DNA of 64,000 nt. Origin: Desulfocapsa sp. Lineage in GTDB: Bacteria > Desulfobacterota > Desulfobulbia > Desulfobulbales > Desulfocapsaceae. The position numbers were made by a program, and so were the translations under genes. The stretch lies in the NCBI GenBank assembly GCA_022712895.1, contig JAFLJS010000051.1, positions 1-64,000 on the forward strand, given 5' to 3'. Shown in pieces: positions 1 to 64,000 of this stretch. Positions within the stretch are counted from its first letter, which is position 1. Each line of letters opens with the position of its first letter. The notes under the pieces are model-generated. The model saw only the letters and a list, made by a program, of their open reading frames with translations, was not told where the DNA came from and did not search any database.

Positions 1-498
1 AATATTTTTTAGGAACGGAACACTCAACAAACCATCATACCCCGGATGCAGCCACACAAAAAGACCAACCACCGAAGCACCAAAAACCTGCAATAACAGT
101 TTCCATTTAGCACTCAGTCCATCACTTGATTTCTTTTTTATTTTACGGATATCATCAATGCCCCCAATTAAACCAAAAAACAGTGTTACAAAGAGTAAGA
201 GCCAGACAAGGGGATTGTCGAGTCTTGTCCAGAGCAGCGAAGAGATGGTAATGGCCGCCAGAATCAATACGCCACCCATGGTGGGCACACCTTGTTTGGC
301 AAGGTGAGATTCAGGTCCGTCTTCACGCACCACCTGACCAATCTGGTGTTGTTTTAATCGTCGGATAAACCAGGGCCCGAGAAGAAGCATAATCAGAAAA
401 GCGGTGACAGCTCCTCCAATTGAACGCACAGTGATATAACGAAAAACATTAAAGACACCAATACTTTCATGGAGTGGATATAATAAATAATACAGCAT
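1..498 (-). CDS. mraY: MraY, phospho-MurNAc-pentapeptide transferase (N-terminal part; runs off the window)
   Basis: Integral membrane enzyme that transfers phospho-MurNAc-pentapeptide to undecaprenyl phosphate, making lipid I. I translated the minus strand from the ATG at 498-496; it starts MLYYLLYPLHESIGVFNVFR and stays open to base 1 (about 166 residues, under half of the usual ~360). Visible family features are the early membrane segment, the conserved TMGG stretch and the GGIDD aspartate pair in the second cytoplasmic region. The start lies 4 bases past the murEF stop, with a GGGGAGC ribosome site inside the end of murEF, so the two are probably translationally coupled. The C-terminal half lies outside the window. 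Confidence 0.95.
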   Translation of the reverse strand, partial: MLYYLLYPLHESIGVFNVFRYITVRSIGGAVTAFLIMLLLGPWFIRRLKQHQIGQVVREDGPESHLAKQGVPTMGGVLILAAITISSLLWTRLDNPLVWLLLFVTLFFGLIGGIDDIRKIKKKSSDGLSAKWKLLLQVFGASVVGLFVWLHPGYDGLLSVPFLKNI

Positions 499-502
499 TG
501 TT

Positions 503-3500
503 TTAGGCGAGCTCCCCTTGCAACTGTTTTACCAGATTTTCTAAATGCATTCCCCGAGATCCTTTAACAAGAATATAAGATCCCGCCTGTATCGTGCCAT
601 CACCGACCAGAGTCTGTAACCAGTCATAACAGCTAGTCTGATCGTTAAATAATCTGAGCGTTGTTCGTTTACCTTCGCTTTTCTCTACCCCGGCCTGTAC
701 CTGGCTTTTGTAGTCACCCAGGATCGCCAGGAATTCGATACCGAGCTCTCCCGCACAGCGACCGACTTCTGTGTGAAGTCTATCAGCATCATTACCAAGT
801 TCCAGCATATCTCCTAAAACAGCGACACGGGCTGCGCCCTCAAAACCTGCCAGAGTCTCAAGACCAGCCCGCATTGATTCGGGGTTTGCGTTATAGCAGT
901 CGTTTATAATCCTGCTTCCCGCCGGGCCATCAACAATCTGCATCCTGCCATCAGCCGGCTTGAAAGCAGCAAGTCCCTCTGCAATCTGCACCATACCAAC
1001 ACCTGCGGCATGGGCAATTCCAGCAGCAGCCAGTGCATTGCTGACATTATGATTTCCAGGGACAGCAAGTGTAATTTGTGCCTGTTCCGTTCCGATGTGC
1101 AGACGAAAACGAATCTCTTCTCTTTGACTCAGATCAACGTCCGAAGAATACACATCCAATAATGAAGCATCGTTGCCACCACATCCAAAAATGACCTTGT
1201 TCTGTACACAGTTTGCTGCCAATGCAGCAACTCTTGCATCATCATTATTGACTACCAGGACTGTCTCTGGCCCACAATTTCTGAACAGTTCACCCTTGGC
1301 TTTAGCTACTCCTTCTATGGTTCCCAGTCCTTGCAAATGGGCGCCATGTACATTCAAGATACAGGCGATATCAGGATCAGCTATTTCAGTCAGCCTCTTA
1401 ATTTCACCGGGACTGTTCATTCCCATTTCCAGCAGTACGGCCTCATGTGCGGGCGTAATGGGTAACAGGGAAAGTGGTAAGCCGATGGAGTTATTGAAAT
1501 TCCCTTCTGTTTTCAAGACCCTATTCCTGGCAGTCTTGTCACTGTCCGGCCACTGTTGTTTGAAAATTGAAAAACACATCTCTTTGAGGGTAGTCTTTCC
1601 ACTGCTGCCGGTGATACCAACAAGCACTGGGCTACTCAGTGCTTGCATACATTTTCGTCTGTAGGCCGCAATATCTCCCAGTGCCTTTTCAGTGTCTTCA
1701 ACGAGGAGAACCGGAACAGAAAGGGGTTGTTCCGGCTGGTGATGCATAACAAGACAAGCAGCACCTGCTTTTACCACATCAACCACATAATCATGGGCAT
1801 CAAAGCGCTCCCCCTGCAGGGCAACAAATATATCGTTCCTGTGTACCGTTCTTGAATCGGTGGAGACATTGCCTAAAAAACTATCGGTGTTTTCACGACT
1901 CAGCAACTTTCCACCTGTTGCCAACAGTAGTGACTCCAACTGCCATCCACTCAGTGCTTTTTTGGCTTCAAGTCTGTCATCGAAAAATCGTTTTCCACTC
2001 TCAGTGATCTGATAATCTTCATGACCCTTGCCTGCAATAAGCACAATATCACCGACACCAGCTCCTCCAATTGCAGTAGCTATGGCTGCACTTCGTTCTG
2101 GGACAAGTACGAAGCCAGTTTCGTGTTCTTTTATGAAGCGTATCCAGGGCATATCCCGTTCTGGAAGATCTGTTTTTTTTATGCCAGCCGCAACCATCAA
2201 GCGAATAGTTGCTGGATCTTCACTGCGAGGGTTGTCATCTGTGATAATTGCCACATCAGCAAAATTGCCACAGATTTCACCCATGAGGGCACGTTTTCCT
2301 GTATCTCTATCGCCCCCACAACCAAAAACACAAAACAATTTGTTATGGGGTAACGCTTTGAGTGTTTTCAACACCTGTAAAAGTGCGTCGGGAGTATGGG
2401 CATAATCGATAAAAACAGAGGGGCGAAAACCTTCTTCTCCAGGAACCATCTCCACTCGCTGCATTCTTCCTGGCGCACCAGCTGCTGTTGCTAGGGATTT
2501 ACCGATTTCTACTGGTGAGACACCTGCACAACGAGCCATGGCAAAAGCAGTTTGCAGATTTTGTACATTAAAGTCTCCAACCAGAGGTGACGTGAACGCA
2601 GACGTTCCGATATCCGTTTGCAAAACTATTTCAGTGTGCTGCAGACTTCCCCGGATCGACTTTGGAAAAATATCATTATCCACTGTGCCGCAAGTTACGA
2701 TCCGCAAACCACAATCGGTACAGATTGCCTGTAAAGCCTTGCTCCACTGACTATCCATATCTGAAAAAGTAATAACAGCTTGACCATTTTCTTTGAGATG
2801 TTTGCTAAAGAGTAAACATTTTGCATCAAAATAGGATTCCATATCCATATGATAATCAAGATGATCACGTGATAAATTGGTAAAAGCTGCCACATCAAAC
2901 AACAAGTTACCTATTCTGTTTTGTGCAAGACCGTGGGACGAGACCTCCATGATCACGCAACCAACACCAGCATCGGCCATCTCACGTAGAACCCCTTGCA
3001 GAAGGAGTGGTTCCGGGGTGGTAAAAGGAGATGGGAACACTTGTAACTCACCATTTCTATCCATATATCGATAATTTATGGTACCAATCACTCCAATCTG
3101 CTTTCCAGCATCCTGGAGCACCCATTCCAGCAGGTAACTGATACTCGTTTTACCGTTGGTTCCGGTGATGCCCATCATGGTCATAGCATGAGCAGGACTA
3201 GCAAACAGCGTCTCTGCCAGCAAACTATAGGCAATCCGACTGTCCTCAACTTCTATGATGCAGGCTGTGCAGTCTCGAATTATCTCCTGCGACAACCGCC
3301 CCTTCTCAACAAGAATGGCAGCGCAGCCATTTTTCAAAACATGATTCACATAATCGTGACCATCACGATCTTCCCCGCGTAGGGCGATAAAAAACGCATT
3401 TTCATTACAATTTCTGGAATCGACACTGACAATCTCTGGAAAACAAGTGGTAGGATCTCCGCACAAACAGGAAAATTCTATGGAGTGAAGTAAGGAAATC

Positions 3501-3634
3501 AAGGGGGGAGCCGAAGAAGACACAACAGTTCCGGGGCTGGTACAGGACCAATTGCCCTGTGGCATTCCGGAAGGTTGTTGAGACATATTACTGTCCTGTT
3601 GTGTTTGCTTGACTGCTGCTGACTGTTGTATCAT
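503..3634 (-). CDS. murEF: Fused MurE-MurF: DAP-adding ligase joined to D-Ala-D-Ala-adding ligase
   Basis: A single 1043-residue chain carries two cytoplasmic Mur ligases that normally are separate. Residues about 45-562 are MurE, which adds meso-diaminopimelate: P-loop GTNGKT at 158-163, the YFDAK lysine near 272 (usually carbamylated), and DNPR at 468-471, the signature of DAP-specific MurE. Residues about 566-1043 are MurF, which adds D-Ala-D-Ala: GSSGKTT at 676-682 and the NNDDAR and NDCYNANP motifs. Only a few residues link the halves. The first ~45 residues are Gln/Ser-rich and absent from typical MurE. The start overlaps the end of the FtsI-like gene by 4 bases. MurE-MurF fusions are known elsewhere, for example in Bordetella. 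Confidence 0.95.
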   Translation of the reverse strand: MIQQSAAVKQTQQDSNMSQQPSGMPQGNWSCTSPGTVVSSSAPPLISLLHSIEFSCLCGDPTTCFPEIVSVDSRNCNENAFFIALRGEDRDGHDYVNHVLKNGCAAILVEKGRLSQEIIRDCTACIIEVEDSRIAYSLLAETLFASPAHAMTMMGITGTNGKTSISYLLEWVLQDAGKQIGVIGTINYRYMDRNGELQVFPSPFTTPEPLLLQGVLREMADAGVGCVIMEVSSHGLAQNRIGNLLFDVAAFTNLSRDHLDYHMDMESYFDAKCLLFSKHLKENGQAVITFSDMDSQWSKALQAICTDCGLRIVTCGTVDNDIFPKSIRGSLQHTEIVLQTDIGTSAFTSPLVGDFNVQNLQTAFAMARCAGVSPVEIGKSLATAAGAPGRMQRVEMVPGEEGFRPSVFIDYAHTPDALLQVLKTLKALPHNKLFCVFGCGGDRDTGKRALMGEICGNFADVAIITDDNPRSEDPATIRLMVAAGIKKTDLPERDMPWIRFIKEHETGFVLVPERSAAIATAIGGAGVGDIVLIAGKGHEDYQITESGKRFFDDRLEAKKALSGWQLESLLLATGGKLLSRENTDSFLGNVSTDSRTVHRNDIFVALQGERFDAHDYVVDVVKAGAACLVMHHQPEQPLSVPVLLVEDTEKALGDIAAYRRKCMQALSSPVLVGITGSSGKTTLKEMCFSIFKQQWPDSDKTARNRVLKTEGNFNNSIGLPLSLLPITPAHEAVLLEMGMNSPGEIKRLTEIADPDIACILNVHGAHLQGLGTIEGVAKAKGELFRNCGPETVLVVNNDDARVAALAANCVQNKVIFGCGGNDASLLDVYSSDVDLSQREEIRFRLHIGTEQAQITLAVPGNHNVSNALAAAGIAHAAGVGMVQIAEGLAAFKPADGRMQIVDGPAGSRIINDCYNANPESMRAGLETLAGFEGAARVAVLGDMLELGNDADRLHTEVGRCAGELGIEFLAILGDYKSQVQAGVEKSEGKRTTLRLFNDQTSCYDWLQTLVGDGTIQAGSYILVKGSRGMHLENLVKQLQGELA

Positions 3635-5529
3635 TTCTGCTGTGACTCTTGCTGTATTCCATTCTCAGGATATACATCAGGCACCAGCTCCAGTTGAACG
3701 ATGGTACCTTTTTTCAGCTCTTCTCCGGGAGCTGGTATTTGACTGCTGATTCGCCCTGTGCCATTTGCCTGCACTGTTATTTCTGTACGTTGCAGAAGTC
3801 TCAGCCCTTTACGAAGACTGAAACCTGTCACATCCGGCATCAGCAGAGTATGTTTATCAAGGATATTGGCCAGGGTTTGGGAACTGTTCTGCCCCTTGCT
3901 CTGCTTTTTATTAAAATTCTTTTCCTGAAATTCCGGAAACTCCATCATATCCGCAATATTCTGGTGCACCTGCTGCAATGCGACCATGGAAGGCAAGATG
4001 GAATCAATTTCTTTTGTTAAAAAATCCGCACCCTGCACTTGCTGTACATCCGGGCCCGGTTTATTCTGCCGGGACACAATCAGCAGCATAAGCTCAGGTT
4101 TTACTCCAGAAATGACCACCATGGACATCCGGTCTCGCACATATTGGCCACCGGAATAATCAGGAATCAAGGAGACGGTTTCACCATTTAGAATTCCTGT
4201 TCCAAGCACTGCTTTTCTTCCATCTTTCTGTAGAAACGTCCGAAGTTCTTCTGAAACTAGAGAAGGCAGTACCTTTCGCCCTCCACTCTCTCCTAAAAAG
4301 CCATTGTAGAAATATTCTTTCTGGCTGTTTCGTTCCAGAATCCTGTCCAGAATATGAGGTTGCACTTTCCTGCCACCATTCAACAGATGCGTCATTCCCA
4401 GTAAAGTCTTCAAAGGGGTTGCTGTTTTTGGAACTGTCCCACAATCTTCTTCAGCCGAGCAATTCACAAATTGTGGAATGGACATCTGCTTCCTCTTGCC
4501 ACCTGAAAAATCCACCTGCTGCTCAGTGGACAACTGCAACCTGTCCCACAACCTGATCTGTCTGGAAAAATCCATTTTCCCGGCAACAATACTCCAGGGA
4601 TAAATCTGGGTTCCCTGTTCCCAACCGCCCTGCAGTTGAGAGGCAACGCGAAAAAACTTCCTGATTTTTTCCGGGATAACCACTGGCGTAAAAAGCAATG
4701 ATCCAAGAACATCATGGTCATGCTGCCAGACACTGTTCAGGTTATAGCTGGGATAGTTGGCTCCCGCGATAATCCTGCCATCAACTGCATTGAGTAGCAG
4801 AGAAGCAATTTGCCCCTCCCCCATCTGCTGACCAAGACTCGCCACATAATTTTCAAGTATGGTCTGGATTTTCATATCAAGGGTCAGAACCAGATCATGG
4901 CCGTATGGCAATGTCTGTTCAAGCCCCTCAAGATCGATGTCTGGCAGATCCACCTGCCTGATGGAACCGTGATTGAGTAAACGGTTATAATAGTGCTCAA
5001 CCCCGGCAAGCCCACGATCATTCTCAGAATATCCAATCAGATGTGATGCTTTTTCCTGCTCAGGGTAACTTCTGGCAAACTCTCTGTGGAAATAAATTCC
5101 TGGAAGATTAAGGTTTGCCACCAATTCTTCATCTACTTGTGCAATATCACGGCGTAACCAGACAAGATGAGAATCGCGTTGCAGAGACTCCAAAATCTCA
5201 GAATCCGGCATGCCGAGTATTTCTGAGAGTTGCTCAGCAGTTTTGAGAAGGTTTGTAACTTCCCTTGGCCGCACATAGAGTGAAACCCGCTCCAGAGTTT
5301 GAGCAAGCTCTTTAAAATTCCTGTCAAAAATAGTGCCACGCAATTCATCCGTAGCCACCTTTTCCTGAACATCAAATGTTTCCTGCCATACTTCAACAAG
5401 ATTCGTCAACTGTTGCTGATAGTTAGCCCATACTCCCGCACCGACACCTGCCAATAGCAGAAAGAAAAAAACAAACAACGGCCATCGTCTTTGTGAAGCG
5501 CTTGTTTTAAGACGTGATTTTCTGGCCAT
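3631..5529 (-). CDS. FtsI-like (class B PBP) protein with PASTA domain and degenerate transpeptidase motifs
   Basis: Sits at the normal ftsI position. It has one N-terminal membrane anchor (about 17-35), the class B PBP pedestal with RGTIFDR, the NYPSYNLN stretch that normally precedes motif 1, and a C-terminal PASTA domain (about 550-615). The catalytic signatures are missing. Where EPGSTxKP should follow NYPSYN the chain reads LLFTPVVIPEKIRKFF, with no SxxK. No SxN is seen in the next segment, and the KTGT position reads VLGTG. The flanking folds are retained, so this is a decayed active site rather than a truncation. I infer a structural or septal lipid II/partner-binding role, with an active FtsI encoded elsewhere. 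A weak AGAG ribosome site precedes the ATG. Confidence 0.85.
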   Translation of the reverse strand: MARKSRLKTSASQRRWPLFVFFFLLLAGVGAGVWANYQQQLTNLVEVWQETFDVQEKVATDELRGTIFDRNFKELAQTLERVSLYVRPREVTNLLKTAEQLSEILGMPDSEILESLQRDSHLVWLRRDIAQVDEELVANLNLPGIYFHREFARSYPEQEKASHLIGYSENDRGLAGVEHYYNRLLNHGSIRQVDLPDIDLEGLEQTLPYGHDLVLTLDMKIQTILENYVASLGQQMGEGQIASLLLNAVDGRIIAGANYPSYNLNSVWQHDHDVLGSLLFTPVVIPEKIRKFFRVASQLQGGWEQGTQIYPWSIVAGKMDFSRQIRLWDRLQLSTEQQVDFSGGKRKQMSIPQFVNCSAEEDCGTVPKTATPLKTLLGMTHLLNGGRKVQPHILDRILERNSQKEYFYNGFLGESGGRKVLPSLVSEELRTFLQKDGRKAVLGTGILNGETVSLIPDYSGGQYVRDRMSMVVISGVKPELMLLIVSRQNKPGPDVQQVQGADFLTKEIDSILPSMVALQQVHQNIADMMEFPEFQEKNFNKKQSKGQNSSQTLANILDKHTLLMPDVTGFSLRKGLRLLQRTEITVQANGTGRISSQIPAPGEELKKGTIVQLELVPDVYPENGIQQESQQK

Positions 5530-5622
5530 ACGAACAAGCTCTACAGGTTACACACACCTCATACTGTCAGATACTCCACTTGTACTGATACTGAAATTAA
5601 GTGACAAAATTTATGGGTGCCC

Positions 5623-5991
5623 TTATTTGAGAAATTTATACTGTCCTAACCCTGGAAGGTGGATGGCAAACTGATCACCCGCCATGGCTCCAACAGTCTC
5701 TGGAGAAAACATGTCTGCCTTTTTGCCACGCATCAAGATATTCGAATTTTCCAGCTGATCCCGCTGCATTTCAACTTTACTGATCTGTGTATCAATCTGT
5801 AGAATACTGCTGCCCAACCAAAGTGACCCCAGCAGCAGAAATGCAGTCACTCCACAGAGCACCTTGCCCACCGCAAAATACAGTTGTTTGCCGCCGGGTA
5901 AATTTATAGCCTGTTGCCTTCTGTATCTACTGCGAGACTTGAAAGCTTTTCTACGTGGAATTACAGTGTGAGCTGATGGATTGATAATCAT
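5623..5991 (-). CDS. ftsL: FtsL-like division protein
   Basis: Small bitopic protein of about 122 residues: basic cytoplasmic N-terminus rich in Arg/Lys, one membrane segment (GVTAFLLLGSLWLGSSIL), then a short heptad-like periplasmic coiled coil ending in a hydrophobic tail. That architecture and its place between rsmH and the ftsI-like gene identify FtsL, which works with FtsB/FtsQ to control septal synthesis. I chose the ATG at 5991 because AGAGGTG lies five bases upstream; an upstream in-frame start at 6039 would overlap rsmH and has no such site. Sequence conservation is weak, as usual for FtsL, so the call rests on shape and context. Confidence 0.8.
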   Translation of the reverse strand: MIINPSAHTVIPRRKAFKSRSRYRRQQAINLPGGKQLYFAVGKVLCGVTAFLLLGSLWLGSSILQIDTQISKVEMQRDQLENSNILMRGKKADMFSPETVGAMAGDQFAIHLPGLGQYKFLK

Positions 5992-6007
5992 GTTACACCT
6001 CTTTGCC

Positions 6008-6910
6008 TTACACTTTTTCAGCAACCCGCAGACGGGCACTTCTTGATCGTGGATTTGTTTCTACTTCTTCCCTTGAGGCCATTACTGGTTTTTTGGTAAG
6101 CACCTTGAATTTATCATTTTCACGAAACTTTCTTTTTACCATTCTATCTTCGAGAGAGTGAAATGAGATAACACAAAATCTGCTCCCTGATGTTAAATGG
6201 TTAGCAGCTTCGTCTAAAATTTTCGAAAGGTTCTCAAGTTCCGTATTGACTGCGATCCTGAGAGCCTGAAAGACCAGGGTCGCAACATGTTTCCTTTTGG
6301 GATGAAAACGCCTGGGAACAGCCTTTGAGATCAAATCGACCAACTGCTTTGATGTCTCAATAGGTTGTTGCTTTCGTTCCTTAACCACAAAAGAGGCAAT
6401 TCTTCTGGCCTGTTTCTCTTCACCGTAATAGTAAAAAATATCCGCCAGTTCCTGCTCTTTACAAGTTGCCAAAATCGATGCTGCGGTGATTTGCTGCCGT
6501 ATATCCATTCGCATATCCAGCGGCTCATCCTGCTGAAAACTGAATCCTCTACCGCCAATATCAAGTTGCAGGGATGAAAGGCCTATGTCTATAAGAATTC
6601 CATCAACTCTATCAATCCCACACTCTGCCAGACCTTCTTTTATTTCAGAAAAGTTTCGCCTGACTATTGTCAGACGATCACCAAAGACTGCCAGCCGCTC
6701 TCTGCTCTTTTCAATGGCCGCGCCATCCCAGTCAAAAGCAATCACTCGGCCATCAGGCACACTCGCCTGTAAAATTCCCTCACTGTGTCCGCCAAGGCCC
6801 ATGGTTCCATCCATGTAAACCTTGTCAGTCAGGGGATTTAAGAATTCAATGCACTCATCAAGCAAAACCGAACGATGAATCTTTGCAGCCTCAGATATTT
6901 CCTTCATCAA
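6008..6910 (-). CDS. rsmH: RsmH (MraW), 16S rRNA m4C1402 methyltransferase
   Basis: SAM-dependent enzyme that N4-methylates C1402 of 16S rRNA in the ribosomal P site. The 300-residue product has the typical HRSVLLDECIEFL opening, the glycine-rich SAM motif DGTMGLGGHSEGIL, the IDIGLSSLQLD and GRGFSFQQDEPLDMRM family blocks, and the C-terminal VISFHSLEDRMVKRKF and NPRSRSARLR motifs. Length is normal. The start overlaps the end of mraZ by 4 bases and ftsL follows after 16 bases, so it is cotranscribed in the dcw operon. Confidence 0.97.
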   Translation of the reverse strand: MMKEISEAAKIHRSVLLDECIEFLNPLTDKVYMDGTMGLGGHSEGILQASVPDGRVIAFDWDGAAIEKSRERLAVFGDRLTIVRRNFSEIKEGLAECGIDRVDGILIDIGLSSLQLDIGGRGFSFQQDEPLDMRMDIRQQITAASILATCKEQELADIFYYYGEEKQARRIASFVVKERKQQPIETSKQLVDLISKAVPRRFHPKRKHVATLVFQALRIAVNTELENLSKILDEAANHLTSGSRFCVISFHSLEDRMVKRKFRENDKFKVLTKKPVMASREEVETNPRSRSARLRVAEKV

Positions 6911-7377
6911 AGAATACCCAGTTTAGCCAACCCTTCATCAAGCGAATCAAAGGTCTCACGGGTGCTCTGCATTTCACGATTCCAGGCGTCAACATCCCAG
7001 ATTTCAATCCAGTCACGCATTCCGGTAAGTATGACGTCTTTCCCCATTTTGATCTCAGTACGAAGGGAAACGGGAAGCAGGAGGCGTCCCTGTTTATCGG
7101 TTTTGCAATCTGTGGCTCCGGAAAGCACCATGCGAATAAAACCTCTCAAATCCGGCTGTTCTTTCACCTGATCCATGAGCCTGTCTTCCATGATTTCCCA
7201 TTCCGAGAGGGGATAGATACGGAGATGTCCTTTCCAAGGAGCAAGGATCAGCTTGTTTGAACCATAATGACTCAACACCTCACGGAAGCGACTTGGCAAA
7301 TTCAAGCGCCCCTTGGTATCCAGACTATGCTCAGACTTACTTCGAAATCTGCTTTTTATGGTATTTGGTTCACCCAT
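6907..7377 (-). CDS. mraZ: MraZ, transcriptional regulator of the dcw operon
   Basis: First gene of the cell-wall cluster. It has two AbrB-like MraZ folds: FRSKSEHSLDTKGRLNLPSRFR at about 10-31 and SGATDCKTDKQGRLLLP at about 94-110, the second carrying the D-x-K-G/Q-R-L-x-L-P signature. MraZ proteins form ring oligomers and repress their own operon by binding repeated GTGG-type boxes. An in-frame GTG at 7398 would give seven more residues but falls within the repeated operator boxes. The ATG at 7377 gives 156 residues and follows GAGGAG by nine bases, so I prefer it. Confidence 0.93.
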   Translation of the reverse strand: MGEPNTIKSRFRSKSEHSLDTKGRLNLPSRFREVLSHYGSNKLILAPWKGHLRIYPLSEWEIMEDRLMDQVKEQPDLRGFIRMVLSGATDCKTDKQGRLLLPVSLRTEIKMGKDVILTGMRDWIEIWDVDAWNREMQSTRETFDSLDEGLAKLGIL

Positions 7378-7383
7378 CAAGCG

Positions 7384-7420
7384 CCACTCCTCTTCCACTT
7401 TGTATCCACTTTACTCCACT
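7384..7420 (-). promoter_or_regulatory. Four MraZ boxes (GTGG repeats) upstream of mraZ
   Basis: On the minus strand GTGG occurs four times in phase, with plus-strand CCAC at 7384, 7395, 7406 and 7416, spaced 10-11 bp. Three occurrences have AAGTGGA or AAAGTGGA context. This matches the known MraZ operators: tandem boxes about one helical turn apart, TGGG-type in E. coli and AAAGTG-type in Mollicutes. They lie between the predicted promoter and the mraZ start, as expected for autorepression. Confidence 0.85.
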
Positions 7421-7428
7421 TAGTCTAT

Positions 7429-7458
7429 TTTCTACATCAAAACCAAATCCATTGTCAA
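7429..7458 (-). promoter_or_regulatory. Sigma-70-type promoter of the dcw operon
   Basis: On the minus strand a perfect -35 TTGACA (7458-7453) is followed after 18 bases by TAGAAA (7434-7429) as -10. Transcription would begin near 7422, just ahead of the MraZ boxes, so bound MraZ could block clearance. Confidence 0.7.
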
Positions 7459-7808
7459 GGATTTTCCTTGAAACAATAGGAAGTTAGAGTAAAAAAAGCA
7501 AAACAGAAAAACCACACTATACGCCACACAGACCCTGCGAGGACTACCACCAGTAGTGCAAGAACGCCTTATTTGACGCCCTAACGGACTAGAGCAAAAC
7601 TGATTCAATAATGCCCAAACAGCTTGAAATTAAACAGCCTTACTTGAACATGAATTATATCCAAATTTTTCTACAAAAAATTGGTGGTGCAAAGTGGTGA
7701 AGATGACCCATGTCGCAAACTGACAAAATTTTGTCGCATAGTGCCAAGCAGTTTCCGCATGATCCATTGTATTATCTTTTGACAATCCAAATATGAGGAG
7801 AAAACAAT
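7459..7808. other. Intergenic stretch with a perfect 14-bp palindrome
   Basis: No gene is visible in this divergent gap. It holds the perfect palindrome GACAAAATTTTGTC at 7722-7735, flanked on both sides by TCGCA, about 75 bases before the next start. Its size and symmetry suit a dimeric repressor site for the following gene, but no regulator is identified. The ribosome site TGAGGAG lies at about 7794-7800. Confidence 0.4.
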
Positions 7809-8315
7809 ATGGAGTTAGTAACTGTGAAGAGCAGAGCGATTTTTCCGCATGCAGGACACCACGCAACCCTGCCACCCATCCTTGTTGAAGGATTGCTGGC
7901 GATGATACTGCCCGACGATAAAGAAGAGATCCTGGTGGAAGGAAGTTCCAAGAATTTTTTATATGACACTAAAACTAGCGTTAATATGGGAAAATCACGC
8001 AAAGAAAACGTGCTCGAAGTAGAAGTCAACCAACGGGAAGGTACCATCGAAACAAATCTTAGCGGAAACATTGAGACAGCAGAGGGTCTTCAGCTAACTT
8101 ACAACTTGTACTTTTTTATGTGGTTGGACCATACACAAACATCACCGCTAAAAAATCACGACTTACAAAGTCTCAGATCAGTATCATTGCCAATCCATCA
8201 GGCAAGCTTATCTGATTCGGTTTTTGAACTGGATCTATATCGCCGAAAAAAAATTCAACAGCGAGAGCACTTTGGGCAAGGAAGAGGTTATCTCGTCTTT
8301 CTTGAGACAAGCTGA
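7809..8315 (+). CDS. Hypothetical protein, 168 aa
   Basis: I do not recognise this protein. It starts with ATG after an AGGAG ribosome site spaced nine bases. It has no signal peptide or membrane segment. Composition is mixed polar, with a central charged region (GKSRKENVLEVEVNQREGT) and an aromatic patch (YNLYFFMWLD). It stands alone, divergent from the dcw operon and convergent with a DUF3089 hydrolase gene. The good ribosome site and the upstream palindrome argue for a real gene. Open frames on the opposite strand have no ribosome sites, so I left them out. Confidence 0.5.
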   Translation: MELVTVKSRAIFPHAGHHATLPPILVEGLLAMILPDDKEEILVEGSSKNFLYDTKTSVNMGKSRKENVLEVEVNQREGTIETNLSGNIETAEGLQLTYNLYFFMWLDHTQTSPLKNHDLQSLRSVSLPIHQASLSDSVFELDLYRRKKIQQREHFGQGRGYLVFLETS

Positions 8316-8435
8316 TAGTTTGTCTACAAAAAGCCCACTCCAAGCACTCACACAGCCGACACCAACACCATACCTGTGTAATTCCAAAAGGTTGGCATGA
8401 ACAGCCCCATATGAATCTTTCAATGACACGCACGC

Positions 8436-9431
8436 TTAACGGTTGAAGGCTTCTATACGTTCGGCAATGTTTGCTTTAAGGTTCTCGAAGAAGAGGGAAT
8501 AATCAAAAGCATGGTATATCCCTTCCGGGAAATGACCGCCTTCAACGGTTACAAGGTCAACATTTCCAGGCTGGACGATCAGGCCGCTGTCCACGATTTG
8601 AGCCGACGTGAAATGTGGATAGGATATCGGTGTATTCTTGTCGTCGAAGAAAACCGACCCCAAGTTTTTATCAGCAGCCACAAAGACTCCTTCCATCGTC
8701 CAGGAAAGGGGGTTTACCACCAATGCACCTGCTTTTAGGGTCGGAGCTACGGACTGCCTACCTTCTGCCATAGTGTTGTAGGAGATTACGCATCCGGTTC
8801 GGTCTGAACTGTCACACATCTGCATTGCAGGGTGAGCTGCCAGATCATCAGGGGTTAATGACCACCCGAGAAGCAGGGCTGCTATTAATCGATCCTCAGC
8901 GCCTGTAGAGCCCCAATACTCTAACATAATATCCGTAAGGATCATGGAACCCTGACTGTGACCTGCCAGGAAAAATGGACGGCCCTTATTTTCGTATTTA
9001 AGATAATAACTTAGAGCACGCCAGACATCGTCGTGGGCCATCTTCTGCATGGGGGCAGCATCAGCTTCACTGAGCCCAAGCCCAGCGATGTTCATTTGAC
9101 GGTACATAGGGGCATAGATATTGGCCTTTCCCTCAAACACAATGGCCTGAGTGTCTATAGTGGTCTTGGCGGCGGCACGCATGTCAGGGTCTTTTGGGTC
9201 CATGATCCAGTCTATATCATTGAATAGAACAGTGGGGTAGACGAAAAAAACGTCCACTGAGGCAGTAGGCACAGTTGGCTTTGCGAGCCAACCTTCAGGG
9301 AGTCCATAATCTGGAGCGACAGGTGCGGAATTCAGGTTTAGCTTAGGCATAGCAAAACAATTGGACCATGTGGCTATACTGAAAAAGATCAACAATAAAA
9401 GTGCAAGGTATCCTTTGGCAATTCGCTTCAT
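8436..9431 (-). CDS. Exported alpha/beta hydrolase, DUF3089 family
   Basis: A 331-residue secreted protein with an N-terminal signal peptide (basic MKR, hydrophobic core LALLLLIFFSIAT, cleavage near CFA). The body matches DUF3089: VDVFFVYPTV near the front, the nucleophile elbow AGHSQGS around residue 160, and a late histidine in EGGHFPEG as the probable triad member. Family members are predicted lipases or esterases of unknown substrate. It has no obvious operon partners, lying between an orphan gene and a broken transposase in an accessory-looking patch. Confidence 0.85.
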   Translation of the reverse strand: MKRIAKGYLALLLLIFFSIATWSNCFAMPKLNLNSAPVAPDYGLPEGWLAKPTVPTASVDVFFVYPTVLFNDIDWIMDPKDPDMRAAAKTTIDTQAIVFEGKANIYAPMYRQMNIAGLGLSEADAAPMQKMAHDDVWRALSYYLKYENKGRPFFLAGHSQGSMILTDIMLEYWGSTGAEDRLIAALLLGWSLTPDDLAAHPAMQMCDSSDRTGCVISYNTMAEGRQSVAPTLKAGALVVNPLSWTMEGVFVAADKNLGSVFFDDKNTPISYPHFTSAQIVDSGLIVQPGNVDLVTVEGGHFPEGIYHAFDYSLFFENLKANIAERIEAFNR

Positions 9432-9481
9432 ATATTTCCCCCGTTACTCTCCTTCTTAAATAACTATTCAAAAGTCCCATG

Positions 9482-10261
9482 TCACCTCCACGAACAGGTG
9501 CTTTCTGGCCTTAAGACGTCCTTTTCCGCACCCAAAACAGTACTGTAACGAATTTGAGGCTCTTCCCAAACTGTAACACCATTAACTGAAACTATGGATC
9601 GCTTCTGTGCTCTACTTGCAAGTTGCTGTTGAATACTTGCTATGAACGATTTCCTGCCGACAGCAATTGACTCACTCAAATCTTGATTTCTGATCAGTGT
9701 ATCATTCTGCAGCTCAGCTGTTGTCCAGTTATCATGCTCTTCACGAAAATTATTTTCATTTTGAATTGAAAAATATTCCAGCAAAATCTTCTTATTGATA
9801 ATGGAATAACACTTTGGTGGATTTTGAATCTCATTATAACCACTACCTCTGTATTCAGATGGATGAGATACCACTCCTGCCCTAACCATATTGAGATCAA
9901 TATAGACCATGCATTTTGCCAGATGGCTGTCTGTATCTATGGCAGTGGCATGGTATCTGTCTTCCCAAAATGAACCTTTCCTGTTTTTTCGAGCATTGAA
10001 CTCCTGAGCTGTTCTTCCTGCAATCAGCTGGAGACTTTGGGGAATCGTTTGCTCTCCAATTTCAACGATAAGTAAGTGGATGTGATTTGATGTAACTATG
10101 TAATTTAGGACGAAAAGTCCATATCATTTTTTTGCTTCGAATCCCCAGTAAAGCCAGCACTTTATATCTCTCTCAAATTTTAGTAAAAACTCCTGTTTGT
10201 GACATCGGTGAGCGATATGCCAAATACAACCGGGGATATGATGTCTGTTTGCTCGTGGCAT
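9482..10261 (-). pseudogene. REP-associated tyrosine transposase (RAYT, Y1_Tnp), broken by one in-frame stop
   Basis: Reading the minus strand from the ATG at 10261, the full RAYT fold can be followed for 259 codons. The sequence opens MPRANRHHIPG, continues HIAHRCHKQEFLLKF and FEAKK, then hits TGA at codon 46 (10126-10124). Beyond the stop it runs in the same frame through YGLFVLNYIVTSNHIHLLI with the HxH metal motif, FWEDRYHATAI and YIDLNMVRAGVV. The family usually has Arg at the TGA position (AKKRYGL), so a single CGA-to-TGA change would explain it. Only codons 118-259 have an ATG-initiated frame. RAYTs mobilise short palindromic repeats; none was recognised beside this one. Confidence 0.85.
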
Positions 10262-10565
10262 GGTTGGAGAATTGTTTTCTTAAAAGGTTATTTTTGACTA
10301 TAAAAAGGTCACTTTAAGCATTCATATAGCCTATACCATATTGACATTCCATACCATTACAATGGGTTGGCTTGGTCTGGCCCCGAATCGCGTCCCGAAT
10401 CGCCGTATCATGATCCTTTAACGGTTTAAATCGGCGCTTTCGGTTCGCCCCCCACGACAGCTTTTAAAAGACCTATCATGTGGTCTCTTAATCTTGCAAT
10501 TAATATTTTATCAGGTTAACATAAGACCAGTTAAAAGGTTTCTTAAAATTAAAAAAGGTTAGAGC
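10262..10565. other. Intergenic stretch between the transposase relic and the TA pair
   Basis: No coding sequence is supported here. The first 60 bases hold a chance open frame. The last 80 are AT-rich and carry AAAAAAGGTTAGAGC just ahead of the antitoxin ATG, so the promoter/operator of the toxin-antitoxin pair is probably here. Confidence 0.4.
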
Positions 10566-10820
10566 ATGACCATAACACATTCAATCTTGGCAGACGTAAG
10601 CGCAGGAATTTCTGAACTTAAAAAGAACCCAATGGCAGTTGTTGAACAGGGGGATGGCGCTCCTGTTGCAATACTTAATCGTAATCAGCCAGTTTTTTAT
10701 GCTGTTCCAGCAGAAGCCTACGAATTGCTAATGGATAAACTCGAAGATATCGAACTGGCCGAAATAGTCAGAAACCGTTTGGACGCGCCGGAGATCGAGG
10801 TTTCACTCGATGAGCTATAG
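10566..10820 (+). CDS. Antitoxin, Phd/YefM (StbD-like) family
   Basis: 84-residue antitoxin of a type II toxin-antitoxin pair. The N-terminal part (SILADVSAGISELKKNPMAVVEQGDGAPVAILNRNQPVFYAVP) is the Phd/YefM DNA-binding fold. The acidic C-terminal tail (LEDIELAEIVRNRLDAPEIEVSLDEL) would wrap the toxin. It overlaps the toxin gene by 11 bases, typical for such pairs, and very likely represses its own promoter with the toxin as co-repressor. Confidence 0.9.
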   Translation: MTITHSILADVSAGISELKKNPMAVVEQGDGAPVAILNRNQPVFYAVPAEAYELLMDKLEDIELAEIVRNRLDAPEIEVSLDEL

Positions 10821-11094
10821 ACTTCTATTTAAAACAGTTGCGAAGAAAGAATGGGATAAACTGGATTCTTCCGTTCGATTGATTTTCAAAAAACGGCTGG
10901 CCGAGCGATTAAAAAAACCACACAACGAATCGACTCGACTTAGCGGGATGAAAAATTGTTATAAAATAAAACTGCGACAAATTGGTTTCAGGTTAGTTTA
11001 TCAGGTGAGAGATAAAGAGCTGATTGTCGTAGTTGTTGCGATCGGAAAAAGAGAAAAGAATTTCGTCTACAAAAGAGCGATCAAGAGAATATAG
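10810..11094 (+). CDS. RelE/StbE-family toxin
   Basis: 94-residue basic protein of the RelE superfamily, whose members cleave mRNA at the ribosome. It opens SYRLLFKTVAKKEWDKLDSSVR, then has KKRLAERLKKP, a central NCYKIKLRQIGFRLVYQV strand pair and the terminal VVVVAIGKREKNFVYKRA strand. These are the usual RelE/StbE blocks, with Lys/Arg residues where catalytic residues sit. It overlaps the antitoxin. A broken RAYT lies upstream and an IS3 remnant downstream, so the pair is probably horizontally acquired. Confidence 0.9.
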   Translation: MSYRLLFKTVAKKEWDKLDSSVRLIFKKRLAERLKKPHNESTRLSGMKNCYKIKLRQIGFRLVYQVRDKELIVVVVAIGKREKNFVYKRAIKRI

Positions 11095-11098
11095 GAAG

Positions 11099-11330
11099 TT
11101 GATTTCGGCAATTACAAGCAGAACTTAAGCTTGTTAAACGTCACGGAATACGATCAAGCATGAGCAAAAAAGGTGATTGCGGGGATACTCAGTTATAATA
11201 CCTATGAACGCCAGCCCAATCTGCCCCGTACTGGGTTTGGTATTCTGGATAAAGTATGCAACCCGTGACCAAGCCAAGAGAAGTGTCGTGGATTACATGG
11301 CTCCAATGCAATTTAAAAAAATGTCCACTT
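11099..11330 (+). pseudogene. IS3-family transposase (orfB) C-terminal remnant
   Basis: Two short pieces of an IS3-type integrase-core transposase can be read in different frames. The first, RQLQAELKLVKRHGIRSSMSKKGDCGDTQ (about 11110-11205), matches the conserved HGIxxSMSRKGxCWDNA block. The second, YATRDQAKRSVVDY followed directly by MAPMQFKK (about 11246-11325), matches the C-terminal end but has lost the usual EVFYNRxRRHSTLGY stretch between. Frameshifts and deletions make it non-functional. No terminal repeats were found. Confidence 0.7.
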
Positions 11331-11383
11331 TTACTTGTCCACTTCAGGATTCTTGGATACTTTCCCCAAAAAAGCTGTAAACT

Positions 11384-12220
11384 CTAAAGACCGAGCAATT
11401 CTCTCAGGTTTGATTCCCCTCTGAAACTATGCTCTTTATCGGGATAGCTGCCATTCCGCACCTCACTGTTATATTCCAGCACCGCGTCTTTAATACTTGG
11501 CGCCAGCGTACAGTAGGTTTTGACAAAACTTGGAATAAACTTATCAAACATACCCAACAGGTCATGGGTAACAAGAACCTGTCCGTCACAATGCACTCCT
11601 GCGCCAATACCAATGGTTGGAATTGCAATCTCTTCAGATACGATTTTACCAAGCTCATCCGGAATGCACTCAAGAACCAGAGCAAACACTCCGGCCTTTT
11701 CAAGGGCGCGTGCCTCTTCTATTATTTTCCGAGCAGATTCGACATCCCGCCCCTGCACCTTATAGCCACCAAGCTGGGTTGCCGTCTGGGGAGTGAGACC
11801 AATATGGCCAATCACTGAGATACCGGCACGAATAAGTGCTTCCACCGTTTCACACACCTCAAGTCCACCTTCCAGTTTTACAGCGTCACAGCCCGCTTCC
11901 TTCAGAAATCGTGTTCCATTGACAATGGCATCCCGCACTCCCGACTGATAGGAACCAAAGGGCATATCTCCAACGACAAAGGCAGATGCAGAGCCACGAC
12001 GAACAGCAGATGCATGGTGGATCATTTCGTCCATGGTTACCGGCACGGTGGAGTCATACCCAAGCACCACCATCCCTAACGAATCGCCGACCAACAACAC
12101 ATCAACATCGGCGTCATACAGCATTGCCGCCATTGCAGCATCATAAGCGGTGAGCATAGTGATTTTTTCACCAGCCTGTTTCATCTTTATAATATCGGCC
12201 ACTGTTTTTCGTTTTGCCAT
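11384..12220 (-). CDS. panB: PanB, 3-methyl-2-oxobutanoate hydroxymethyltransferase
   Basis: Adds a hydroxymethyl group from methylene-tetrahydrofolate to alpha-ketoisovalerate, giving ketopantoate for pantothenate and CoA synthesis. The 278-residue barrel has the family blocks MLTAYDAAMAAMLYDADVDVLLVGDSLGMVVLGYDSTVPVTMDEM, VGDMPFGSYQ, AVKLEGG, GHIGLTPQ and IGIGAGVHCDGQVLVTHDLLG. The Mg-binding Asp residues and the catalytic Glu region are intact. The ATG follows an AGGAGA ribosome site formed by the end of ruvB four bases away, so the two are probably cotranslated. Confidence 0.97.
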   Translation of the reverse strand: MAKRKTVADIIKMKQAGEKITMLTAYDAAMAAMLYDADVDVLLVGDSLGMVVLGYDSTVPVTMDEMIHHASAVRRGSASAFVVGDMPFGSYQSGVRDAIVNGTRFLKEAGCDAVKLEGGLEVCETVEALIRAGISVIGHIGLTPQTATQLGGYKVQGRDVESARKIIEEARALEKAGVFALVLECIPDELGKIVSEEIAIPTIGIGAGVHCDGQVLVTHDLLGMFDKFIPSFVKTYCTLAPSIKDAVLEYNSEVRNGSYPDKEHSFRGESNLRELLGL

Positions 12221-12224
12221 GGTC

Positions 12225-13295
12225 TTAGTCTCCTGTATTCAAATCATCAAACAGACCCGGGTATTGTTTTCTGCTTCCCGGAAGTGGCCGTTTAAAATGT
12301 TCATACGCATTCACGGTAGCCATCCTGCCTCGTGGAGTTCTTGTTAAGAAGCCAGATTGTATGAGAAAAGGTTCATACACATCTTCCAAAGTGTTCTTTT
12401 CCTCACACACCACAGTGGCCAGCGTTTCAAGGCCGATGGGGCCACCCTGAAATTTATCGATTATGGAAAGCATAATTCTTCGATCCATATCGTCAAGACC
12501 GAAGCGATCCACATTAAGCAGGTTCAATGCTTCATCCGCTACTTTTGCATTCACGCATGGATGTTGACCAACTTCTGCAAAATCTCGCACTCGTCGTAAA
12601 AGCCTGTTGGCAATTCGTGGAGTACCACGGGATCTACGTCCCAACTCAAGGGCCCCTTCCGCATCCACCTGCATTCCTAGAATTGCAGCAGAACGTTGCA
12701 CAATTTGTACAAGCTCTTCCGGTTTATAGAATTCCAGACGTAAAATAACCCCAAAACGATCACGAAGAGGAGGTGTCAGCAAACCGGTTCTTGTGGTTGC
12801 ACCAACCAGCGTAAAACGAGGAAGATCCATCTTCACCGACCGGGCACCCGGTCCTTGCCCAATTATCAGATCCAGCTGAAAATCTTCCATGGCTGGATAT
12901 AAAATTTCTTCCACCGCATGATTCAGACGGTGGATCTCATCAATAAAAAGGACATCACCTTCCTGCAAACTGGTGAGTATTGCAGCTAAATCCCCCTGGC
13001 GTTCAATGACAGGCCCGGAAGTCACCTTGATACCGGCGTTCATTTCATTAGCAATAATATAGGAAAGAGTTGTCTTGCCAAGACCAGGATAGCCGTGGAA
13101 AAGAACATGATCCAGTGCCTCACCACGATTTCTAGCAGCCTGAATAAAAATCCTCAGACTTTTCCGCAAATGTTCCTGTCCCACGTAGTCATCCAGGCGT
13201 TTGGGGCGTAAAGCATGGTCAGGAGCCGTTTCGCTAATAATAGGTTCCGGAGCAACCAGCCTGTCATTTGCCTGAATTTCTTCTTCAAAATTCAC
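12225..13295 (-). CDS. ruvB: RuvB, Holliday-junction branch-migration ATPase
   Basis: Hexameric AAA+ motor that drives RuvA-bound Holliday junctions. 356 residues: N-terminal [12 protein letters not shown], Walker [12 protein letters not shown], Walker [11 protein letters not shown], sensor [11 protein letters not shown] and arginine finger region PLRDRFG, then the winged-helix domain ending FLTRTPRGR. The start is GTG, overlapping the ruvA stop as GTGA, which implies coupled synthesis. The order yebC-ruvC-ruvA-ruvB is a common bacterial arrangement. Confidence 0.97.
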
Positions 13296-13909
13296 GATAC
13301 GGCACCAAGTCCTTCTTTAATAAGCTGCTCGATTGGCATGGCAGCAAATACTTCATCCCCCGCCCGCTCTTTCACCTTAGCAAGAGCTTCACGGGCAACC
13401 GAATCAGAATAGCCAAGATTTAGCAGGGCCGACAAGGCATCTGCCACAACAGATGCTTCCAGAGTGCTTGTGCCTACGCTTGCAGCTTTTGCAGTAATGG
13501 GCAGAATACTTCCGACTTTATCTTTTAATTCAACACAAATCCGCTCCGCAGTTTTTTTACCGACACCTGAAATTGTGGTGAGCATCTTTATATCTTCACT
13601 GCCTATGGCCTGACAGAGCAGATCCATCTGCATTCCGGAAAGCACAGCCAGGGCCAGTTTAGGCCCAATACCAGAGACGGTTTTCAGAGTGAGGAACATA
13701 TCCTTTTCAACCAGCTCGGCAAAACCAAACAGGACAATGGCATCTTCTCTAACGCTGGTATGGATATGCAGAAATAGCTTTGCTCCAGTCTCTGGGAGCT
13801 TAGAAAGTCCAACTGCGGAAAGAAATACTTCATACCCCACACCATTCACATCGACAACGCATCTGTCAGTGCTGATATATTGTATGGTTCCTGTTAGTGA
13901 GGCGATCAT
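13292..13909 (-). CDS. ruvA: RuvA, Holliday-junction binding protein
   Basis: 205 residues. It binds four-way junctions and loads RuvB. Domain I ([31 protein letters not shown]) is the OB fold; domain II has the helix-hairpin-helix pairs [18 protein letters not shown] and [22 protein letters not shown]; domain III ([20 protein letters not shown]) is the RuvB-contacting helical module. Length and motif order are standard. It overlaps ruvB by four bases and is 57 bases from ruvC. Confidence 0.97.
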
Positions 13910-13966
13910 ATTTTATGATGAGAGAATATTGAACTGAAGAAGTTTAAATCATTCTTCGGTTTACCT

Positions 13967-14455
13967 TTAAAAGAATTGCTGATTTGCGTGACAAATAGCC
14001 ACCGCCAACGCATCAGCTGCATCTTCACTAGGTTCTTTTGAAAGACCGAGCAACACTCGAATCATGTGCTGCACCTGCCCTTTTTCCGCCTGCCCATAAC
14101 CAACCACAGCCCGTTTTACTTTTTTGGCGCTGTAATCATATACGCCAAGACCATTCTGCATGGCAGCGACCACAGCCGCTCCCCTTGCCTGGCCAAGCTT
14201 CAAGGCAGAATTCGCATTATTGGACATAAATATTTCTTCAACAGCAGCCACTTCCGGATCGTGCAACTGAATCACTTCGTTGATGCCGTCAAAGATCTCA
14301 TTCAGACGATTGGCCAATGGGTATTTCACCGTAGTTTTGATAACACCACAGGCAACAAAAGCGACCTTTCCGGGAATGGAATCGATAACGCCATATCCCG
14401 TGAGCCGGGAGCCGGGATCAATACCTATAATGCGCTGCACTCTGGTATTAGCCAA
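13967..14455 (-). CDS. ruvC: RuvC, Holliday-junction resolvase
   Basis: Endonuclease that cuts Holliday junctions symmetrically. 162 residues with the RNase H-like acidic residues in place: [14 protein letters not shown] (first Asp), [24 protein letters not shown] (Glu pair) and [16 protein letters not shown] (last two Asp). The longest frame begins with TTG at 14455, overlapping the yebC stop by 8 bases. A GTG five codons later (14440) would give the more usual RuvC length of the N-terminus and cannot be excluded. Confidence 0.96.
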
Positions 14456-15197
14456 GTTCTTCCATCAAGGAATCGGGAATATCACAGTTGGCATGTACGT
14501 TTTGCACATCTTCATTTTCTTCAAGGGTTTGCAAAAGTCTGACCAGGGCCCTGGCTTGTTTTTCTTCAGTTACCTCAACGACTGTCTGCGGAACCATGGT
14601 AAGCGACGCTTCCGCAATTACGACCCCTGCTGTATCGAGACTCTCACGTACAGCATCAAAATCTTCAGGTGCTGTAACCACGGCAAACTGATCACCGTCT
14701 TCTTCCACGTCTTCGCCACCAGCTTCAATGGCCAGATCCATCAACTCTTCTTCTGTGGTTGTGGATTTATCTACATAAATCATGCCTTTCTTATCAAACA
14801 TATAGGCAACACATCCAGATTCACCAAGGTTACCGTTGCTTTTAGTAAAGGCATGCCGAACTTCGGCGACTGTCCGGTTACGGTTATCGGTCATACATTC
14901 GACAAGTACGGCAATTCCACCCGGGCCATAGCCTTCGTAAAGGATTTCATCATATACTTCGCCCTCAAGCTCACCGGTACCTTTTTTGATGGCACGGGTA
15001 ATGTTATCCTTGGGCATATTTTCTGACTTGGCACCGGCTATGGCACTACGTAGACGAGGATTCCCATCGGGATCGCCCCCACCCATTCGTGCTGCAACGG
15101 TGATTTCTTTAATCAAACGGGTAAAAATCTTGCCCCGTCTGGCATCGGTCGCCCCTTTTTTATGCTTTATATTTGCCCATTTAGAATGTCCTGACAT
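14448..15197 (-). CDS. yebC: YebC/TACO1-family translation or transcription factor
   Basis: 249 residues opening [32 protein letters not shown], the signature of the YebC family. The [17 protein letters not shown] and [11 protein letters not shown] blocks follow. Members help translation of proline-rich stretches (TACO1/YebC) and some act as DNA-binding regulators; the sequence does not decide which. A GAGGATATTACT ribosome site precedes the ATG. It heads the ruvCAB cluster, a frequent association. Confidence 0.95.
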
Positions 15198-15259
15198 AGT
15201 AATATCCTCTAAATTCTATTGTTTTATAAAAACGTAAAAACATAACCTTAAATGGCTAA

Positions 15260-15368
15260 GTAAAAAACTTCATATTCAAGGGGGTGCAGATTTGATGGAG
15301 CGAGGCGTACTTTAGTACGTCGTAACGACAGCAAATTTGTAGTGACGAAGAAGATGTATGTTTTTTAC
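15260..15368. repeat. 109-bp imperfect inverted-repeat element
   Basis: The ends GTAAAAAAC (15260-15268) and GTTTTTTAC (15360-15368) are exact complements. Nested inside are a CTTC/GAAG pair, GCAGATTTG versus CAAATTTGT, and a central CGTAC-TTTA-GTACG hairpin (15306-15319). The whole unit can fold as one long broken stem between yebC and rlmE. It looks like a dispersed intergenic palindromic element rather than a simple terminator; no second copy is in this window. Confidence 0.55.
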
Positions 15369-15378
15369 GACGCCATAT

Positions 15379-15975
15379 CTATCCTTTAAACCCCATTCCC
15401 AGTACAAAGACCTCACGGCTTTCTACTCTGGAACTCTTGGGTTTAACTATTTTTACCTTTGTAAATTTCTCTTTTACTTCCTTCACAAATTCAGGGAAAT
15501 CTTCTCCCTGAAAAGCCTTACAGTAAAAATGGCCATTGCGATTCAACAATTTATCAGCAAGGCCAAGGGTCTCACGAACCAGTCGCATGGATTGCTGATG
15601 ATCAGACCAGCGATTTCCTGTGGTACTCGGTGCAAGATCTGAGATAAGTACTTTAAAGGAAGGTCGTATTTTCCGTATCTCCTCAAGAAATTCAGGCTTC
15701 ATAATATTCTGTCGAAGCCAGATTATTTCTGAGCCGCCAGTTCGTGGCGTCGCTGTCACTTCCTTCAAATCTACGCCGACAACAATACCCGTCTCGCCCA
15801 CAACTTCAGACGCATACAACGACCAGCTTCCCGGACAGCAACCGAGATCAAGCACTGAATCACCGCGACGAATAAATTTGTGTTTATTCAACGCCTCTTC
15901 AAGCTTATATACTGACCGCGCCGGATACTTATCCTTCTTGGCCTTTTTATAATAAAAATCTTTTACAGTACGCAT
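15379..15975 (-). CDS. rlmE: RlmE (RrmJ/FtsJ), 23S rRNA Um2552 2'-O-methyltransferase
   Basis: 198-residue SAM enzyme acting on the ribosomal A loop. RSVYKLEEALNKHKFIRRGDSVLDLGCCPGSWSLYASEVVG holds the substrate lysine and the SAM-binding DLGCCPGSWS. SDLAPSTTGNRWSDH carries the catalytic Asp, and GHFYCKAFQGED the catalytic Lys. The K-D-K-E tetrad is intact, and length is normal for the family. It appears to be a single gene between the palindromic element and the CCA-type polymerase gene. Confidence 0.95.
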   Translation of the reverse strand: MRTVKDFYYKKAKKDKYPARSVYKLEEALNKHKFIRRGDSVLDLGCCPGSWSLYASEVVGETGIVVGVDLKEVTATPRTGGSEIIWLRQNIMKPEFLEEIRKIRPSFKVLISDLAPSTTGNRWSDHQQSMRLVRETLGLADKLLNRNGHFYCKAFQGEDFPEFVKEVKEKFTKVKIVKPKSSRVESREVFVLGMGFKG

Positions 15976-16070
15976 GGCGATTCAAAATAATTGAGGGGAA
16001 AAAACATTAGCAATTTGCCCTCCTGTTTTAGCGTATTTGGAGCTCTTTGACAAGACTGAAAGGTATTGGA

Positions 16071-17573
16071 TCAAGGCAATTCATCAAGAGTTTCTTCTTC
16101 CAGCCTCACTTCAACCCACTGCAAAGCTTCTTCACGACTACTAACATCCCCCTCAACCTGAGCAACTTGCAGTTCTTCCAGTAGTTCTGAAAAAAATGGT
16201 CCAGGTTGCAGAGCAAAAATATCGATCAGATCTTTACCCGTTATCAGGCGAGGCCCGGACAGCGCAGGCTGTATATCTTTTGTATATGTTTCAAGAACCT
16301 CGCAAAGCAGCTCACTCAGCTCTTCTTCCATAGCATCAGGTTTTGTATCCCCTTTTCCGGCAAGGCTGTCAGCCATGGAAAGCAAAAACAGCCCTATCAG
16401 ATCTCCCCCTGCCCGCTTGGCCAGTTTAAGACAGGCTTTTTTACTGAGCCCCTGCTTGCGACGCACGTTACAAAGATGGAAGGGATGCATGTGCATTCCT
16501 GTGAGAGCTGCAACTCGATCCCGCTTTTCATTTGACCAGCGTAGCCTACGACCCAAATTTTGTACAAGTTTTCTGCCAACTTCGTCATGGTTATAGAATG
16601 TAATACGGCCATCTTTATCTTCCCGTACTTTTCGAGTTACTGGTTTTCCAAGATCATGGAGGAGCGCTCCCCACTTAAGGATTTCCGTGATGGAAGGCTG
16701 CTCCAGATATTCCACCAGATACTCTGCACACTCCGGATAGTAGTCAGCTGGATTCTCTAAAATTTTTTCCATGTTTCCTAAGGCTGACAGGCTGTGACCG
16801 AACACATCAAGATGATGGGATTCCGGCTGACTTAACCCCACGCCTTCGGAAAGCTCAGTAATTACCTGAAAGAGCAGGGTCGATTCAGCCATTGCTGCAA
16901 TCACCTCATGGCTTCTACTGGAAGCCATGATCAAATCCATTTCATAACTTACACGTTCCGTTGATACCTGTGACAACAGAGCAATATGTTCTTCTATTGC
17001 TGCAAGGGTCTCCGGCTCACAGTGAAAGCCAAAACGCGCCCACAGACGATAGCCACGAAGCATCCGTAAAGGATCACTTGTAAAGGCGTTGGGACATGCA
17101 CGAAGAATCCCGTTCTGAAGATCATCCAACCCTTTCAGTGGATCAATAAGTTCAAGGGGTTCTGCCCCATTCATAAAAGACGCAAAACTGATTCCCATGC
17201 TGTTTAAGGTGAAATCCCGTAGACGCAAATCTTCTTCAATGGTGCTTGTCCCTTCACGAAATCTTGAAAAATCAATGGTCAAACCCTTCCACACCACACG
17301 TCCCGCATCCTCTTCTGCGGCCCCAAGTGGCACAAATGTACCACCATTAAGCTCATGAATCAGGGCACGGCAACAACGTACAGCATCACAACCCACTGTA
17401 AAATCAAGATCATTCGGAAGAATCTGTAGCAGCCAGTCACGCACTGTCCCTCCCACCAGGTACATGTCGCTCTCCAGTCTATTTGCAACACGTTCAAGTG
17501 CCGCAAACAGCAGGTCCGGGTAGTCGTCTTTATGCTCTCGTAAAGATCCAAAATTTTTGTGAATCATTTTCAT
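16071..17573 (-). CDS. CCA tRNA nucleotidyltransferase / poly(A) polymerase family with HD domain
   Basis: 500-residue class II nucleotidyltransferase. LVGGTVRDWLLQ plus DLDFTVGCDA gives the catalytic head with the two Asp, LRLRDFTLNSMG and DPLKGLDDLQNGILRACP follow, and DPLRMLRGYRLWARFGF is the RNA-binding neck. An HD phosphohydrolase domain (WGALLHDLGKPVTRKV at about 306-321, with downstream NHDEVGRK) is fused C-terminally, as in many bacterial CCA enzymes with 2'3'-cyclic phosphatase activity. Sequence alone does not separate CCA addition from poly(A) polymerase activity, so I give no symbol. Confidence 0.9.
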   Translation of the reverse strand: MKMIHKNFGSLREHKDDYPDLLFAALERVANRLESDMYLVGGTVRDWLLQILPNDLDFTVGCDAVRCCRALIHELNGGTFVPLGAAEEDAGRVVWKGLTIDFSRFREGTSTIEEDLRLRDFTLNSMGISFASFMNGAEPLELIDPLKGLDDLQNGILRACPNAFTSDPLRMLRGYRLWARFGFHCEPETLAAIEEHIALLSQVSTERVSYEMDLIMASSRSHEVIAAMAESTLLFQVITELSEGVGLSQPESHHLDVFGHSLSALGNMEKILENPADYYPECAEYLVEYLEQPSITEILKWGALLHDLGKPVTRKVREDKDGRITFYNHDEVGRKLVQNLGRRLRWSNEKRDRVAALTGMHMHPFHLCNVRRKQGLSKKACLKLAKRAGGDLIGLFLLSMADSLAGKGDTKPDAMEEELSELLCEVLETYTKDIQPALSGPRLITGKDLIDIFALQPGPFFSELLEELQVAQVEGDVSSREEALQWVEVRLEEETLDELP

Positions 17574-17667
17574 TCTCTCACTCTTTCTTTTTCAGGATTC
17601 CTCTATTATAGTAGCAACCCGTTGCCACACTTTACCACCTAACCCAAAAACCACAAAACGCTATTTC

Positions 17668-18156
17668 ATGGATACTCCAACCCAACGCATGCTCAAAATC
17701 GGAAAGGCCAGTATCGGCCTGATCGGTCTGGATATTGCCCTCAACAAGGCACTGGCAGACAAAATCAACCTTGATGATGCCCCTCAGTATCTGTTTGATG
17801 CCGTTAAGGGAAAGAATTACATTCCTACAGGAATGGCAGACAAATACAAGGGCGCACTACTACGGGAGTACAAGAAGCTATTGGGAATGGAGACGGAAGA
17901 AGACAGAGATCTCATCATACGCATATTTGGTACAGGCTGCATTACCTGCACCGGACTGCGAGATGCTGTTATCGATGCCATGATGAAAGCGAACGTGGCA
18001 GCAGATATCGACATGATCCACGATCCCGATGAAATAGGGAGACACGGAATCTTAGCGACACCTGCATTAATGATCAACGGACAGGTTAAAATTGCCGGTA
18101 TTCACCCCACTCCGGTACAGTTAACAGAGTGGCTACTGGCTGCCGCCTCTAAATAA
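17668..18156 (+). CDS. Thioredoxin-fold protein with CITC redox motif
   Basis: 162 residues. The N-terminal ~85 residues form a small helical domain I do not recognise (LKIGKASIGLIGLDIALNKALAD). The C-terminal ~75 residues are a compact thioredoxin-like fold: RIFGTGCITCTGLRDAVIDAMMKANVAADIDMIHDPDEIGRHGILATPALMINGQVK, with the CxxC pair CITC and the cis-proline in ATPAL. This resembles the small archaeal/deltaproteobacterial glutaredoxin-like redox proteins. No signal peptide, so cytoplasmic. It is followed one base later by a dihydrouridine synthase gene, so the three plus-strand genes form an operon. Confidence 0.8.
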   Translation: MDTPTQRMLKIGKASIGLIGLDIALNKALADKINLDDAPQYLFDAVKGKNYIPTGMADKYKGALLREYKKLLGMETEEDRDLIIRIFGTGCITCTGLRDAVIDAMMKANVAADIDMIHDPDEIGRHGILATPALMINGQVKIAGIHPTPVQLTEWLLAAASK

Positions 18157-18157
18157 A

Positions 18158-19102
18158 ATGACTTCCCACCCCATACTCATTCTGGCCCCCATCCGTGGCA
18201 TCACCGACTGCCACTTTCGCAGCCTGTTTAATCACTATTTCCCTGGATTCGATGAAGCACTTGCACCCTTTATAAACCCACAACGCAGCTCACAATACCA
18301 GCCTAAACAACTCAAGGATCTCCTGCCGGAAGCCAATACCAGCCTCCCCATAACGCCCCAACTCCTGCATACCAACGCAGATGATTTCCTTTTTCTGGCA
18401 ACGCGTTTACATGACATTGGTTATAAAGAGATTAACTGGAATCTTGGTTGTCCGGCGCCCATGGTAACAAAGAAAAAACGTGGCTCGGGATTATTACCCT
18501 ACCCCGAGGAAATCATACAGTTTCTCGACAAGGTGATGCCAAAACTGCCCATGCGGCTTTCCATCAAAACCCGGCTGGGACTGGAAAACCCTGAAGAACT
18601 TCTCTCTCTTCTGCCAGCCCTTGATAACTATCCACTTACTGAAATTATTATCCATGGACGTTTGGGCAAACAGTTGTACAAAGGAACTTCTGATAGGAAA
18701 AACTTTGCTCGCTGCTTAGAGGTAAGCAACCACTCCATCGTCTATAACGGTGATATCGACACGGTAGACACCTTCAAAGAACTTCAACTGCAGTTCCCTG
18801 AAGTTAACAAATGGATGATAGGTAGGGGAGTACTCGCTGACCCATTTCTGGCAGGAGCCATAGTCGGAAGACAGACAACAGACAAACTCCACATGCTGGA
18901 ATGTTTTCACAAAGATCTCTATTCCTGCTACCGCGAACTGCTCTCCGGGCAGGCTCATCTTCTTGGTCGAATGAAACAACTCTGGTATTACCTGAGTGTT
19001 TTTTTTCCACCGCAGAAAAAAACGTGGAAGAAAATAAAAAAATGTAATACTGAACAGCACTATCAAGACGTTATTGATACCTTGTTCAGAGAAAAATCAT
19101 GA
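18158..19102 (+). CDS. tRNA-dihydrouridine synthase
   Basis: FMN-dependent TIM-barrel enzyme that reduces specific uridines in tRNA. 314 residues: LAPIRGITDCHFR at the FMN-binding front, INWNLGCPAPMVTKKKRGSGLL with the catalytic Cys in NLGCPAP, SIKTRLGLENPEE, IIHGRLGKQLYKG, VYNGDIDTVD and MIGRGVLADPFL as the phosphate-binding end. It resembles the DusA/DusC side of the family, but the tRNA position modified cannot be assigned. The stop overlaps the next start as ATGA. Confidence 0.92.
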   Translation: MTSHPILILAPIRGITDCHFRSLFNHYFPGFDEALAPFINPQRSSQYQPKQLKDLLPEANTSLPITPQLLHTNADDFLFLATRLHDIGYKEINWNLGCPAPMVTKKKRGSGLLPYPEEIIQFLDKVMPKLPMRLSIKTRLGLENPEELLSLLPALDNYPLTEIIIHGRLGKQLYKGTSDRKNFARCLEVSNHSIVYNGDIDTVDTFKELQLQFPEVNKWMIGRGVLADPFLAGAIVGRQTTDKLHMLECFHKDLYSCYRELLSGQAHLLGRMKQLWYYLSVFFPPQKKTWKKIKKCNTEQHYQDVIDTLFREKS

Positions 19103-20034
19103 CAACACACAAAACTATTCAACGAATTATAACCCTTTTTCTTGTTCTCAACTTCATTGTACCCTGCGCTTCCCTTGCGGCGCAAGACAAAGGAGGGGGA
19201 AACCAGCAATTAAATCCTTTATATGTTGCCGGAAAAGACTGGCACTCGGAAGATCCGTTGTTCATTTTTGACGAAACCACTATACCAAATGACAACATCT
19301 CTCCTGGTCTTATAGAAGAACGGGAACCCAATCTGGCAGATTATTACAACCAGCTCGATCCTCCAGAACAAGGTGGATTATTTGGTCGCTATTCCATCTT
19401 AGCTGAAGACTCTCTTTATTTCCTGATCCCCGCCTTTGCGATCATGGGTGTTCTTTACTTACTGCCCGAAGACGTTTCCAACTGGGAAAAAGATGATATC
19501 AACTTTCAGCACGGGCTGGATCAGTGGCCAGACAATGTAAGCGGGTGGGAATGGGACAGCGATGACGACTGGATCAACTATATTGGTCATCCCTATTTTG
19601 GTTCAACCTATTATGTGTATGCCAGACATTACGGTTATTCCAGATTGGAATCATTCTGGTTTTCTTTTGCCATTTCAGCATTTTATGAAATCGGTATCGA
19701 AGCCTGGGCAGAACCGGTCTCCATTCAGGATATGATTTTCACCCCGCTTTTAGGAAGTTTACTTGGAGAACTTCTGCTGCCTCTTGAGCGGCAGATCAAG
19801 ATAAATGACAATAAAGTTTTGGGCAGCCAGTTACTTGGCACGGTGTCACTTGCTGTCATCGATCCCTTTGGTCATATTGTACCACCTCTAAAACGTTGGA
19901 CCAAAAAACTTTTTTCGAAAGATGCAGAGTTACAGTTGACTCCTATTTTCTCGTTGGCTGAGCGTGGAAAGCTCGACGGGGAAAGCGGCGGCAAAGAATA
20001 CAGATATGGACTTCAACTTAACGTACAGTGGTAG
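19099..20034 (+). CDS. DUF3943 exported protein
   Basis: 311 residues with an N-terminal signal peptide (IITLFLVLNFIVPCASLAA). The centre matches DUF3943: FNWEKDDINFQHG-like region, WINYIGHPYFGSTYYVYARHYGYSRLESFWFSFAISAFYEIGIEAWAEPVSIQDMIFTPLLGSLLGE. Conserved aromatic/acidic blocks and short hydrophobic helices suggest an envelope protein; no activity is known for the family. It overlaps the dihydrouridine synthase gene by four bases, and its stop is 12 bases from the convergent nucleotidyltransferase gene. Confidence 0.85.
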   Translation: MTTHKTIQRIITLFLVLNFIVPCASLAAQDKGGGNQQLNPLYVAGKDWHSEDPLFIFDETTIPNDNISPGLIEEREPNLADYYNQLDPPEQGGLFGRYSILAEDSLYFLIPAFAIMGVLYLLPEDVSNWEKDDINFQHGLDQWPDNVSGWEWDSDDDWINYIGHPYFGSTYYVYARHYGYSRLESFWFSFAISAFYEIGIEAWAEPVSIQDMIFTPLLGSLLGELLLPLERQIKINDNKVLGSQLLGTVSLAVIDPFGHIVPPLKRWTKKLFSKDAELQLTPIFSLAERGKLDGESGGKEYRYGLQLNVQW

Positions 20035-20046
20035 ATACAGCACTCT

Positions 20047-20919
20047 TCAGACCAGTAAGCGATCGGCATAATCCTCACCATTTCCCAATAGAGCCGTATC
20101 CCATACCACACAACGTGTGAGGTGTAACTCTTTTGGCAGGAGCACATTCCCCACACAAACCCAATCATCAAATTTTTGTTCTGCGGTTTGCTGCTGACAG
20201 AGATTCGTTCCGTCAAAAGATGCTGCAAACTCGCTCCATAAATGAATTTCTCCCTTTAACAGTTGGCCATGCAGGGCAAGATAGTCTTCCACCGTTCCCA
20301 TATCTGTCCAGGAACAACCACTCACGTCTTTTGCCTGAATTTCCTCACCGCTCAGAAGAAGTCGTCGGTAACGATCAATAATGCAGGATTCTCCCCTTTC
20401 CGAAATATCCCTTAATACTTCCGGATCAATGACGTGAAGACCGGTAAAGGCCAGACAGTCCCCACTCCCTTCCTCACCGAATCCGGTCACCATGCCCTGC
20501 TCGACACGTACTTTATTAAATCGCGGATAGTTATGCATGGCCATGGTCACAGCTGCATCGCCAGCCACATGGCTGCGGTACAACTCCAGGAAATCGATGG
20601 AGTGGTAGATATCACCGTTGGTGATGAGCAGAGGTTCATCACGCATGGTCGCCAATGCCATCCGTAACCCTCCACCGGTACCGAGAATAGCTTCCTCTTC
20701 CTGAACAACAACACCTCGCAGCCCTCTAAGGGCCTCGACTATCTGCTCTTTCAGGTGATGGCAATTCACAATAATATGATCAAAACCAGCACGTTGTAAA
20801 CGTTTGATGGTGAGCAAGAGAAGCGGTTCGTTTAACAGGGGAAAGAGAGGTTTGGGACGGAGTTTTGTATAGGGAAGGAGTCGGGTACCGAACCCTGCCG
20901 CCAGTATCATCGCTTGCAT
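20047..20919 (-). CDS. Sugar-phosphate nucleotidyltransferase (MurU/mannose-1-P guanylyltransferase-like)
   Basis: 290 residues with the NTP-transferase opening MILAAGFGTRLLPYTKLRPKPLFPLLNEPLL, containing the G-x-G-T-R loop and the K-P lysine. The ILGTGGG loop and the ITNGDIYH metal-binding Asp follow, with WTDMGTVEDYLAL near the end. The family makes NDP-sugars from sugar-1-phosphates; MurU homologues act on MurNAc-1-phosphate in peptidoglycan recycling. Substrate is not decided by sequence. A diverged copy of this gene's first codons lies at 26704-26758, on the far side of the integron. Confidence 0.88.
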   Translation of the reverse strand: MQAMILAAGFGTRLLPYTKLRPKPLFPLLNEPLLLLTIKRLQRAGFDHIIVNCHHLKEQIVEALRGLRGVVVQEEEAILGTGGGLRMALATMRDEPLLITNGDIYHSIDFLELYRSHVAGDAAVTMAMHNYPRFNKVRVEQGMVTGFGEEGSGDCLAFTGLHVIDPEVLRDISERGESCIIDRYRRLLLSGEEIQAKDVSGCSWTDMGTVEDYLALHGQLLKGEIHLWSEFAASFDGTNLCQQQTAEQKFDDWVCVGNVLLPKELHLTRCVVWDTALLGNGEDYADRLLV

Positions 20920-21615
20920 TTCTTCACCTTTCCCAAAGCTCGTTCAGCCCTTACTACATTACCTTTCAGCGTTAACATTAGTTCCATCTCATTTCGTGAG
21001 TATTTGTATTCTTTCGTCATTTTTAGCTATCTCATAGAACCGCCATAGAACCAGCAGCAAAAAGATCATTCATATATGACACTAAAACAGATGGTTTAAG
21101 ACTACAGATCACGCCTAAAGGTACTACAACATTCCAGTTTTACAAGTGGGTTCCAAGCCATGACCGAATGGGAAGAGATTGCGGAGAAACTTGGTTTGGA
21201 TGTTGCTGTTGTGAAAGCAACTGCTGGAAGGCATACACTTATTACCGAGAAAGATGCTCAAGATTTTGAACGAAGGCAATGATGCAGAATATAGCCGCTT
21301 GAGACAATCGAATGAAAATAAAATCACAACGTTTAATACAAAGCGACACCACAACAAATCTGGAGATGGATGCTCTGTCTATATGTACTTGTTTATATGG
21401 ACTTGCCGATCTGACACTTCGCAAAATTAGGTTTTATAGAATATGACAGGTCAGGAACCATTTCAACCACCCCTAATCCAGAGGTGGTAAATATTGCTCT
21501 TGCACACCTCTATTTGGCTCTTTTTCTCTCTTCAGTAAGGTGTGTACCAAAAAGATATCGGAGACACCTCAAATTGGAGTGTTATTGAGATATTAATATC
21601 TTCGATCTGGCAATG
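20920..21615. other. Left flank of the integron: gene-poor relic DNA
   Basis: About 700 bases with no intact gene. It contains an integrase arm-domain fragment (21054-21170) and a 40-codon plus-strand frame at 21160-21282 (MTEWEEIAEKLGLDVAVVKA and on) that looks coding-like but has no recognisable family. The remaining ~330 bases hold only short inverted repeats, such as GAGGTG/CACCTC near 21480-21510. Confidence 0.5.
21054..21170 (+). pseudogene. Fragment of a phage/island tyrosine integrase (arm DNA-binding domain)
   Basis: The plus strand reads AAKRSFIYDTKTDGLRLQIT followed by PKGTTTFQFYKWVPSH. This matches the N-terminal arm-type DNA-binding domain (DUF4102-like) of P4-type tyrosine integrases, where R-x-F/Y-x-Y-D-T-K-x-x-G-L-x-L-x-V-T-P-x-G-x-K-x-F is typical. 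No start, catalytic domain or continuing frame is present, so it is a scar of an integrated element at the left edge of the island. Confidence 0.6.
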
Positions 21616-21746
21616 TTAACGTTCCGTATCACTGGAAACAAGCGGAATTACCAACCAACGTGGCACGACGATAAGAGATGGAATTTAGCTGGAAACTTGG
21701 CCTGAAAACCGCTGTGCTTGTTTTCCAGTGTACACAATTATTATGC
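21616..21746 (-). repeat. attC-like recombination site of the toxin-antitoxin cassette
   Basis: Follows the toxin stop directly in cassette orientation. On the plus strand TTAAC, five unpaired bases, GTA-TCACTGGAAACAAGC opens the site. GCTTGTTTTCCAGTG-TAC, a short spacer and TTATGC close it. The outer R boxes, unpaired spacer, inner L boxes, an extrahelical base and a broken stem match attC architecture. About 45 bases of the right half (21686-21730) are almost identical to the site at 24698-24822. Confidence 0.75.
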
Positions 21747-22037
21747 GACTATTTCTTCCACTGGTAATATTTGTTTACCGTGTCTTATAGTGAGTATAGA
21801 AATGTTTATTTTTTCAATGCGATAGATTATTCGATAATTTGCTATGATTAATTCTCGAATTTGTTTGCTACCAATTTCTGGGACAACACGGCCCATTTTG
21901 GGTGATGATACAAGTAACTCCACTTCTTGAAAGATTAAGCCGATCCAATTTTTGGCTGCTGCCGGGTTGTCCAAAGCTATATATTCTGCAATTTCTGTTG
22001 TCCTGTCGATGGCAAGAGGTGACCAAATTATTTTCAC
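21741..22037 (-). CDS. RelE/ParE-family toxin in an integron cassette
   Basis: 98 residues with the ParE pattern: WSPLAIDRTTEIAEYIALDNPAAAKNWIGLIFQEVELLVSSPKMGRVVPEI, then IRELIIANYRIIYRI and the closing ISILTIRHGKQ strand. ParE toxins poison DNA gyrase, RelE relatives cut mRNA; the PMxGR and YRIIYRI blocks favour the ParE side. It overlaps the antitoxin by four bases and its stop touches the attC R box. Toxin-antitoxin cassettes are common in chromosomal integrons, where they stabilise the array. Confidence 0.88.
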   Translation of the reverse strand: MKIIWSPLAIDRTTEIAEYIALDNPAAAKNWIGLIFQEVELLVSSPKMGRVVPEIGSKQIRELIIANYRIIYRIEKINISILTIRHGKQILPVEEIVA

Positions 22038-22315
22038 TTGATCACTCTTTTCATTATCATTTCTTTTGCCTCTGTATGGGCAATACCTTTACCATTTTCT
22101 ATTTGGCTGACAGAAGTTTGGATGTCTTTTAATAACTCAAGTTTTTCTTGCATAGCCTCATACTCACCAACATCCAGAAGTACTGCGGCTCCTTTCCCAT
22201 GCTGTGTTATTATTAATGGTCTTTTAGTATCATGGACTTGTTTCATAAAGGAAGCAATGCCTGTTCTAAATTCAGACATTGAACGAATATCCTGGTCGAT
22301 TCTTAACCTATGCAT
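22034..22315 (-). CDS. Phd/YefM-family antitoxin in an integron cassette
   Basis: About 93 residues. MHRLRIDQDIRSMSEFRTGIASFMKQVHDTKRPLIITQHGKGAAVLLDVGEYEAMQEKLELL is the Phd/YefM fold, followed by a helical toxin-binding tail. I chose the ATG at 22315 because GGAGG lies seven bases upstream; a frame starting at 22345 would begin upstream of that site. The gene starts about 75 bases after the preceding attC boundary, leaving room for its own promoter, as is usual for such cassettes. Confidence 0.88.
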   Translation of the reverse strand: MHRLRIDQDIRSMSEFRTGIASFMKQVHDTKRPLIITQHGKGAAVLLDVGEYEAMQEKLELLKDIQTSVSQIENGKGIAHTEAKEMIMKRVIK

Positions 22316-22388
22316 ACATGCACCTCCAAAAGTATTTTTGTACATTATACAGTACTATTGTTTGTGCGTCGAAATGTTTTTTAAAAAG

Positions 22389-22477
22389 GCATAACGCCTG
22401 CATCACTGGTTCAAAAAAGCTAGGCTGAGGCTCTTTTCAGCCTAGCTTTTTTGAACCAGCGGATGTTTTTGTTAGCA
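22389..22477 (-). repeat. attC site with perfect 23-bp central hairpin
   Basis: In cassette orientation the order is GCTAAC, AAAAA, CATC, CG, then a perfect 23-bp stem beginning CTGGTTC, an 8-base loop, the stem back to CCAG, T, GATG, CAGGC and GTTATGC. TAAC/GTTA are the R boxes, AAAAA versus CAGGC the unpaired central spacer, CATC/GATG the L boxes, and CG versus T the extrahelical position. This is textbook attC structure, ending 10 bases from the stop of the tautomerase-like gene. Confidence 0.88.
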
Positions 22478-22487
22478 ACATTTGGAA

Positions 22488-22832
22488 TTAAAGCTTATTC
22501 TTATTGCAATAATTGGTATTTTCAAATTCTATAACGTTAGCCCCTATATTAGGCACTGTAGGCAACAATGATGTTAATCCTTGGACTATTTTTCTAGATA
22601 AACCTGCTTTTTGTTCATTACTTCTACCTTCCATTATATGGGCAAACACATGGATAAAATCTTCAATTTTATTTCCCGTTGAGTATTTCTTAAACGAATT
22701 AACTCTTACTTTTATATCATTTTCATTAAACAGTTTAGTTGATTTTGCAGCCAAGTGAACTTGCTCAATAATTTTTTCTTCAGAATGTAATTCAAAAATA
22801 CTTTCAGAGCAATCTACTAAAAAATGGGGCAT
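22488..22832 (-). CDS. 5-carboxymethyl-2-hydroxymuconate isomerase-like tautomerase cassette
   Basis: 114 residues opening MPHFLVDCSESIFELH, the pattern of the CHMI branch of the tautomerase superfamily, in which Pro1 (exposed after Met removal) is the catalytic base. The later VRVNSFKKYSTGNKIEDFIHVFAHIMEGRSNEQKAGLSRKIVQGL block matches the family's IxxGRSxExRxxxxxxL segment. An AGGAG site five bases before the ATG at 22832 supports this start over the longer frame from 22877. In homoprotocatechuate degradation CHMI isomerises a dienol; no other genes of that pathway are here, so the substrate in this setting is unknown. Confidence 0.8.
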   Translation of the reverse strand: MPHFLVDCSESIFELHSEEKIIEQVHLAAKSTKLFNENDIKVRVNSFKKYSTGNKIEDFIHVFAHIMEGRSNEQKAGLSRKIVQGLTSLLPTVPNIGANVIEFENTNYCNKNKL

Positions 22833-22860
22833 TATTTCTCCTATGGATATATACGGTACT

Positions 22861-22985
22861 GCTAACATGATGATCACCGATTTATCCGGTGCATTATTTT
22901 GTTATTAAAATATTGTTACAAGAGTCAAGGGCCGACTTGACCCCTAATATCTTTGACCCCTAATATCTTATGTTTTTTGTCATTA
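22861..22985 (-). repeat. Possible decayed attC with a 16-bp tandem duplication
   Basis: Between the beta-helix gene and the tautomerase-like gene. A GTTAGC core (22866-22861, minus) lies 28 bases before the next start, the distance seen at other cassette junctions. A TGACAAAAAACAT stretch near the upstream gene's stop recalls the R''/spacer/L'' end of the neighbouring attC. The middle does not fold properly; it holds TTGACCCCTAATATCT twice in tandem (22937-22968) and a GTCAAG/CTTGAC hairpin. I regard it as a degraded site. Confidence 0.35.
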
Positions 22986-22994
22986 AAGCTATAA

Positions 22995-24659
22995 TTATTT
23001 TTTACTGAATTTTCTGAATGCAACTACTGTTTGATAGATTAATATCCCTTCAAGAATCCTGTATATAAAATCTATTGAAAATGAACAAGCTGTCCATCTT
23101 CCTTTTGCAATAAATTCAATGCTATGTGTTGGATTAATGAATTCAAATATATTTTTCCAATATCCGTGAGTATCATCTACATCTAGACTGAACAGAAAAA
23201 AAGAATAGAAGATAATAGATGAAAGCATTATCAGCTTAATTGGTTGCCACCAATTCAAACCAAAATTGTTTGTCTTTTCATTAAAAATTAATGTGATTAT
23301 ATCCTGCATTCTTCCATCTTTTAGCCACCCATTATTGTGTTTACAAAAAATATCTTTTACAAAGAAACGCTTGAAATCTTTGTTATTACATCTACTTTCT
23401 AATATAAGTCTTTTATGGTATTGCATTTCTTTTGCGTAAAACAATAAAGCTTGTGGTTGATCATTATTATCATGAGCAACGTTTTTTAGAACCCTATATG
23501 TGTCTCTTTTTTTAGCAATTTCAGTTATGCCATCCTCATAATATTGCCCAACCTCAACTACTTCTTTCCATTGCATGTTTGTGTAACGTATATTGGCAAA
23601 AATATTGTCAAAGAGCGTTACAGTTGTGAATGAAGTTAAGCATATGGCTTGGAAGTCGGCATCGCCTATGGATGTGTTATCAATTTGAAATAAGATTCCT
23701 TTTTCATCACCAAACACATTGATTTTGTATAGTTTAAATCTCCCTATGTTTCTAAAATTACTAAGAACATAGTTATTAAAATGACAATCTCCTATATTAA
23801 GTTCCGAATTCTGAGGATTGCGTAAATTTGAGATAATAAAATCATCTACCTCAAGGTAACCAATGCGTATGTAAGCGTTATCATCAACATGACAATCGAT
23901 TATCTTTAATGACTTTAATTTTGCCTTGTTACTTTGTTGCTCCTCATAACCTCCACATTCTTCACTTCTTATTTTTAATCTCGATTTAATTGTGGATTTT
24001 TTGAATTCAATCACTCCATTTTCTTGATTTTTAAGATAAATTTCAAAAATGCTGAATTCACATTTCTCGATTAACAATTTAAAAAACGTATTGTCTTTAT
24101 AATTATCCTGATTCCCGTTAAAGGGGGATAATACGAACATTGCACGATAAAATGTAACTGCGCCTTTGAATGTGCACGTATAGTCAAACTGAGAATAATC
24201 ATACTGATACAGCCACGTATCATCAGGAGTATAGGTATAAACCTCCTTTAAAAAGGTACAGTTTTGATAAATAACATCATCAACATTTTTAAGTAACTTA
24301 TAATTACGTATCGTCCAATCATCATGAAAGTGACAGTCCTGAAAAAAGAATTCAGGCTTACTTAAATCAAGATAACTTGTAAAAAAGTGGCAATTATCAA
24401 AATGTATTTGTTTTAATGGTTTTAATATTTTTATGTAATTAATTGTCGATTGTATATCTGGTTTTGGAAATACAATACCAAAAAAATGGCAGAATTCATT
24501 GTTTCCAATATTCTTTTCCGTTACATAGTTTTTTAGTGAATCGTAAAAATCTGAGCGTATGGTAAAAAAGTCTAATTCTTCTTTTGAACAGTGCAAGATG
24601 CATTCATCAAACTCGTCATAGGTATTTAGATTGCATTTAGAATTACTACATATGCTCAT
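22995..24659 (-). CDS. Beta-helix (pentapeptide-like) protein with C-terminal membrane segments
   Basis: 554 residues, AT-rich. The N-terminal ~340 residues consist of strand-sized repeats such as FFQDCHFHDDW, DVIYQNCTF and LKIIDCHVDDNAYI, spaced like a right-handed beta-helix of the pentapeptide-repeat type. A helical stretch follows (EIAKKRDTYRVLKNVAHDNNDQPQALLFYAKEMQYHKR). Two membrane segments end it: PIKLIMLSSIIFYSFFLFSL and FIYRILEGILIYQTVVAFRKFSKK. Similar C-termini occur in pentapeptide membrane proteins related to ion channels. Function unknown. It is unusually long for an integron cassette. Confidence 0.75.
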   Translation of the reverse strand: MSICSNSKCNLNTYDEFDECILHCSKEELDFFTIRSDFYDSLKNYVTEKNIGNNEFCHFFGIVFPKPDIQSTINYIKILKPLKQIHFDNCHFFTSYLDLSKPEFFFQDCHFHDDWTIRNYKLLKNVDDVIYQNCTFLKEVYTYTPDDTWLYQYDYSQFDYTCTFKGAVTFYRAMFVLSPFNGNQDNYKDNTFFKLLIEKCEFSIFEIYLKNQENGVIEFKKSTIKSRLKIRSEECGGYEEQQSNKAKLKSLKIIDCHVDDNAYIRIGYLEVDDFIISNLRNPQNSELNIGDCHFNNYVLSNFRNIGRFKLYKINVFGDEKGILFQIDNTSIGDADFQAICLTSFTTVTLFDNIFANIRYTNMQWKEVVEVGQYYEDGITEIAKKRDTYRVLKNVAHDNNDQPQALLFYAKEMQYHKRLILESRCNNKDFKRFFVKDIFCKHNNGWLKDGRMQDIITLIFNEKTNNFGLNWWQPIKLIMLSSIIFYSFFLFSLDVDDTHGYWKNIFEFINPTHSIEFIAKGRWTACSFSIDFIYRILEGILIYQTVVAFRKFSKK

Positions 24660-24697
24660 TATTAAACCTCTTTAGAGTTCAGTGTCCTGCTAGTAAA

Positions 24698-24822
24698 CAT
24701 AACGTTCAGTATCACTTGAAACAAGCAAGTTTACCGACCAATGTGATACGCAGATAGCAGTTCAAATTTAGCTGGAAACTTGGCCTGAAAAACGCTGTGC
24801 TTGTTTTCCAGTGAATACCTTT
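24698..24822 (-). repeat. attC site of the first cassette, split by a group II intron
   Basis: One side reads CATAAC, GTTCA, GTAT-CACTTGAAACAAGC; the other GCTTGTTTTCCAGTGAATAC, CTTT, and then the intron begins. The complementary R box resumes beyond the intron as TATACC (25510-25515), matching the GTTATACC core at the attI junction 580 bases further on. Joined, the halves make an attC of about 130 bases very similar to the one at 21616-21746. It closes the cassette carrying the coiled-coil membrane protein. Confidence 0.75.
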
Positions 24823-25509
24823 GTGTACGCCCAGCATGGGCGTGAACTAATGGGGTTAAAGTCCCCTGTAGGTGTTCCATGTAACGTTGTGAAACGTAAC
24901 ATAAATTACTAGCCGATGGCAAGGGCGTTACCGTGAGGTAGGGTTTGAAGGAAGCCTAAGTGCAAAGATATGAGGCAACGTACAGAAATATCATATAAGG
25001 CCGAGTCTCTGGAGAAGTCAGCACAACATGATTAAGTCAAGGAACAGGAGATACGGTAAATGATACGCTCGGAGTCTCGTCCCTCGCTTACCTGCATATC
25101 GGAAGTTCATGTTCTTATCCGGGGAGATCTGTATTCCATGCAGTATGAAATCATTTCTAGTGAAACCACCGGTGGGGTTCTGGTATACAAACATCCTGGC
25201 ACAGACAAGAAATGTCCCGCCCTGTCTGTGAGGTACGAAATAGGTAAGCGAGGAATGAGACTCCGAACGGCAAGGGTAATGCCTTGGACACGGTGAAGGG
25301 CTGAACTTTAAGGAGAGTAAAAGGCCGCCAATGGCTCTGGATATACGTTGAATCCGAATGGAGGAGTAATGTTCAGGCGTTAATTGGCGAAACCAGTTCA
25401 GGGTTTTACGTCCGGTTACGGCCTGACAACCTTAAGGAAACGCCCCGTGCGGAGCCGCATGCGGGGTGTTGTGGGGGCTTGGGGGAGAAAAACCCCCGGG
25501 CTACCCGAT
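24823..25509 (+). mobile_element. ORF-less group II intron inserted in attC
   Basis: Starts GTGTACGCCCAGCATGGGCG, the GTGYG-type 5' end with the first domain I stem. The long structured middle has no reverse-transcriptase frame. It ends with a domain V-like hairpin (GGAGCCGCATGCGGGG, about 25450-25467), then GGGGGCTTGGGGG/CCCCCGGGC pairing and CTACCCGAT at the 3' end. I assign about 687 bases. It is on the plus strand, opposite to the cassettes. The encoded protein is missing, so splicing or mobility would need help in trans. Short open frames inside it are not credible genes. The subclass was not determined. Confidence 0.8.
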
Positions 25510-25519
25510 TATACCGTGA

Positions 25520-26065
25520 TTATTGTAGTGGGTAGCTCTTAAGCAGTGATTTTTTGTAGTTATCTACCGAGTCGTTAAATTTCTCGAGGATTTCTGTTAT
25601 TATAGCAGCATGCTTAGTGCTATTAGCACCTGACTTTTTGTATAATATCTTGTAGCTATGTTGTAAGTCAGAAGCATCATCTCTATATTTTTTTATTTTA
25701 TTCAGGTCATCATGGCATTTTGGAAAATATAATTCAGCAAGCATAAACAAACGATGCGAATCAAAATCTGGTTTATCTGCTTCAATTTGTAAATCTAGCG
25801 CTTGGTCATAGGTTAACTCGCCAACCATTACTTTTCTTAGAGTAGTATGGTGGATCACCATTGCTCCCGCCCATTTTTCTAATGAAACAAATAATTCTTC
25901 TATTCTTTGACGATGAATGTCATCTTTAAGCTGGTCATTTTCATTTTTCAGGGTGGTCAGTAATTGCTTATGATTTGAACGGTTCGCAAGTAGTACTCCA
26001 AGCAAGGTAAACACACCTGTAACAATAGAAACAATTGGTGCTATGTAGGTGTTTTGTTCAGACAT
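25520..26065 (-). CDS. Membrane-anchored coiled-coil protein, first integron cassette
   Basis: 181 residues. One N-terminal membrane segment (IAPIVSIVTGVFTLLGVLLA) is followed by NRSNHKQLLTTLKNENDQLKDDIHRQRIEELF, a heptad-like coiled coil, and then a helical cytoplasmic domain (HDDLNKIKKYRDDASDLQHSYKILYKKS). I do not recognise the family. It begins 26 bases after the attI-like junction, and its stop is 10 bases from the intron that now splits its attC, so it would be the first, best expressed cassette from a Pc promoter. Confidence 0.7.
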   Translation of the reverse strand: MSEQNTYIAPIVSIVTGVFTLLGVLLANRSNHKQLLTTLKNENDQLKDDIHRQRIEELFVSLEKWAGAMVIHHTTLRKVMVGELTYDQALDLQIEADKPDFDSHRLFMLAELYFPKCHDDLNKIKKYRDDASDLQHSYKILYKKSGANSTKHAAIITEILEKFNDSVDNYKKSLLKSYPLQ

Positions 26066-26090
26066 TGTTCCGATGTATTGTTGATTGATT

Positions 26091-26150
26091 GGTATAACAA
26101 GTTAGTATCTTGTTTCTCGATATCTACGTTTGCCTATAAATGTTGACAAC
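26091..26150 (-). promoter_or_regulatory. attI-like junction and candidate cassette promoter (Pc)
   Basis: On the minus strand TTGTCA (26150-26145) and TAGATA (26127-26122), 17 bases apart, form a plausible promoter aimed at the cassettes. A GTTATACC core (26098-26091) then marks the attI/first-cassette junction, matching the R box of the split attC. The position, between the integrase relic and the first cassette, is where attI and Pc are expected. The promoter is inferred from spacing and similarity only. Confidence 0.5.
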
Positions 26151-26228
26151 GTAGAATCAGTAACGTAGCCTGTTTTTTGTCGAATATCATTCCTCACTTA
26201 CTGGATAACAAGAAACAGGATATCGTTC

Positions 26229-26654
26229 ATGATTAAAATTCCAGCATATCTTTCTCGTCAGTACTCGAGCTTCATAATCCATCAAGGAGTAGCCCCACAG
26301 AAACAGCAGGCAGGTCACGCCATCACACTATATTTCAAATTAATTATTCAAGACATAGCCAAATGCACAAACAGCCCCCTACAGGAGCAAGTTTTTCTGA
26401 AGAATAAAATAAGCCCTACTAGGAATATAGAAATATGTCAAGAAAACAAACTGTTGGAAGAACCCATCGCTCAACAGCATGGGCATGAGACTGCAAAGAA
26501 AGACGTGCTCAGATCAAATGGAACTGGCTGGACTCGTAAACTTCAAACCTACACCAAAAGCAAAGATTCTCGTTTGCTATCAGTTGAAGATGTGAAATCA
26601 TTTTTGACTTGGCTTGCCGTAGAGCAGAATGATGTTTCCAGATATGTGCAATAA
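26229..26654 (+). pseudogene. Integron integrase (IntI) relic, N-terminal part with internal deletions
   Basis: 141 codons. The beginning, MIKIPAYLSRQYSSFIIHQG, and QAGHAITLYFKLIIQD resemble the extended N-terminus found in many environmental integron integrases, but the stretch normally between them is absent. The end, WTRKLQTYTKSKDSRLLSVE and DVKSFLTWLAVEQ, matches the SAM-like core-binding domain. The catalytic half with the R-H-R-H-Y residues and the IntI-specific patch is gone; the frame stops soon after the core-binding domain. It points away from the cassettes, as intI genes do. Recombination from this copy should be impossible. Confidence 0.75.
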
Positions 26655-26703
26655 GCACTTTAGCCAGAAAGAAGATAACTCGAAGCTGAAACGACCACAA
26701 ACC

Positions 26704-26758
26704 ACCCTTGCAGTAGGGTGCGAACCCCTAACCCTGCTACAAGTATCATAGCCTGCTT
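26704..26758 (-). pseudogene. Diverged fragment of a nucleotidyltransferase 5' end
   Basis: The minus strand reads KQAMILVAGLGVRTLLQ, resembling the opening MQAMILAAGFGTRLLP of the intact nucleotidyltransferase at 20047-20919 and in the same orientation. The similarity ends abruptly at the integrase relic. It suggests that the nucleotidyltransferase gene once followed the FGE-like gene and that its start was duplicated, or replaced, when the island came in. It is short, so chance similarity to another nucleotidyltransferase is possible. Confidence 0.45.
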
Positions 26759-26761
26759 ACG

Positions 26762-27589
26762 TTACTCTATTTCCTTCACAATCCGAAAACCAAAGTCGGA
26801 ATCGGTATAATCAGCGGAAAAATAGCCACGGAATGCAGAACGACAGGAGTACGCTTGATGAATCCAGGAGCCACCTCTCACAACTCGTTTTCTCCCGGTT
26901 GCCGGGCCCATGGGATCTTCTTTCGGGCTTATTGCATAATAGTTTTTGCCATACAAATCCTGCACCCATTCGGAAATATTACCATGCATATCGTATAAAC
27001 CCCATGCATTGGGTTGCAATGTGCCCACCGGATGACTCTGTTTTTCTGCGTTCAGCTCATACCATGCATATTCCGTAAGTGGCTTACTCTTTGAATTATC
27101 GCCAAAGGAATAGGCAGTTTCGCTACCGGCCCTGGCCGCATATTCCCACTCTGCCTCTGTTGGCAACCTGTAGGAGCCCTCCCTTTCCAATTCGTTTAGT
27201 TTTTGAATGAACAGTTGAACATCATTCCAGGACACCTCATCCACCGGACGATCAGGAGAGGAGAAGTTGCTGGGATGTTCTGTACCCATCACAGCCAGCC
27301 ACTGTCTTTGGGTCACTTCATACTTCCCCAGATAAAATGGTTTTGTAATATGAACTTCGTGACGTGGTTTCTCCTTGGAACTGCCCTCTTCATAATCCTG
27401 AGAACCCATAAAGAAAACACCGGCAGGCACCCGCACAAATTCCATTTTTATACTATTCAGGTAAGTTTGGGGAGGTGCATCTGCTGCCTGGCAGCTGGAA
27501 GCCAACAACACAGCCACTGGTAAAAAAGCCAGCGACAATCGAACTCTTTTTGTTGAGTATGACTGTATATCAAATTTGGAAAAATTCAT
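26762..27589 (-). CDS. Formylglycine-generating-enzyme-like (SUMF1) exported protein
   Basis: 275 residues: signal peptide (VRLSLAFLPVAVLLASSCQAADA), then the FGE-sulfatase fold: FVRVPAGVFFMGSQDYEE, HEVHITKPFYLGKYEVTQRQWLAVMG, RPVDEVSWNDVQLFIQKLNE, YRLPTEAEWEYAARAG, WGLYDMHGNISEWVQD, RVVRGGSWIHQAYSCRSAFR and SDFGFRIV. True FGE needs two active-site cysteines near the C-terminus; here only SCRSAFR is seen in that region, so it may be a lectin-like or structural relative. No sulfatase gene is nearby. Confidence 0.85.
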   Translation of the reverse strand: MNFSKFDIQSYSTKRVRLSLAFLPVAVLLASSCQAADAPPQTYLNSIKMEFVRVPAGVFFMGSQDYEEGSSKEKPRHEVHITKPFYLGKYEVTQRQWLAVMGTEHPSNFSSPDRPVDEVSWNDVQLFIQKLNELEREGSYRLPTEAEWEYAARAGSETAYSFGDNSKSKPLTEYAWYELNAEKQSHPVGTLQPNAWGLYDMHGNISEWVQDLYGKNYYAISPKEDPMGPATGRKRVVRGGSWIHQAYSCRSAFRGYFSADYTDSDFGFRIVKEIE

Positions 27590-27635
27590 GGAATGAAGTT
27601 ACTGTGGTAGATCTCCCTGTCCTAGGTGTATCAAT

Positions 27636-28478
27636 TTAATATTCAAGAGTCCCATCGTCCAGCTCCGTCACTCCCACTACCACAATACCAGCCTCATCGG
27701 CGGCATGAATCATGGCGTCGGGATCAAAAAGCAAGGACTGTCTGGCTTCAACTGCCAGAACAGCACCATTTACACTAGCAAGGGTCTCAATGGTTTTTAT
27801 TCCCGTTGCCGGCAAATCAAAACGAAAGTCCTGCCCCGGTTTTCGTACCTTCACCACCACTACATTTTCTTTGGCTAGCACCCCGCCCCGTTTAATGCAG
27901 GCGTCGGTTCCTTCGATTGCCTCCACTGCAACAACTGAACAGTTTCGCACCACCACGCACTGCCCAATATCCATACCGCCTATGCCCCGGGCATTTTTCC
28001 AGCCAAACGCTATATCCTTTCGCTGATTTTTGTCCGGTTTCTTTTTGGTCAGCACCCCTTGCGGGAAAAAGAGATGTTGTAAATAACAGGTGGATTCCAG
28101 AACTTTTATCCCTTCTTTTTCAATAACACCTGCCACAGCCCGCAGGATTGCATCATCCTGCTTGGAGTCGATCTTATTCCAGAGGGTCAGTCCTTTCATA
28201 TCCGGCAGGATATCTTTAAAGATACGAGTCTTGGTGATGGCTCCCACAAAGACTGTCTCGCCGACACCCTGTTTATGGAAAAACTTTAATATTTTTCCAA
28301 GTTGCCCCAGTTTTACCCACTGTACTTCATCAGCAGCATCTGCCACTTCTTCTGAGGTTTCATTTTGGTGAGCAATAAGTACTGTTTTTCGCCCGGCTTT
28401 TTGCGCCGCCTGAATAAAGAGTAGGGGAAACTGTCCGGAACCGGCAATAATTCCAATTTTGGTAGGATCAATTTTCAT
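27636..28478 (-). CDS. lpxI: LpxI, UDP-2,3-diacylglucosamine pyrophosphatase
   Basis: 280 residues of the former DUF1009 family. GIIAGSGQFPLLFIQAAQKAG opens the N-terminal Rossmann-like domain. The C-terminal catalytic domain has VFVGAITKTRIF, DDAILRAVAGVIEKEGIKVLESTCYLQHLF, GMDIGQCVVVRNCSVVAVEAIEGTDACIKRGG, KVRKPGQDFRFDLPATGIKTIETL and VVGVTEL. It hydrolyses UDP-diacylglucosamine to lipid X, in place of LpxH. It follows lpxA by seven bases, completing an lpxD-fabZ-lpxA-lpxI set. Confidence 0.94.
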   Translation of the reverse strand: MKIDPTKIGIIAGSGQFPLLFIQAAQKAGRKTVLIAHQNETSEEVADAADEVQWVKLGQLGKILKFFHKQGVGETVFVGAITKTRIFKDILPDMKGLTLWNKIDSKQDDAILRAVAGVIEKEGIKVLESTCYLQHLFFPQGVLTKKKPDKNQRKDIAFGWKNARGIGGMDIGQCVVVRNCSVVAVEAIEGTDACIKRGGVLAKENVVVVKVRKPGQDFRFDLPATGIKTIETLASVNGAVLAVEARQSLLFDPDAMIHAADEAGIVVVGVTELDDGTLEY

Positions 28479-28485
28479 TTTTACG

Positions 28486-29280
28486 TCAGTTACCCTTGAC
28501 GCGTTTCACCACGCCACGTTTTGAAGCACGGATAAAACGCAGCAGTTCATCCACAGCAGCATTGCCACCCAGCTCTTCCTCAACTTTATCCAGTGCGTCA
28601 TTATGGAGCAGATCAGAATGAAACAGAATACGATAGGCAGCATCGATTTTTTTTATGGTTTCACGATCAAAACCATTCCTGCGAAGTCCAATTTTATTCA
28701 ATCCGGAAATTTTCATCTGCCCACGTTCACCGGTAACCATGGCGTAGGGAGGAACATCCTTACTGACCGCAGAACCACCACCGATAAAACAAAATGTTCC
28801 TATCCTGGAAAACTGGTGGGTTCCGGTTAAACCACCAACTGTTGCGTGTGAAGCAACTTCTGTATGACCTCCGAGCATGGCAGCATTTACAATAATTACG
28901 TTATCACTAATAAGACAATCATGTCCCAGATGCGCGTACGCCATGATCAGTGTATTATTGCCAATGACTGTTTTCCCTCCACCTTTTGGTGTTCCCCTGT
29001 GGATGGATACGTATTCTCGGATCTGATTATTATTGCCGATAATAAGCTCTGTGGGTTCCCCCTTGTAACCAAGGTCCTGGGGGGCACCACCAAGAGCGAC
29101 AAAGGAATCTATCTGGTTATTTTCACCGATAGTACAAGGGCCGGAAATCCTGACATGGCTGGCGACGCTTGTTCCTTGAGCAATCTTCACATTTGCTTCA
29201 ATAACAGTAAATGGCCCGACGATAACATCGGGAGCCAGTTCTGCTTCAGGGTCAATAATTGCGCTTGCATGGATAGTCAT
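28486..29280 (-). CDS. lpxA: LpxA, UDP-GlcNAc 3-O-acyltransferase
   Basis: First committed acyltransferase of lipid A. 264 residues of left-handed beta-helix hexapeptides (IHASAIIDPEAELAPDVIVGPF and on), with the catalytic His in MAYAHLGHDCLISDNVIIVNA, the GGHTEVASHATVGGLTGTHQFSRIGTFCFIGGGSAVSKDVPPY signature and the C-terminal helical part (NKIGLRRNGFDRETIKKIDAAYRILF). The ATG is six bases after the fabZ stop. The typical order fabZ-lpxA shares the acyl-ACP pool between fatty acid and lipid A synthesis. Confidence 0.97.
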   Translation of the reverse strand: MTIHASAIIDPEAELAPDVIVGPFTVIEANVKIAQGTSVASHVRISGPCTIGENNQIDSFVALGGAPQDLGYKGEPTELIIGNNNQIREYVSIHRGTPKGGGKTVIGNNTLIMAYAHLGHDCLISDNVIIVNAAMLGGHTEVASHATVGGLTGTHQFSRIGTFCFIGGGSAVSKDVPPYAMVTGERGQMKISGLNKIGLRRNGFDRETIKKIDAAYRILFHSDLLHNDALDKVEEELGGNAAVDELLRFIRASKRGVVKRVKGN

Positions 29281-29286
29281 AGTCTC

Positions 29287-29739
29287 TTAACCAAATGCTG
29301 CCATCAATTCTGCTTCAGCAACTTTCTGTCCATCAACATTGGCCGTTGCGCCAAGTTTCCAAATCCCACGTTTTATTTTCAGCACTTCCACACGATAAAT
29401 AATCTGATCCCCCGGCCCCACTGGTTTGCGAAAACGTGCCTTATCAATACCAGCGAAATAGAGTAGTTTGGTTCCGATATTTTCAGGTTGGGAATAGAAG
29501 GCAAGGATGCCTCCAGCCTGTGCCATGCCTTCCAGCATCAGGACTCCCGGCATAATCGGTTTTTCCGGAAAGTGTCCTTGAAAGAAAGGTTCGTTGATAC
29601 TCACATTCTTTAACGCTTCCACGTGCTTCCCAACATCAACACTAAGCACCCGGTCTATCATCACAAAAGGATAGCGATGGGGTAACAAACGTAAGATCTC
29701 ATTAATGTCTATATTTTCAGGTATTATTGCGTCACTCAT
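29287..29739 (-). CDS. fabZ: FabZ, 3-hydroxyacyl-ACP dehydratase
   Basis: Hot-dog-fold dehydratase of fatty acid elongation. [17 protein letters not shown] carries the catalytic His, and [26 protein letters not shown] the catalytic Glu. [22 protein letters not shown] and VAEAELMA follow. About 150 residues. I start at the ATG at 29739, which overlaps the lpxD stop (ATGAGTGA); a longer frame from 29775 lies inside lpxD and adds only a basic stretch. GGAG is about ten bases upstream. Coupling with lpxD is likely. Confidence 0.95.
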
Positions 29740-30787
29740 TTTTCTGCTTCTCCAGTATTTCCTGTAACTTTGCAACTTCTTTTTTTAACCTACGTAATTC
29801 ACGTCCCATTTCCGGTAATTTTCCGTACTGAATTGCTGCCCGTACATAGGTTTTCATGGGCAGCGTAGGAGACCCACCCACTGTTGTTCCTGCTTTTTGT
29901 CTGTTATGCACGCCACTCTGAGCGGCGACCATCACGCCATCTTCCAAGGTGATATGACCGGTGACGCCCACCTGCCCGCCAAGAACCACATTACGTCCAA
30001 GCGTTGTCGATCCGGAGATACCTGCCTGGGATACAATCAGACAGTTCTCGCCAAGTACCACGTTGTGAGCAATCTGCACCAGGTTATCAATTTTTGTCCC
30101 TGATTTTACATGGGTTACACCATACGCTGCCCTATCGATACAGGCATTGGCTCCAATTTCCACATCATCATCAATCTGCACAATACCCACCTGAGGACGT
30201 TTAGTATGGAACCCTCTACTATCGGTGGCATACCCATAACCATCAGCACCGATCACCACACCTGCGTGAATAATCACTCTGCTTCCCACGTTGCATCTCT
30301 CTCCGATACAGGCGTTGGCTTTTACAACAGTGTCATCACCGATATGTGCGTCATCTCCGATGACGACTCCAGATTCGATGGTCACCCGTTGACCAATTTT
30401 CACCCGCTCACCAATTACAGCCATTGGAGCCACGGTTATTTCACTGGGAATGTCAGCACTCTTCGCAACCCAGGCACGTTCGTGTACCCCTGCTGCAACA
30501 AAAACTTTTTCAAGAAGTAGCGTGTGAATCTTGGCAGAAGCAAGATAAGGGTTCTGCACTCTGATTACAGGTACCGAAGCATTCTCAATCTCCATTGGCA
30601 CAATCACGGCGCTGCCCTGAAATGTTTCCATTTTATCTACCTGCCCGGCCTTTACCAGAAAACTGATATCACCAGGACCAGCTGTTTCAAGGGGGGCAAA
30701 AGCTGTGATCTGTACGCTCCCATCACCTGCAACTTCACCCTCTGCAAGTTTGGCCAACGCTTTTAAACTAAAACTTTTCTTTTCCAC
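29732..30787 (-). CDS. lpxD: LpxD, UDP-3-O-acylglucosamine N-acyltransferase
   Basis: 351 residues: an N-terminal uridine-binding domain ([37 protein letters not shown]), a long left-handed beta-helix with hexapeptide repeats, the catalytic His in [15 protein letters not shown], and [38 protein letters not shown]. The C-terminal helical tail ([25 protein letters not shown]) is typical. It adds the second hydroxyacyl chain in lipid A synthesis and heads the lpxD-fabZ-lpxA-lpxI operon. Confidence 0.97.
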
Positions 30788-30799
30788 TCATTCCTCTCT

Positions 30800-31963
30800 T
30801 CAATAGAGCAAATATTTTTTTCGGGTCTGTATAAATAGTTCCAGCTCTGGCTGCCACTTTTTCTCAAGCTCACTAACAGGCACACCCTCTTCCAGGCTTT
30901 TACGAAGAGCTGAGTCGCCCAGAATTAAATCCATGGGTAACCGTTCAAGTTCATACTCATATGGCGGTTCTTTATGGGCGTACTGCTCGGGGAATTCAAG
31001 TATCACTGCCTGCAAAAGAGCAATAGTTGTACGATAAGGCCTAAATGTTTCAGCATCCGTCACATGGATCTGAAAACCTGTGCAGGTGGATTCCGCCCAC
31101 TTTCCAGACGTGGGCTGAAAGACCAGAGGCCTGAGATAACAGCCCGGTAATTCGGTTTTGGCAAGACGTTTCATAATTACATCATGGTCCCAAAATGGTG
31201 CTCCCACAAATTCAAAAGGCAGCGTTGTGCCTCGCCCTTCAGAACAGTTTGTTCCTTCCCAGATAACCTGCCCCGGATATACAAGGGCCGTTTCTGGAGT
31301 CGGCATATTGGGAGAGGGGGCAACCCAGGGGAAACCCGTATCCCTGAATAGCATTTCAGGCGACCAGCCACCCATGGGTATAACTTGTAAGTCCGCTCCA
31401 ATACCGTATTCGGAGTTAATCAGAAGAGCAAGCTCACCAAATGTCATACCGTGACGCATGGGAATAGGATAAAGCCCCACAAAAGAGGTGCAATCGTTTT
31501 GAAGGATATTGCCTTCAACCATGCCGCCAATAGGATTTGGCCTGTCCAGCACAACTACCTGTTTTCCGTATTCGGCGGCAGCTTCCATACAGTAAGCCAT
31601 GGTGTACAGAAATGTATAAACCCTGGTTCCCACATCCACTATATCAATAAGCAAGACATCAATATGGGAGAACATTGCCGCATCCGGTTTTCTCCTCTCG
31701 CCATACAGACTGAAAACGGGAAGCCCGGTCACCGGATCAATGCCATGATCCGACTCGATCATATTATCCTGCTTTTCAGCAAAAAACCCATGTTGCGGTG
31801 AGAAAATACAGGTGAGCTGTTCTCCGTAGAGATCAAAGATAACATCTCGTGAATGGCGGAGGCTGGCATCGGTTGAAGCCTGATTACAAAGAAGTCCCAA
31901 CCGTTTTCCCTTCAGGGAAATGTCTGCATCCTTCAGATTTTCAAGCCCAATGGAAATCATCAC
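30800..31963 (-). CDS. NamZ-type exo-beta-N-acetylmuramidase (DUF1343)
   Basis: 387 residues matching DUF1343: KRLGLLCNQAS, FSPQHGFFAEKQDNM, PVFSLYGERRKPDAAMFSHIDVLLIDIVDVGTRVYTFLYTM, VVVLDRPNPIGG, YPIPMRHGMTFGELALLIN, PSPNMPTPETALVYPGQVIWEGTNCSEGRGTTLPFEFVGAPF. The founding member NamZ of Bacillus subtilis removes terminal MurNAc from peptidoglycan fragments. There is no signal peptide, so this enzyme would act in the cytoplasm on recycled muropeptides. It overlaps glmS by four bases, linking recycling to amino-sugar supply. Confidence 0.85.
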   Translation of the reverse strand: MMISIGLENLKDADISLKGKRLGLLCNQASTDASLRHSRDVIFDLYGEQLTCIFSPQHGFFAEKQDNMIESDHGIDPVTGLPVFSLYGERRKPDAAMFSHIDVLLIDIVDVGTRVYTFLYTMAYCMEAAAEYGKQVVVLDRPNPIGGMVEGNILQNDCTSFVGLYPIPMRHGMTFGELALLINSEYGIGADLQVIPMGGWSPEMLFRDTGFPWVAPSPNMPTPETALVYPGQVIWEGTNCSEGRGTTLPFEFVGAPFWDHDVIMKRLAKTELPGCYLRPLVFQPTSGKWAESTCTGFQIHVTDAETFRPYRTTIALLQAVILEFPEQYAHKEPPYEYELERLPMDLILGDSALRKSLEEGVPVSELEKKWQPELELFIQTRKKYLLY

Positions 31964-33801
31964 TCGACGGTCACACTTTTAGCAAGGTTTCGTGGTTGAT
32001 CCACATCGCATCCACGACGACTGGCTATCTCATAAGCCAGTAACTGAGCAGGGATTGTATATAGAATCGGATTCAATTCTTCATGCACTTCAGGCAGATA
32101 CAGAACATCATCGGTGATTGTTTTCAACTGTTCATCCCCTCTGGTACCGATAAGGATCAAACGCCCCTGACGCGCCTTTATCTCTTCCACATTGGAGATG
32201 GATTTCTGATACACACTATCTTTGGGAGTAAGCCCGAGAATGGGCATATCTTTATCAATGAGTGCGATGGGGCCATGCTTCAATTCACCGGATGCATACC
32301 CTTCAGCATGAATATAAGATATTTCCTTGAGTTTTAAAGCACCTTCCAGAGCAATGGGGAAGTTCAGCCCTCTGCCCACAAAGAGAAAATCCCGACTGTC
32401 GTAAAAGCTCTCTATTAACTTTTTTATTTCATCCTGCATGGCTGGTAGTTCTTCTTCAATAATATTCGCCACCCGAATCAGTTCTTTGCCGAGCAACAGA
32501 CGCTGTTCCTGCTCCATGGTTTCTCTCTTTTCTGCAAGATACAGAGTAAAGAGAAAGAGGGCTGCGAGTTGCGAGGTAAAGGATTTAGTACTGGCCACCC
32601 CGATTTCTGGCCCAGCATGGGTATAAACCGTTCCGTGGGCTTCACGGGTCATGGTGGAACCAACAACGTTACAAATCGTTACTATTTTAGAGCCAAGGTC
32701 TTTGGCTAGCCGAACTCCTGCTAAAGTATCAGCAGTTTCACCGGATTGAGAAATGGCAACGGTGAGCACACGCTCATCAATCAGCAGTTTCCGATATCTA
32801 AATTCCGAGGCAATATCCACTTCAACGGGAATCTTGGCCCAGCGCTCAATCCAGTACTTGGCGACCAGCGCTGCATGCCAGGAGGTTCCGCAGGCAATCA
32901 GAAAAATACGGTCAATATTGGCCAGATCGTCTTCGGTTAGATTCATTTCAGGAAGATCCACGCTGCCAGTCTCAGGGTTAATGCGACCACTCACAGTATC
33001 TATAATAGCCTGTGGCTGCTCATAGATTTCTTTGAGCATAAAATGTTTATAGCCACCTTTCTCGGCCATGGCGGCATTCCAGGAGATGGTCTGTATCTCC
33101 TTGGTGACTTCCTTACCACTTTTAAGCGAGTATATTTTATGCGTGTTACTGGTGAGCACAGCAAGTTCCTCGTCATCAAGGAAAATGATCTGATCGGTGT
33201 AGGGCAGCAGAGGAGGAATATCGGAGGCCATAAAACCACCCTCTTCCTCATGGACACCGAGCACCAGAGGACTGTGATTTCTGGCAGCAATTAATGTATC
33301 CGGCATTCCTGTCCAGAGTACCCCCAGGGCATACGATCCTTCCACACGCGATAAAGCCTTTGTTACGGCAGCTCGCAAATCGCCGTCAAGGTATTCTTCT
33401 ATCAAATGTGCCAGCACTTCGGTATCTGTTTCAGAGGCGAATGTATGTCCTTTTTCAATCAATTCATTACGCAGAGAATGATAATTCTCTATAATTCCGT
33501 TATGAACGACAACCAGTTCACCAGTACAATCACTGTGTGGGTGAGCATTTTCTGTGGTTGGAGCGCCATGCGTTGCCCAGCGGGTATGTCCCAAGCCTAT
33601 ATGAGAAGGGGCACCAAGTGCCTCTTTCATACTGTTTTCCAGATTCTGTAATTTGCCTTTACTTCTGTATTTTTTCAGTTCACCGTCCTGAATAAAAACG
33701 ATACCGGCAGAATCATATCCCCTGTATTCCAAACGTTTCAGGCCGCCAAGAACTACAGGCACCACTCGTCTGTATCCCACATACCCCACTATTCCACACA
33801 T
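31960..33801 (-). CDS. glmS: GlmS, glutamine:fructose-6-phosphate aminotransferase
   Basis: Makes glucosamine-6-phosphate for peptidoglycan and LPS. 613 residues. MCGIVGYVGYR exposes the N-terminal nucleophile Cys of the glutaminase domain, with GHTRWATHGAPTTENAHPH and HNGIIENY following. Two SIS isomerase domains follow (IACGTSWHAALVAKYWIE; AISQSGETADTLAGVRLAK; GRGLNFPIALEGALKLKEISYIHAEGYASGELKHGPIALI), ending SVTVE as usual. The start is fixed by the need for Cys at position 2. No glmS ribozyme would be expected, and none was seen upstream. Confidence 0.98.
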   Translation of the reverse strand: MCGIVGYVGYRRVVPVVLGGLKRLEYRGYDSAGIVFIQDGELKKYRSKGKLQNLENSMKEALGAPSHIGLGHTRWATHGAPTTENAHPHSDCTGELVVVHNGIIENYHSLRNELIEKGHTFASETDTEVLAHLIEEYLDGDLRAAVTKALSRVEGSYALGVLWTGMPDTLIAARNHSPLVLGVHEEEGGFMASDIPPLLPYTDQIIFLDDEELAVLTSNTHKIYSLKSGKEVTKEIQTISWNAAMAEKGGYKHFMLKEIYEQPQAIIDTVSGRINPETGSVDLPEMNLTEDDLANIDRIFLIACGTSWHAALVAKYWIERWAKIPVEVDIASEFRYRKLLIDERVLTVAISQSGETADTLAGVRLAKDLGSKIVTICNVVGSTMTREAHGTVYTHAGPEIGVASTKSFTSQLAALFLFTLYLAEKRETMEQEQRLLLGKELIRVANIIEEELPAMQDEIKKLIESFYDSRDFLFVGRGLNFPIALEGALKLKEISYIHAEGYASGELKHGPIALIDKDMPILGLTPKDSVYQKSISNVEEIKARQGRLILIGTRGDEQLKTITDDVLYLPEVHEELNPILYTIPAQLLAYEIASRRGCDVDQPRNLAKSVTVE

Positions 33802-33829
33802 ATATTTCCCCTCACCGCTCTCTTATTTA

Positions 33830-33858
33830 TTGACAAATAATCGGCACAACATGATAAT
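33830..33858 (+). promoter_or_regulatory. Sigma-70-type promoter for pyrE
   Basis: A perfect TTGACA (33830-33835) and GATAAT (33853-33858) with a 17-base spacer face pyrE. Transcription would begin near 33865, leaving an untranslated leader of about 200 bases before the pyrE start. This leader is long enough for attenuation control, but I could not establish a specific hairpin pair. Confidence 0.6.
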
Positions 33859-34065
33859 CAATTGATGGATTCGTAAAAACTCTTCACAAAGACCTCAATT
33901 AAGCAGAATAACATTTCATTTTTCATTATTGCGAGTTTTTTCTTGTAGACATGGAAAAAACAGGTATTTTTACCGAATGCTAGACATTCAATGACCAGCA
34001 CCCGGATTTAACTCCAACCATAGACGATAACTTTTATAACTATAAATCTTAATAAACAGGCCACC

Positions 34066-34617
34066 ATGAGCGACAGACAACGACTCAAAGAAATCATCCT
34101 TGAAAAATCATACAGAAAAGGTGAATTCACCTTAACATCCGGCAAAACATCCGACTTCTATGTGGACGTGAAACAGACCAGCCTCTCAGCGGAAGGTGGT
34201 TATCTTTGCGGAAAGCTTATCTTTGAACTGATGCAGAAGGCGGATGAACCAATCCTTGCCGTAGGTGGAATGACCCTTGGCGCCGACCCTCTGGTTACTG
34301 CTGTATCCATTGCCAGTTTCCTGGCAGACACTCCTATTCCAGCCTTTATCGTACGCAAAGAAGCCAAAGGTCATGGCACCGAAAACTATATCGAAGGGCT
34401 CAGCAATATGGAACCTGGCTGCCGGGTGACACTACTTGAAGATGTCGTAACCACTGGTGGAACCCTCATCAAAGTAATCGAACGTGTAGAGTCACAAGGC
34501 TTTAAAGTAGCACAGATCATCACCGTTGTGGAACGTCAGGAAGGTGGTGTGGAAGTGCTGGCTAAGGCAGGATTCAAACTCGAGGCTCTCTTCACCCGTG
34601 AGCAACTACTCGGCTAA
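34066..34617 (+). CDS. pyrE: PyrE, orotate phosphoribosyltransferase
   Basis: Joins orotate and PRPP to make OMP in pyrimidine synthesis. 183 residues: GEFTLTSGKTSDFYVDVKQTSLSAEGG, VGGMTLGADPLVTA, AFIVRKEAKGHGTENYIEG with the flexible catalytic loop, and the PRPP motif VTLLEDVVTTGGTLIKVIERV. Length is normal. The ATG lies about 200 bases downstream of a good promoter and the next small gene follows within a few bases of its stop. Confidence 0.96.
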   Translation: MSDRQRLKEIILEKSYRKGEFTLTSGKTSDFYVDVKQTSLSAEGGYLCGKLIFELMQKADEPILAVGGMTLGADPLVTAVSIASFLADTPIPAFIVRKEAKGHGTENYIEGLSNMEPGCRVTLLEDVVTTGGTLIKVIERVESQGFKVAQIITVVERQEGGVEVLAKAGFKLEALFTREQLLG

Positions 34618-34621
34618 TGCT

Positions 34622-34792
34622 ATGAAATGTAGAAAATGTTCAGAGAAACTTGAAGTTCACCGCAGCTGCTGGCGTATTCGTTTACGCTGTACCGGCTGCG
34701 GCCATGAGTATCAAATCCACGAAGTCGCCAGCGATCTTGATGCTGAAACGGAAGCTATCCTCGAAAAATATCCCGTTCTCATTTATGACTGA
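34622..34792 (+). CDS. Dual-CXXC small zinc-ribbon-like protein; possible selenoprotein read through UGA
   Basis: 56 residues starting MKCRKCSEKLEVHRSCWRIRLRCTGCGHEYQIHEVASDLDAETEAI. Two CxxC pairs (CRKC, CTGC) would bind zinc or form disulfides. It begins 4 bases after the pyrE stop; a longer frame from 34526 only overlaps pyrE out of frame. It resembles the dual-CXXC small (seleno)protein family, some members of which, as I recall, carry Sec near the C-terminus. Here the frame ends ...LIYD-TGA, and reading through would add Sec-Ala-Ala-Ser before TAA at 34802-34804. I see no convincing SECIS hairpin after the TGA. Confidence 0.65.
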   Translation: MKCRKCSEKLEVHRSCWRIRLRCTGCGHEYQIHEVASDLDAETEAILEKYPVLIYD

Positions 34793-35056
34793 GCTGCCTC
34801 ATAAAAAACAGATCTGCCAGTCATTCACCGACTTTTTTTATTTTATTGAAAAACCCCCCTTTGACGACAGGACATAAACTACACACTTTCATCCACTTAA
34901 CCGCATCGAAACAATCTCTTGCGGGATAATAGGTATTTATACCTATAGTATTATCTGCTTTAGGTGCTACAATAAAAGGACGAAAAAGATTTAAAAACAA
35001 CCTAGGTAAATAAAAAAAAATGACGCCAACTCCCGTCACGCTTTAAGGGGGACAGA

Positions 35057-35554
35057 TTGTTGCTGTCAGGTACCCGACAATACGGTATGAAAGTTCAAAA
35101 ATCATTTGTTAAAACAAACGATACTGCTTCGATTCAATGCCCCAAGTGTGCCTTGGTCAAAAATATTTCCGTTGGTAAATTCAGAAGCAGTCACCACACC
35201 CTGAAAACCCGCTGTAGTTGTGATAATACGTTTTTGGTTGCCCTCGATTTTCGCAGACACTATCGAAAACCCACCAAAATAGTTGGTGTCTATACCATAA
35301 TTGGATCGCCAGGAGGTGGTGGCCAAATGCAGGTTGATAATATTTCACGAAGTGGCGTTGGCTTTTCTATTTCCGGACGACATCGTATGGCCATTGGCCA
35401 AAAGGCACTGTTAAATTTCAGAATTACCGACAAGAAGCAGACCGAACTAACCAAAAAAGTTATTATCAAACGAGTCAACACTAACAAAATTGGTTGCGAA
35501 TTTATCAACCAGAGTCAGATCGGAAAAGATCTGGGGTTCTTCCTTCAACCCTAA
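35057..35554 (+). CDS. PilZ-domain protein with N-terminal zinc-finger-like segment
   Basis: 165 residues. The N-terminal part has two Cys pairs, IQCPKCALVKNISVGKFRSS and TRCSCDN, like a small treble-clef metal site. The C-terminal part (VDNISRSGVGFSISGRHRMAIGQKALLNFRI; VIIKRVNTNKIGCEF) is a PilZ domain with the D/NxSxxG motif; the RxxxR partner may be FRRHYRK. It would bind cyclic-di-GMP. The TTG start at 35057 is backed by AAGGGGG five bases upstream; the ATG at 35087 has no ribosome site. An HD-GYP gene is about 4 kb away. Confidence 0.8.
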   Translation: MLLSGTRQYGMKVQKSFVKTNDTASIQCPKCALVKNISVGKFRSSHHTLKTRCSCDNTFLVALDFRRHYRKPTKIVGVYTIIGSPGGGGQMQVDNISRSGVGFSISGRHRMAIGQKALLNFRITDKKQTELTKKVIIKRVNTNKIGCEFINQSQIGKDLGFFLQP

Positions 35555-35564
35555 GTCACTCCTT

Positions 35565-37103
35565 CTACTTCCCTAATATTTTCCCCATCATCTTTTGCGC
35601 CTCGACTAACAGTGGGCCTAAGGTCTCTCTCTGTAAGGCACTGACCACAACTCCTTCACGTTGTACGTCTCCAAGTAACACACCATCACCACCAACCCTG
35701 TCCGCTTTGTTAAAGACCTTCAGGCAAGGTATCTGGCCAAGACCCAGTTCACGCAGCAAATCATCCACCACTTTCATCTGATCACGGTAACAGGGATTTG
35801 AAAGATCAATAACATGCACCAGCAAATCTGCCTCTTCCAGCTCTTCAAGGGTAGCTTTAAATGCCTGTAGCAGATCAACTGGCAAGTTGCGAATAAAGCC
35901 AACTGTGTCAGTGATAATAATTTCCATATCCATCGGAAAACGTAGGCGGCGACTGGTGGGATCAAGGGTGGCGAACAGTTTATCTTCCGCCACGATATCA
36001 CTTTGGGTAAGCGTATTTAAAAGAGTGGATTTACCCGCGTTGGTATAGCCCACAAGAGAAAGTACAGGGAGATCTTTTTTCCTGCGCCGTGAGCGACGAC
36101 GATAACGCTCTTTACTCACTTTTTTCAACTCTTTTTTGAGCTTTGCCAGACGATCATTGATACGACGTTTATCAATCTCAAGCTTTGTCTCACCTGGGCC
36201 TCTGGCACCAATGCCACCAGTTAAGCGAGACAATGCATCATCACGGCTGGACAGGCGAGGTAGCATGTATTTCAGCTGCGCCATCTCAATCTGCAGTTTC
36301 CCTTCACGACTAAGTGCCCGGTGAGCAAAGATATCCAGAATAAGCTGCGTTCTGTCAATGACTCTTAATTCTGTATGGTTGGTGATGGAACGGATCTGGG
36401 AGGGATTTAACTCATGATCAAAAATCAACAGGTTGGCACCGAGTTGCAAGGCCCGGATCATAATATCTGCGAGCTTGCCCTTACCAAGGATAAGCCGGGG
36501 GTTAACCTTCCGTCTTCGTTGCAGCACGGTATCGAGTACTGCCACATCATCTGATTTTGCCAGCTCTACAAGCTCATTCATGGATTCAAGGGCACGAATC
36601 TGCGACTGGCTGGAAACGCTCACAAGGATCGCTCTATCCTCTGACGAATCTATCTTTTCACTGCCGGCTTTTCGGACAAACTCCCCTTCAAGGGCGCGAA
36701 TAAAATCTTCAAACGAATCTTCCTGATTTGCAGGGTGTACAGGAGGAAGAAATTCCCAGTTTTTCCCGTCACGGGAATCGGGCAAAAGGTGAACAGAGTA
36801 GAGTTTTTCCGGCAGACCCGAATCATCAACCTTCAGGACAGAAAGCATATCAAGGCGAAGAAAGAGCAGATCCATAAGATCTTCATCACTGATATCTTCC
36901 CCCGCAAGGTGGGTATGCACCAGCCGCAGCCCTTTCAGACGTCCCTGGCTACGGATATGGGAAAGGCTGGGAATCAGAATGCCTTTGAAATCACCGACAA
37001 TCACTGCTTCAACTTTCCCGGAGCGCTGCAGTAAAATCCCAATCTGGCGATTAAGCTCTGCAGAAAGTCCACAAAGAGCACGGGCCATTTCAGACCCAAT
37101 CAC
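35565..37103 (-). CDS. hflX: HflX GTPase (ribosome-associated); conserved N-terminus extends upstream of the first usual start
   Basis: Ribosome-splitting stress GTPase. 512 residues from GTG: the HflX N-terminal domain (VIVGDFKGILIPSL; LRLVHTHL; LDLLFLRLDMLSVL), the glycine-rich linker region (LSRLTGGIGARGPGETKLEIDKRRINDRLAKLKKEL), and the G domain with GYTNAGKSTLLN, DTVGFIRNLP and NKAD. Homologues usually carry about 31 more residues (ALVTGNTSGLKKNQLKLLER and on). That stretch is readable in frame up to 37196, but contains no ATG, GTG or TTG. The aminotransferase stop overlaps its likely beginning. Confidence 0.95.
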   Translation of the reverse strand: MIGSEMARALCGLSAELNRQIGILLQRSGKVEAVIVGDFKGILIPSLSHIRSQGRLKGLRLVHTHLAGEDISDEDLMDLLFLRLDMLSVLKVDDSGLPEKLYSVHLLPDSRDGKNWEFLPPVHPANQEDSFEDFIRALEGEFVRKAGSEKIDSSEDRAILVSVSSQSQIRALESMNELVELAKSDDVAVLDTVLQRRRKVNPRLILGKGKLADIMIRALQLGANLLIFDHELNPSQIRSITNHTELRVIDRTQLILDIFAHRALSREGKLQIEMAQLKYMLPRLSSRDDALSRLTGGIGARGPGETKLEIDKRRINDRLAKLKKELKKVSKERYRRRSRRRKKDLPVLSLVGYTNAGKSTLLNTLTQSDIVAEDKLFATLDPTSRRLRFPMDMEIIITDTVGFIRNLPVDLLQAFKATLEELEEADLLVHVIDLSNPCYRDQMKVVDDLLRELGLGQIPCLKVFNKADRVGGDGVLLGDVQREGVVVSALQRETLGPLLVEAQKMMGKILGK

Positions 37104-37192
37104 CTGATCCCTTCGACCACGTTTCCCGGCAAGACGTTCCAGTAACTTCAGCTGATTCTTTTTAAGACCACTGGTGTTCCCGGTTACAAGTG

Positions 37193-38503
37193 CTATTTCG
37201 AACTCTCTAAATACTGTTTAATTGAGTCTGCAATGGTCTGAAAAACTTGCCTGAATACCGTTTCATCCCGCTCAAGCAGTGTCACCCGAAAACCCTGTAA
37301 TTCAGTGGCAAAAGATGTCAATGGCACGACACAGACTCCGGTTGAGCCAAGAAGATAATAAACAAACCGTTTGTCCACCGAAGTACCTTCAGGTGCTACC
37401 AGCCCTTCTATCATCTCCCGCACTTCCTTACTCTCAATGGGCAGCGTCTGCTGATGATTCAAGGTACCATCCTCAAAACAGACACTCATATAAAATGCAC
37501 CATTTGGACGATTGACCAGCACCCCTTTCACATTCTCAAGGGACTCCAGGGCAATATTGGAAAACTTTTCATAACGACGAATTCGTTCTTCCAGATAGCC
37601 TTGATACTTGGGATGCTGCACAACCTTTGGATAGACTGTCTGAGGCAGAGTCGTAGAACAGACCTCGACCATCTTGGCATTGAGAATGGACTGCACATAC
37701 TTGGCAAACATTGGATCTTTATCGCCATTATATACTTCAATCCAGCCACAACGCGAGCCGGGCCACGGCATCTCTTTAGATATACCACGCATGGCAATGG
37801 CCGGTACATCTCCAATCACAGCAGAAAGGGGAGAAGTTGAGGTGCCATTGTAAACAATATGATGGTACACCTCGTCACAGACGATAAAGAGATCGTAACG
37901 CTTGGCAAGCTCTACGATGGACTCCAAAATATGGGTCGGATAGACAGCACCCGTTGGGTTGTCCGGATTAATGATCAATATCCCGGCAACCGCCGGGTTG
38001 TATTTAATTGATTTCTCAAGATCATCCAGATCTGGGTACCAGTGATTGTTGGGATCGAGGATGTAAGTCAACGGCTTATCGCCGGCATGGGCTGCTTCTG
38101 CTGAGGAATGGGTGGTATAACTCGGTGTTGGTACCAGCACTCGAGCCGTTCTTTTAAGAAATCCAAAAATCTTGGATATGGCATCACCAAGACCATTAAA
38201 GAAGAGAATATCCTCAGGATCAATCTGTGCGCCACCGAGTTTATTGGTTTCTGCTGCAATAAACTCACGGGTACTGAGCACTCCTCTTGTTGGGCAATAT
38301 CCGTAGGTGGCATCCTGCATAACTGCATCGGACACAATCTCTTTCATCCACAGGGGAATTTTCTCACCCTTCATGATGGGATCACCAATATTTTCCCAAT
38401 TGGTAGTTAAACCCAGCTTCTGTAATTTTGTGCCCACAGTTACAATATTGCGAATCTCGTACGTTAATTCGCCGGCACCTATATGGACGATATCTGTCCG
38501 CAT
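37193..38503 (-). CDS. PLP-dependent class I/II aminotransferase
   Basis: 436-residue fold-type I aminotransferase. Substrate loop and cofactor residues are seen in YGYCPTRGVLSTREFIA, FNGLGDAISKIF, VLVPTPSYTTHSSAEAAHAG, LIINPDNPTGAVYP, VCDEVYHHIVYNG and GISKEMPWPGSRCGWIEVYN, where the Lys of SKE binds PLP and the Arg of SRCGW the phosphate. A C-terminal FRVTLLE carries the carboxylate-binding Arg. It resembles alanine- or aspartate-type aminotransferases; the amino donor cannot be fixed. It precedes hflX with overlapping ends. Confidence 0.88.
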   Translation of the reverse strand: MRTDIVHIGAGELTYEIRNIVTVGTKLQKLGLTTNWENIGDPIMKGEKIPLWMKEIVSDAVMQDATYGYCPTRGVLSTREFIAAETNKLGGAQIDPEDILFFNGLGDAISKIFGFLKRTARVLVPTPSYTTHSSAEAAHAGDKPLTYILDPNNHWYPDLDDLEKSIKYNPAVAGILIINPDNPTGAVYPTHILESIVELAKRYDLFIVCDEVYHHIVYNGTSTSPLSAVIGDVPAIAMRGISKEMPWPGSRCGWIEVYNGDKDPMFAKYVQSILNAKMVEVCSTTLPQTVYPKVVQHPKYQGYLEERIRRYEKFSNIALESLENVKGVLVNRPNGAFYMSVCFEDGTLNHQQTLPIESKEVREMIEGLVAPEGTSVDKRFVYYLLGSTGVCVVPLTSFATELQGFRVTLLERDETVFRQVFQTIADSIKQYLESSK

Positions 38504-38919
38504 TTCTCTCTACTCCTGTATCGTGTTTTTCTGCCTGACTTCAGTTGATTTAAGGTGATTACCACAAGCATAAAACAGAGTCAACCGATGCGGGCTGTTG
38601 TCACTCTATTGTCATCTTCTGATAACCATACCTTTCATGGCCGTGAGAGGCTGTACAAAACACGCCACGACTTCAGATCAGAACGCCTTCAACCCCACAT
38701 TTCACACCTATTAACAGGGACAAGCCAGTAAAACCATCAGGAGTCTGGTCATATTTTAAAAAATAACAGGTACAAACCATTGATAGCGGAATAGATATTT
38801 TCAAATTTGTCATTTTTGTGCTAGAACGGCAGAAGAAAACAATTCTCTGCTTCTGGAAAGAATTTGTGAAGAGAAAAAGAGAGAAACAACCTACCAGGAA
38901 TCCTGTATGAGAGGCAAGC
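38504..38919. other. Divergent intergenic region
   Basis: About 415 bases between the aminotransferase and nitroreductase genes, without a supported gene. TTGTCA followed about 17 bases later by AGAACG-like sequence near 38810-38830 could be a weak promoter, and GAGAGGC near 38910 is the nitroreductase ribosome site. No riboswitch or repeat was recognised. Confidence 0.4.
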
Positions 38920-39738
38920 ATGCTGAATTTACGTATTGATGAAGAAAAGTGTATTCAATGTGGTGAATGTGCCGATGACTGCCCACGCAATGTACTCTCC
39001 CTTGATGCAGGCTATCCTGCAGTACATCCAGAGGAGGAAAAAAAATGTATTGCCTGTCAGCATTGCTTTGCTATCTGTCCCACGGGCGCACTCTCCATTT
39101 TCGGTCTGGACCCGGAAGACTCAAGCCCCCTGAATGATGCCCTGCCTTCTCCCCAACAACTGGCAACTTTGATGAAGGGGCGACGCTCTGTACGCCGATA
39201 CCTTGAGGAACCAGTTGAAACCAGTATTATAGCTGAACTCATTGAAGTTGTAGCCAACGGACCCACCGCAGTAAATAATCGGCAATTGTTATTTACCGTT
39301 ATTGAGAGTCAGAGTACCATGACTACTCTCCGAAAAGATACCATCGAAGGAATTCGCAAGGTGGCGGAGCAGGATAGCTTGCCTGAAGGACTTGAGTTCT
39401 TCGCCGGCATAGTAGATGCGGCAGATGATGGAAATGATGTTTTGTTTCGAAATGCTCCCCACCTACTGATTGTCTCCAGCCCTGCCGATGGCTCTTCTCC
39501 CGAACAGGACTGCCTGATAGCCTTAAGCTATTTTGAACTTCTGGCTACAGCCAGTGGTTTGGGAACCGTTTGGAACGGTTTATGTAGGTGGGCTCTTACC
39601 AGGATCGTACCGGAACTCCTTGAACAACTGAACATACCGGAAAACCATACAATTGGTTACATGATGTCTTTTGGTAAACCAGCAGTTAAATATCACCGTA
39701 CCGTTCAAAGAGGCGGGGCCAGAATAAACAGCATTTAA
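38920..39738 (+). CDS. Nitroreductase with N-terminal two-[4Fe-4S] ferredoxin domain
   Basis: 272 residues. The first 65 are a bacterial ferredoxin: CIQCGECADDCPRNVL and CIACQHCFAICPTGAL give two full CxxCxxCxxxC(P) sets. The rest is an FMN nitroreductase: GRRSVRRYLEEPVE, ANGPTAVNNRQLLFTVIES, FRNAPHLLIVSSP, LSYFELLATASGLGTVWNG and the closing IGYMMSFGKPAVKYHR. Such fusions occur in anaerobes, probably passing ferredoxin electrons to FMN for an unknown substrate. It is a lone gene with GAGAGGC before the ATG. Confidence 0.92.
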   Translation: MLNLRIDEEKCIQCGECADDCPRNVLSLDAGYPAVHPEEEKKCIACQHCFAICPTGALSIFGLDPEDSSPLNDALPSPQQLATLMKGRRSVRRYLEEPVETSIIAELIEVVANGPTAVNNRQLLFTVIESQSTMTTLRKDTIEGIRKVAEQDSLPEGLEFFAGIVDAADDGNDVLFRNAPHLLIVSSPADGSSPEQDCLIALSYFELLATASGLGTVWNGLCRWALTRIVPELLEQLNIPENHTIGYMMSFGKPAVKYHRTVQRGGARINSI

Positions 39739-39772
39739 GAGAATAAGAGCAATACTTTACAAGATATAGACT

Positions 39773-41008
39773 TCAAGTGAACTGTGGCTGGTTCTCAACA
39801 ACCCGAATGAAATTATCCACCAGCATAGGATTGTAAACAGTTCCTTTTCCACCTTTTAATACACCGAAAATGAGTTCAACTGACTTTGCTTCCTGATAGA
39901 CACGATTGCTGCGCATGGCATCAAAGGTGTCAGAAACAGCAATCATTTGACTGACAATATGTGTCTTCCATTCCCCCCCGGTATCGGGGTATCCATTCCC
40001 GTCATAGTGCATGTGGTGTTCAAGAGCACCAAGGAACGCAAGTCGGGACACCCCTTTGAGACCGAAAATATAACTGGCTCCTTTCGCCGGATGCAGCTCT
40101 ATCTCTTCTCTTTCAGAAGGGCTCAACCTACCAGTTTTACTTAAGATATCAGCAGACAAAAAAATCTTACCAACATCATGTAAGCTTGCAGCTATTCCAA
40201 TCTGTAACAATTTATCTCCGGTAAAACCAAGCCCTGCGGCCTGAGCAAGGGTCAGAATACACACATTGACAACATGGGTGAAAGTGTATTCATCGGCTTC
40301 TTTCTGAACCGATAGCATGGCAAGCGGATTCAGGTTTTTGGCAAAACAGTCCACAAAAACAGAAAGGACATTTTCAACCTCCCGGGTATCACAATGCCCG
40401 AACCGCTGTATTTTATCATAATATTCTTTTATAACATCCAGCCGGTCAGTTGCCAGAGCATTCAAAGTCGAAAGAGCCTGCTCGATCTCTTCTTTTCGAT
40501 ATTCACCTCCATTCCGTTCTGCTCCAGAAGGTGGAGTTAGAGATGCAGCATTCTTTTCTTCGGCCCCTTCCCCATCTCGTGCAGTCCCTCCTCTTTCCTG
40601 CCTCAGGCCAATCTTTCCCACCTGTATAAACTTACTGTTGAGCAGTTGCACAGCTTCCTTTCCAGGCTTGGCAAGAAGTTCAAGAAATAAACGGAGTTCA
40701 CTTCTCTTCAGACCTGTTCGAAACGTCACAAAACCCACTTCTTTTTCCTGTAGGATCTTGATAAATAAAGAGAAGTTTTTCAGTTCATTGGCCGAAACAG
40801 CCTTATTATTAATGATTAAATCATTTTCAATAAGCAGCAGAGTAATTTCAGGTTGAACAGCAAAAGCACTCATAAACTCTTTAAAAAGTTGTCTCAACTG
40901 CGCCTCTACCTGAGAATGATTAAGGCTATACAATCTGATGTTATTGACTATGACCCTGATATGAGAGAGTATAAGAAAAATTTTCTTTGAATATTCTGCC
41001 TGTTTCAT
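39773..41008 (-). CDS. HD-GYP phosphodiesterase with an N-terminal domain shared with its neighbour
   Basis: 411 residues from the ATG at 41008, which overlaps the upstream stop as ATGA (a longer frame begins in that gene). The N-terminal ~130 residues (LSHIRVIVNNIRLYSLNHSQ to GLKRSELRLFLELLA) are similar to the start of the next protein. The C-terminal HD-GYP domain has all catalytic features: THVVNVCILT, SLHDVGK, HPAKGA, ALEHHMHYDGNGYP and DTFDAM. It would degrade cyclic-di-GMP. A low-complexity linker lies at about 150-170. Confidence 0.92.
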   Translation of the reverse strand: MKQAEYSKKIFLILSHIRVIVNNIRLYSLNHSQVEAQLRQLFKEFMSAFAVQPEITLLLIENDLIINNKAVSANELKNFSLFIKILQEKEVGFVTFRTGLKRSELRLFLELLAKPGKEAVQLLNSKFIQVGKIGLRQERGGTARDGEGAEEKNAASLTPPSGAERNGGEYRKEEIEQALSTLNALATDRLDVIKEYYDKIQRFGHCDTREVENVLSVFVDCFAKNLNPLAMLSVQKEADEYTFTHVVNVCILTLAQAAGLGFTGDKLLQIGIAASLHDVGKIFLSADILSKTGRLSPSEREEIELHPAKGASYIFGLKGVSRLAFLGALEHHMHYDGNGYPDTGGEWKTHIVSQMIAVSDTFDAMRSNRVYQEAKSVELIFGVLKGGKGTVYNPMLVDNFIRVVENQPQFT

Positions 41009-43290
41009 GATTGTGTCTCTTTCTTTGTTCGGGACAGGATTGAGCGGCATGTCTTTCTGATATCCAGCTCTTTACTTTGCAATCCTTTTTCACATAAGAA
41101 GACTACAGAATCGAGTGGATAAGCCGAAAGGGAACGAAAAAGAGCAACCTTCATCTCAGCGATTTCTTTGGAGTGGAGAATGAATTTACTGTCTACAAGT
41201 TTCTCAAGAGCAGGAAGGGCTGTGGGATCAGCAATGCCACTCAGAGCAAGAATGATTCTGCTATTACATTGGACAGTCTTCTTACGCAAACATCGATAAC
41301 TAAGAAGAGAGAGAAGATCAGGCAACAATGCTGCGGCTTTGCACCTCCAGATAAGTGTTATGGCTGAAGCCACAACCGGCTCATCAGAAGAATGAAGCAT
41401 GTCCCGAAGGGATTGAATCGCCTGACTGTCTTGCAAAGGGAGTAGTAAATCAAAGATTTCCAGACGGACAGAGTCCTCATGATGGTTCAACAGAGGACGA
41501 AGTAGAGAAGCAGCGCTTCCCGCACCCAGTTTTTTCACTAAACTAAGAAGAAACAAAACTTTATCAGATTTCGACCTGGGAATCAGGCGTATAATCTCTG
41601 CCAGAGTTTCTGTTCGGTACCTGTGAAAAAAGGTCTCAACATCTCCCGTCAACTGATCCCCCTTCTCCTCACAATAAAAATCAAGCAGTTCAGATACCGC
41701 AGGTTTTCCACGTGCAATAAGTGCGTGAACTGCAGTTACTTTACCCTCAGCGGAAGCGTCAGCAAGAAGAGCAGCAATGGATTCAACATATTCCCTTCCC
41801 TTTATCCTCTCCAGGCAATCCCCGGCAAAATCTCGTACAGCTGGAGATGGATGATTTTCCGTATGACGGGATAAAAAGCCTGCAATTGTATCCACTAAAG
41901 AGAATATTCCCAATGCCGGTAATTCAAGCGCGATTTCAACGAGTTTCTGCCCATACAGTGAATAATCCTCTTCAGTCCTGGTCTCCTCCATTAATACCAA
42001 TATCAACCCCACTGTATGCTCAATCAGATAAACTGTCTCAAGGCTTTTTTCCTGTTCATCAAGGTGAAAACCATCAGGGGGAACAATTCGGCTATGATTC
42101 TGGCCAAGGACTTGCAACAACTTGCCATACTCCGGCTCCACATATTTATCATATCTCTCCCTGGACATAAGTGTCTCTACATCGCCTGGAGAAAGGGCAT
42201 CACTCTCATCCAGAGTGCCTCCGGACTGACTGGCAGACAACCCCTGCATCAGGGAAAGAAGTGCAGGCGAAATTTCTCTACCCTCCTCATTGACCATATC
42301 CAGCATATCAGTAACTACAGTGGACGAAAGTTGCGACAACAGCTGCTGCGGGCTGCTATTCCCAACATTTTTCTGGAACTTATCAAGGGTTGTTGCTAAA
42401 AACTGTTTCCGTAGCACAGGATTCAGTTCATCAAGCATGAGCCCAACCATTGATGCCTCTTCCGCACTCATGGACTTTGCGGTTGCAAGCTCTTTATCAC
42501 CAACGGTAATGGCGTTACTCTGTGCCCTCTTTTTTATTGTCGAGCTGAGTATCCTGTCCAGCATTACCCCGAAGTTATGCAAACTGATGTTGGCATCCAA
42601 CTTGTTCTCGTTAATAAATTTCGCAAGTTGAACAGGATCTCTAGCAACCACTTCCTGGCTCTCATCATCTCCGGCAGCACCACTTTTTTCACTGCCCCTG
42701 GAGCAGTCTTGTAACAAACGCTTGGTAAAAGCAATCCAGATATTATACGGCCGACCTTTTTTTGCTGCCATCAAGTCAACATTTCGTGCATTCTTGTCGG
42801 AGAGTTGAAACAAATTGTAGTCAACAATTAGAAGATCAATATCATTGCATCCGTGCTCATTGAACTCCTGCTGAATACCATTCTCCCCAGCAGCTTTTTC
42901 AGTTGAATAGGAGAGGAGCTGAAAAAAATAACCCAGCGATTTTTTATCGAGCCCCCTGTGAAAAGTGACAGAAACAATACCATGCGCACTCAATGTCCTG
43001 GCAAATGCAGTCAGGGACATGAGCTTGCTGGTGAGAGTAAGCTCATTAAACATAAGAACATCTTTGGCGACACCAAAAGTGAGTGGGCTCCTCGTACTCA
43101 GCTCCGTACTGATAAGTTTATGAGCTTGCTCAAGACAACTGGCAAGCTGCTGATGACCAGGAGGATATAACGTGACATTCTTAAGAGCGACATGAAAGCT
43201 GCCAAAAAGATCATCATATCGGTTACTTGATCGCGAATCCTGCGGTGCCCCAGTAGAGTGAAGAGCAGAAATTGAAGTTTCCTGTTTCAT
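41005..43290 (-). CDS. Large HEAT-repeat protein sharing the HD-GYP partner's N-terminal domain
   Basis: 761 residues, no signal peptide. The first ~130 residues (HVALKNVTLYPPGHQQLASCLE to RGLDKKSLGYFFQLLS) parallel the beginning of the HD-GYP protein. The middle is helical. From about residue 480 tandem HEAT repeats follow (SPAVRDFAGDCLERIKGREYVESIAALLADASAEGKVTAVHALIARG; LLRPLLNHHEDSVRLEIFDLLLPL; SSDEPVVASAITLIWRCKAAALLPDLLSLL), a protein-binding scaffold. It overlaps the HD-GYP gene by four bases. I infer it regulates or localises the phosphodiesterase. Confidence 0.75.
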   Translation of the reverse strand: MKQETSISALHSTGAPQDSRSSNRYDDLFGSFHVALKNVTLYPPGHQQLASCLEQAHKLISTELSTRSPLTFGVAKDVLMFNELTLTSKLMSLTAFARTLSAHGIVSVTFHRGLDKKSLGYFFQLLSYSTEKAAGENGIQQEFNEHGCNDIDLLIVDYNLFQLSDKNARNVDLMAAKKGRPYNIWIAFTKRLLQDCSRGSEKSGAAGDDESQEVVARDPVQLAKFINENKLDANISLHNFGVMLDRILSSTIKKRAQSNAITVGDKELATAKSMSAEEASMVGLMLDELNPVLRKQFLATTLDKFQKNVGNSSPQQLLSQLSSTVVTDMLDMVNEEGREISPALLSLMQGLSASQSGGTLDESDALSPGDVETLMSRERYDKYVEPEYGKLLQVLGQNHSRIVPPDGFHLDEQEKSLETVYLIEHTVGLILVLMEETRTEEDYSLYGQKLVEIALELPALGIFSLVDTIAGFLSRHTENHPSPAVRDFAGDCLERIKGREYVESIAALLADASAEGKVTAVHALIARGKPAVSELLDFYCEEKGDQLTGDVETFFHRYRTETLAEIIRLIPRSKSDKVLFLLSLVKKLGAGSAASLLRPLLNHHEDSVRLEIFDLLLPLQDSQAIQSLRDMLHSSDEPVVASAITLIWRCKAAALLPDLLSLLSYRCLRKKTVQCNSRIILALSGIADPTALPALEKLVDSKFILHSKEIAEMKVALFRSLSAYPLDSVVFLCEKGLQSKELDIRKTCRSILSRTKKETQS

Positions 43291-43529
43291 TACAAATCCT
43301 GTAAATACAAGTCAGAAAGCAGAGCAACGTGACAACTTTGCGTAATAAAACACGCCTGTCACTCCTTCCTTTATCATCTAAAATGCGATATTACCGGGAA
43401 TGCTTACAACTAACTATTATTGTGAGGATATCATAGCATATGGGGAAAAACAAGGGGATACAGAACTGGCACCATCTACCTTAGGGAGTGCTCAGCAGCG
43501 TGGTCGTATGAATAAAAACTCAAAGAGTA

Positions 43530-44888
43530 TCATTCTTCATACTTTTGAAGCTTATTCTGTAACGTCTTGCGGGTAATACCAAGACGCCTGGCAGCTTCAC
43601 TTTTATTGCCACCAGTTTCTTCCAACGTTTTTAGAATTTGCAGCTTTTCAACTTCTTGCAAGGATGTTGCCTGTAGCAGGGTTCCACAACTCTCCGTTTT
43701 CTGTTTCTGAATCGGCAGTGGCAGACTCTTCTCGGTTAAGTGCTCACCACGCATAAGAATCACACCACGCTCAATGGCATTTTCAAGCTCCCTCACATTT
43801 CCGGGCCACTGGTAGGATGAAAGCAACTGCATACATTCAGGGGTAATACCTTCCACTTTCCTCCTGTTTTTTGCTGCAAACTTTTCCACAAAAAACTCTA
43901 CCAGAAGAGAGATATCATCACCGCGTTCGCGCAAGGGCGGTACATGTACCGTCACTACATTGAGACGATAGTATAAGTCTTCACGGAAATTCCCTTTCCG
44001 TACCTCTTCTTCAAGATCACGATTAGTAGCGGCAATAATTCTCGCATCAGTCTGGATGGTCTTTTCACCACCAACACGTTGCAGCTCCTGCTCCTGCAGA
44101 ACACGCAGCATTTTCACCTGCATGGCATGCGAAGTCTCGCCTATCTCATCGAGAAAAAGCGTCCCCCCTTCTGCCTGCACAAACTTACCGTCGCGCTCCC
44201 GGTCAGCTCCAGTGAAAGCCCCCTTCTCATGTCCAAAGAGTTCGGACTCCAAAAGGCTCTCTGCCAAAGCCGCACAGTTCACCCGGATAAATGGCCCATC
44301 GTGACGTTCAGAATTGGTATGTAACTCTGCTGCCACCAGTTCTTTTCCGGTACCAGATTCACCGGTTATCAAGACAGTGGCCTCGGTGGGTGCCACATAG
44401 GAAATCATTTCCAGCAATTCAAGCATGGGTGCCGAAGAGCCAATAATAGAGGAGGATGCTGCCTTTTCCACGACGGGAGCCCTCTTCTTTTCCTGCTTCT
44501 TCTCTTCAACTTCCTTTCTGTCCACCGCCCGTTCAAGGGTTAGCCGCAGACGGTCAAAATCAAGGGGTTTAGTCAGATAATCGTAGGCTCCATGCTTGAT
44601 GGCTTCAACCGCTGCATCCACAGAAGAATATGCTGTCATAATAATAACAGGAAGGGCAGGATTCATGGCATGAATCTGTGAGAAAGCCTCCATGCCATCC
44701 ATTCTTGCCATGCGCACATCCATAAGCACTGCGTCATATTGGTGTTTTGCCACCGCATCGACAGCGACTTTACCATCATCTGCCTCAACGCACTTCCACC
44801 CCCAGTCTTTAAACATGGAACAGAGCATGTACCTGTGCACCTGTTCATCATCAACTACCAGAATGGTTACCTGTTTTCCACGACTCAC
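43530..44888 (-). CDS. NtrC-family sigma-54-dependent response regulator
   Basis: 452 residues. Receiver domain: ILVVDDEQVHRYMLC, phosphorylated Asp in DAVLMDVRMARMDG, and TAYSSVDAAVEAIKHGAYDYLTKP. AAA+ domain: GESGTGKELVA, GAFTGADRERDGKF (the sigma-54-contacting loop, intact), GGTLFLDEIGE, ATNRDLEE and YYRLNVVTVHVPPLRERGDDI. C-terminal Fis-type HTH: EKLQILKTLEETGGNKSEAARRLGITRKTLQNKLQKYE. No histidine kinase gene is adjacent. It lies upstream of the HEAT/HD-GYP pair in the same direction, but 239 bases away. Confidence 0.95.
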   Translation of the reverse strand: MSRGKQVTILVVDDEQVHRYMLCSMFKDWGWKCVEADDGKVAVDAVAKHQYDAVLMDVRMARMDGMEAFSQIHAMNPALPVIIMTAYSSVDAAVEAIKHGAYDYLTKPLDFDRLRLTLERAVDRKEVEEKKQEKKRAPVVEKAASSSIIGSSAPMLELLEMISYVAPTEATVLITGESGTGKELVAAELHTNSERHDGPFIRVNCAALAESLLESELFGHEKGAFTGADRERDGKFVQAEGGTLFLDEIGETSHAMQVKMLRVLQEQELQRVGGEKTIQTDARIIAATNRDLEEEVRKGNFREDLYYRLNVVTVHVPPLRERGDDISLLVEFFVEKFAAKNRRKVEGITPECMQLLSSYQWPGNVRELENAIERGVILMRGEHLTEKSLPLPIQKQKTESCGTLLQATSLQEVEKLQILKTLEETGGNKSEAARRLGITRKTLQNKLQKYEE

Positions 44889-45077
44889 GGAGGTCTCCTA
44901 CGTATGCGTTTTTTTTAATGTTCAGGCGATATTCCTTTATGATATCGACACACCCTTCACCTCCATCTACTATAATCCATCCTGTCATTTTTATCATTTT
45001 GTAAAATATGTAACGCAGAATCCATATAACCAGGCCGCCTCCTCCACAAATGAGGTAAGGAAAATACGAAAGCCACC

Positions 45078-46070
45078 CTACTCCCCCCCTAACACCAGAT
45101 ACTTCAACGGAAAATACAGAGACAACCCTATAAAGAACAGAAGAGACCAACTCAGCACCATACGCAGTTCTTTTTGCTGCATATAAATCACCCCTTCAAG
45201 GTCAGAATGCTTCCTGAAAGCAGCCAAAAGTGCCACGCCCATTCCAGAAAAAGAAGCCAGGTAAAGAGAGAGAAAAAGCGGATAACCGACAAAATTATAC
45301 TCCGCATGCAACAGGCAAAAGGGACAACGATGATGGGGCATAGCGTACACATAGGGGGACACAAATGTTGTCACAATCCATAACCCTGTGGGAAAGAGAA
45401 GAGCGGAACCAATGGCCAGCAATGACTGAGAAAAGAGAAACCGTTTCCAGGCTGGCAAAAAAAGAAGCAAACAGCCACAGTAAAAAACCACGACAGTGCT
45501 AACTGATGCCATACTCTGTGACAAGCCGAGTATACTAACATCCGGCTTGGTAAATACAACTCCGCAGCAGGAAGTTATAATGTCGGGATGGAGCCCCTGC
45601 AAATAGAGCGTTTGTAAGGTTATATCCGTAATCAATAATGGGCAGAGCAACAGCAGATACACATTCTTCAATCGTACCAACGGATAACGTGGGGATCTTA
45701 TATCAAGGCGGTGAATCAAAATCCAAAATCCATAGAGAAAAACAGAAACAAGTTTCAAGGCCAAGGATTTCATTCCATAATCATTGGCCAGAAATGATCC
45801 GGTTGCACACATGGCACCGGGCAACAGAGATGCAAAAGAATCAGCGGCAATAACCAGCAGCAAAAGTGAAAAAATCTGAAAAAACAGGCCGTATTCCATC
45901 AAGGTGGAAGAGAGCCAGATTTCACTTTCCAGACGAATCTGCAGCGGAGTATCTGCCGATTGATCCCAGAACCTGACCACTCGAATACCGGTATAAGCAG
46001 AACGAAGTATCAAAAAAAGAGCAAGCAGGCTGGTAACAGAAAGGCCAATGGACCATGATGTTACGAGCAT
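45078..46070 (-). CDS. Polytopic membrane protein of a NosL/ABC cluster
   Basis: 330 residues with about eight membrane segments (for example SIGLSVTSLLALFLILR, YGLFFQIFSLLLLVIA, NVYLLLLCPLLITDI, FLSLYLASFSGMGVALLAAF). Non-membrane loops hold a Cys pair, TSCCGVVFT, and HHRCPFCLLHAEYNF, both on what would be the same side of the membrane. I do not recognise the family; the CxxC plus Cys pair suggests a membrane thiol-redox or metal role. It ends the operon of ATPase and permease genes and overlaps the ATPase gene by ten bases. Confidence 0.65.
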   Translation of the reverse strand: MLVTSWSIGLSVTSLLALFLILRSAYTGIRVVRFWDQSADTPLQIRLESEIWLSSTLMEYGLFFQIFSLLLLVIAADSFASLLPGAMCATGSFLANDYGMKSLALKLVSVFLYGFWILIHRLDIRSPRYPLVRLKNVYLLLLCPLLITDITLQTLYLQGLHPDIITSCCGVVFTKPDVSILGLSQSMASVSTVVVFYCGCLLLFLPAWKRFLFSQSLLAIGSALLFPTGLWIVTTFVSPYVYAMPHHRCPFCLLHAEYNFVGYPLFLSLYLASFSGMGVALLAAFRKHSDLEGVIYMQQKELRMVLSWSLLFFIGLSLYFPLKYLVLGGE

Positions 46071-46777
46071 ATTGACCCACCGCAGCTAATGCGTCCGTCT
46101 TGTATATCTATAACCCTGGTGACCTCTGGGTGTTCAGTAACCAAAGGATCGTGGGAGGTGAGCACGATGGTTTTCCCGTCACGGCGAAGTGTAACAAGAT
46201 GATCCATCAGTTCATTGCTACGACTGGAATCCAGATGAGCCGTTGGTTCATCGGCCAGGATAATTGGTGGATTATTGATAAGTGCCCTGGCAATCGCCAC
46301 CCGTTGCAGTTCACCACCGGAAATCTGTGACGCCTTGAATAACTTTCGATGTTCAATACCGAAACGTTCCATTAAAGGTTCAGCTCTCTGTTGCCTCTCT
46401 TTAGGGCTGATGCCTAATGGAAGTAACGGTAATACAATATTCTGCTCCACGCTGAGCTCTGGCAGGATATTAAAATGTTGAAAGATAAAGCCGATGGTCT
46501 CCCGTCGATACCTGGTCAGATATTCATCGGGCATGCGCTGCAACTGCTGTCCACCAACGGCCGCCCGCCCACTGCTTGGTCCAAAGACACAACCCATAAG
46601 ACAGAGCAGTGTGGTTTTTCCGCTGCCGGAAGGTCCACGCAAACAGACAATTTCTCCCTCAGCAACCTGCAAATTGATCTCTTTTAGAGCATGTACTTCA
46701 TTGTCCTGTCCCTGATTATAAAATTTATGTACTTCACTGAGCTCTATTTGCGGAATTTTAATTGTCATGGAAATCAC
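46061..46777 (-). CDS. LolD/MacB-type ABC transporter ATPase
   Basis: 238 residues: Walker A GPSGSGKTTLL, IGFIFQHFNILPELSVEQN Q-loop region, signature SGGELQRVAIARAL, Walker B ILADEPTAHLD, H-loop VLTSHD. It belongs to the family whose members pair with FtsX-like permeases to do mechanical work in the envelope rather than simple import. It overlaps the preceding FtsX-type permease gene by four bases, so that protein is the partner. The C-terminus ends with ISCGGSICS, two extra cysteines. Confidence 0.93.
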   Translation of the reverse strand: MISMTIKIPQIELSEVHKFYNQGQDNEVHALKEINLQVAEGEIVCLRGPSGSGKTTLLCLMGCVFGPSSGRAAVGGQQLQRMPDEYLTRYRRETIGFIFQHFNILPELSVEQNIVLPLLPLGISPKERQQRAEPLMERFGIEHRKLFKASQISGGELQRVAIARALINNPPIILADEPTAHLDSSRSNELMDHLVTLRRDGKTIVLTSHDPLVTEHPEVTRVIDIQDGRISCGGSICS

Positions 46778-47955
46778 ACCACGGAATCTGCACGAACAAT
46801 GCTTGCCCGCCAGGCTGGAATAATAGTAGCCGCAAGGTAGGGCAGTGCAGAAAACGCAAAGAGCAGTAGAATATCACGCCCCTGTATATATGGTACAATA
46901 TCAAAAGTTGGTCGCAAAACAGACCATCCCAGAAAAACAGAACGAAAAAGGCCACCATCAAAAAAGAGAATATGCGCCCACGCAAGACTAATCCCTAAGC
47001 CAAATGCGCACGCAGCAGTGGCCAGAGATTCATAAAACCGTAATCGCATAATATCCCCGGTCTGCCAGCCAAGCATTTTCAAAATTCCTACTTCCTGCTG
47101 ATCTTCCCTTGAAAAACCAAGCCCTTTATCAAAAGCCAGAATTACAAAAGCCGCCAACGATGCCAGCAGACAAGCTGCACCAAATCCGGAACGAAAGCTA
47201 AAAACGGCCTCATAGGTTTTTCGAATCTGTTCAGCAGTCACAACTCTACTTCCTGGGATTGCGTCCGCAATTTTACTGGCAATGGTCGGTATTTCTGTAG
47301 GATTTGCCACCTGAACAAGTAAATCCGTAAACTCATCATGCCCCATGGCGAAGAGATCTCTTGCATCCTCAAGAGACATCAGCATAAGGTCCGCTGTCAG
47401 AAGGTTGATGGATTGCTGAAAGACACCAACCCTATGCAAAGCGACCTGGGTTAAATCTGGACGAAAAAGAGAAAAGCTTTTCCTGTCTCCAAGGCCAAGG
47501 TTGTCAAGGACAGCGCTACCAAGAACCACCGCCCCCTGTTCTCCTGCCTGAGGATAGCTCCCTGCAATAAGCAGAGAGTCGAGCAAATCATCTGTTGCCG
47601 GAGCACTGCTGCCTATAACTGTATAGTTGGCCCCATTGCTTTCATCAAAATAATAACCCCAGATCCTTGGCCTGATGGAACTGATGCCAAAAACAGTATC
47701 CAGTTTACCAAGACTCTTGGCAGAAAGAGGTACCTGCCTGCCCGCAGAAAGCTGTTGGACTGTGATATCTGGAACCGTTACAAGCAGCAGCTCGGCAGTT
47801 CGTGTGAGGGACGCACTCATAAACTGAAACGATGCCAGCAAGAAGATCACTCCCGAAAAAATCAGAAATACACAAAAATTTCGTCCTTTTTTTTGCCAGA
47901 GCGAATGCAGTCCGTAATCGAGGATATTAAGTTGTTGTTGAATACTTTTATTCAT
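46774..47955 (-). CDS. FtsX/MacB-like ABC permease
   Basis: 393 residues. One membrane segment at the start (FCVFLIFSGVIFLLASFQF) is followed by a large periplasmic domain (about 50-260: VTVPDITVQQLSAGRQVPLSAKSL and following) and three C-terminal segments. EDQQEVGILKMLGWQTGDIMRL is the cytoplasmic ATPase-contacting motif of the FtsX family. It overlaps a 100-residue protein gene by eight bases and the ATPase gene by four. Together they form a MacB-type transporter; the cargo is unknown. Confidence 0.88.
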   Translation of the reverse strand: MNKSIQQQLNILDYGLHSLWQKKGRNFCVFLIFSGVIFLLASFQFMSASLTRTAELLLVTVPDITVQQLSAGRQVPLSAKSLGKLDTVFGISSIRPRIWGYYFDESNGANYTVIGSSAPATDDLLDSLLIAGSYPQAGEQGAVVLGSAVLDNLGLGDRKSFSLFRPDLTQVALHRVGVFQQSINLLTADLMLMSLEDARDLFAMGHDEFTDLLVQVANPTEIPTIASKIADAIPGSRVVTAEQIRKTYEAVFSFRSGFGAACLLASLAAFVILAFDKGLGFSREDQQEVGILKMLGWQTGDIMRLRFYESLATAACAFGLGISLAWAHILFFDGGLFRSVFLGWSVLRPTFDIVPYIQGRDILLLFAFSALPYLAATIIPAWRASIVRADSVV

Positions 47956-48250
47956 GATCTTTTCTGCTCCCGCCTATGGTTGGCAAGACAAATGAGCCAC
48001 TTGGAAAATGTTCTATGGAACCGGGATGATCCATATAAGGTGCCATGGGATCACTGAGCGATGGGTGACGGGTATAGCGTGCTTCAGTACTGAGTGCCAG
48101 GTCAGAGAGGCCATAAGTGTTTGTCAGTAGCTGCTGTGCTGGCAGATTTTGCTTCAGAGTGCCTAATTGCTTGTAATTTACAAGACAAAGCAGAGCATTG
48201 AGGAGGATAATGAAGGATAAAAAACTCAATAAGATAGTAGATGGCCTCAT
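47948..48250 (-). CDS. Small membrane-anchored protein, unknown function
   Basis: 100 residues: an N-terminal hydrophobic anchor (ILLSFLSFIILLNALLCLV) followed by a short, proline- and serine-rich extracytoplasmic part (ARYTRHPSLSDPMAPYMDHPGSIEHFPSGSFVLPTIGG). It sits between nosL and the permease gene, overlaps the latter by eight bases, and starts 28 bases after the nosL stop, so it is very likely part of this operon. The His and Met residues in the tail could bind metal, but that is only a suggestion. Confidence 0.6.
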   Translation of the reverse strand: MRPSTILLSFLSFIILLNALLCLVNYKQLGTLKQNLPAQQLLTNTYGLSDLALSTEARYTRHPSLSDPMAPYMDHPGSIEHFPSGSFVLPTIGGSRKDHE

Positions 48251-48278
48251 GGAATAGTAATTTCCTTTCCCTTCCTTT

Positions 48279-48785
48279 TTATTTCTTTTTCATCATCTTC
48301 ATCCGGTGCCCCTGCCGCATGGATGTAATACGTTCTGAAGTAATAGTGGCAAACAAGACGATTTCAGTGCCATGATGATCTTTCAGAAAATTCTGGGCTG
48401 CTGCCTCACTGCCAAACGGTATCAACTCATGTCCCATGGGACCCAGCACGTCACTTCCTACAACATACCACGCTGTCTTTCCATCAATCCATTTCTGGCT
48501 GTAATAATCCTTTACTTCTACCTTGCTGATAGTCTGGCCGGTAGTTGCTCCAAATTCCCCAGGACTAAAAAAGTAGGCCATCATGTCTTTCACGCCATCA
48601 AAATAGAATACTTTATTATTCTCAGTAGTAAGGGTTGCCAGCCACTGTGGGTATTTGGCGACAAACATGCCGCAAACCGGACATCGCTCCCTGTCACCTG
48701 GTGTGTTTGCACTACTTTGAACAGGGATAGCCACAAAAAAGAACACAAGCAGAGCAAGACCACATAAAATTGTCTGTCGTTTCAT
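48279..48785 (-). CDS. nosL: NosL-family copper-binding protein
   Basis: 168 residues from the ATG at 48785, preceded by GAGGG; a longer frame from 48827 adds only MCFVLVYSLLLRGR. Signal peptide (LCGLALLVFFFVAIPVQSSA), then RCPVCGMFVAKYPQWLATL, YFDGVKDMMAYFF, AWYVVGSDVLGPMGHELIPFGSEAAAQNFL. The CPVCGM pair and the downstream Met/His residues are the NosL copper site. NosL delivers Cu(I) for nitrous oxide reductase, but no nosZ is seen here, so the client may be another copper enzyme. Confidence 0.88.
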   Translation of the reverse strand: MKRQTILCGLALLVFFFVAIPVQSSANTPGDRERCPVCGMFVAKYPQWLATLTTENNKVFYFDGVKDMMAYFFSPGEFGATTGQTISKVEVKDYYSQKWIDGKTAWYVVGSDVLGPMGHELIPFGSEAAAQNFLKDHHGTEIVLFATITSERITSMRQGHRMKMMKKK

Positions 48786-48843
48786 ACGCCCTCTAAGCAA
48801 TAATGAATAAACTAAAACAAAACACAATACGTTACTAACGCCG

Positions 48844-49344
48844 TTAGAGGAAATTTCCTAGGATCTCCTTGAACTCTGCCTCACCGACACCGCCTAGGAT
48901 TGCCGTAAGGATGATTCCTTCAGGGGAAATAAAGATAGTCTGGGGAACAATCTTCACATTATATTGAGTCGCAATTGCCTGCCCACCTTCTTTTATCACC
49001 GGAAAAGTGATCTCAAGATCCGCCACAAATTCCTTCACAAGCGCCATTGATTCCTCACCGGTATTCACGTACACAACACGTAATCCTTTTTCCTTATAGT
49101 TCTCAAAATAATAATTAAAAATTGGTGTATCCGCACGACAATATTTACAATCCGTTGACCAGAAACGCAAAATCACCGGGCTGCCTTTCCACTCGCTCAG
49201 TTGAATTTTTTCACCCTGCAACCCCACAGCACGAAACTCGGGAGCCATGTCACCCACGGCAAGTACTTTTTCTCCCCCTCCCCCGCAAGCTGAAAGGAAA
49301 AAGACAGTAATCAACACCAAACCTGAAAGTAATCTCACCAGCAT
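48844..49344 (-). CDS. TlpA-like thioredoxin lipoprotein
   Basis: 166 residues: signal peptide with lipobox LSAC (residues about 17-20), so it should be a lipoprotein. VGDMAPEFRAVGLQGEKIQLSEWKGSPVILRFWSTDCKYCRADTPIFNYYFEN is a TlpA/ResA fold with the CKYC redox motif. VPQTIFISPEGIIL provides the cis-Pro. Such proteins reduce copper-site or heme-apoprotein cysteines. It lies directly between an ABC ATPase gene and nosL, consistent with copper-centre or cytochrome maturation. Confidence 0.9.
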   Translation of the reverse strand: MLVRLLSGLVLITVFFLSACGGGGEKVLAVGDMAPEFRAVGLQGEKIQLSEWKGSPVILRFWSTDCKYCRADTPIFNYYFENYKEKGLRVVYVNTGEESMALVKEFVADLEITFPVIKEGGQAIATQYNVKIVPQTIFISPEGIILTAILGGVGEAEFKEILGNFL

Positions 49345-50016
49345 CTATTGCTCCTGCAAACGACCATTTTTCATATTTAACACCCTCAAAGCCTTATGCC
49401 CTTGGGCCAGCTGAGAGTTGTGGGTCACAATAACAAAGGTTGTGCCCTGCTCATGACGACGATAAAAGAATTCAATAATTTCATTCTCTGTTGTCTCGTC
49501 CAGATCTCCTGTTGGCTCATCTGCCAGTACAATTTCGGGGTCATTAATAAAAGCCCGGGCAATGGCAACCCTGCGTTGCTGTCCACCTGAAAGCTCAGAG
49601 GGAAAACTATTCCGTTTTTCTGCAATACCAACTTCTTCAAGAAGTGTATCGGCTCTTTCACTACTTCCTGCTCGCAAGCCACCAAAACTCAACGGCAATA
49701 AAAGATTCTCATGGATGGTTAACGTTGGAATTAGACTGGCAAACTGAAAAACAAAACCTATTGTTTCGTTTCTGACTCTGGAGATATCACTATCGGAACC
49801 GGACCAGACATCCTTGCCATGGATCAAAACCTTTCCGCTATCAGCAGTTGTCAGCCCTCCTATAAGACTTAACAACGTTGTTTTACCAGAACCGGAATGG
49901 CCAAGGATAGTAAGAAAATCATTTTTGGCAATATCGAGATTAATTTTATCAGCAGCAAGTACCGGCTGCTTATCTGCCACGTACTGTTTTTGCAAATCCT
50001 GACAAGAAATAAGCAT
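49345..50016 (-). CDS. LolD/MacB-type ABC transporter ATPase
   Basis: About 223 residues: Walker A GHSGSGKTTLL, Q-loop in IGFVFQFASLIPTLTIHEN, signature SGGQQRRVAIARAF, Walker B VLADEPTGDLD, H-loop VTHN. The ATG at 50016 follows GGGGAG closely; the frame could begin four codons earlier. It is not next to a permease on this strand. The divergent FtsX-type permease gene at 51473-52669 lacks its own ATPase, so these two are probably partners across the beta-propeller gene. Confidence 0.92.
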   Translation of the reverse strand: MLISCQDLQKQYVADKQPVLAADKINLDIAKNDFLTILGHSGSGKTTLLSLIGGLTTADSGKVLIHGKDVWSGSDSDISRVRNETIGFVFQFASLIPTLTIHENLLLPLSFGGLRAGSSERADTLLEEVGIAEKRNSFPSELSGGQQRRVAIARAFINDPEIVLADEPTGDLDETTENEIIEFFYRRHEQGTTFVIVTHNSQLAQGHKALRVLNMKNGRLQEQ

Positions 50017-50229
50017 TTCTCTCCCCATATAATGGTTTTAATTGTAGTTATTTATTCTGCTATGATAGACTATTAGTTGTCCAGTAATTTTCCATGGCCT
50101 CTGCCTTTTTTTCAAGGAATCATTTTTTATTTGGCAAAACACTATCACCTTGTGGTACGATGAGTCAAATACTATCTGCATCCGCTGTGGGGCAGAAACC
50201 TTTCTGTTATCTTTTTTGGAGGAAAGCCA

Positions 50230-51387
50230 ATGATTAAATCGAAGAGAACTCTTCTGAGCTCAGCAGTTGCAGGAACCATGTTTTTATCTTTAGCAATCGG
50301 TGGAGTCGCCCTTGCTGAAAAATATGAAGCCACCATGTATATCGCTGGCATGGGAGGACATTTTGCAGACGCCAAACTTGTAATTGAACCTGGGAAAGAT
50401 ACTCCTATAACAATCACAGAGCTCGGCAAACTTGATATTGGTGACGGGGATACCCATCCCACCCATGATGCACGGATCGACAATAAAGATCGAAACATCA
50501 TGTACTGGTCAACCTACAAACTTGATAAGGATGCAGGTGCTGTAACCCATGTTGGAAAATCTGACCTCACCACAGGTGAAGTCATTTCTGATGTTGAGGT
50601 GAAAACTCCAGCAGGTGTCCTCAATACTGCTAAAATGTACTGTGCCTCCGGGCAGACAGATTCCGCCTATATGCCCATTACCATGAGCAAGCCCGGATAT
50701 ATCTCTATCATTGACAAGAAAACCATGGAGGTGAAACATCAGGTCTTCATTGAAGGAACAGATGCGGATCCCGGAGTTGCCTACAAGTACATGCACGGTG
50801 TAACTTCACCTGATGGCAGCGAATATTTTATTACTCTGAACGAATCTGATGCCCCCGCTGATTCCAAAGACTACGGAAACACTGTCGGTAAAATGCACAT
50901 GGTAGTACTTGATACCAAAGCCCTTGAAGAGGGAAAAGTCAAAGTGCTTAGAAAAGGCATAGCTAACGGCAATAAAAAATCCACAGTATCCTTCCGCCAG
51001 TACTACTCACCAGATGGAAAATACATTGCCAATGCCACAGGGGATATCCTCTTTATTATTGATGCCAAGACCCTCAAAGTTCTTGATGCAGAGACAGCTC
51101 TACCTCTGGATCAGTTTCATGATGCCATTTTCACACCAGATTCTAAATACGTTATCACCACTTCCCGTAACAAGCGGGTTAAAGCAGGTGTAACGCCTAA
51201 AGATCCAAAGAAACCTGCCAATGATGAATTCCTTATGGACGGAACATTAATGCTCTACGACATGGCCGCAGGAAAATTCGTGGGCAAACCAGCTTCCACT
51301 TGTCTGTCCTGTCACGACGAAGAGCTGGGTACTGGCGAAGATGCAGTTCATGCTGTTCTTTGCGGACTGGATGCCAACTGGAAATAA
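50230..51387 (+). CDS. Exported beta-propeller protein with a C-terminal heme-c motif
   Basis: 385 residues. Signal peptide (SSAVAGTMFLSLAIGGVALA), then repeats of propeller-like blades such as SPDGSEYFITLN, SPDGKYIANATGDILFIIDAKTLKVL and FTPDSKYVITTSRNK. STCLSCHDE near the C-terminus is a CxxCH heme-binding site; several His/Met-rich loops (GDGDTHPTHDAR, YKYMHG, QFHDAIF) could bind copper. It resembles YVTN/NosZ-like propellers but is not NosZ. Neighbours are NosL, TlpA and ABC genes, so I infer it is a metalloprotein matured by them. GGAGG lies eight bases before the ATG. Confidence 0.8.
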   Translation: MIKSKRTLLSSAVAGTMFLSLAIGGVALAEKYEATMYIAGMGGHFADAKLVIEPGKDTPITITELGKLDIGDGDTHPTHDARIDNKDRNIMYWSTYKLDKDAGAVTHVGKSDLTTGEVISDVEVKTPAGVLNTAKMYCASGQTDSAYMPITMSKPGYISIIDKKTMEVKHQVFIEGTDADPGVAYKYMHGVTSPDGSEYFITLNESDAPADSKDYGNTVGKMHMVVLDTKALEEGKVKVLRKGIANGNKKSTVSFRQYYSPDGKYIANATGDILFIIDAKTLKVLDAETALPLDQFHDAIFTPDSKYVITTSRNKRVKAGVTPKDPKKPANDEFLMDGTLMLYDMAAGKFVGKPASTCLSCHDEELGTGEDAVHAVLCGLDANWK

Positions 51388-51409
51388 TCTCAGATAAATG
51401 CAGTTATCG

Positions 51410-51441
51410 CCCGGGATTCCTGACGGAACCCGGGTTTTTTT
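51410..51441 (+). terminator. Rho-independent terminator after the propeller gene
   Basis: CCCGGG-A-TTCC, TGAC loop, GGAA-CCCGGG, then seven Ts. The stem is GC-rich with one bulged A. It lies 23 bases past the propeller stop and before the permease start, so it should reduce read-through and make the propeller the most abundant product. Confidence 0.9.
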
Positions 51442-51472
51442 ATACCTTTCACTTCTTTAACAATAAGAGCCT

Positions 51473-52669
51473 ATGTCATCTTCAGATTCTATATCACTGT
51501 GCCATTTAGCCTGGAAAAACATAAGCCGCAAACTTTTTCGCAACTTAGTTCTGGCGGCCGCAGTAATGCTCCTGGTGAGCCTTCTTGTCTTTGCCCTGCT
51601 TTTCAACAAATCTGTTAAAGATGAGATTGACACGGCTGCTCTGAGACTGGGTGCAGAAATTGTCCTAGTACCCCCTGAGGCACAATCCAGCGCCGAAGAA
51701 TTTATCCTGGAAAGCAAGGAAAAAACATTCTACATGGACAATTTCATTCTGGATGCCCTGGTAGATCTTGATGAAATTGAAGCCATAAATTTTCACACCT
51801 ACCTTGAGACCCTTGACGCTGGGTGTTGTTCCATCGACCAAGGGCAAGTTATTGTCTACAACCCGGAAACCGATTTTGTCGTAGGCCCATGGCTCAGCGA
51901 AGACGCCAAAACAAACCTTGACGAAAATGAGGTCTATGTGGGAAACTACGTGAACGAATACCTGGGTCTGATTGATACAGCTTCACTGTTTGGTACCGGA
52001 GTCAAAATCGTTGGCAATCTTGAATACACTGGTACAGGAATAGATAAGGGTATATTTATCAGAGAAAGAGATATAGCCAAACTCTCAGAAGACGCGTTAG
52101 GAGATTATGATAAAGATAAAATCTCCATCATCTTTATAAAAACAAAAGACGGAGTGGATATTGACCAGCTGGTAGCCAAAATTAGAAATATAAATCCCAT
52201 AATCGGCATAATGACTCGAGGCTCCATAGGTTCAGATGTCCGTAACACCCTGGCTGACATAATGCGTATATTCAGTGTCACCATATTTATTTCCTCACTT
52301 TTGGCCATACTTCTTGCATGGTCTTCATTCTCTGCTATTACTGGAGAAAGACAGAGGGAGGTGGGAATTCTGCGTGCCATTGGTGCGAGAAAAACGCATA
52401 TTATCAAACTATTTCTGTCAGAAGCCCTGATGATTGCATTACTAGGCGGCATATTGGGAATACTTCTTGGCCATCTTCTTATTTTTTACCTTGCTGCCGA
52501 CTTTAACCTTATTTCCAAGATCGGTGCGACGGCACAACCTGGTCTGTTGAGCTTTGCAGTATCGCTCATCGGCCTTGCTATCGGGTGTTTAGTCTGTCTG
52601 GGAGGAGCGTTTTTCCCCATCATGCGACTGGCTGCAACGGAACCTCTGCTGGCTATCAAGAATGATTAG
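51473..52669 (+). CDS. FtsX-type ABC permease
   Basis: 398 residues: one N-terminal membrane segment (LVLAAAVMLLVSLLVFALLF), a large extracytoplasmic domain (ALRLGAEIVLVPPEAQSS; LDAGCCSIDQGQ with a CC pair), then three segments with ERQREVGILRAIGARKTHIIKLFLSEAL, the FtsX-family cytoplasmic coupling motif. No ATPase gene follows. The ATPase at 49345-50016 is the natural partner. CCS in the periplasmic domain could contact a metal or thiol substrate. Confidence 0.88.
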   Translation: MSSSDSISLCHLAWKNISRKLFRNLVLAAAVMLLVSLLVFALLFNKSVKDEIDTAALRLGAEIVLVPPEAQSSAEEFILESKEKTFYMDNFILDALVDLDEIEAINFHTYLETLDAGCCSIDQGQVIVYNPETDFVVGPWLSEDAKTNLDENEVYVGNYVNEYLGLIDTASLFGTGVKIVGNLEYTGTGIDKGIFIRERDIAKLSEDALGDYDKDKISIIFIKTKDGVDIDQLVAKIRNINPIIGIMTRGSIGSDVRNTLADIMRIFSVTIFISSLLAILLAWSSFSAITGERQREVGILRAIGARKTHIIKLFLSEALMIALLGGILGILLGHLLIFYLAADFNLISKIGATAQPGLLSFAVSLIGLAIGCLVCLGGAFFPIMRLAATEPLLAIKND

Positions 52670-52712
52670 TGTAAGTATTATAGTTCCCCTTACTTTTATC
52701 TGGAGTCAATAA

Positions 52713-53984
52713 ATGCAATTTGAGACAGCAGCATTACACGGTGGGCAAAAAGTCGAACAGGAGACGCTATCTCGCGCTGTACCCATTCATCGCACCACTG
52801 CATATCTGTTTAAAAGTACCGAACATGCCGCGAATCTTTTCAGCCTCAAAGAGCTTGGCAATATCTATACCCGTCTCGGGAACCCGACCCAGAGTATCCT
52901 GGAAGAACGTATGGCCCTGCTTGAAGGTGGTGCCGCATCCCTTGCTTTGTCTTCAGGAACATCTGCCATTTTTTACTCCATAATCAACATCTGTCAGGCT
53001 GGTGATGAAGTAGTGGCTGCCAATAATCTTTATGGTGGTACCTACTCGCAATTTAATTCCATTCTCCCTCAGTTTGGAATCAAAGTAATTTTTGTTGACC
53101 CAACAAATCCGGAAAACTTCAGTAACGCAATCACTGAGAAAACAAGAGCTCTCTATTGTGAGACCATTGGCAACCCCGGTCTCACAATGACAGATATTGA
53201 GGCTGTCGGAAAAATTGCGAAAGATAACAACCTGCCTCTGATTGTGGATGCTACCTTTACACCGCCATGCCTGTTTCGTCCCCTTGAGCATGGGGCAGAC
53301 ATTGTCATCCATTCGCTCACCAAATGGATTGGCGGACATGGCACAAGTATAGGTGGAATTGTGACCGACGGTGGATCATTCGATTGGACTGACCCCAAAT
53401 TCACATTATTCAACGAGCCTGATCTCTCCTATCATGGCCTTCGGTATGCGCATGATTTAGGTGAAATGAACCCCATTGCCTTTGCCCTTCGCATGCGTCT
53501 GGTTCCTCTGCGTAACCTTGGTGCATGCATTGCGCCAGACAATTGCTGGGCCTTTCTACAGGGTATGGAAACGCTTAGTCTCAGAATGGAACGTCACTCC
53601 CTGAATGGCCTTGCTGTTGCCGAATACTTAGCTAACCATGACGCGGTAGAGTGGGTTAACTACCCGGGTCTTCCCGGAAGTGCAAATTTTGAAACCGCCA
53701 GTCGCTATCTAAAGAATGGTTTTGGTGGTATGGTAACTTTTGGCATAAAAGGCGGGCTCGAATCTGGAAAGAATTTTATTGAATCGTTGAAGCTTTTCTC
53801 ACATGTTGCTAATGTTGGTGATGCGAAATCACTTGCTATCCATCCGGCATCCACAACGCATTCACAATTGTCTGCTGATCAGTTGCAAGAGTCTGGCATC
53901 ACTGATTCCATGATCAGATTGTCTGTTGGCATTGAGCATATTGATGATATTGTAGAGGACCTGTTACAGGCTCTTGCTGGGTAA
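52713..53984 (+). CDS. metY: MetY, O-acetylhomoserine sulfhydrylase-like enzyme
   Basis: 423-residue PLP enzyme of the Cys/Met metabolism family. [111 protein letters not shown] (PLP Lys in LTKW), and [12 protein letters not shown]. It adds sulfide to O-acetylhomoserine, giving homocysteine directly. It precedes metX and metW, which make and tune that substrate. No SAM riboswitch was recognised in the 43 bases upstream. Confidence 0.95.
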
Positions 53985-54004
53985 AAATAAATAAATTGAA
54001 CGTC

Positions 54005-54061
54005 GAACATCGAATCCAAAGACTAAAAACAGATACTGTTTGTTTCTTTCATTCGATGTTC
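54005..54061. repeat. 11-bp inverted repeat
   Basis: GAACATCGAAT (54005-54015) and ATTCGATGTTC (54051-54061) are exact complements separated by 35 bases. Further variants of the same word (TTCAATGTTC, TTCGATATTC) follow to 54115. TTTCATTCGATGTT occurs again at 62043-62056. It looks like a dispersed intergenic repeat family. Confidence 0.5.
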
Positions 54062-54133
54062 AATGCTCAATGTTCTGGTAGGCGGGTTTTTACGAGACTC
54101 CGTGTTCGATATTCGTCTTTTCAATTTTAAATA

Positions 54134-55264
54134 ATGTCACACGTCACAAAAAACAAATTCACATACGGTTCTCCTCCCAACGAGCAACTCCTCGAAAGTG
54201 GCCTCAAACTGGGCCCCATCACTATAGCCTACGAGACACTGGGTGAACTGAACGAAAGTAAAGACAACGTAATCCTCATCTGCCACGCCTTCACCGGTGA
54301 CTCTCACGTTGCTGGCCACTACGAAAAGGAACCAGAAGACACCCCGCCAGGCTGGTGGGACTTTATGGTGGGTCCTGAAAAGGGAATTGACACTAATCGC
54401 TACTTTGTTATCTGCTGCAATATCTTAGGAAGCTGTATGGGCAGTACCGGCCCTGCCTCCATCAATCCTGCCACCAACAAACCCTACGGTCTTGATTTCC
54501 CTATGGTCACCATCGGCGACATGGTGAATAGCCAGAAACACCTGCTCGATCATTTGGGAATAAAAAAATTACGCTCCGTCATTGGAGGTTCAATTGGCGG
54601 AATGCAAGTGCTTGAGTGGTGTATTCGCTATCCTGAGATGGTAACTTCCGCAATCCCCATAGCTACCACCATGCGTCACTCAGCTCTGGCAATCGCTTTT
54701 AATGAAGTAGCGAGACAGGCGATCATGGCAGACCCAGACTGGAACAATGGTGACTATTACAACGATGCCGGCCCCCATCATGGACTTGCTGTGGCCCGAA
54801 TGATAGGCCATGTTACGTACTTGTCTGATGAGGCCATGCGCCGCAAGTTTGGACGTCAGCTCCAGGACAAAGAAGATTTCTCCTTCAACTTTGGAGTAGA
54901 TTTCCAGGTGGAGAGTTATCTACACCATCAGGGAACAAAATTCGTCAAGCGCTTTGATGCCAATTCAGTGCTATATCTCACAAAAGCTGGGGATTATTTT
55001 GATCTTAAAAGTTCTGAACATACAGACGAAAGTCTTCATGACCTTAGAGACAACAGATCAAAATTTCTGATCATTTCCTACACCTCTGACTGGCTCTATC
55101 CGACGTATCAAGCAAGGGAATTGGTTCAGGGTTTAAAACGAAGTAGACAGGACGTCAGTTTCTGTGAAATAGAAGCAGACTGTGGTCATGATGCATTCCT
55201 TATACAGGACAAACGCTTAACAAAATTGATCAAAGGATTTCTGGATGGCCTCACAATCTCCTAA
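54134..55264 (+). CDS. metX: MetX, homoserine O-acetyltransferase
   Basis: 376-residue alpha/beta hydrolase-fold enzyme. LICHAFTGDSHVAG, WWDFMVGPEKGIDTNRYFVICCNILGSCMGSTGPASINP, VIGGSIGGMQVLEWCIRYPEM with the nucleophile Ser, DANSVLYLTKAGDYFDL, ISYTSDWLYP with the triad Asp, and DCGHDAFL with the His. It activates homoserine for sulfhydrylation. The next gene, metW, overlaps it by 20 bases, the usual MetX-MetW arrangement. Confidence 0.96.
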   Translation: MSHVTKNKFTYGSPPNEQLLESGLKLGPITIAYETLGELNESKDNVILICHAFTGDSHVAGHYEKEPEDTPPGWWDFMVGPEKGIDTNRYFVICCNILGSCMGSTGPASINPATNKPYGLDFPMVTIGDMVNSQKHLLDHLGIKKLRSVIGGSIGGMQVLEWCIRYPEMVTSAIPIATTMRHSALAIAFNEVARQAIMADPDWNNGDYYNDAGPHHGLAVARMIGHVTYLSDEAMRRKFGRQLQDKEDFSFNFGVDFQVESYLHHQGTKFVKRFDANSVLYLTKAGDYFDLKSSEHTDESLHDLRDNRSKFLIISYTSDWLYPTYQARELVQGLKRSRQDVSFCEIEADCGHDAFLIQDKRLTKLIKGFLDGLTIS

Positions 55265-55874
55265 ACATTTACGCTTTGATCTTATGATCATCGCTTCCTG
55301 GATCAAACCGGGAGCACGGATCTTGGATCTTGGTTGCGGTCATGGTGATCTGCTGGCATACCTGAAAGAGCATAAGCAGATACAAGGCACCGGAATTGAG
55401 CAAAACAAGGAGAAGGCTGCTGCCTGTATTGAACGCGGTTTGAGTGTTCTGCAAGGAGACATCAAAGAGGAAGTTGACGATTATCCGGATGCTGCATTTG
55501 ATGTGGTCATCCTCAGCCAGACCCTGCAACAGGTTTATCAGCCCGATGTACTCCTAAAATCTCTTTCTCGAATCGGTAAACAGGTGATTGTCAGTTTCCC
55601 GAACTTCAGTCACTATCGGATCAGGTTGCAACTGTTCCTTAAGGGACAAGCCCCCAAGAGCCGTCAGCTCCCCTTTTCCTGGTACGATACACCAAATATT
55701 CGAGTAATCACCCTTGCTGATTTTAGAAAATTTTCAAAAGACGTTGGCTACACCATTGTAAAGGAGTGTGCAATCAACACCCATGACCAGGAAAAAAGTG
55801 GTCGAATTGTCACGCTCTTTTCAAATCTGCGGGCCACTTACGGTATATTTCTGATCGAAAATGAAACACCCTAG
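55245..55874 (+). CDS. metW: MetW, MetX-associated methyltransferase-fold protein
   Basis: 209 residues. RFDLMIIASWIKPGARILDLGCGHGDLLAYL is the SAM-binding start. GTGIEQNKEKAAACIERGLSVLQGD, FDVVILSQTLQQVYQPDVLLKSLSRIGKQVIVSFPNFSHYRIRLQLFLKGQAPKSRQLPFSWYDTPNIRVITLADFRKF is diagnostic of MetW. In several bacteria MetW is needed for MetX activity. The start lies within the end of metX, so synthesis is coupled. Confidence 0.94.
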   Translation: MASQSPKHLRFDLMIIASWIKPGARILDLGCGHGDLLAYLKEHKQIQGTGIEQNKEKAAACIERGLSVLQGDIKEEVDDYPDAAFDVVILSQTLQQVYQPDVLLKSLSRIGKQVIVSFPNFSHYRIRLQLFLKGQAPKSRQLPFSWYDTPNIRVITLADFRKFSKDVGYTIVKECAINTHDQEKSGRIVTLFSNLRATYGIFLIENETP

Positions 55875-55968
55875 TTCCTTCCTTTTTCTCTTTTCACCTT
55901 GACTTTGATTCTGCCGCGCATATAGTAACGGAAACAGTTATCATTACCACAAACCTCAGGAGGCTTTC

Positions 55969-56376
55969 ATGTCAAACAGAAGAGATTTTCTTAAAGGTAG
56001 TTTAGTTGCAGGGTCTGCTTTACTTCTTACTGGTGTAACAAGTGCCAATGCCACACCAGCAACATTTACCAATGTCATCTACACTTCGGAAAATCCTGGA
56101 AAATGGGGAAAGAAAGTTGGCAGTCATTTGCCTTCAATCACTGTCGAGGGAAGCAAGGTAACTGTTTTTACCAAACATGGTATGGCTGAAAAACATTATA
56201 TCGTACGACATACACTAGTACTTGAGGATGGAACTGTTGTGGGAGCCAAAGTCTTTAAGCCAAATGATAAGGAAGCAAAATCCAGTTATGAACTGCCTGC
56301 CGGATATAAGGGTAAATTCTTTGCCACCAGTTTCTGTAACCTCCATGACTTCTGGGTCAATGAAGCTACAGTTTAG
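55969..56376 (+). CDS. Tat-exported superoxide reductase (neelaredoxin/desulfoferrodoxin type)
   Basis: 135 residues. MSNRRDFLKGSLVAGSALLLTG is a twin-arginine signal. The rest is the superoxide-reductase iron domain with His and Cys ligands in KVGSHLPSI, FTKHGMAEKHYIVRHTL and SFCNLHDFW. The Glu that precedes the first His in many relatives is Ser here. There is no rubredoxin-like N-terminal domain. It would reduce superoxide to peroxide in the periplasm, an oxygen-defence trait of anaerobes. A strong AGGAGG precedes the ATG. Confidence 0.92.
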   Translation: MSNRRDFLKGSLVAGSALLLTGVTSANATPATFTNVIYTSENPGKWGKKVGSHLPSITVEGSKVTVFTKHGMAEKHYIVRHTLVLEDGTVVGAKVFKPNDKEAKSSYELPAGYKGKFFATSFCNLHDFWVNEATV

Positions 56377-56409
56377 GGTCAATATTTAATGCCTTCATAA
56401 AAGTGCTTC

Positions 56410-56464
56410 ACCATGGAGGACACAGGGCGAAGAGACACTCTTCCCCTTGTGTCCTTTATGGTTT
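56410..56464. terminator. Bidirectional hairpin terminator between convergent genes
   Basis: CCATGGAGGACACAGGG and CCCCTTGTGTCCTTTATGG pair with a 14-base loop and are followed by TTTTT. It serves the superoxide reductase gene on the plus strand and, with an A-rich 5' side, may serve the methyltransferase gene, whose stop codon it includes. Confidence 0.75.
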
Positions 56465-57106
56465 TTGAAAAAGAAATACACTCTTTTCCACGCGTAACAT
56501 TTCAGCCTGCCACTTTCTGGCAATCCATTCCATTGTCTCCACCGAAAAAAAAGCAATATGGCTACGGTCATCCTTGTAACGCCATCCTGTAAAAGCCTCC
56601 CTGTCCTGAGCCATTCCTGTCATAATCCCCAGCCATCCTCCTGGCTTGACAAGTGACCAGATCAGTTCCAAATCAATTTTAGGGTTCTTAAAATGTTCAA
56701 CCACCTCACTGGCACAGACAAAATCATATTCGACTTTGAGCACCTTACGTTCCGGGGCATAGAAGGGATCATAAAGCGCAACATTATGCCCTTGCTCTTC
56801 AAACATGACAGACAAGGTGGGGCCAGGTCCTGAACCAAAATCAAGGCCCACACTGTGTGGCCGAATCCTCTCCTGCATTGGCATAAATAACTTGCCAAGA
56901 AATGTACGGTACCCCGCATCATCAGGTGAATTTTGATGGCGATCATACTCCGCTTTTTCAGCTTCAGAGGGGAGGAAGTATTCGGGAGGGACAAAAATCA
57001 GGAAGCAATACTTACAACGATAATAGTCTCGAACGGTATCACTGTGGAAGAGTGAAAAACCTGATGAATGCTCACACAGAGGACATTTCCTGGCTATTGC
57101 TGTCAT
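56456..57106 (-). CDS. SAM-dependent methyltransferase with N-terminal zinc ribbon
   Basis: 216 residues. KCPLCEHSSGFSLFHSDTVRDYYRCKYCFLIFVPP is a four-Cys zinc ribbon. GLDFGSGPGPTLSVMFEEQGHNVALYDPFYAP is the SAM-binding motif with the acidic D of post-I, and YDFVCASEVVEHFKNPKIDLELIWSLVKPGGWLGIMTGM the rest of a class I methyltransferase. The architecture resembles sugar or tRNA-type methyltransferases. The next gene encodes a radical SAM protein, 12 bases away in the same direction. Confidence 0.85.
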   Translation of the reverse strand: MTAIARKCPLCEHSSGFSLFHSDTVRDYYRCKYCFLIFVPPEYFLPSEAEKAEYDRHQNSPDDAGYRTFLGKLFMPMQERIRPHSVGLDFGSGPGPTLSVMFEEQGHNVALYDPFYAPERKVLKVEYDFVCASEVVEHFKNPKIDLELIWSLVKPGGWLGIMTGMAQDREAFTGWRYKDDRSHIAFFSVETMEWIARKWQAEMLRVEKSVFLFQKP

Positions 57107-57118
57107 AAAATATGTCGA

Positions 57119-58129
57119 CTATTCCGGTAACAGTTCCTGTTTCAGCAAACAACAGGAGATCCGATGTACAGGTTTTCCCAGTTTATCGTAGGCAATGGTA
57201 TCCGGTTGCAGGAGCTTATTCATCACGCACCCCTCTGCAATGTCGAGCTGGAAAAAGTTGTCCTCGGTTAAACCATCATTGGCAATGAGTTTATTGTCAT
57301 TAATGGTAAAGGCATGTACAGGATGATCTTCACATAAGGGACATCGATATACACGACCGTTGGGAAAAACAAAAAAGTTCTCAGCAACTATGCCAGCACA
57401 TTCAAAGGTCTCGTTTTCTTCCAGGAAAACCTTAGGAAATGTTACATGGATGCCCGCTTCAGCAGCGTCAGCTGCAACTTTGGGAACAGTAGCGAGCCAC
57501 TCCTCAGGACTTACCTGCCACTCGGTACCATCTGCACTTTCCGCAGCGGAGTTTCCACGAAGACCGATCACCTGAATAAAGAAACGTTTCACACCGATGT
57601 CAGTGAGCAATGGAATCATACGGTGCAGATGTTTTATATTCAGATTTGACACGGTGTAAATAACCGACACATTATAGCCCGCTGCCACTGCTTTTCGCAT
57701 GTTGGTGGTACAGATATCGTAAACACCTTCTCCCCGGATTGGGTCGTTTACCAGGCTATCCGGGCCATCAAGGCTGAAACTCAAGAAATCAATCTGCTCT
57801 GGACTTGAGGTTTCCAGTAAGTTGTGGAAGAGATACCCATTTGAATCAACAGTTACATCAAAACCCAACTCCTTAGCTTTGCTGATTCCATGAACCAGAT
57901 CGGGGTGCATGGTTGGCTCACCACCCAGAAATATCACATTTGATTTTTTACCGGGTGCGACAAACAGTTCCAGCCATTTCTCCATGGTTTCACGGGAAAG
58001 CGTTTCTGTACCATGCTGCTCTTTGTTGATATAACAGTGACGGCAGGAAAGATTACAGGCCGTCAGGATATGGAAAAATATATTTCGTTCTCCGCTTTGA
58101 AAACCGACTGTTTTTGCTTTTGAAATCAT
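57119..58129 (-). CDS. Radical SAM protein with C-terminal Cys-rich (SPASM-like) region
   Basis: 336 residues. HILTACNLSCRHCYINKEQHG has the CxxxCxxC that binds the radical SAM cluster, and VIFLGGEPTMHPDL is the GGE motif. SFSLDGPDSLVNDPIRG and ISVIYTVSNLN-like stretches (YNVSVIYTVSNLNIKHLHRMI) follow. Late cysteines (FECAGIVAENFFVFPNGRVYRCPLCEDH; EGCVMN; SCCLL) suit an auxiliary cluster. Such proteins often modify peptides or tRNA; no substrate is evident. It is likely cotranscribed with the deaminase gene upstream. Confidence 0.88.
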   Translation of the reverse strand: MISKAKTVGFQSGERNIFFHILTACNLSCRHCYINKEQHGTETLSRETMEKWLELFVAPGKKSNVIFLGGEPTMHPDLVHGISKAKELGFDVTVDSNGYLFHNLLETSSPEQIDFLSFSLDGPDSLVNDPIRGEGVYDICTTNMRKAVAAGYNVSVIYTVSNLNIKHLHRMIPLLTDIGVKRFFIQVIGLRGNSAAESADGTEWQVSPEEWLATVPKVAADAAEAGIHVTFPKVFLEENETFECAGIVAENFFVFPNGRVYRCPLCEDHPVHAFTINDNKLIANDGLTEDNFFQLDIAEGCVMNKLLQPDTIAYDKLGKPVHRISCCLLKQELLPE

Positions 58130-58142
58130 TTTTTTGAGTATT

Positions 58143-58652
58143 CTATTGGCTCAGGGTATAGGAGGAAAGAAGTGAATCCTTCCAGTAGTTGTTTTCAGGA
58201 TTTGAAAAAAAACGTTTAAATAAAGAAAGGCTCTGCTCACGCAAAACATCCCTTACAAGCTCAATATGCATTTCTTTATACAGAGGATTGAGTTGTTGCA
58301 GGGGAAGATTGGTACCGCCTCCCATGACATCTTCATAGCCATACACGATCTTCCTAATTCCATTGAGAATCATAGTGGAATAACACATGAGGCACGGTTC
58401 CATGGTGGAATAGACGGTAATTTCTGCAAGGGGAATCGTCGTGTTTTGATTGAGCAAATTTCGTAACGCCACAATCTCTGCATGATCGATTTCATTTACC
58501 GTATCATTTTGCTCCTGACTGTGTTCCCGCCTGCCACTGGCCAGGATTTGATCCCCATGGACAAAGATCGCTCCCACGGGGAACTCTCCCTGTGCAAGAG
58601 CTTCTTCTGCTTGGCCCAATGCGATCTGCATGTATTTTTCGTGTCGTGTCAT
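58143..58652 (-). CDS. Cytidine/guanine deaminase-family enzyme (TadA-like)
   Basis: 169 residues. GEFPVGAIFVHGDQILASG, NEIDHAEIVALRNLL with the zinc-binding His and catalytic Glu (HAE), and VYSTMEPCLMCYSTMILNGIRKIVYGYED with the zinc Cys pair PCLMC. MGGGTNLP and a helical C-terminus complete the fold. It is either tRNA adenosine-34 deaminase or a free-base/nucleoside deaminase; the substrate loop is not decisive. It precedes the radical SAM gene by 13 bases. Confidence 0.88.
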   Translation of the reverse strand: MTRHEKYMQIALGQAEEALAQGEFPVGAIFVHGDQILASGRREHSQEQNDTVNEIDHAEIVALRNLLNQNTTIPLAEITVYSTMEPCLMCYSTMILNGIRKIVYGYEDVMGGGTNLPLQQLNPLYKEMHIELVRDVLREQSLSLFKRFFSNPENNYWKDSLLSSYTLSQ

Positions 58653-58688
58653 ATCAGAAGAAACTTACGTTACCAAACGAACTGTAGC

Positions 58689-59936
58689 TCATAGCTTACG
58701 TCCAAAATTCAAAACCGACTGGGCAATGGAAATCCCGGTCTGCTCCTGCACAAAATCATACCCTTTATCAAAAAAAGGCAAATAACACAACTCAGTCTCC
58801 AACACCTTAAAATGCACCTCGGGAAGCTGAGGCAACAGTTTTTGTTTATTCAGAGCTGCTCCGGCAAAAACAGATTTCAAGGCCTGCACAGCCTCTTTGC
58901 GCGGCAAAGTCACGGGATGCATATGTTCTGGCATTTCCTGCCCCCCTTCTCCTATCTTTTCCTGGCGAAGTGTTAGGTTTTTGCCAAGACGAAGAAATGT
59001 GCTCGGTCGTACCTTAAACCCGGGAATCCAGAAAATCAATTGCCTTTCCCTGTGTCGCGGCTGAATCACCAGGGGCTGATTGGTTGCCCGCAGGAAATCA
59101 GCAAACGTTTCAAGGGCCACACCCACTGCACGAACTGTCATTTTCCAGAAGGGAAGATGATACATCCCTTTGTAATCTGTTGCAACAGCGCTCCACTGAA
59201 TTTTCTGGAATCCACCCTTCTGCTCCTTCCATGATGAGTGGCAGTTATAACAGGAAAGAATCAAACTATCCCGTTTACCACTGAGCAAATCGCCACAGTG
59301 GGGGCAGACTGTCGCCAGAAAATGAGGTGCCCAGTTTTCTTTATAAGAAAAGGTGCCAGTTCGCATTGTATCCTCTGATCCGCCCCGGCCAAGAGCTTTA
59401 TTGGTTACAGCGTCGTAAAGTGTGCCGTTATCAATATAAAGTGGCAGGTAGATGCAGCTCAGCGTCTCTCCGATATAAGCACGGTGATAAAATGGAGCTT
59501 TAATATTTTCAGAATCAATGACAGTTAACTGGGCAGCCCTTTCGAGAACTGTTTTGGCTTTGATTGTCTGGGGGAGAAAATGACCAACAACTTCCTCGGT
59601 TACCAGGGTCACAGGCATGGCCTGGGGCCTAAGCCCAAGGGATGGTGGCAGAGCAGATACAAGCATTCCCTGCTGGGTTGTATCCACCACCTTATATTTT
59701 ATAAATTTCCCCTTACAGTAGTAGATGTTGCCCTTAAACCGTAAGTAAGGCGCATAAAACATATCCTCAGGCAGGATATGATCGGGAGCTTTGTGGGGAA
59801 GAACAAAACGTAAAAGCCCCCTGGTGACCATAAAATTTTGCACTTCACAGTAAGGACAACGGATAAGTCTGTCTGCCTCACTAAGTACAATATCCGCCCC
59901 ACAAGACGGACAATTCTGGTGGATTGTCAGATCCAT
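58689..59936 (-). CDS. Zinc-ribbon protein partner of the SPFH protein
   Basis: 415 residues of unknown function. It has CPSCGADIVLSEADRLIRCPYC at 10-31 and a middle pair CPHCGDLLSGKRDSLILSCYNC, both zinc ribbons. Between and after are strand-rich blocks (YAPYLRFKGNIYYCKGKFIKYKVVD; LSCIYLPLYIDNGTLYDAVTNK; FQKIQWSAVATDYKGMYHLPFWKM; YLPFFDKGYDFV). No membrane segments. The SPFH gene lies 15 bases upstream in the same operon, so they probably work together at the membrane. Confidence 0.7.
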   Translation of the reverse strand: MDLTIHQNCPSCGADIVLSEADRLIRCPYCEVQNFMVTRGLLRFVLPHKAPDHILPEDMFYAPYLRFKGNIYYCKGKFIKYKVVDTTQQGMLVSALPPSLGLRPQAMPVTLVTEEVVGHFLPQTIKAKTVLERAAQLTVIDSENIKAPFYHRAYIGETLSCIYLPLYIDNGTLYDAVTNKALGRGGSEDTMRTGTFSYKENWAPHFLATVCPHCGDLLSGKRDSLILSCYNCHSSWKEQKGGFQKIQWSAVATDYKGMYHLPFWKMTVRAVGVALETFADFLRATNQPLVIQPRHRERQLIFWIPGFKVRPSTFLRLGKNLTLRQEKIGEGGQEMPEHMHPVTLPRKEAVQALKSVFAGAALNKQKLLPQLPEVHFKVLETELCYLPFFDKGYDFVQEQTGISIAQSVLNFGRKL

Positions 59937-59951
59937 TGAAGTACTCTTACC

Positions 59952-61073
59952 TTATAGTCTCTCACCACACTGATTACAGAACATGGAACCCGGAATATTT
60001 TCACAGTTACATTTTGGGCACACACTAATTTGTGGCTTTTCACTGGTTGCGTGTCCACATTTGGAACAGAACTGTGCATTGGGAGTAAGGTTTTTACCGC
60101 AATTCAGGCATTGACTGAGCACCAGCTGCTGGTGTCCACAAAGTGGGCAAAAACGAGCATCAGATGCAATTTTATTCTGGCAATCCGGACAAATGATTTT
60201 AGGCTGAACAGATGTCGCAGGTGTTGCGGCCTGGCTTGCGGCAAATATACCAGGCATCATCAAACCCATTCCGAGGCCGATTCCTGCCCCTGCTTCGCCC
60301 TGCCCCTCAGCTGCCTTTTCCATGGCCATGGCCGCTTTCATCTTCACAAATCTATCCATATCATGGATTACACTCAAACGACTCTTATCGTCTATGGCTT
60401 TCTGCACTTCTTCAGGCGGTGTGATAGAAGTGATATATAAATGGCTTAGATGCAGACCAAAATGACCAAAGTCTCCCACCAGACGCTTCTGCAGTTCTAT
60501 GGAAAGTTCATCAAACTTTCCGGCAAGATTTAAGATGGTATCCAGCGTTTCACCGAGATAATCATTAAAGCGGGAGACAATTACCCTCTTCAAGTAGTTC
60601 CCAATATCATCAGTGGTAAATTTGCCCATGGTGCCCACCATGGAATTTATAAAGAGAACCGGTTGCACAATCTGAATATTAAAAATACCATGGGCACGCA
60701 GTCGAATGAGCCCAAGTTCGCTGTCTTTAAAAGCAACAGGGTTTCGAGTGCCCCATTTAAGATTTGTAAAATATTTCAGGTTGGCCATGTACACTTCCGC
60801 CCGCAAAGGAGAGTTTCCACCCCAAGGGATCGAAAGAATTTTGGTAACAAGGGGAAGATTGCGGGTTTTTAAGGTGTGACGCCCGGGGCCAAAAGCATCA
60901 CATGCTTTTCCTTTATAAAACAAAACGGCAGCCTGACTTTCCCGAACGGTGAGTTGAGCACCCCATTTAATTTCTCCAGAACCTGATTCCGGGAGACGAT
61001 GAACCAGCTCTTTGCCTGTTTCATCAAACCATTCTATATTTTCGAGAAACATTGCACTGTCAAATTGATTCAT
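59952..61073 (-). CDS. SPFH-domain protein with three C-terminal zinc ribbons (YdjI-like)
   Basis: 373 residues. The N-terminal half is an SPFH/band-7 domain: LTVRESQAAVLFYKGKACDAFGPGRHTLKTRNLPLVTKILSIPWGG, VAFKDSELGLIRLRAHGIFNIQI, LYITSITPPEEVQKAIDDKSR. A Gly/Met-rich stretch follows (AGAGIGLGMGLMMPGIFAASQA). Three zinc ribbons end it: CPDCQNKIASDARFCPLCG, CLNCGKNLTPNAQFCSKCG, CPKCNCENIPGSMFCNQCG. B. subtilis YdjI has a similar plan and belongs to a membrane-stress operon. Confidence 0.9.
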   Translation of the reverse strand: MNQFDSAMFLENIEWFDETGKELVHRLPESGSGEIKWGAQLTVRESQAAVLFYKGKACDAFGPGRHTLKTRNLPLVTKILSIPWGGNSPLRAEVYMANLKYFTNLKWGTRNPVAFKDSELGLIRLRAHGIFNIQIVQPVLFINSMVGTMGKFTTDDIGNYLKRVIVSRFNDYLGETLDTILNLAGKFDELSIELQKRLVGDFGHFGLHLSHLYITSITPPEEVQKAIDDKSRLSVIHDMDRFVKMKAAMAMEKAAEGQGEAGAGIGLGMGLMMPGIFAASQAATPATSVQPKIICPDCQNKIASDARFCPLCGHQQLVLSQCLNCGKNLTPNAQFCSKCGHATSEKPQISVCPKCNCENIPGSMFCNQCGERL

Positions 61074-61179
61074 AGTCTTCTCCTAGATAGCACTCTGGAT
61101 TATTGCATCTTTATATAACTGTAATTATAGTACAACAAAGCCCCATTTCAATAAGAAAAATAAAGGAGACGTTTAACAT

Positions 61180-61527
61180 ATGGACCTACAAGATGAATGG
61201 GATATAGAATCCGCAATGAAAGTGCTCAGACATCCAACAGTCGATTCAAAGCTTTGGGCAGATGCCGTGGAGTGGCTTATGCTCTATGGCCCTGACGAGA
61301 CGAGGCAACTGCTTCTACAAGCATCCGGAACTGCCACCCATGAGTGTTTTCCTGATTTGCAGGCCAAGGGGTATGCCGCTGACGGCCAGCCCTGTTACAA
61401 TGTTGAAGATCTTGCAAAAAGTTTGAATATCAGCAAGAATGAAGCTGAAGCGATGATTAAAGAGAAGGAAAAACTACACAAGATCCATCACTTTATCGAT
61501 GAAAAAGACACTATGAAAGTACAATAA
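61180..61527 (+). CDS. Hypothetical protein with HTH-like C-terminal segment, 115 aa
   Basis: I do not recognise this protein. It opens DLQDEWDIESAMKVLRHPTVDSKLWADAVEWLMLYGPDE, a helical region. The later NVEDLAKSLNISKNEAEAMIKEKEKL resembles a helix-turn-helix of the kind that selects for repressor folds. AAAGGAGA precedes the ATG by nine bases. It is divergent from the SPFH operon and convergent with a DUF1566 gene. A DNA-binding role is only a possibility. Confidence 0.65.
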   Translation: MDLQDEWDIESAMKVLRHPTVDSKLWADAVEWLMLYGPDETRQLLLQASGTATHECFPDLQAKGYAADGQPCYNVEDLAKSLNISKNEAEAMIKEKEKLHKIHHFIDEKDTMKVQ

Positions 61528-61540
61528 AAAAAACACTGGT

Positions 61541-61578
61541 CTTCATTTTTTTCGTTGCTGCAAATGAAGATTCTTTTT
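61541..61578. terminator. Bidirectional terminator
   Basis: CTTCATTT and AAATGAAG pair around a 13-base loop. A T-run (TTCTTTTT) follows on the plus strand and an A-run precedes it, so it can serve the hypothetical gene and the convergent DUF1566 gene. Confidence 0.75.
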
Positions 61579-62017
61579 ATAAATTCATCTTTCTTACGGC
61601 CACTACTCTGGTCTCAACAGTAGACATCGGATGCCGCCATTCTTTATTTCCATATTCAAAATCAAAACTGGCTACTTGGGGGCCTTTTGTATCACTGGCC
61701 CATTGACAACATGTTGAAATTTTAATTTTCTGTAGGATATAGTACTCACTTGTTTCAGCAGCTTCCAGTCTGTACAAAGTCGCAAGTTCATCCTGGGTTG
61801 GCATTCGCCAGTCGGTAAATCCGTCACTATTTAACTGCTCACAATAGTCTTTGGCAGCTGACCAGCTAAGATCATCTCCGTTATCCTCAACTTGCCACAT
61901 AAGACCCGTTTCAGTATCTTTATACACGGCATCATTTTCAGCAGAAACGGACTCTAAAGAAACAACAAGAAAGATCAACATCAAGATACAAATATTTGCT
62001 TTTTTACACATGCCCAC
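61577..62017 (-). CDS. DUF1566 (Lcl C-terminal) exported protein
   Basis: 146 residues with a signal peptide (ICILMLIFLVVSLESVSA) and the DUF1566 pattern: DTETGLMWQVEDNGDDLSWSAAKDYCEQLNSDGFTDWRMPTQDELATLYR, then CCQWASDTKG and STVETRVVAVRK. The family is related to the lectin-like C-terminal part of Legionella Lcl adhesins and often occurs in secreted proteins of Desulfobacterota. Function here is unknown. It is the last gene before the NapH-like gene. Confidence 0.85.
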   Translation of the reverse strand: MGMCKKANICILMLIFLVVSLESVSAENDAVYKDTETGLMWQVEDNGDDLSWSAAKDYCEQLNSDGFTDWRMPTQDELATLYRLEAAETSEYYILQKIKISTCCQWASDTKGPQVASFDFEYGNKEWRHPMSTVETRVVAVRKMNL

Positions 62018-62079
62018 TCAGTCTCCTGCTTACTCATTGTCCTTTCATTCGATGTTTGACATTCAGCTATTAAATATTT

Positions 62080-63348
62080 TTAAAACCAGGGATCATCAAA
62101 CACTTCAGAACTATTATCAAAGATTGTAGATGTCTCAACATCAACCTCTTCAGTATGCCCATCATGAAAAATAATTACCATATGAGTTGTGATGGGCAAT
62201 TCTGGTGTTGTGCCTTCAGAAACAATTATCTGAGGGCTGTTAATCCATTTTTTTACATTGGTGAGCATGGTCGTCATCCCCACATACTTCCCCTCTGTTT
62301 CAACTTTTTTGATTATCCCTTTAGGATCTTGCACTTCAAGGTTGAGCACATAGGTTTCGTTTGCGTAACGAGTAAGAACAGCAGTTGCTTCTGCATTCAC
62401 TTTCGCCTGTGGCCAGTCAATTTTCTGAACGCCCAGATAGCCACCATAAGCAATCACGGTAAAGCATGCTAAAGCAGTTACGCTTTTAATAGCTTTCCAT
62501 GGATCTGGCAGCCAGGAAGAAGGGATAAACGAATCAAACGCTAGCGCTTTTCCCATTTTTTTACAGGCCACAACACAATCACCACAGTTACTGCATTCGG
62601 TCTCTACGCTATCTAATAAAGTTTTGGGATGTAAACTGAGCGTACATGCCATATCACATCGTTCATAGCCCGGCTTACAGATACATTTTTCTTCAGCGAA
62701 TTTCACCCTCAAGCGTTTTGGGTTCAGGAGTTTTGTCAGAATAATCAGGACCGACTGTGGACAAATATACCTGCACCAGAGTCGCTTTCCTGTCACAAAT
62801 TCAATAAATAACAGACCGAATAAGAAGAGATAACAAAGTGAGATAAAATCCTGGCCAAAGTAGTATTGAAAAAATCGTGCATACCAGGCGGCGGTGGAAA
62901 GCTGGTTTAATACAGGAGTGGTAGAAAGCAGAAAAAAACCTGCAAAGCCAACAACAAATACCGCCATTTTAAATGTAAAACCGTGGATATACTGGGGAAA
63001 TCCCTTAAACTTTCGAGGTAGCAATTTTTTCTTCAGCCTCTGTGTCCACTCTGAAAATAACCCGTAAGGACAAATCCAGGAGCAAAAAACGGTACCAAGA
63101 CTTAGCGCCAAAAGAAGAGGCAGCAGCGCCCCTATAAAATTATCCAGAGTAAAATACACATTTTTAATGGTTAATTGAAGAACAGCAAGGGGATCTGCAA
63201 TGGGGATTCCAAACATATGAAAAGACAAAAAATTTCCATATACCATTGAGTACCTGGAACGATTAAGTATGGGAATTACAATAAAAGCAACAGCAATAAA
63301 AATCTGAAAAGTACGGCGATAGGTTTTTAGGTCAGGTTTTTTCATCAT
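62080..63348 (-). CDS. NapH-like membrane ferredoxin with an extended C-terminal domain
   Basis: 422 residues. Four or more membrane segments include FIAVAFIVIPILN and LLLALSLGTVFCSWICPYG. The CxxxCP pairs CSWICPYG and CRYICPQS are the NapH/NosR-family motifs. Two 4Fe-4S sites follow: CICKPGYERCDMACTLSLHP and CSNCGDCVVACKKMGK. It continues past a last membrane segment with about 110 residues (KVNAEATAVLTRYANETYVLNLEVQDPKGIIKK and on), a strand-rich domain not usual in NapH. It overlaps the NapG-like gene by four bases. Members pass quinol electrons to periplasmic reductases. Confidence 0.88.
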   Translation of the reverse strand: MMKKPDLKTYRRTFQIFIAVAFIVIPILNRSRYSMVYGNFLSFHMFGIPIADPLAVLQLTIKNVYFTLDNFIGALLPLLLALSLGTVFCSWICPYGLFSEWTQRLKKKLLPRKFKGFPQYIHGFTFKMAVFVVGFAGFFLLSTTPVLNQLSTAAWYARFFQYYFGQDFISLCYLFLFGLLFIEFVTGKRLWCRYICPQSVLIILTKLLNPKRLRVKFAEEKCICKPGYERCDMACTLSLHPKTLLDSVETECSNCGDCVVACKKMGKALAFDSFIPSSWLPDPWKAIKSVTALACFTVIAYGGYLGVQKIDWPQAKVNAEATAVLTRYANETYVLNLEVQDPKGIIKKVETEGKYVGMTTMLTNVKKWINSPQIIVSEGTTPELPITTHMVIIFHDGHTEEVDVETSTIFDNSSEVFDDPWF

Positions 63349-63845
63349 GCACCCTCCCCTGAATCTTTTCTCCCCTTCTGAAATCTGGTGGGTGTTATCA
63401 CAATGGCGTCAGCTGGACACACATGTTCACAAAGTCCGCACCCGGCACATTCATCAGTGATAACAGGATAATCTCCACGTTCAAGTATCATTGCCTTCCA
63501 TTTTATCGGGCAACGCTCATAGCAGCTTCTGCAAAGCAGATATTCAGTCCAAGTATAGCATTTCTTTCGGTCAAGCTCTGCAAACCCCATGCGCACATCG
63601 TAGATATCAACATCATGTAAAGCATCGGAGGGACATATCTCCGAACAGCGCATGCAGAGATAACAAGGTGCAGCTTTAGGGTTGATCTCTGGGGTCCCGG
63701 CCATAAAAATATTAAAACCCCGCCGCATCTTTATACAATCAAAAATACAGACTTGCGCACATTGTCCGCATTGCAGGCAACGTGAAAGAAATTCCTTTTC
63801 GCTGCGCGCGCCAGGAGGTCTTAAGAAGTTACTAGTTTGCCACAT
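63345..63845 (-). CDS. NapG-like four-cluster ferredoxin
   Basis: 166 residues from the ATG at 63845, backed by TAGGTG upstream; an earlier TTG would add seven residues. Four [4Fe-4S] motifs: CLQCGQCAQVCIFDCI, CYLCMRCSEICPSDAL, CRSCYERCPIKW and CAGCGLCEHVCPADAI. This pattern is that of NapG/NosG periplasmic or peripheral electron carriers. There is no Tat signal at the start, unusual for NapG. It works with the overlapping NapH-like protein; the reductase they serve lies outside the window, if it is linked. Confidence 0.88.
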   Translation of the reverse strand: MWQTSNFLRPPGARSEKEFLSRCLQCGQCAQVCIFDCIKMRRGFNIFMAGTPEINPKAAPCYLCMRCSEICPSDALHDVDIYDVRMGFAELDRKKCYTWTEYLLCRSCYERCPIKWKAMILERGDYPVITDECAGCGLCEHVCPADAIVITPTRFQKGRKDSGEGA

Positions 63846-63881
63846 ATCACACCTACCACTTACCAATTAAACAAAGATCGG

Positions 63882-63966
63882 ACACCGGATTCAAAGACAT
63901 CCGGTGTAAGTGCCTTAACGCAATTACTTTTGCGACAGATGCCACAAAAAGTAATTGACAGGCACT
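63882..63966. repeat. Two palindromic hairpins upstream of the NapG-like gene
   Basis: The first is a perfect 9-bp stem, ACACCGGAT/ATCCGGTGT (63882-63907). The second is longer and imperfect: AGTGCCT (63909-63915) and AGGCACT (63960-63966) as outer arms, with CAATTACTTTT/AAAAGTAATTG inside. It looks like a repetitive palindromic element. Neither is placed like a standard terminator, because the T-run lies on the wrong side. Confidence 0.55.
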
Positions 63967-64000
63967 AAAAAACCCAACTGCCAATTCCTCAGGAGAAGAA

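Follow-up and report, generated by a model that had tools for sequence, protein, structure and literature searches.

A dcw-encoded FtsI without its catalytic motifs in Desulfocapsa and related genomes without FtsW

The ftsI locus and its degenerate transpeptidase domain

The window, a stretch of 64,000 nucleotides from Desulfocapsa sp., corresponds to the beginning of contig 48 in a 3.68 Mb genome scored 100% complete and carries mraZ, rsmH, a gene in the ftsL position, ftsI, and a fused murE-murF, in the order of a dcw cluster (Table 1). Because the window begins where the contig does, the remainder of the cluster lies on another contig. The ftsI frame opens with ATG, has no internal stop, and overlaps the ATG of the fused murE-murF frame by 4 bp at its own stop, and the original prediction was right in describing an intact gene with a normal downstream overlap. 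The small protein encoded upstream, which had no match in Pfam or NCBIfam scans, is placed as FtsL by position, and its true start is probably internal to the called frame.

Table 1. Features of the ftsI locus, in window coordinates
Feature	Position	Strand	Basis or remark
ftsI with dead transpeptidase domain	3631..5529	-	ORF of 632 aa; PBP_dimer and PASTA; dcw position
FtsI N-terminal basic tail and membrane anchor, residues 1-40	5410..5529	-	Sequence reading; transmembrane segment inferred
FtsI PBP_dimer (pedestal), residues 64-169	5023..5340	-	PF03717, E 3.8e-11
FtsI degenerate transpeptidase domain, residues 211-500	4030..4899	-	Profile alignment with active FtsI
FtsI SxxK place, K288-I-R-K291	4657..4668	-	hhalign mapping
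FtsI SxN place, S322-R-Q324	4558..4566	-	hhalign mapping
FtsI SGGK, residues 342-345, earlier SxxK candidate	4495..4506	-	Aligned elsewhere
FtsI KTG deletion point, between V452 and S453	4171..4176	-	Profile alignment
FtsI PASTA domain, residues 564-615, MPDxxGxSLRK	3685..3840	-	PF03793, E 2.2e-7
Fused murE-murF, 1043 aa	503..3634	-	Two Mur_ligase_M, two Mur_ligase_C and two Mur_ligase stretches
Small protein in ftsL position, 138 aa as called	5623..6039	-	Position only
rsmH (mraW)	6008..6910	-	PF01795, E 1.8e-106
mraZ	6907..7398	-	PF02381, E 1.3e-25

The product resembles FtsI/PBP3 in its membrane anchor, its PBP_dimer pedestal, its place in the dcw cluster, flanked by the ftsL-position gene and murE, and profile homology over the full length, and differs in lacking the SxxK, SxN, and KTG motifs and a genomic SEDS partner, FtsW. 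Retention of the anchor, pedestal, and PASTA domain, as originally predicted, is borne out by the Pfam matches and, for the anchor, by the sequence itself.

The Pfam Transpeptidase model scored the protein at 11.7 bits, below its cut-off of 22.1, and the best stretches found by NCBIfam PBP models stopped by residue 303, with scores far below the cut-offs. PF00905 scores alone miss the loss, because the motif-less FtsI of 3 other genomes (G136, 101.8 bits; G197, 38.9 bits; G236, 25.8 bits) pass the cut-off. A profile–profile comparison (hhalign) of 48 FtsI sequences from the order with 47 motif-bearing FtsI of the same phylum aligned 606 columns with an E value of 9e-136. The columns of the active-site serine and of the SxxK lysine fall on K288 and K291; among the 48 rows, 1 has serine at position 288 and none combines Ser288 with Lys291. 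The SxN column corresponds to S322-R323-Q324 (S-x-N/D in 3 of the 48 rows), 15 residues of active FtsI that follow the position of I325 are deleted, and KTG is deleted altogether, its flanks being V452 and S453. The absence of all 3 motifs claimed in the original prediction is thus confirmed. AlphaFold2 run on the window protein plus one relative gave a mean pLDDT of 31, and no conclusion rests on this result.

A divergent active site, in which other residues such as the FSGGK segment perform catalysis, would fit the presence of a serine and a lysine at residues 342-345, the S..K pattern found there in 16 of 48 rows, and the significant alignment with active FtsI over the whole length. SGGK had been put forward as the serine that might occupy the active site; it aligns instead with the IDxPGE segment, S..K is missing from the other 32 rows, and FSGGK was rejected as the active site on both grounds. 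As the segment following SxN and the strand with KTG are likewise deleted or replaced, catalysis by a divergent site is highly improbable. We infer from the sequences that FtsI of this genome is a pseudo-transpeptidase, devoid of activity.

The loss extends to the order, which we take to be Desulfobulbales of the class Desulfobulbia; all sampled class members carry the label of the same order or a nearer one. Matches to ftsI were found in 54 of the 56 order genomes searched, including the source genome, and 5 of these (G019, G035, G039, G044, and G048), represented by fragments or lying near contig ends, were placed outside the motif count. The spaced triplet, defined as SxxK followed by S-x-N/D/C 45–74 residues on and by K/H/R-S/T/A-G 170–259 residues on, was present in none of the remaining 49, and a later check found it absent from G063, G069, and G067 as well. 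Sequencing error or frameshift is an unreasonable explanation for a triplet missing from 49 of 49 genomes and was discarded. The data support an order-wide loss of the motifs among the genomes examined, answering the earlier question of whether relatives share it.

The gene is maintained. Pairwise dN/dS over the frame was 0.06–0.16 in 6 within-genus pairs, although their dS values of 0.66–3.0 place several near or past saturation; in the 3 pairs with the lowest dS (0.66–1.0), dN/dS of the dead domain itself was 0.08–0.10. Across the order, 56 columns are conserved at 85% or more (48 rows), and the pedestal and PASTA tail are the best conserved parts. That ftsI is a decaying pseudogene held only by its operon place is the least probable of the readings considered: shortened versions occur in further FtsW-less families (see below), ftsI of G033 is split over 2 frames (its C-terminal piece was used in the motif count, and the sequence was omitted from the hhalign profile), and the G020 match crosses 2 stops, yet a 610-aa frame there spans residues 64-617, all other matches are free of internal stops, and the dN/dS values and conserved columns led us to reject decay. 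Despite its erased site, ftsI is kept under purifying selection, and the loss is tolerated, as originally suggested.

FtsW and FtsI across the class and the phylum

We counted SEDS and PBP_dimer proteins in 105 class genomes, each at least 95% complete. Exactly 2 PBP_dimer proteins were found in 102 genomes and exactly 1 SEDS protein in 101. Among the exceptions, G004, with 8% contamination, has 3 PBP_dimer and 2 SEDS proteins; rodA of G045 is in 2 pieces; G058 has an extra SEDS scrap of 43 residues at a contig end; and G039 has 1 PBP_dimer protein, and of its ftsI just a C-terminal portion was found, near a contig end. G067 (99% complete, 100 contigs) combines a dead ftsI with a single PBP_dimer protein, and a genome search yielded no match for SEDS/RodA, PBP2, or MreC. 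Of 107 SEDS matches, 105 start within 3 kb of an mrdA match; the other 2 are one at 5.2 kb on the same contig and the contig-end scrap. The SEDS protein of the source genome scores above the RodA cut-off (406.1 versus 336.7) and below that of FtsW (292 versus 337.5). In the 5 order clusters that were read (G009, G024, G038, G063, and G069), murD and murG are adjacent, with gaps of -24 to 235 bases, and the dcw stretch contains no SEDS gene. FtsW is thus missing from the class genomes sampled, alongside the dead FtsI. The original prediction recognized a putative pseudo-transpeptidase by its 3 lost motifs and overlooked the loss of FtsW, which means that polymerization as well as crosslinking has moved to other enzymes.

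To place these results in the phylum, we used 118 genomes spread over it, 112 of them from outside the class; FtsI, taken as the second class B PBP or as the sole one where PBP2 was missing, was fetched from 54. At least 2 SEDS proteins were found in 89 of the 112. Outside the order, 47 of the 48 genomes that were not scored as lacking FtsW have the full FtsI triad, versus 0 of 6 without FtsW. In the 47, SxN lies 54–56 and KTG 192–205 residues after the active-site serine; FtsI of G131, omitted from the active profile, has SxxK and SxN, its frame ending after SSN. The 6 genomes with triplet-less FtsI (G136, G164, G189, G197, G217, and G237) have a single SEDS protein each, and in the 4 whose dcw stretch was inspected (G136, G197, G217, and G237) that stretch holds no SEDS gene. 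A single SEDS protein also occurs in 5 of the 47 triplet-bearing genomes (G137, G138, G141, G178, and G176); in the first 4 its gene shares a contig with ftsI, and the protein is presumably FtsW. Where dcw stretches were fetched, which for motif-bearing genomes means 20 of the 47, a SEDS gene lies within the stretch in 20 of 20 cases with motif-bearing FtsI and in none of the 17 in which FtsI is dead or eroded. Outside the order too, dead FtsI and missing FtsW occur together. PBP2 served as a control: column counts in 17 FtsW-less genomes gave SxxK in 17, SxD in 17, and KTG in 16, with KTA in place of KTG in G217, and the 43 other genomes have SxxK and SxD throughout, KTG in 42, and KSG in one.

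In further families with one SEDS protein, in which a family search found no second PBP_dimer protein, an ORF still occupies the place of ftsI, with the ftsL-position gene on one side and murE on the other. These ORFs form a series from 455 aa (G236) and 410 aa (G146) through 320–333 aa (G145, G173, and G196) to 248–318 aa (G142, G170, G193, G213, and G233), the slots of G174 and G216 being left outside it, and none of the eroded ORFs (248–455 aa) bears the triplet. The slot protein of G236 exceeds the Pfam cut-offs for both PBP_dimer and Transpeptidase, that of G146 falls below both, and that of G170 exceeds the PASTA cut-off; those of G193 and G145 have no Pfam match at E values up to 1, the latter being linked to FtsI by profile (2.5e-4). 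A membrane protein of 261–264 aa in the ftsW slot of 2 families, which may be a remnant of FtsW, had no Pfam match (2 proteins scanned). A tree of MrdA and RodA (60 rows) requires 3 changes, and a single change suffices in 0 of 200 bootstrap trees, but a single origin is unrejected by the test (p 0.115); a dcw-marker tree (37 rows, quick search) also gives 3 changes, and its one-clade tree is 15.6 log units higher (p 0.627). Since one origin is unrejected on either tree, we do not claim independent losses.

Candidate septal synthases

The source genome encodes 2 PBP_dimer proteins and 4 proteins with PF00905, namely PBP2 and 3 class A PBPs. No motif-bearing class B PBP besides PBP2 was found in the search that the original prediction had suggested, and an additional genomic copy of FtsI was ruled out. 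Each of the class A PBPs has GT51 and the transpeptidase motifs; they comprise a PBP1A-family protein of 618 aa and a PBP1B of 783 aa, each scoring above its NCBIfam cut-off, and a third protein of 1095 aa. Two YkuD proteins are also encoded. The original prediction assigned septal crosslinking to another PBP or to L,D-transpeptidases; the need for another transpeptidase holds, PBP2 being the only class B PBP with motifs, whereas L,D-transpeptidases are a weak candidate for a general substitute, some of the genomes scanned having no YkuD match.

In other bacteria, the anchor and pedestal of FtsI contact FtsW and FtsQLB. We consider it probable that the protein studied here is the dcw FtsI orthologue, its site erased together with FtsW loss, kept as a non-catalytic division protein that serves another synthase. 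The transpeptidase site would probably have been erased in the ancestor of the whole order, along with the loss of FtsW, and FtsI would persist as a divisome adaptor without catalysis, its anchor, pedestal, and PASTA tail bringing another peptidoglycan synthase to the septum or switching it on there. Separately, a retained pseudo-transpeptidase could bind stem peptides or act outside the old role of FtsW, a point that speaks against the adaptor model.

For the synthase itself, we lean toward a bifunctional enzyme of class A, following the example of PBP1 in Clostridioides difficile, with dead FtsI as its putative non-catalytic partner by the same analogy. At least 1 GT51 protein was found in all 60 genomes scanned, FtsW-bearing or FtsW-less, and the presence of class A PBPs therefore fails to separate the two groups; it is equal in both, which counts against the class A model. 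As 3 FtsW-less genomes (G136, G197, and G237) have a single GT51 protein each, their septum should come from a class A PBP, from RodA-PBP2, or from both. Judged by open-frame lengths among the matches listed, a PBP1B-sized frame (about 783 aa) is missing from several order members, and only the 620–720-aa kind of class A PBP looks near-universal. For 25 of the 28 order members, the matches listed include a giant class A PBP (frame of 1100–1166 aa), the exceptions being G009, G075 (661-aa frame), and G107; in the same matches it was found in 0 of 10 other FtsW-less genomes, and one of similar size in 2 of 22 FtsW-bearing ones, and it was accordingly ruled out as a general substitute.

Second in rank as septal synthase, and the main rival to a class A PBP, is RodA-PBP2, which, recruited by dead FtsI, would serve both elongation and septation while class A PBPs only fill in. 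It is the only SEDS–class B pair found in these genomes, its PBP2 bears all 3 motifs in 16 of the 17 FtsW-less genomes, and PBP2 of C. difficile is described as present at the division site of some of the cells (PMC12539705). However, the same authors regard that PBP2 as primarily an elongation enzyme (PMC12539705), and G067, with dead ftsI, has no match for RodA, PBP2, or MreC, unless this reflects an assembly gap; if those absences are real, class A PBPs alone may suffice in that genome. We rate RodA-PBP2 as unlikely, though a serious contender. Septal crosslinks made by L,D-transpeptidases are very unlikely: the 2 YkuD proteins of the source genome agree with them, and the C. difficile authors raise them as possible septal crosslinkers in the accessible text (PMC12539705), but an L,D-transpeptidase would still require a strand polymerase, and YkuD matches are missing from 2 of 28 order members, 1 of 4 other FtsW-less genomes, and 3 of 22 FtsW-bearing genomes scanned, with none in G028, G115, and G136.

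Comparison with known divisomes and biological meaning

The nearest parallel is the divisome of C. difficile, in which the accessible parts of 2 reports likewise describe the absence of the canonical FtsW-FtsI pair (PMC10693644, PMC12539705). There, PBP1 is the divisome synthase (PMC10693644), PBP3 gives non-catalytic help, and the septal crosslinker is stated to be unknown, L,D-transpeptidases being named as a possibility (PMC12539705, as far as the accessible text goes). By analogy, a class A PBP would likely be the septal synthase here and a class B PBP may help non-catalytically; class A PBPs that carry GT51 and the transpeptidase motifs are present, 3 of them in the source genome. The analogy has its differences: as described in the same accessible text, C. 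difficile PBP3 keeps SxxK and is non-essential (PMC12539705), and the dcw pair serves sporulation (PMC10693644, PMC12539705). Transpeptidase activity of PBP1 is also described there as dispensable for division (PMC12539705), a point against transferring the C. difficile model. The present group, unlike C. difficile, has lost FtsW, its dead class B PBP is the very FtsI of the dcw cluster, and the bacteria are, we assume, Gram-negative.

A study of cable bacteria and Desulfobulbus reports that ftsW, ftsN, and zipA are absent from 4 Desulfobulbaceae genomes, and it names FtsI as one of the proteins brought to the division plane (PMC7873302). The ftsW result is consistent with the class-wide absence found here; in its accessible text, the study handles FtsI like any other divisome protein, with no mention of lost motifs (PMC7873302). 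Within the literature searched, which left most subscription papers outside, we found no report of lost FtsI motifs in this group. FtsW absence was thus known before for 4 genomes, and a survey of dcw clusters may have recorded it already, whereas no earlier report of dead FtsI was found.

According to one report, the FtsW-FtsI pair is considered to be conserved in all bacteria (PMC10693644). As a tentative wider picture, a whole Gram-negative class, presumably including cable bacteria, may divide without catalytic FtsW-FtsI, an adaptor FtsI handing the septum to a class A PBP; in further lineages the adaptor would have eroded to 248–333 aa with a trace of pedestal or PASTA, and G067 may lack SEDS proteins altogether. 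Loss of both activities throughout a class, with the body of FtsI still selected, is a natural experiment that splits the structural from the catalytic role of this protein and makes the roles of its pedestal and PASTA parts testable. Beta-lactams aimed at FtsI are predicted to be without a divisome target in these bacteria, and with FtsI activity and FtsW both lost, the division wall must be built by other enzymes.

Gene order and fusions around the motif-less ftsI

The fused murE-murF beside ftsI, the dcw gene that lacks the SxxK, SxN and KTG motifs, has counterparts of 978–1046 aa, likewise single ORFs, in six compared genomes (G009, G024, G063, G069, G197, and G237); in G038 and G136, murE and murF are two separate ORFs, all of these assignments being judged from ORF length and place. 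The window also carries a toxin–antitoxin pair (see the table).

Coordinates of the features described in this section
Feature	Stretch	Position	Strand
Fused murE-murF, single 1043-aa ORF	window	503–3634	minus
Phd/YefM-type antitoxin and ParE-type toxin pair	window	10566–11094	plus
Very hydrophobic protein of 261–264 aa, ftsW slot between murD and murG	L142	3107–3892	
Same	L143	3085–3879	
Same	L144	2692–3483	
Same	L146	3651–4436	
Class A PBP of 1095 aa with long insert	L004 (own genome, contig 63)	58–3345	

The ftsW slot in families with a shortened ftsI

In two families with an eroded ftsI, the ftsW slot is occupied by a very hydrophobic protein, for which no Pfam match was obtained in the two proteins scanned; it may be a replacement or a remnant of FtsW.

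Unusual sets of wall-synthesis genes

Among the matches listed, GT51 open frames of 1100–1166 aa are present in at least 25 of the 28 order members scanned. The PBP2 of G217 (L187), an FtsW-less genome, carries KTA where KTG is expected, so that neither of the two class B PBPs found in this genome has all three standard motifs. G067, a 99% complete genome, contains the motif-less ftsI (at L125) and yielded no match to RodA, PBP2, or MreC; it possibly represents a class-A-only wall builder, or else a gap in the assembly. G137 (L104) and G141 (L071), in which neither MreC nor a second PBP_dimer protein was matched, encode a motif-bearing FtsI with a SEDS protein on the same contig, and their gene sets are the mirror image of that of G067.
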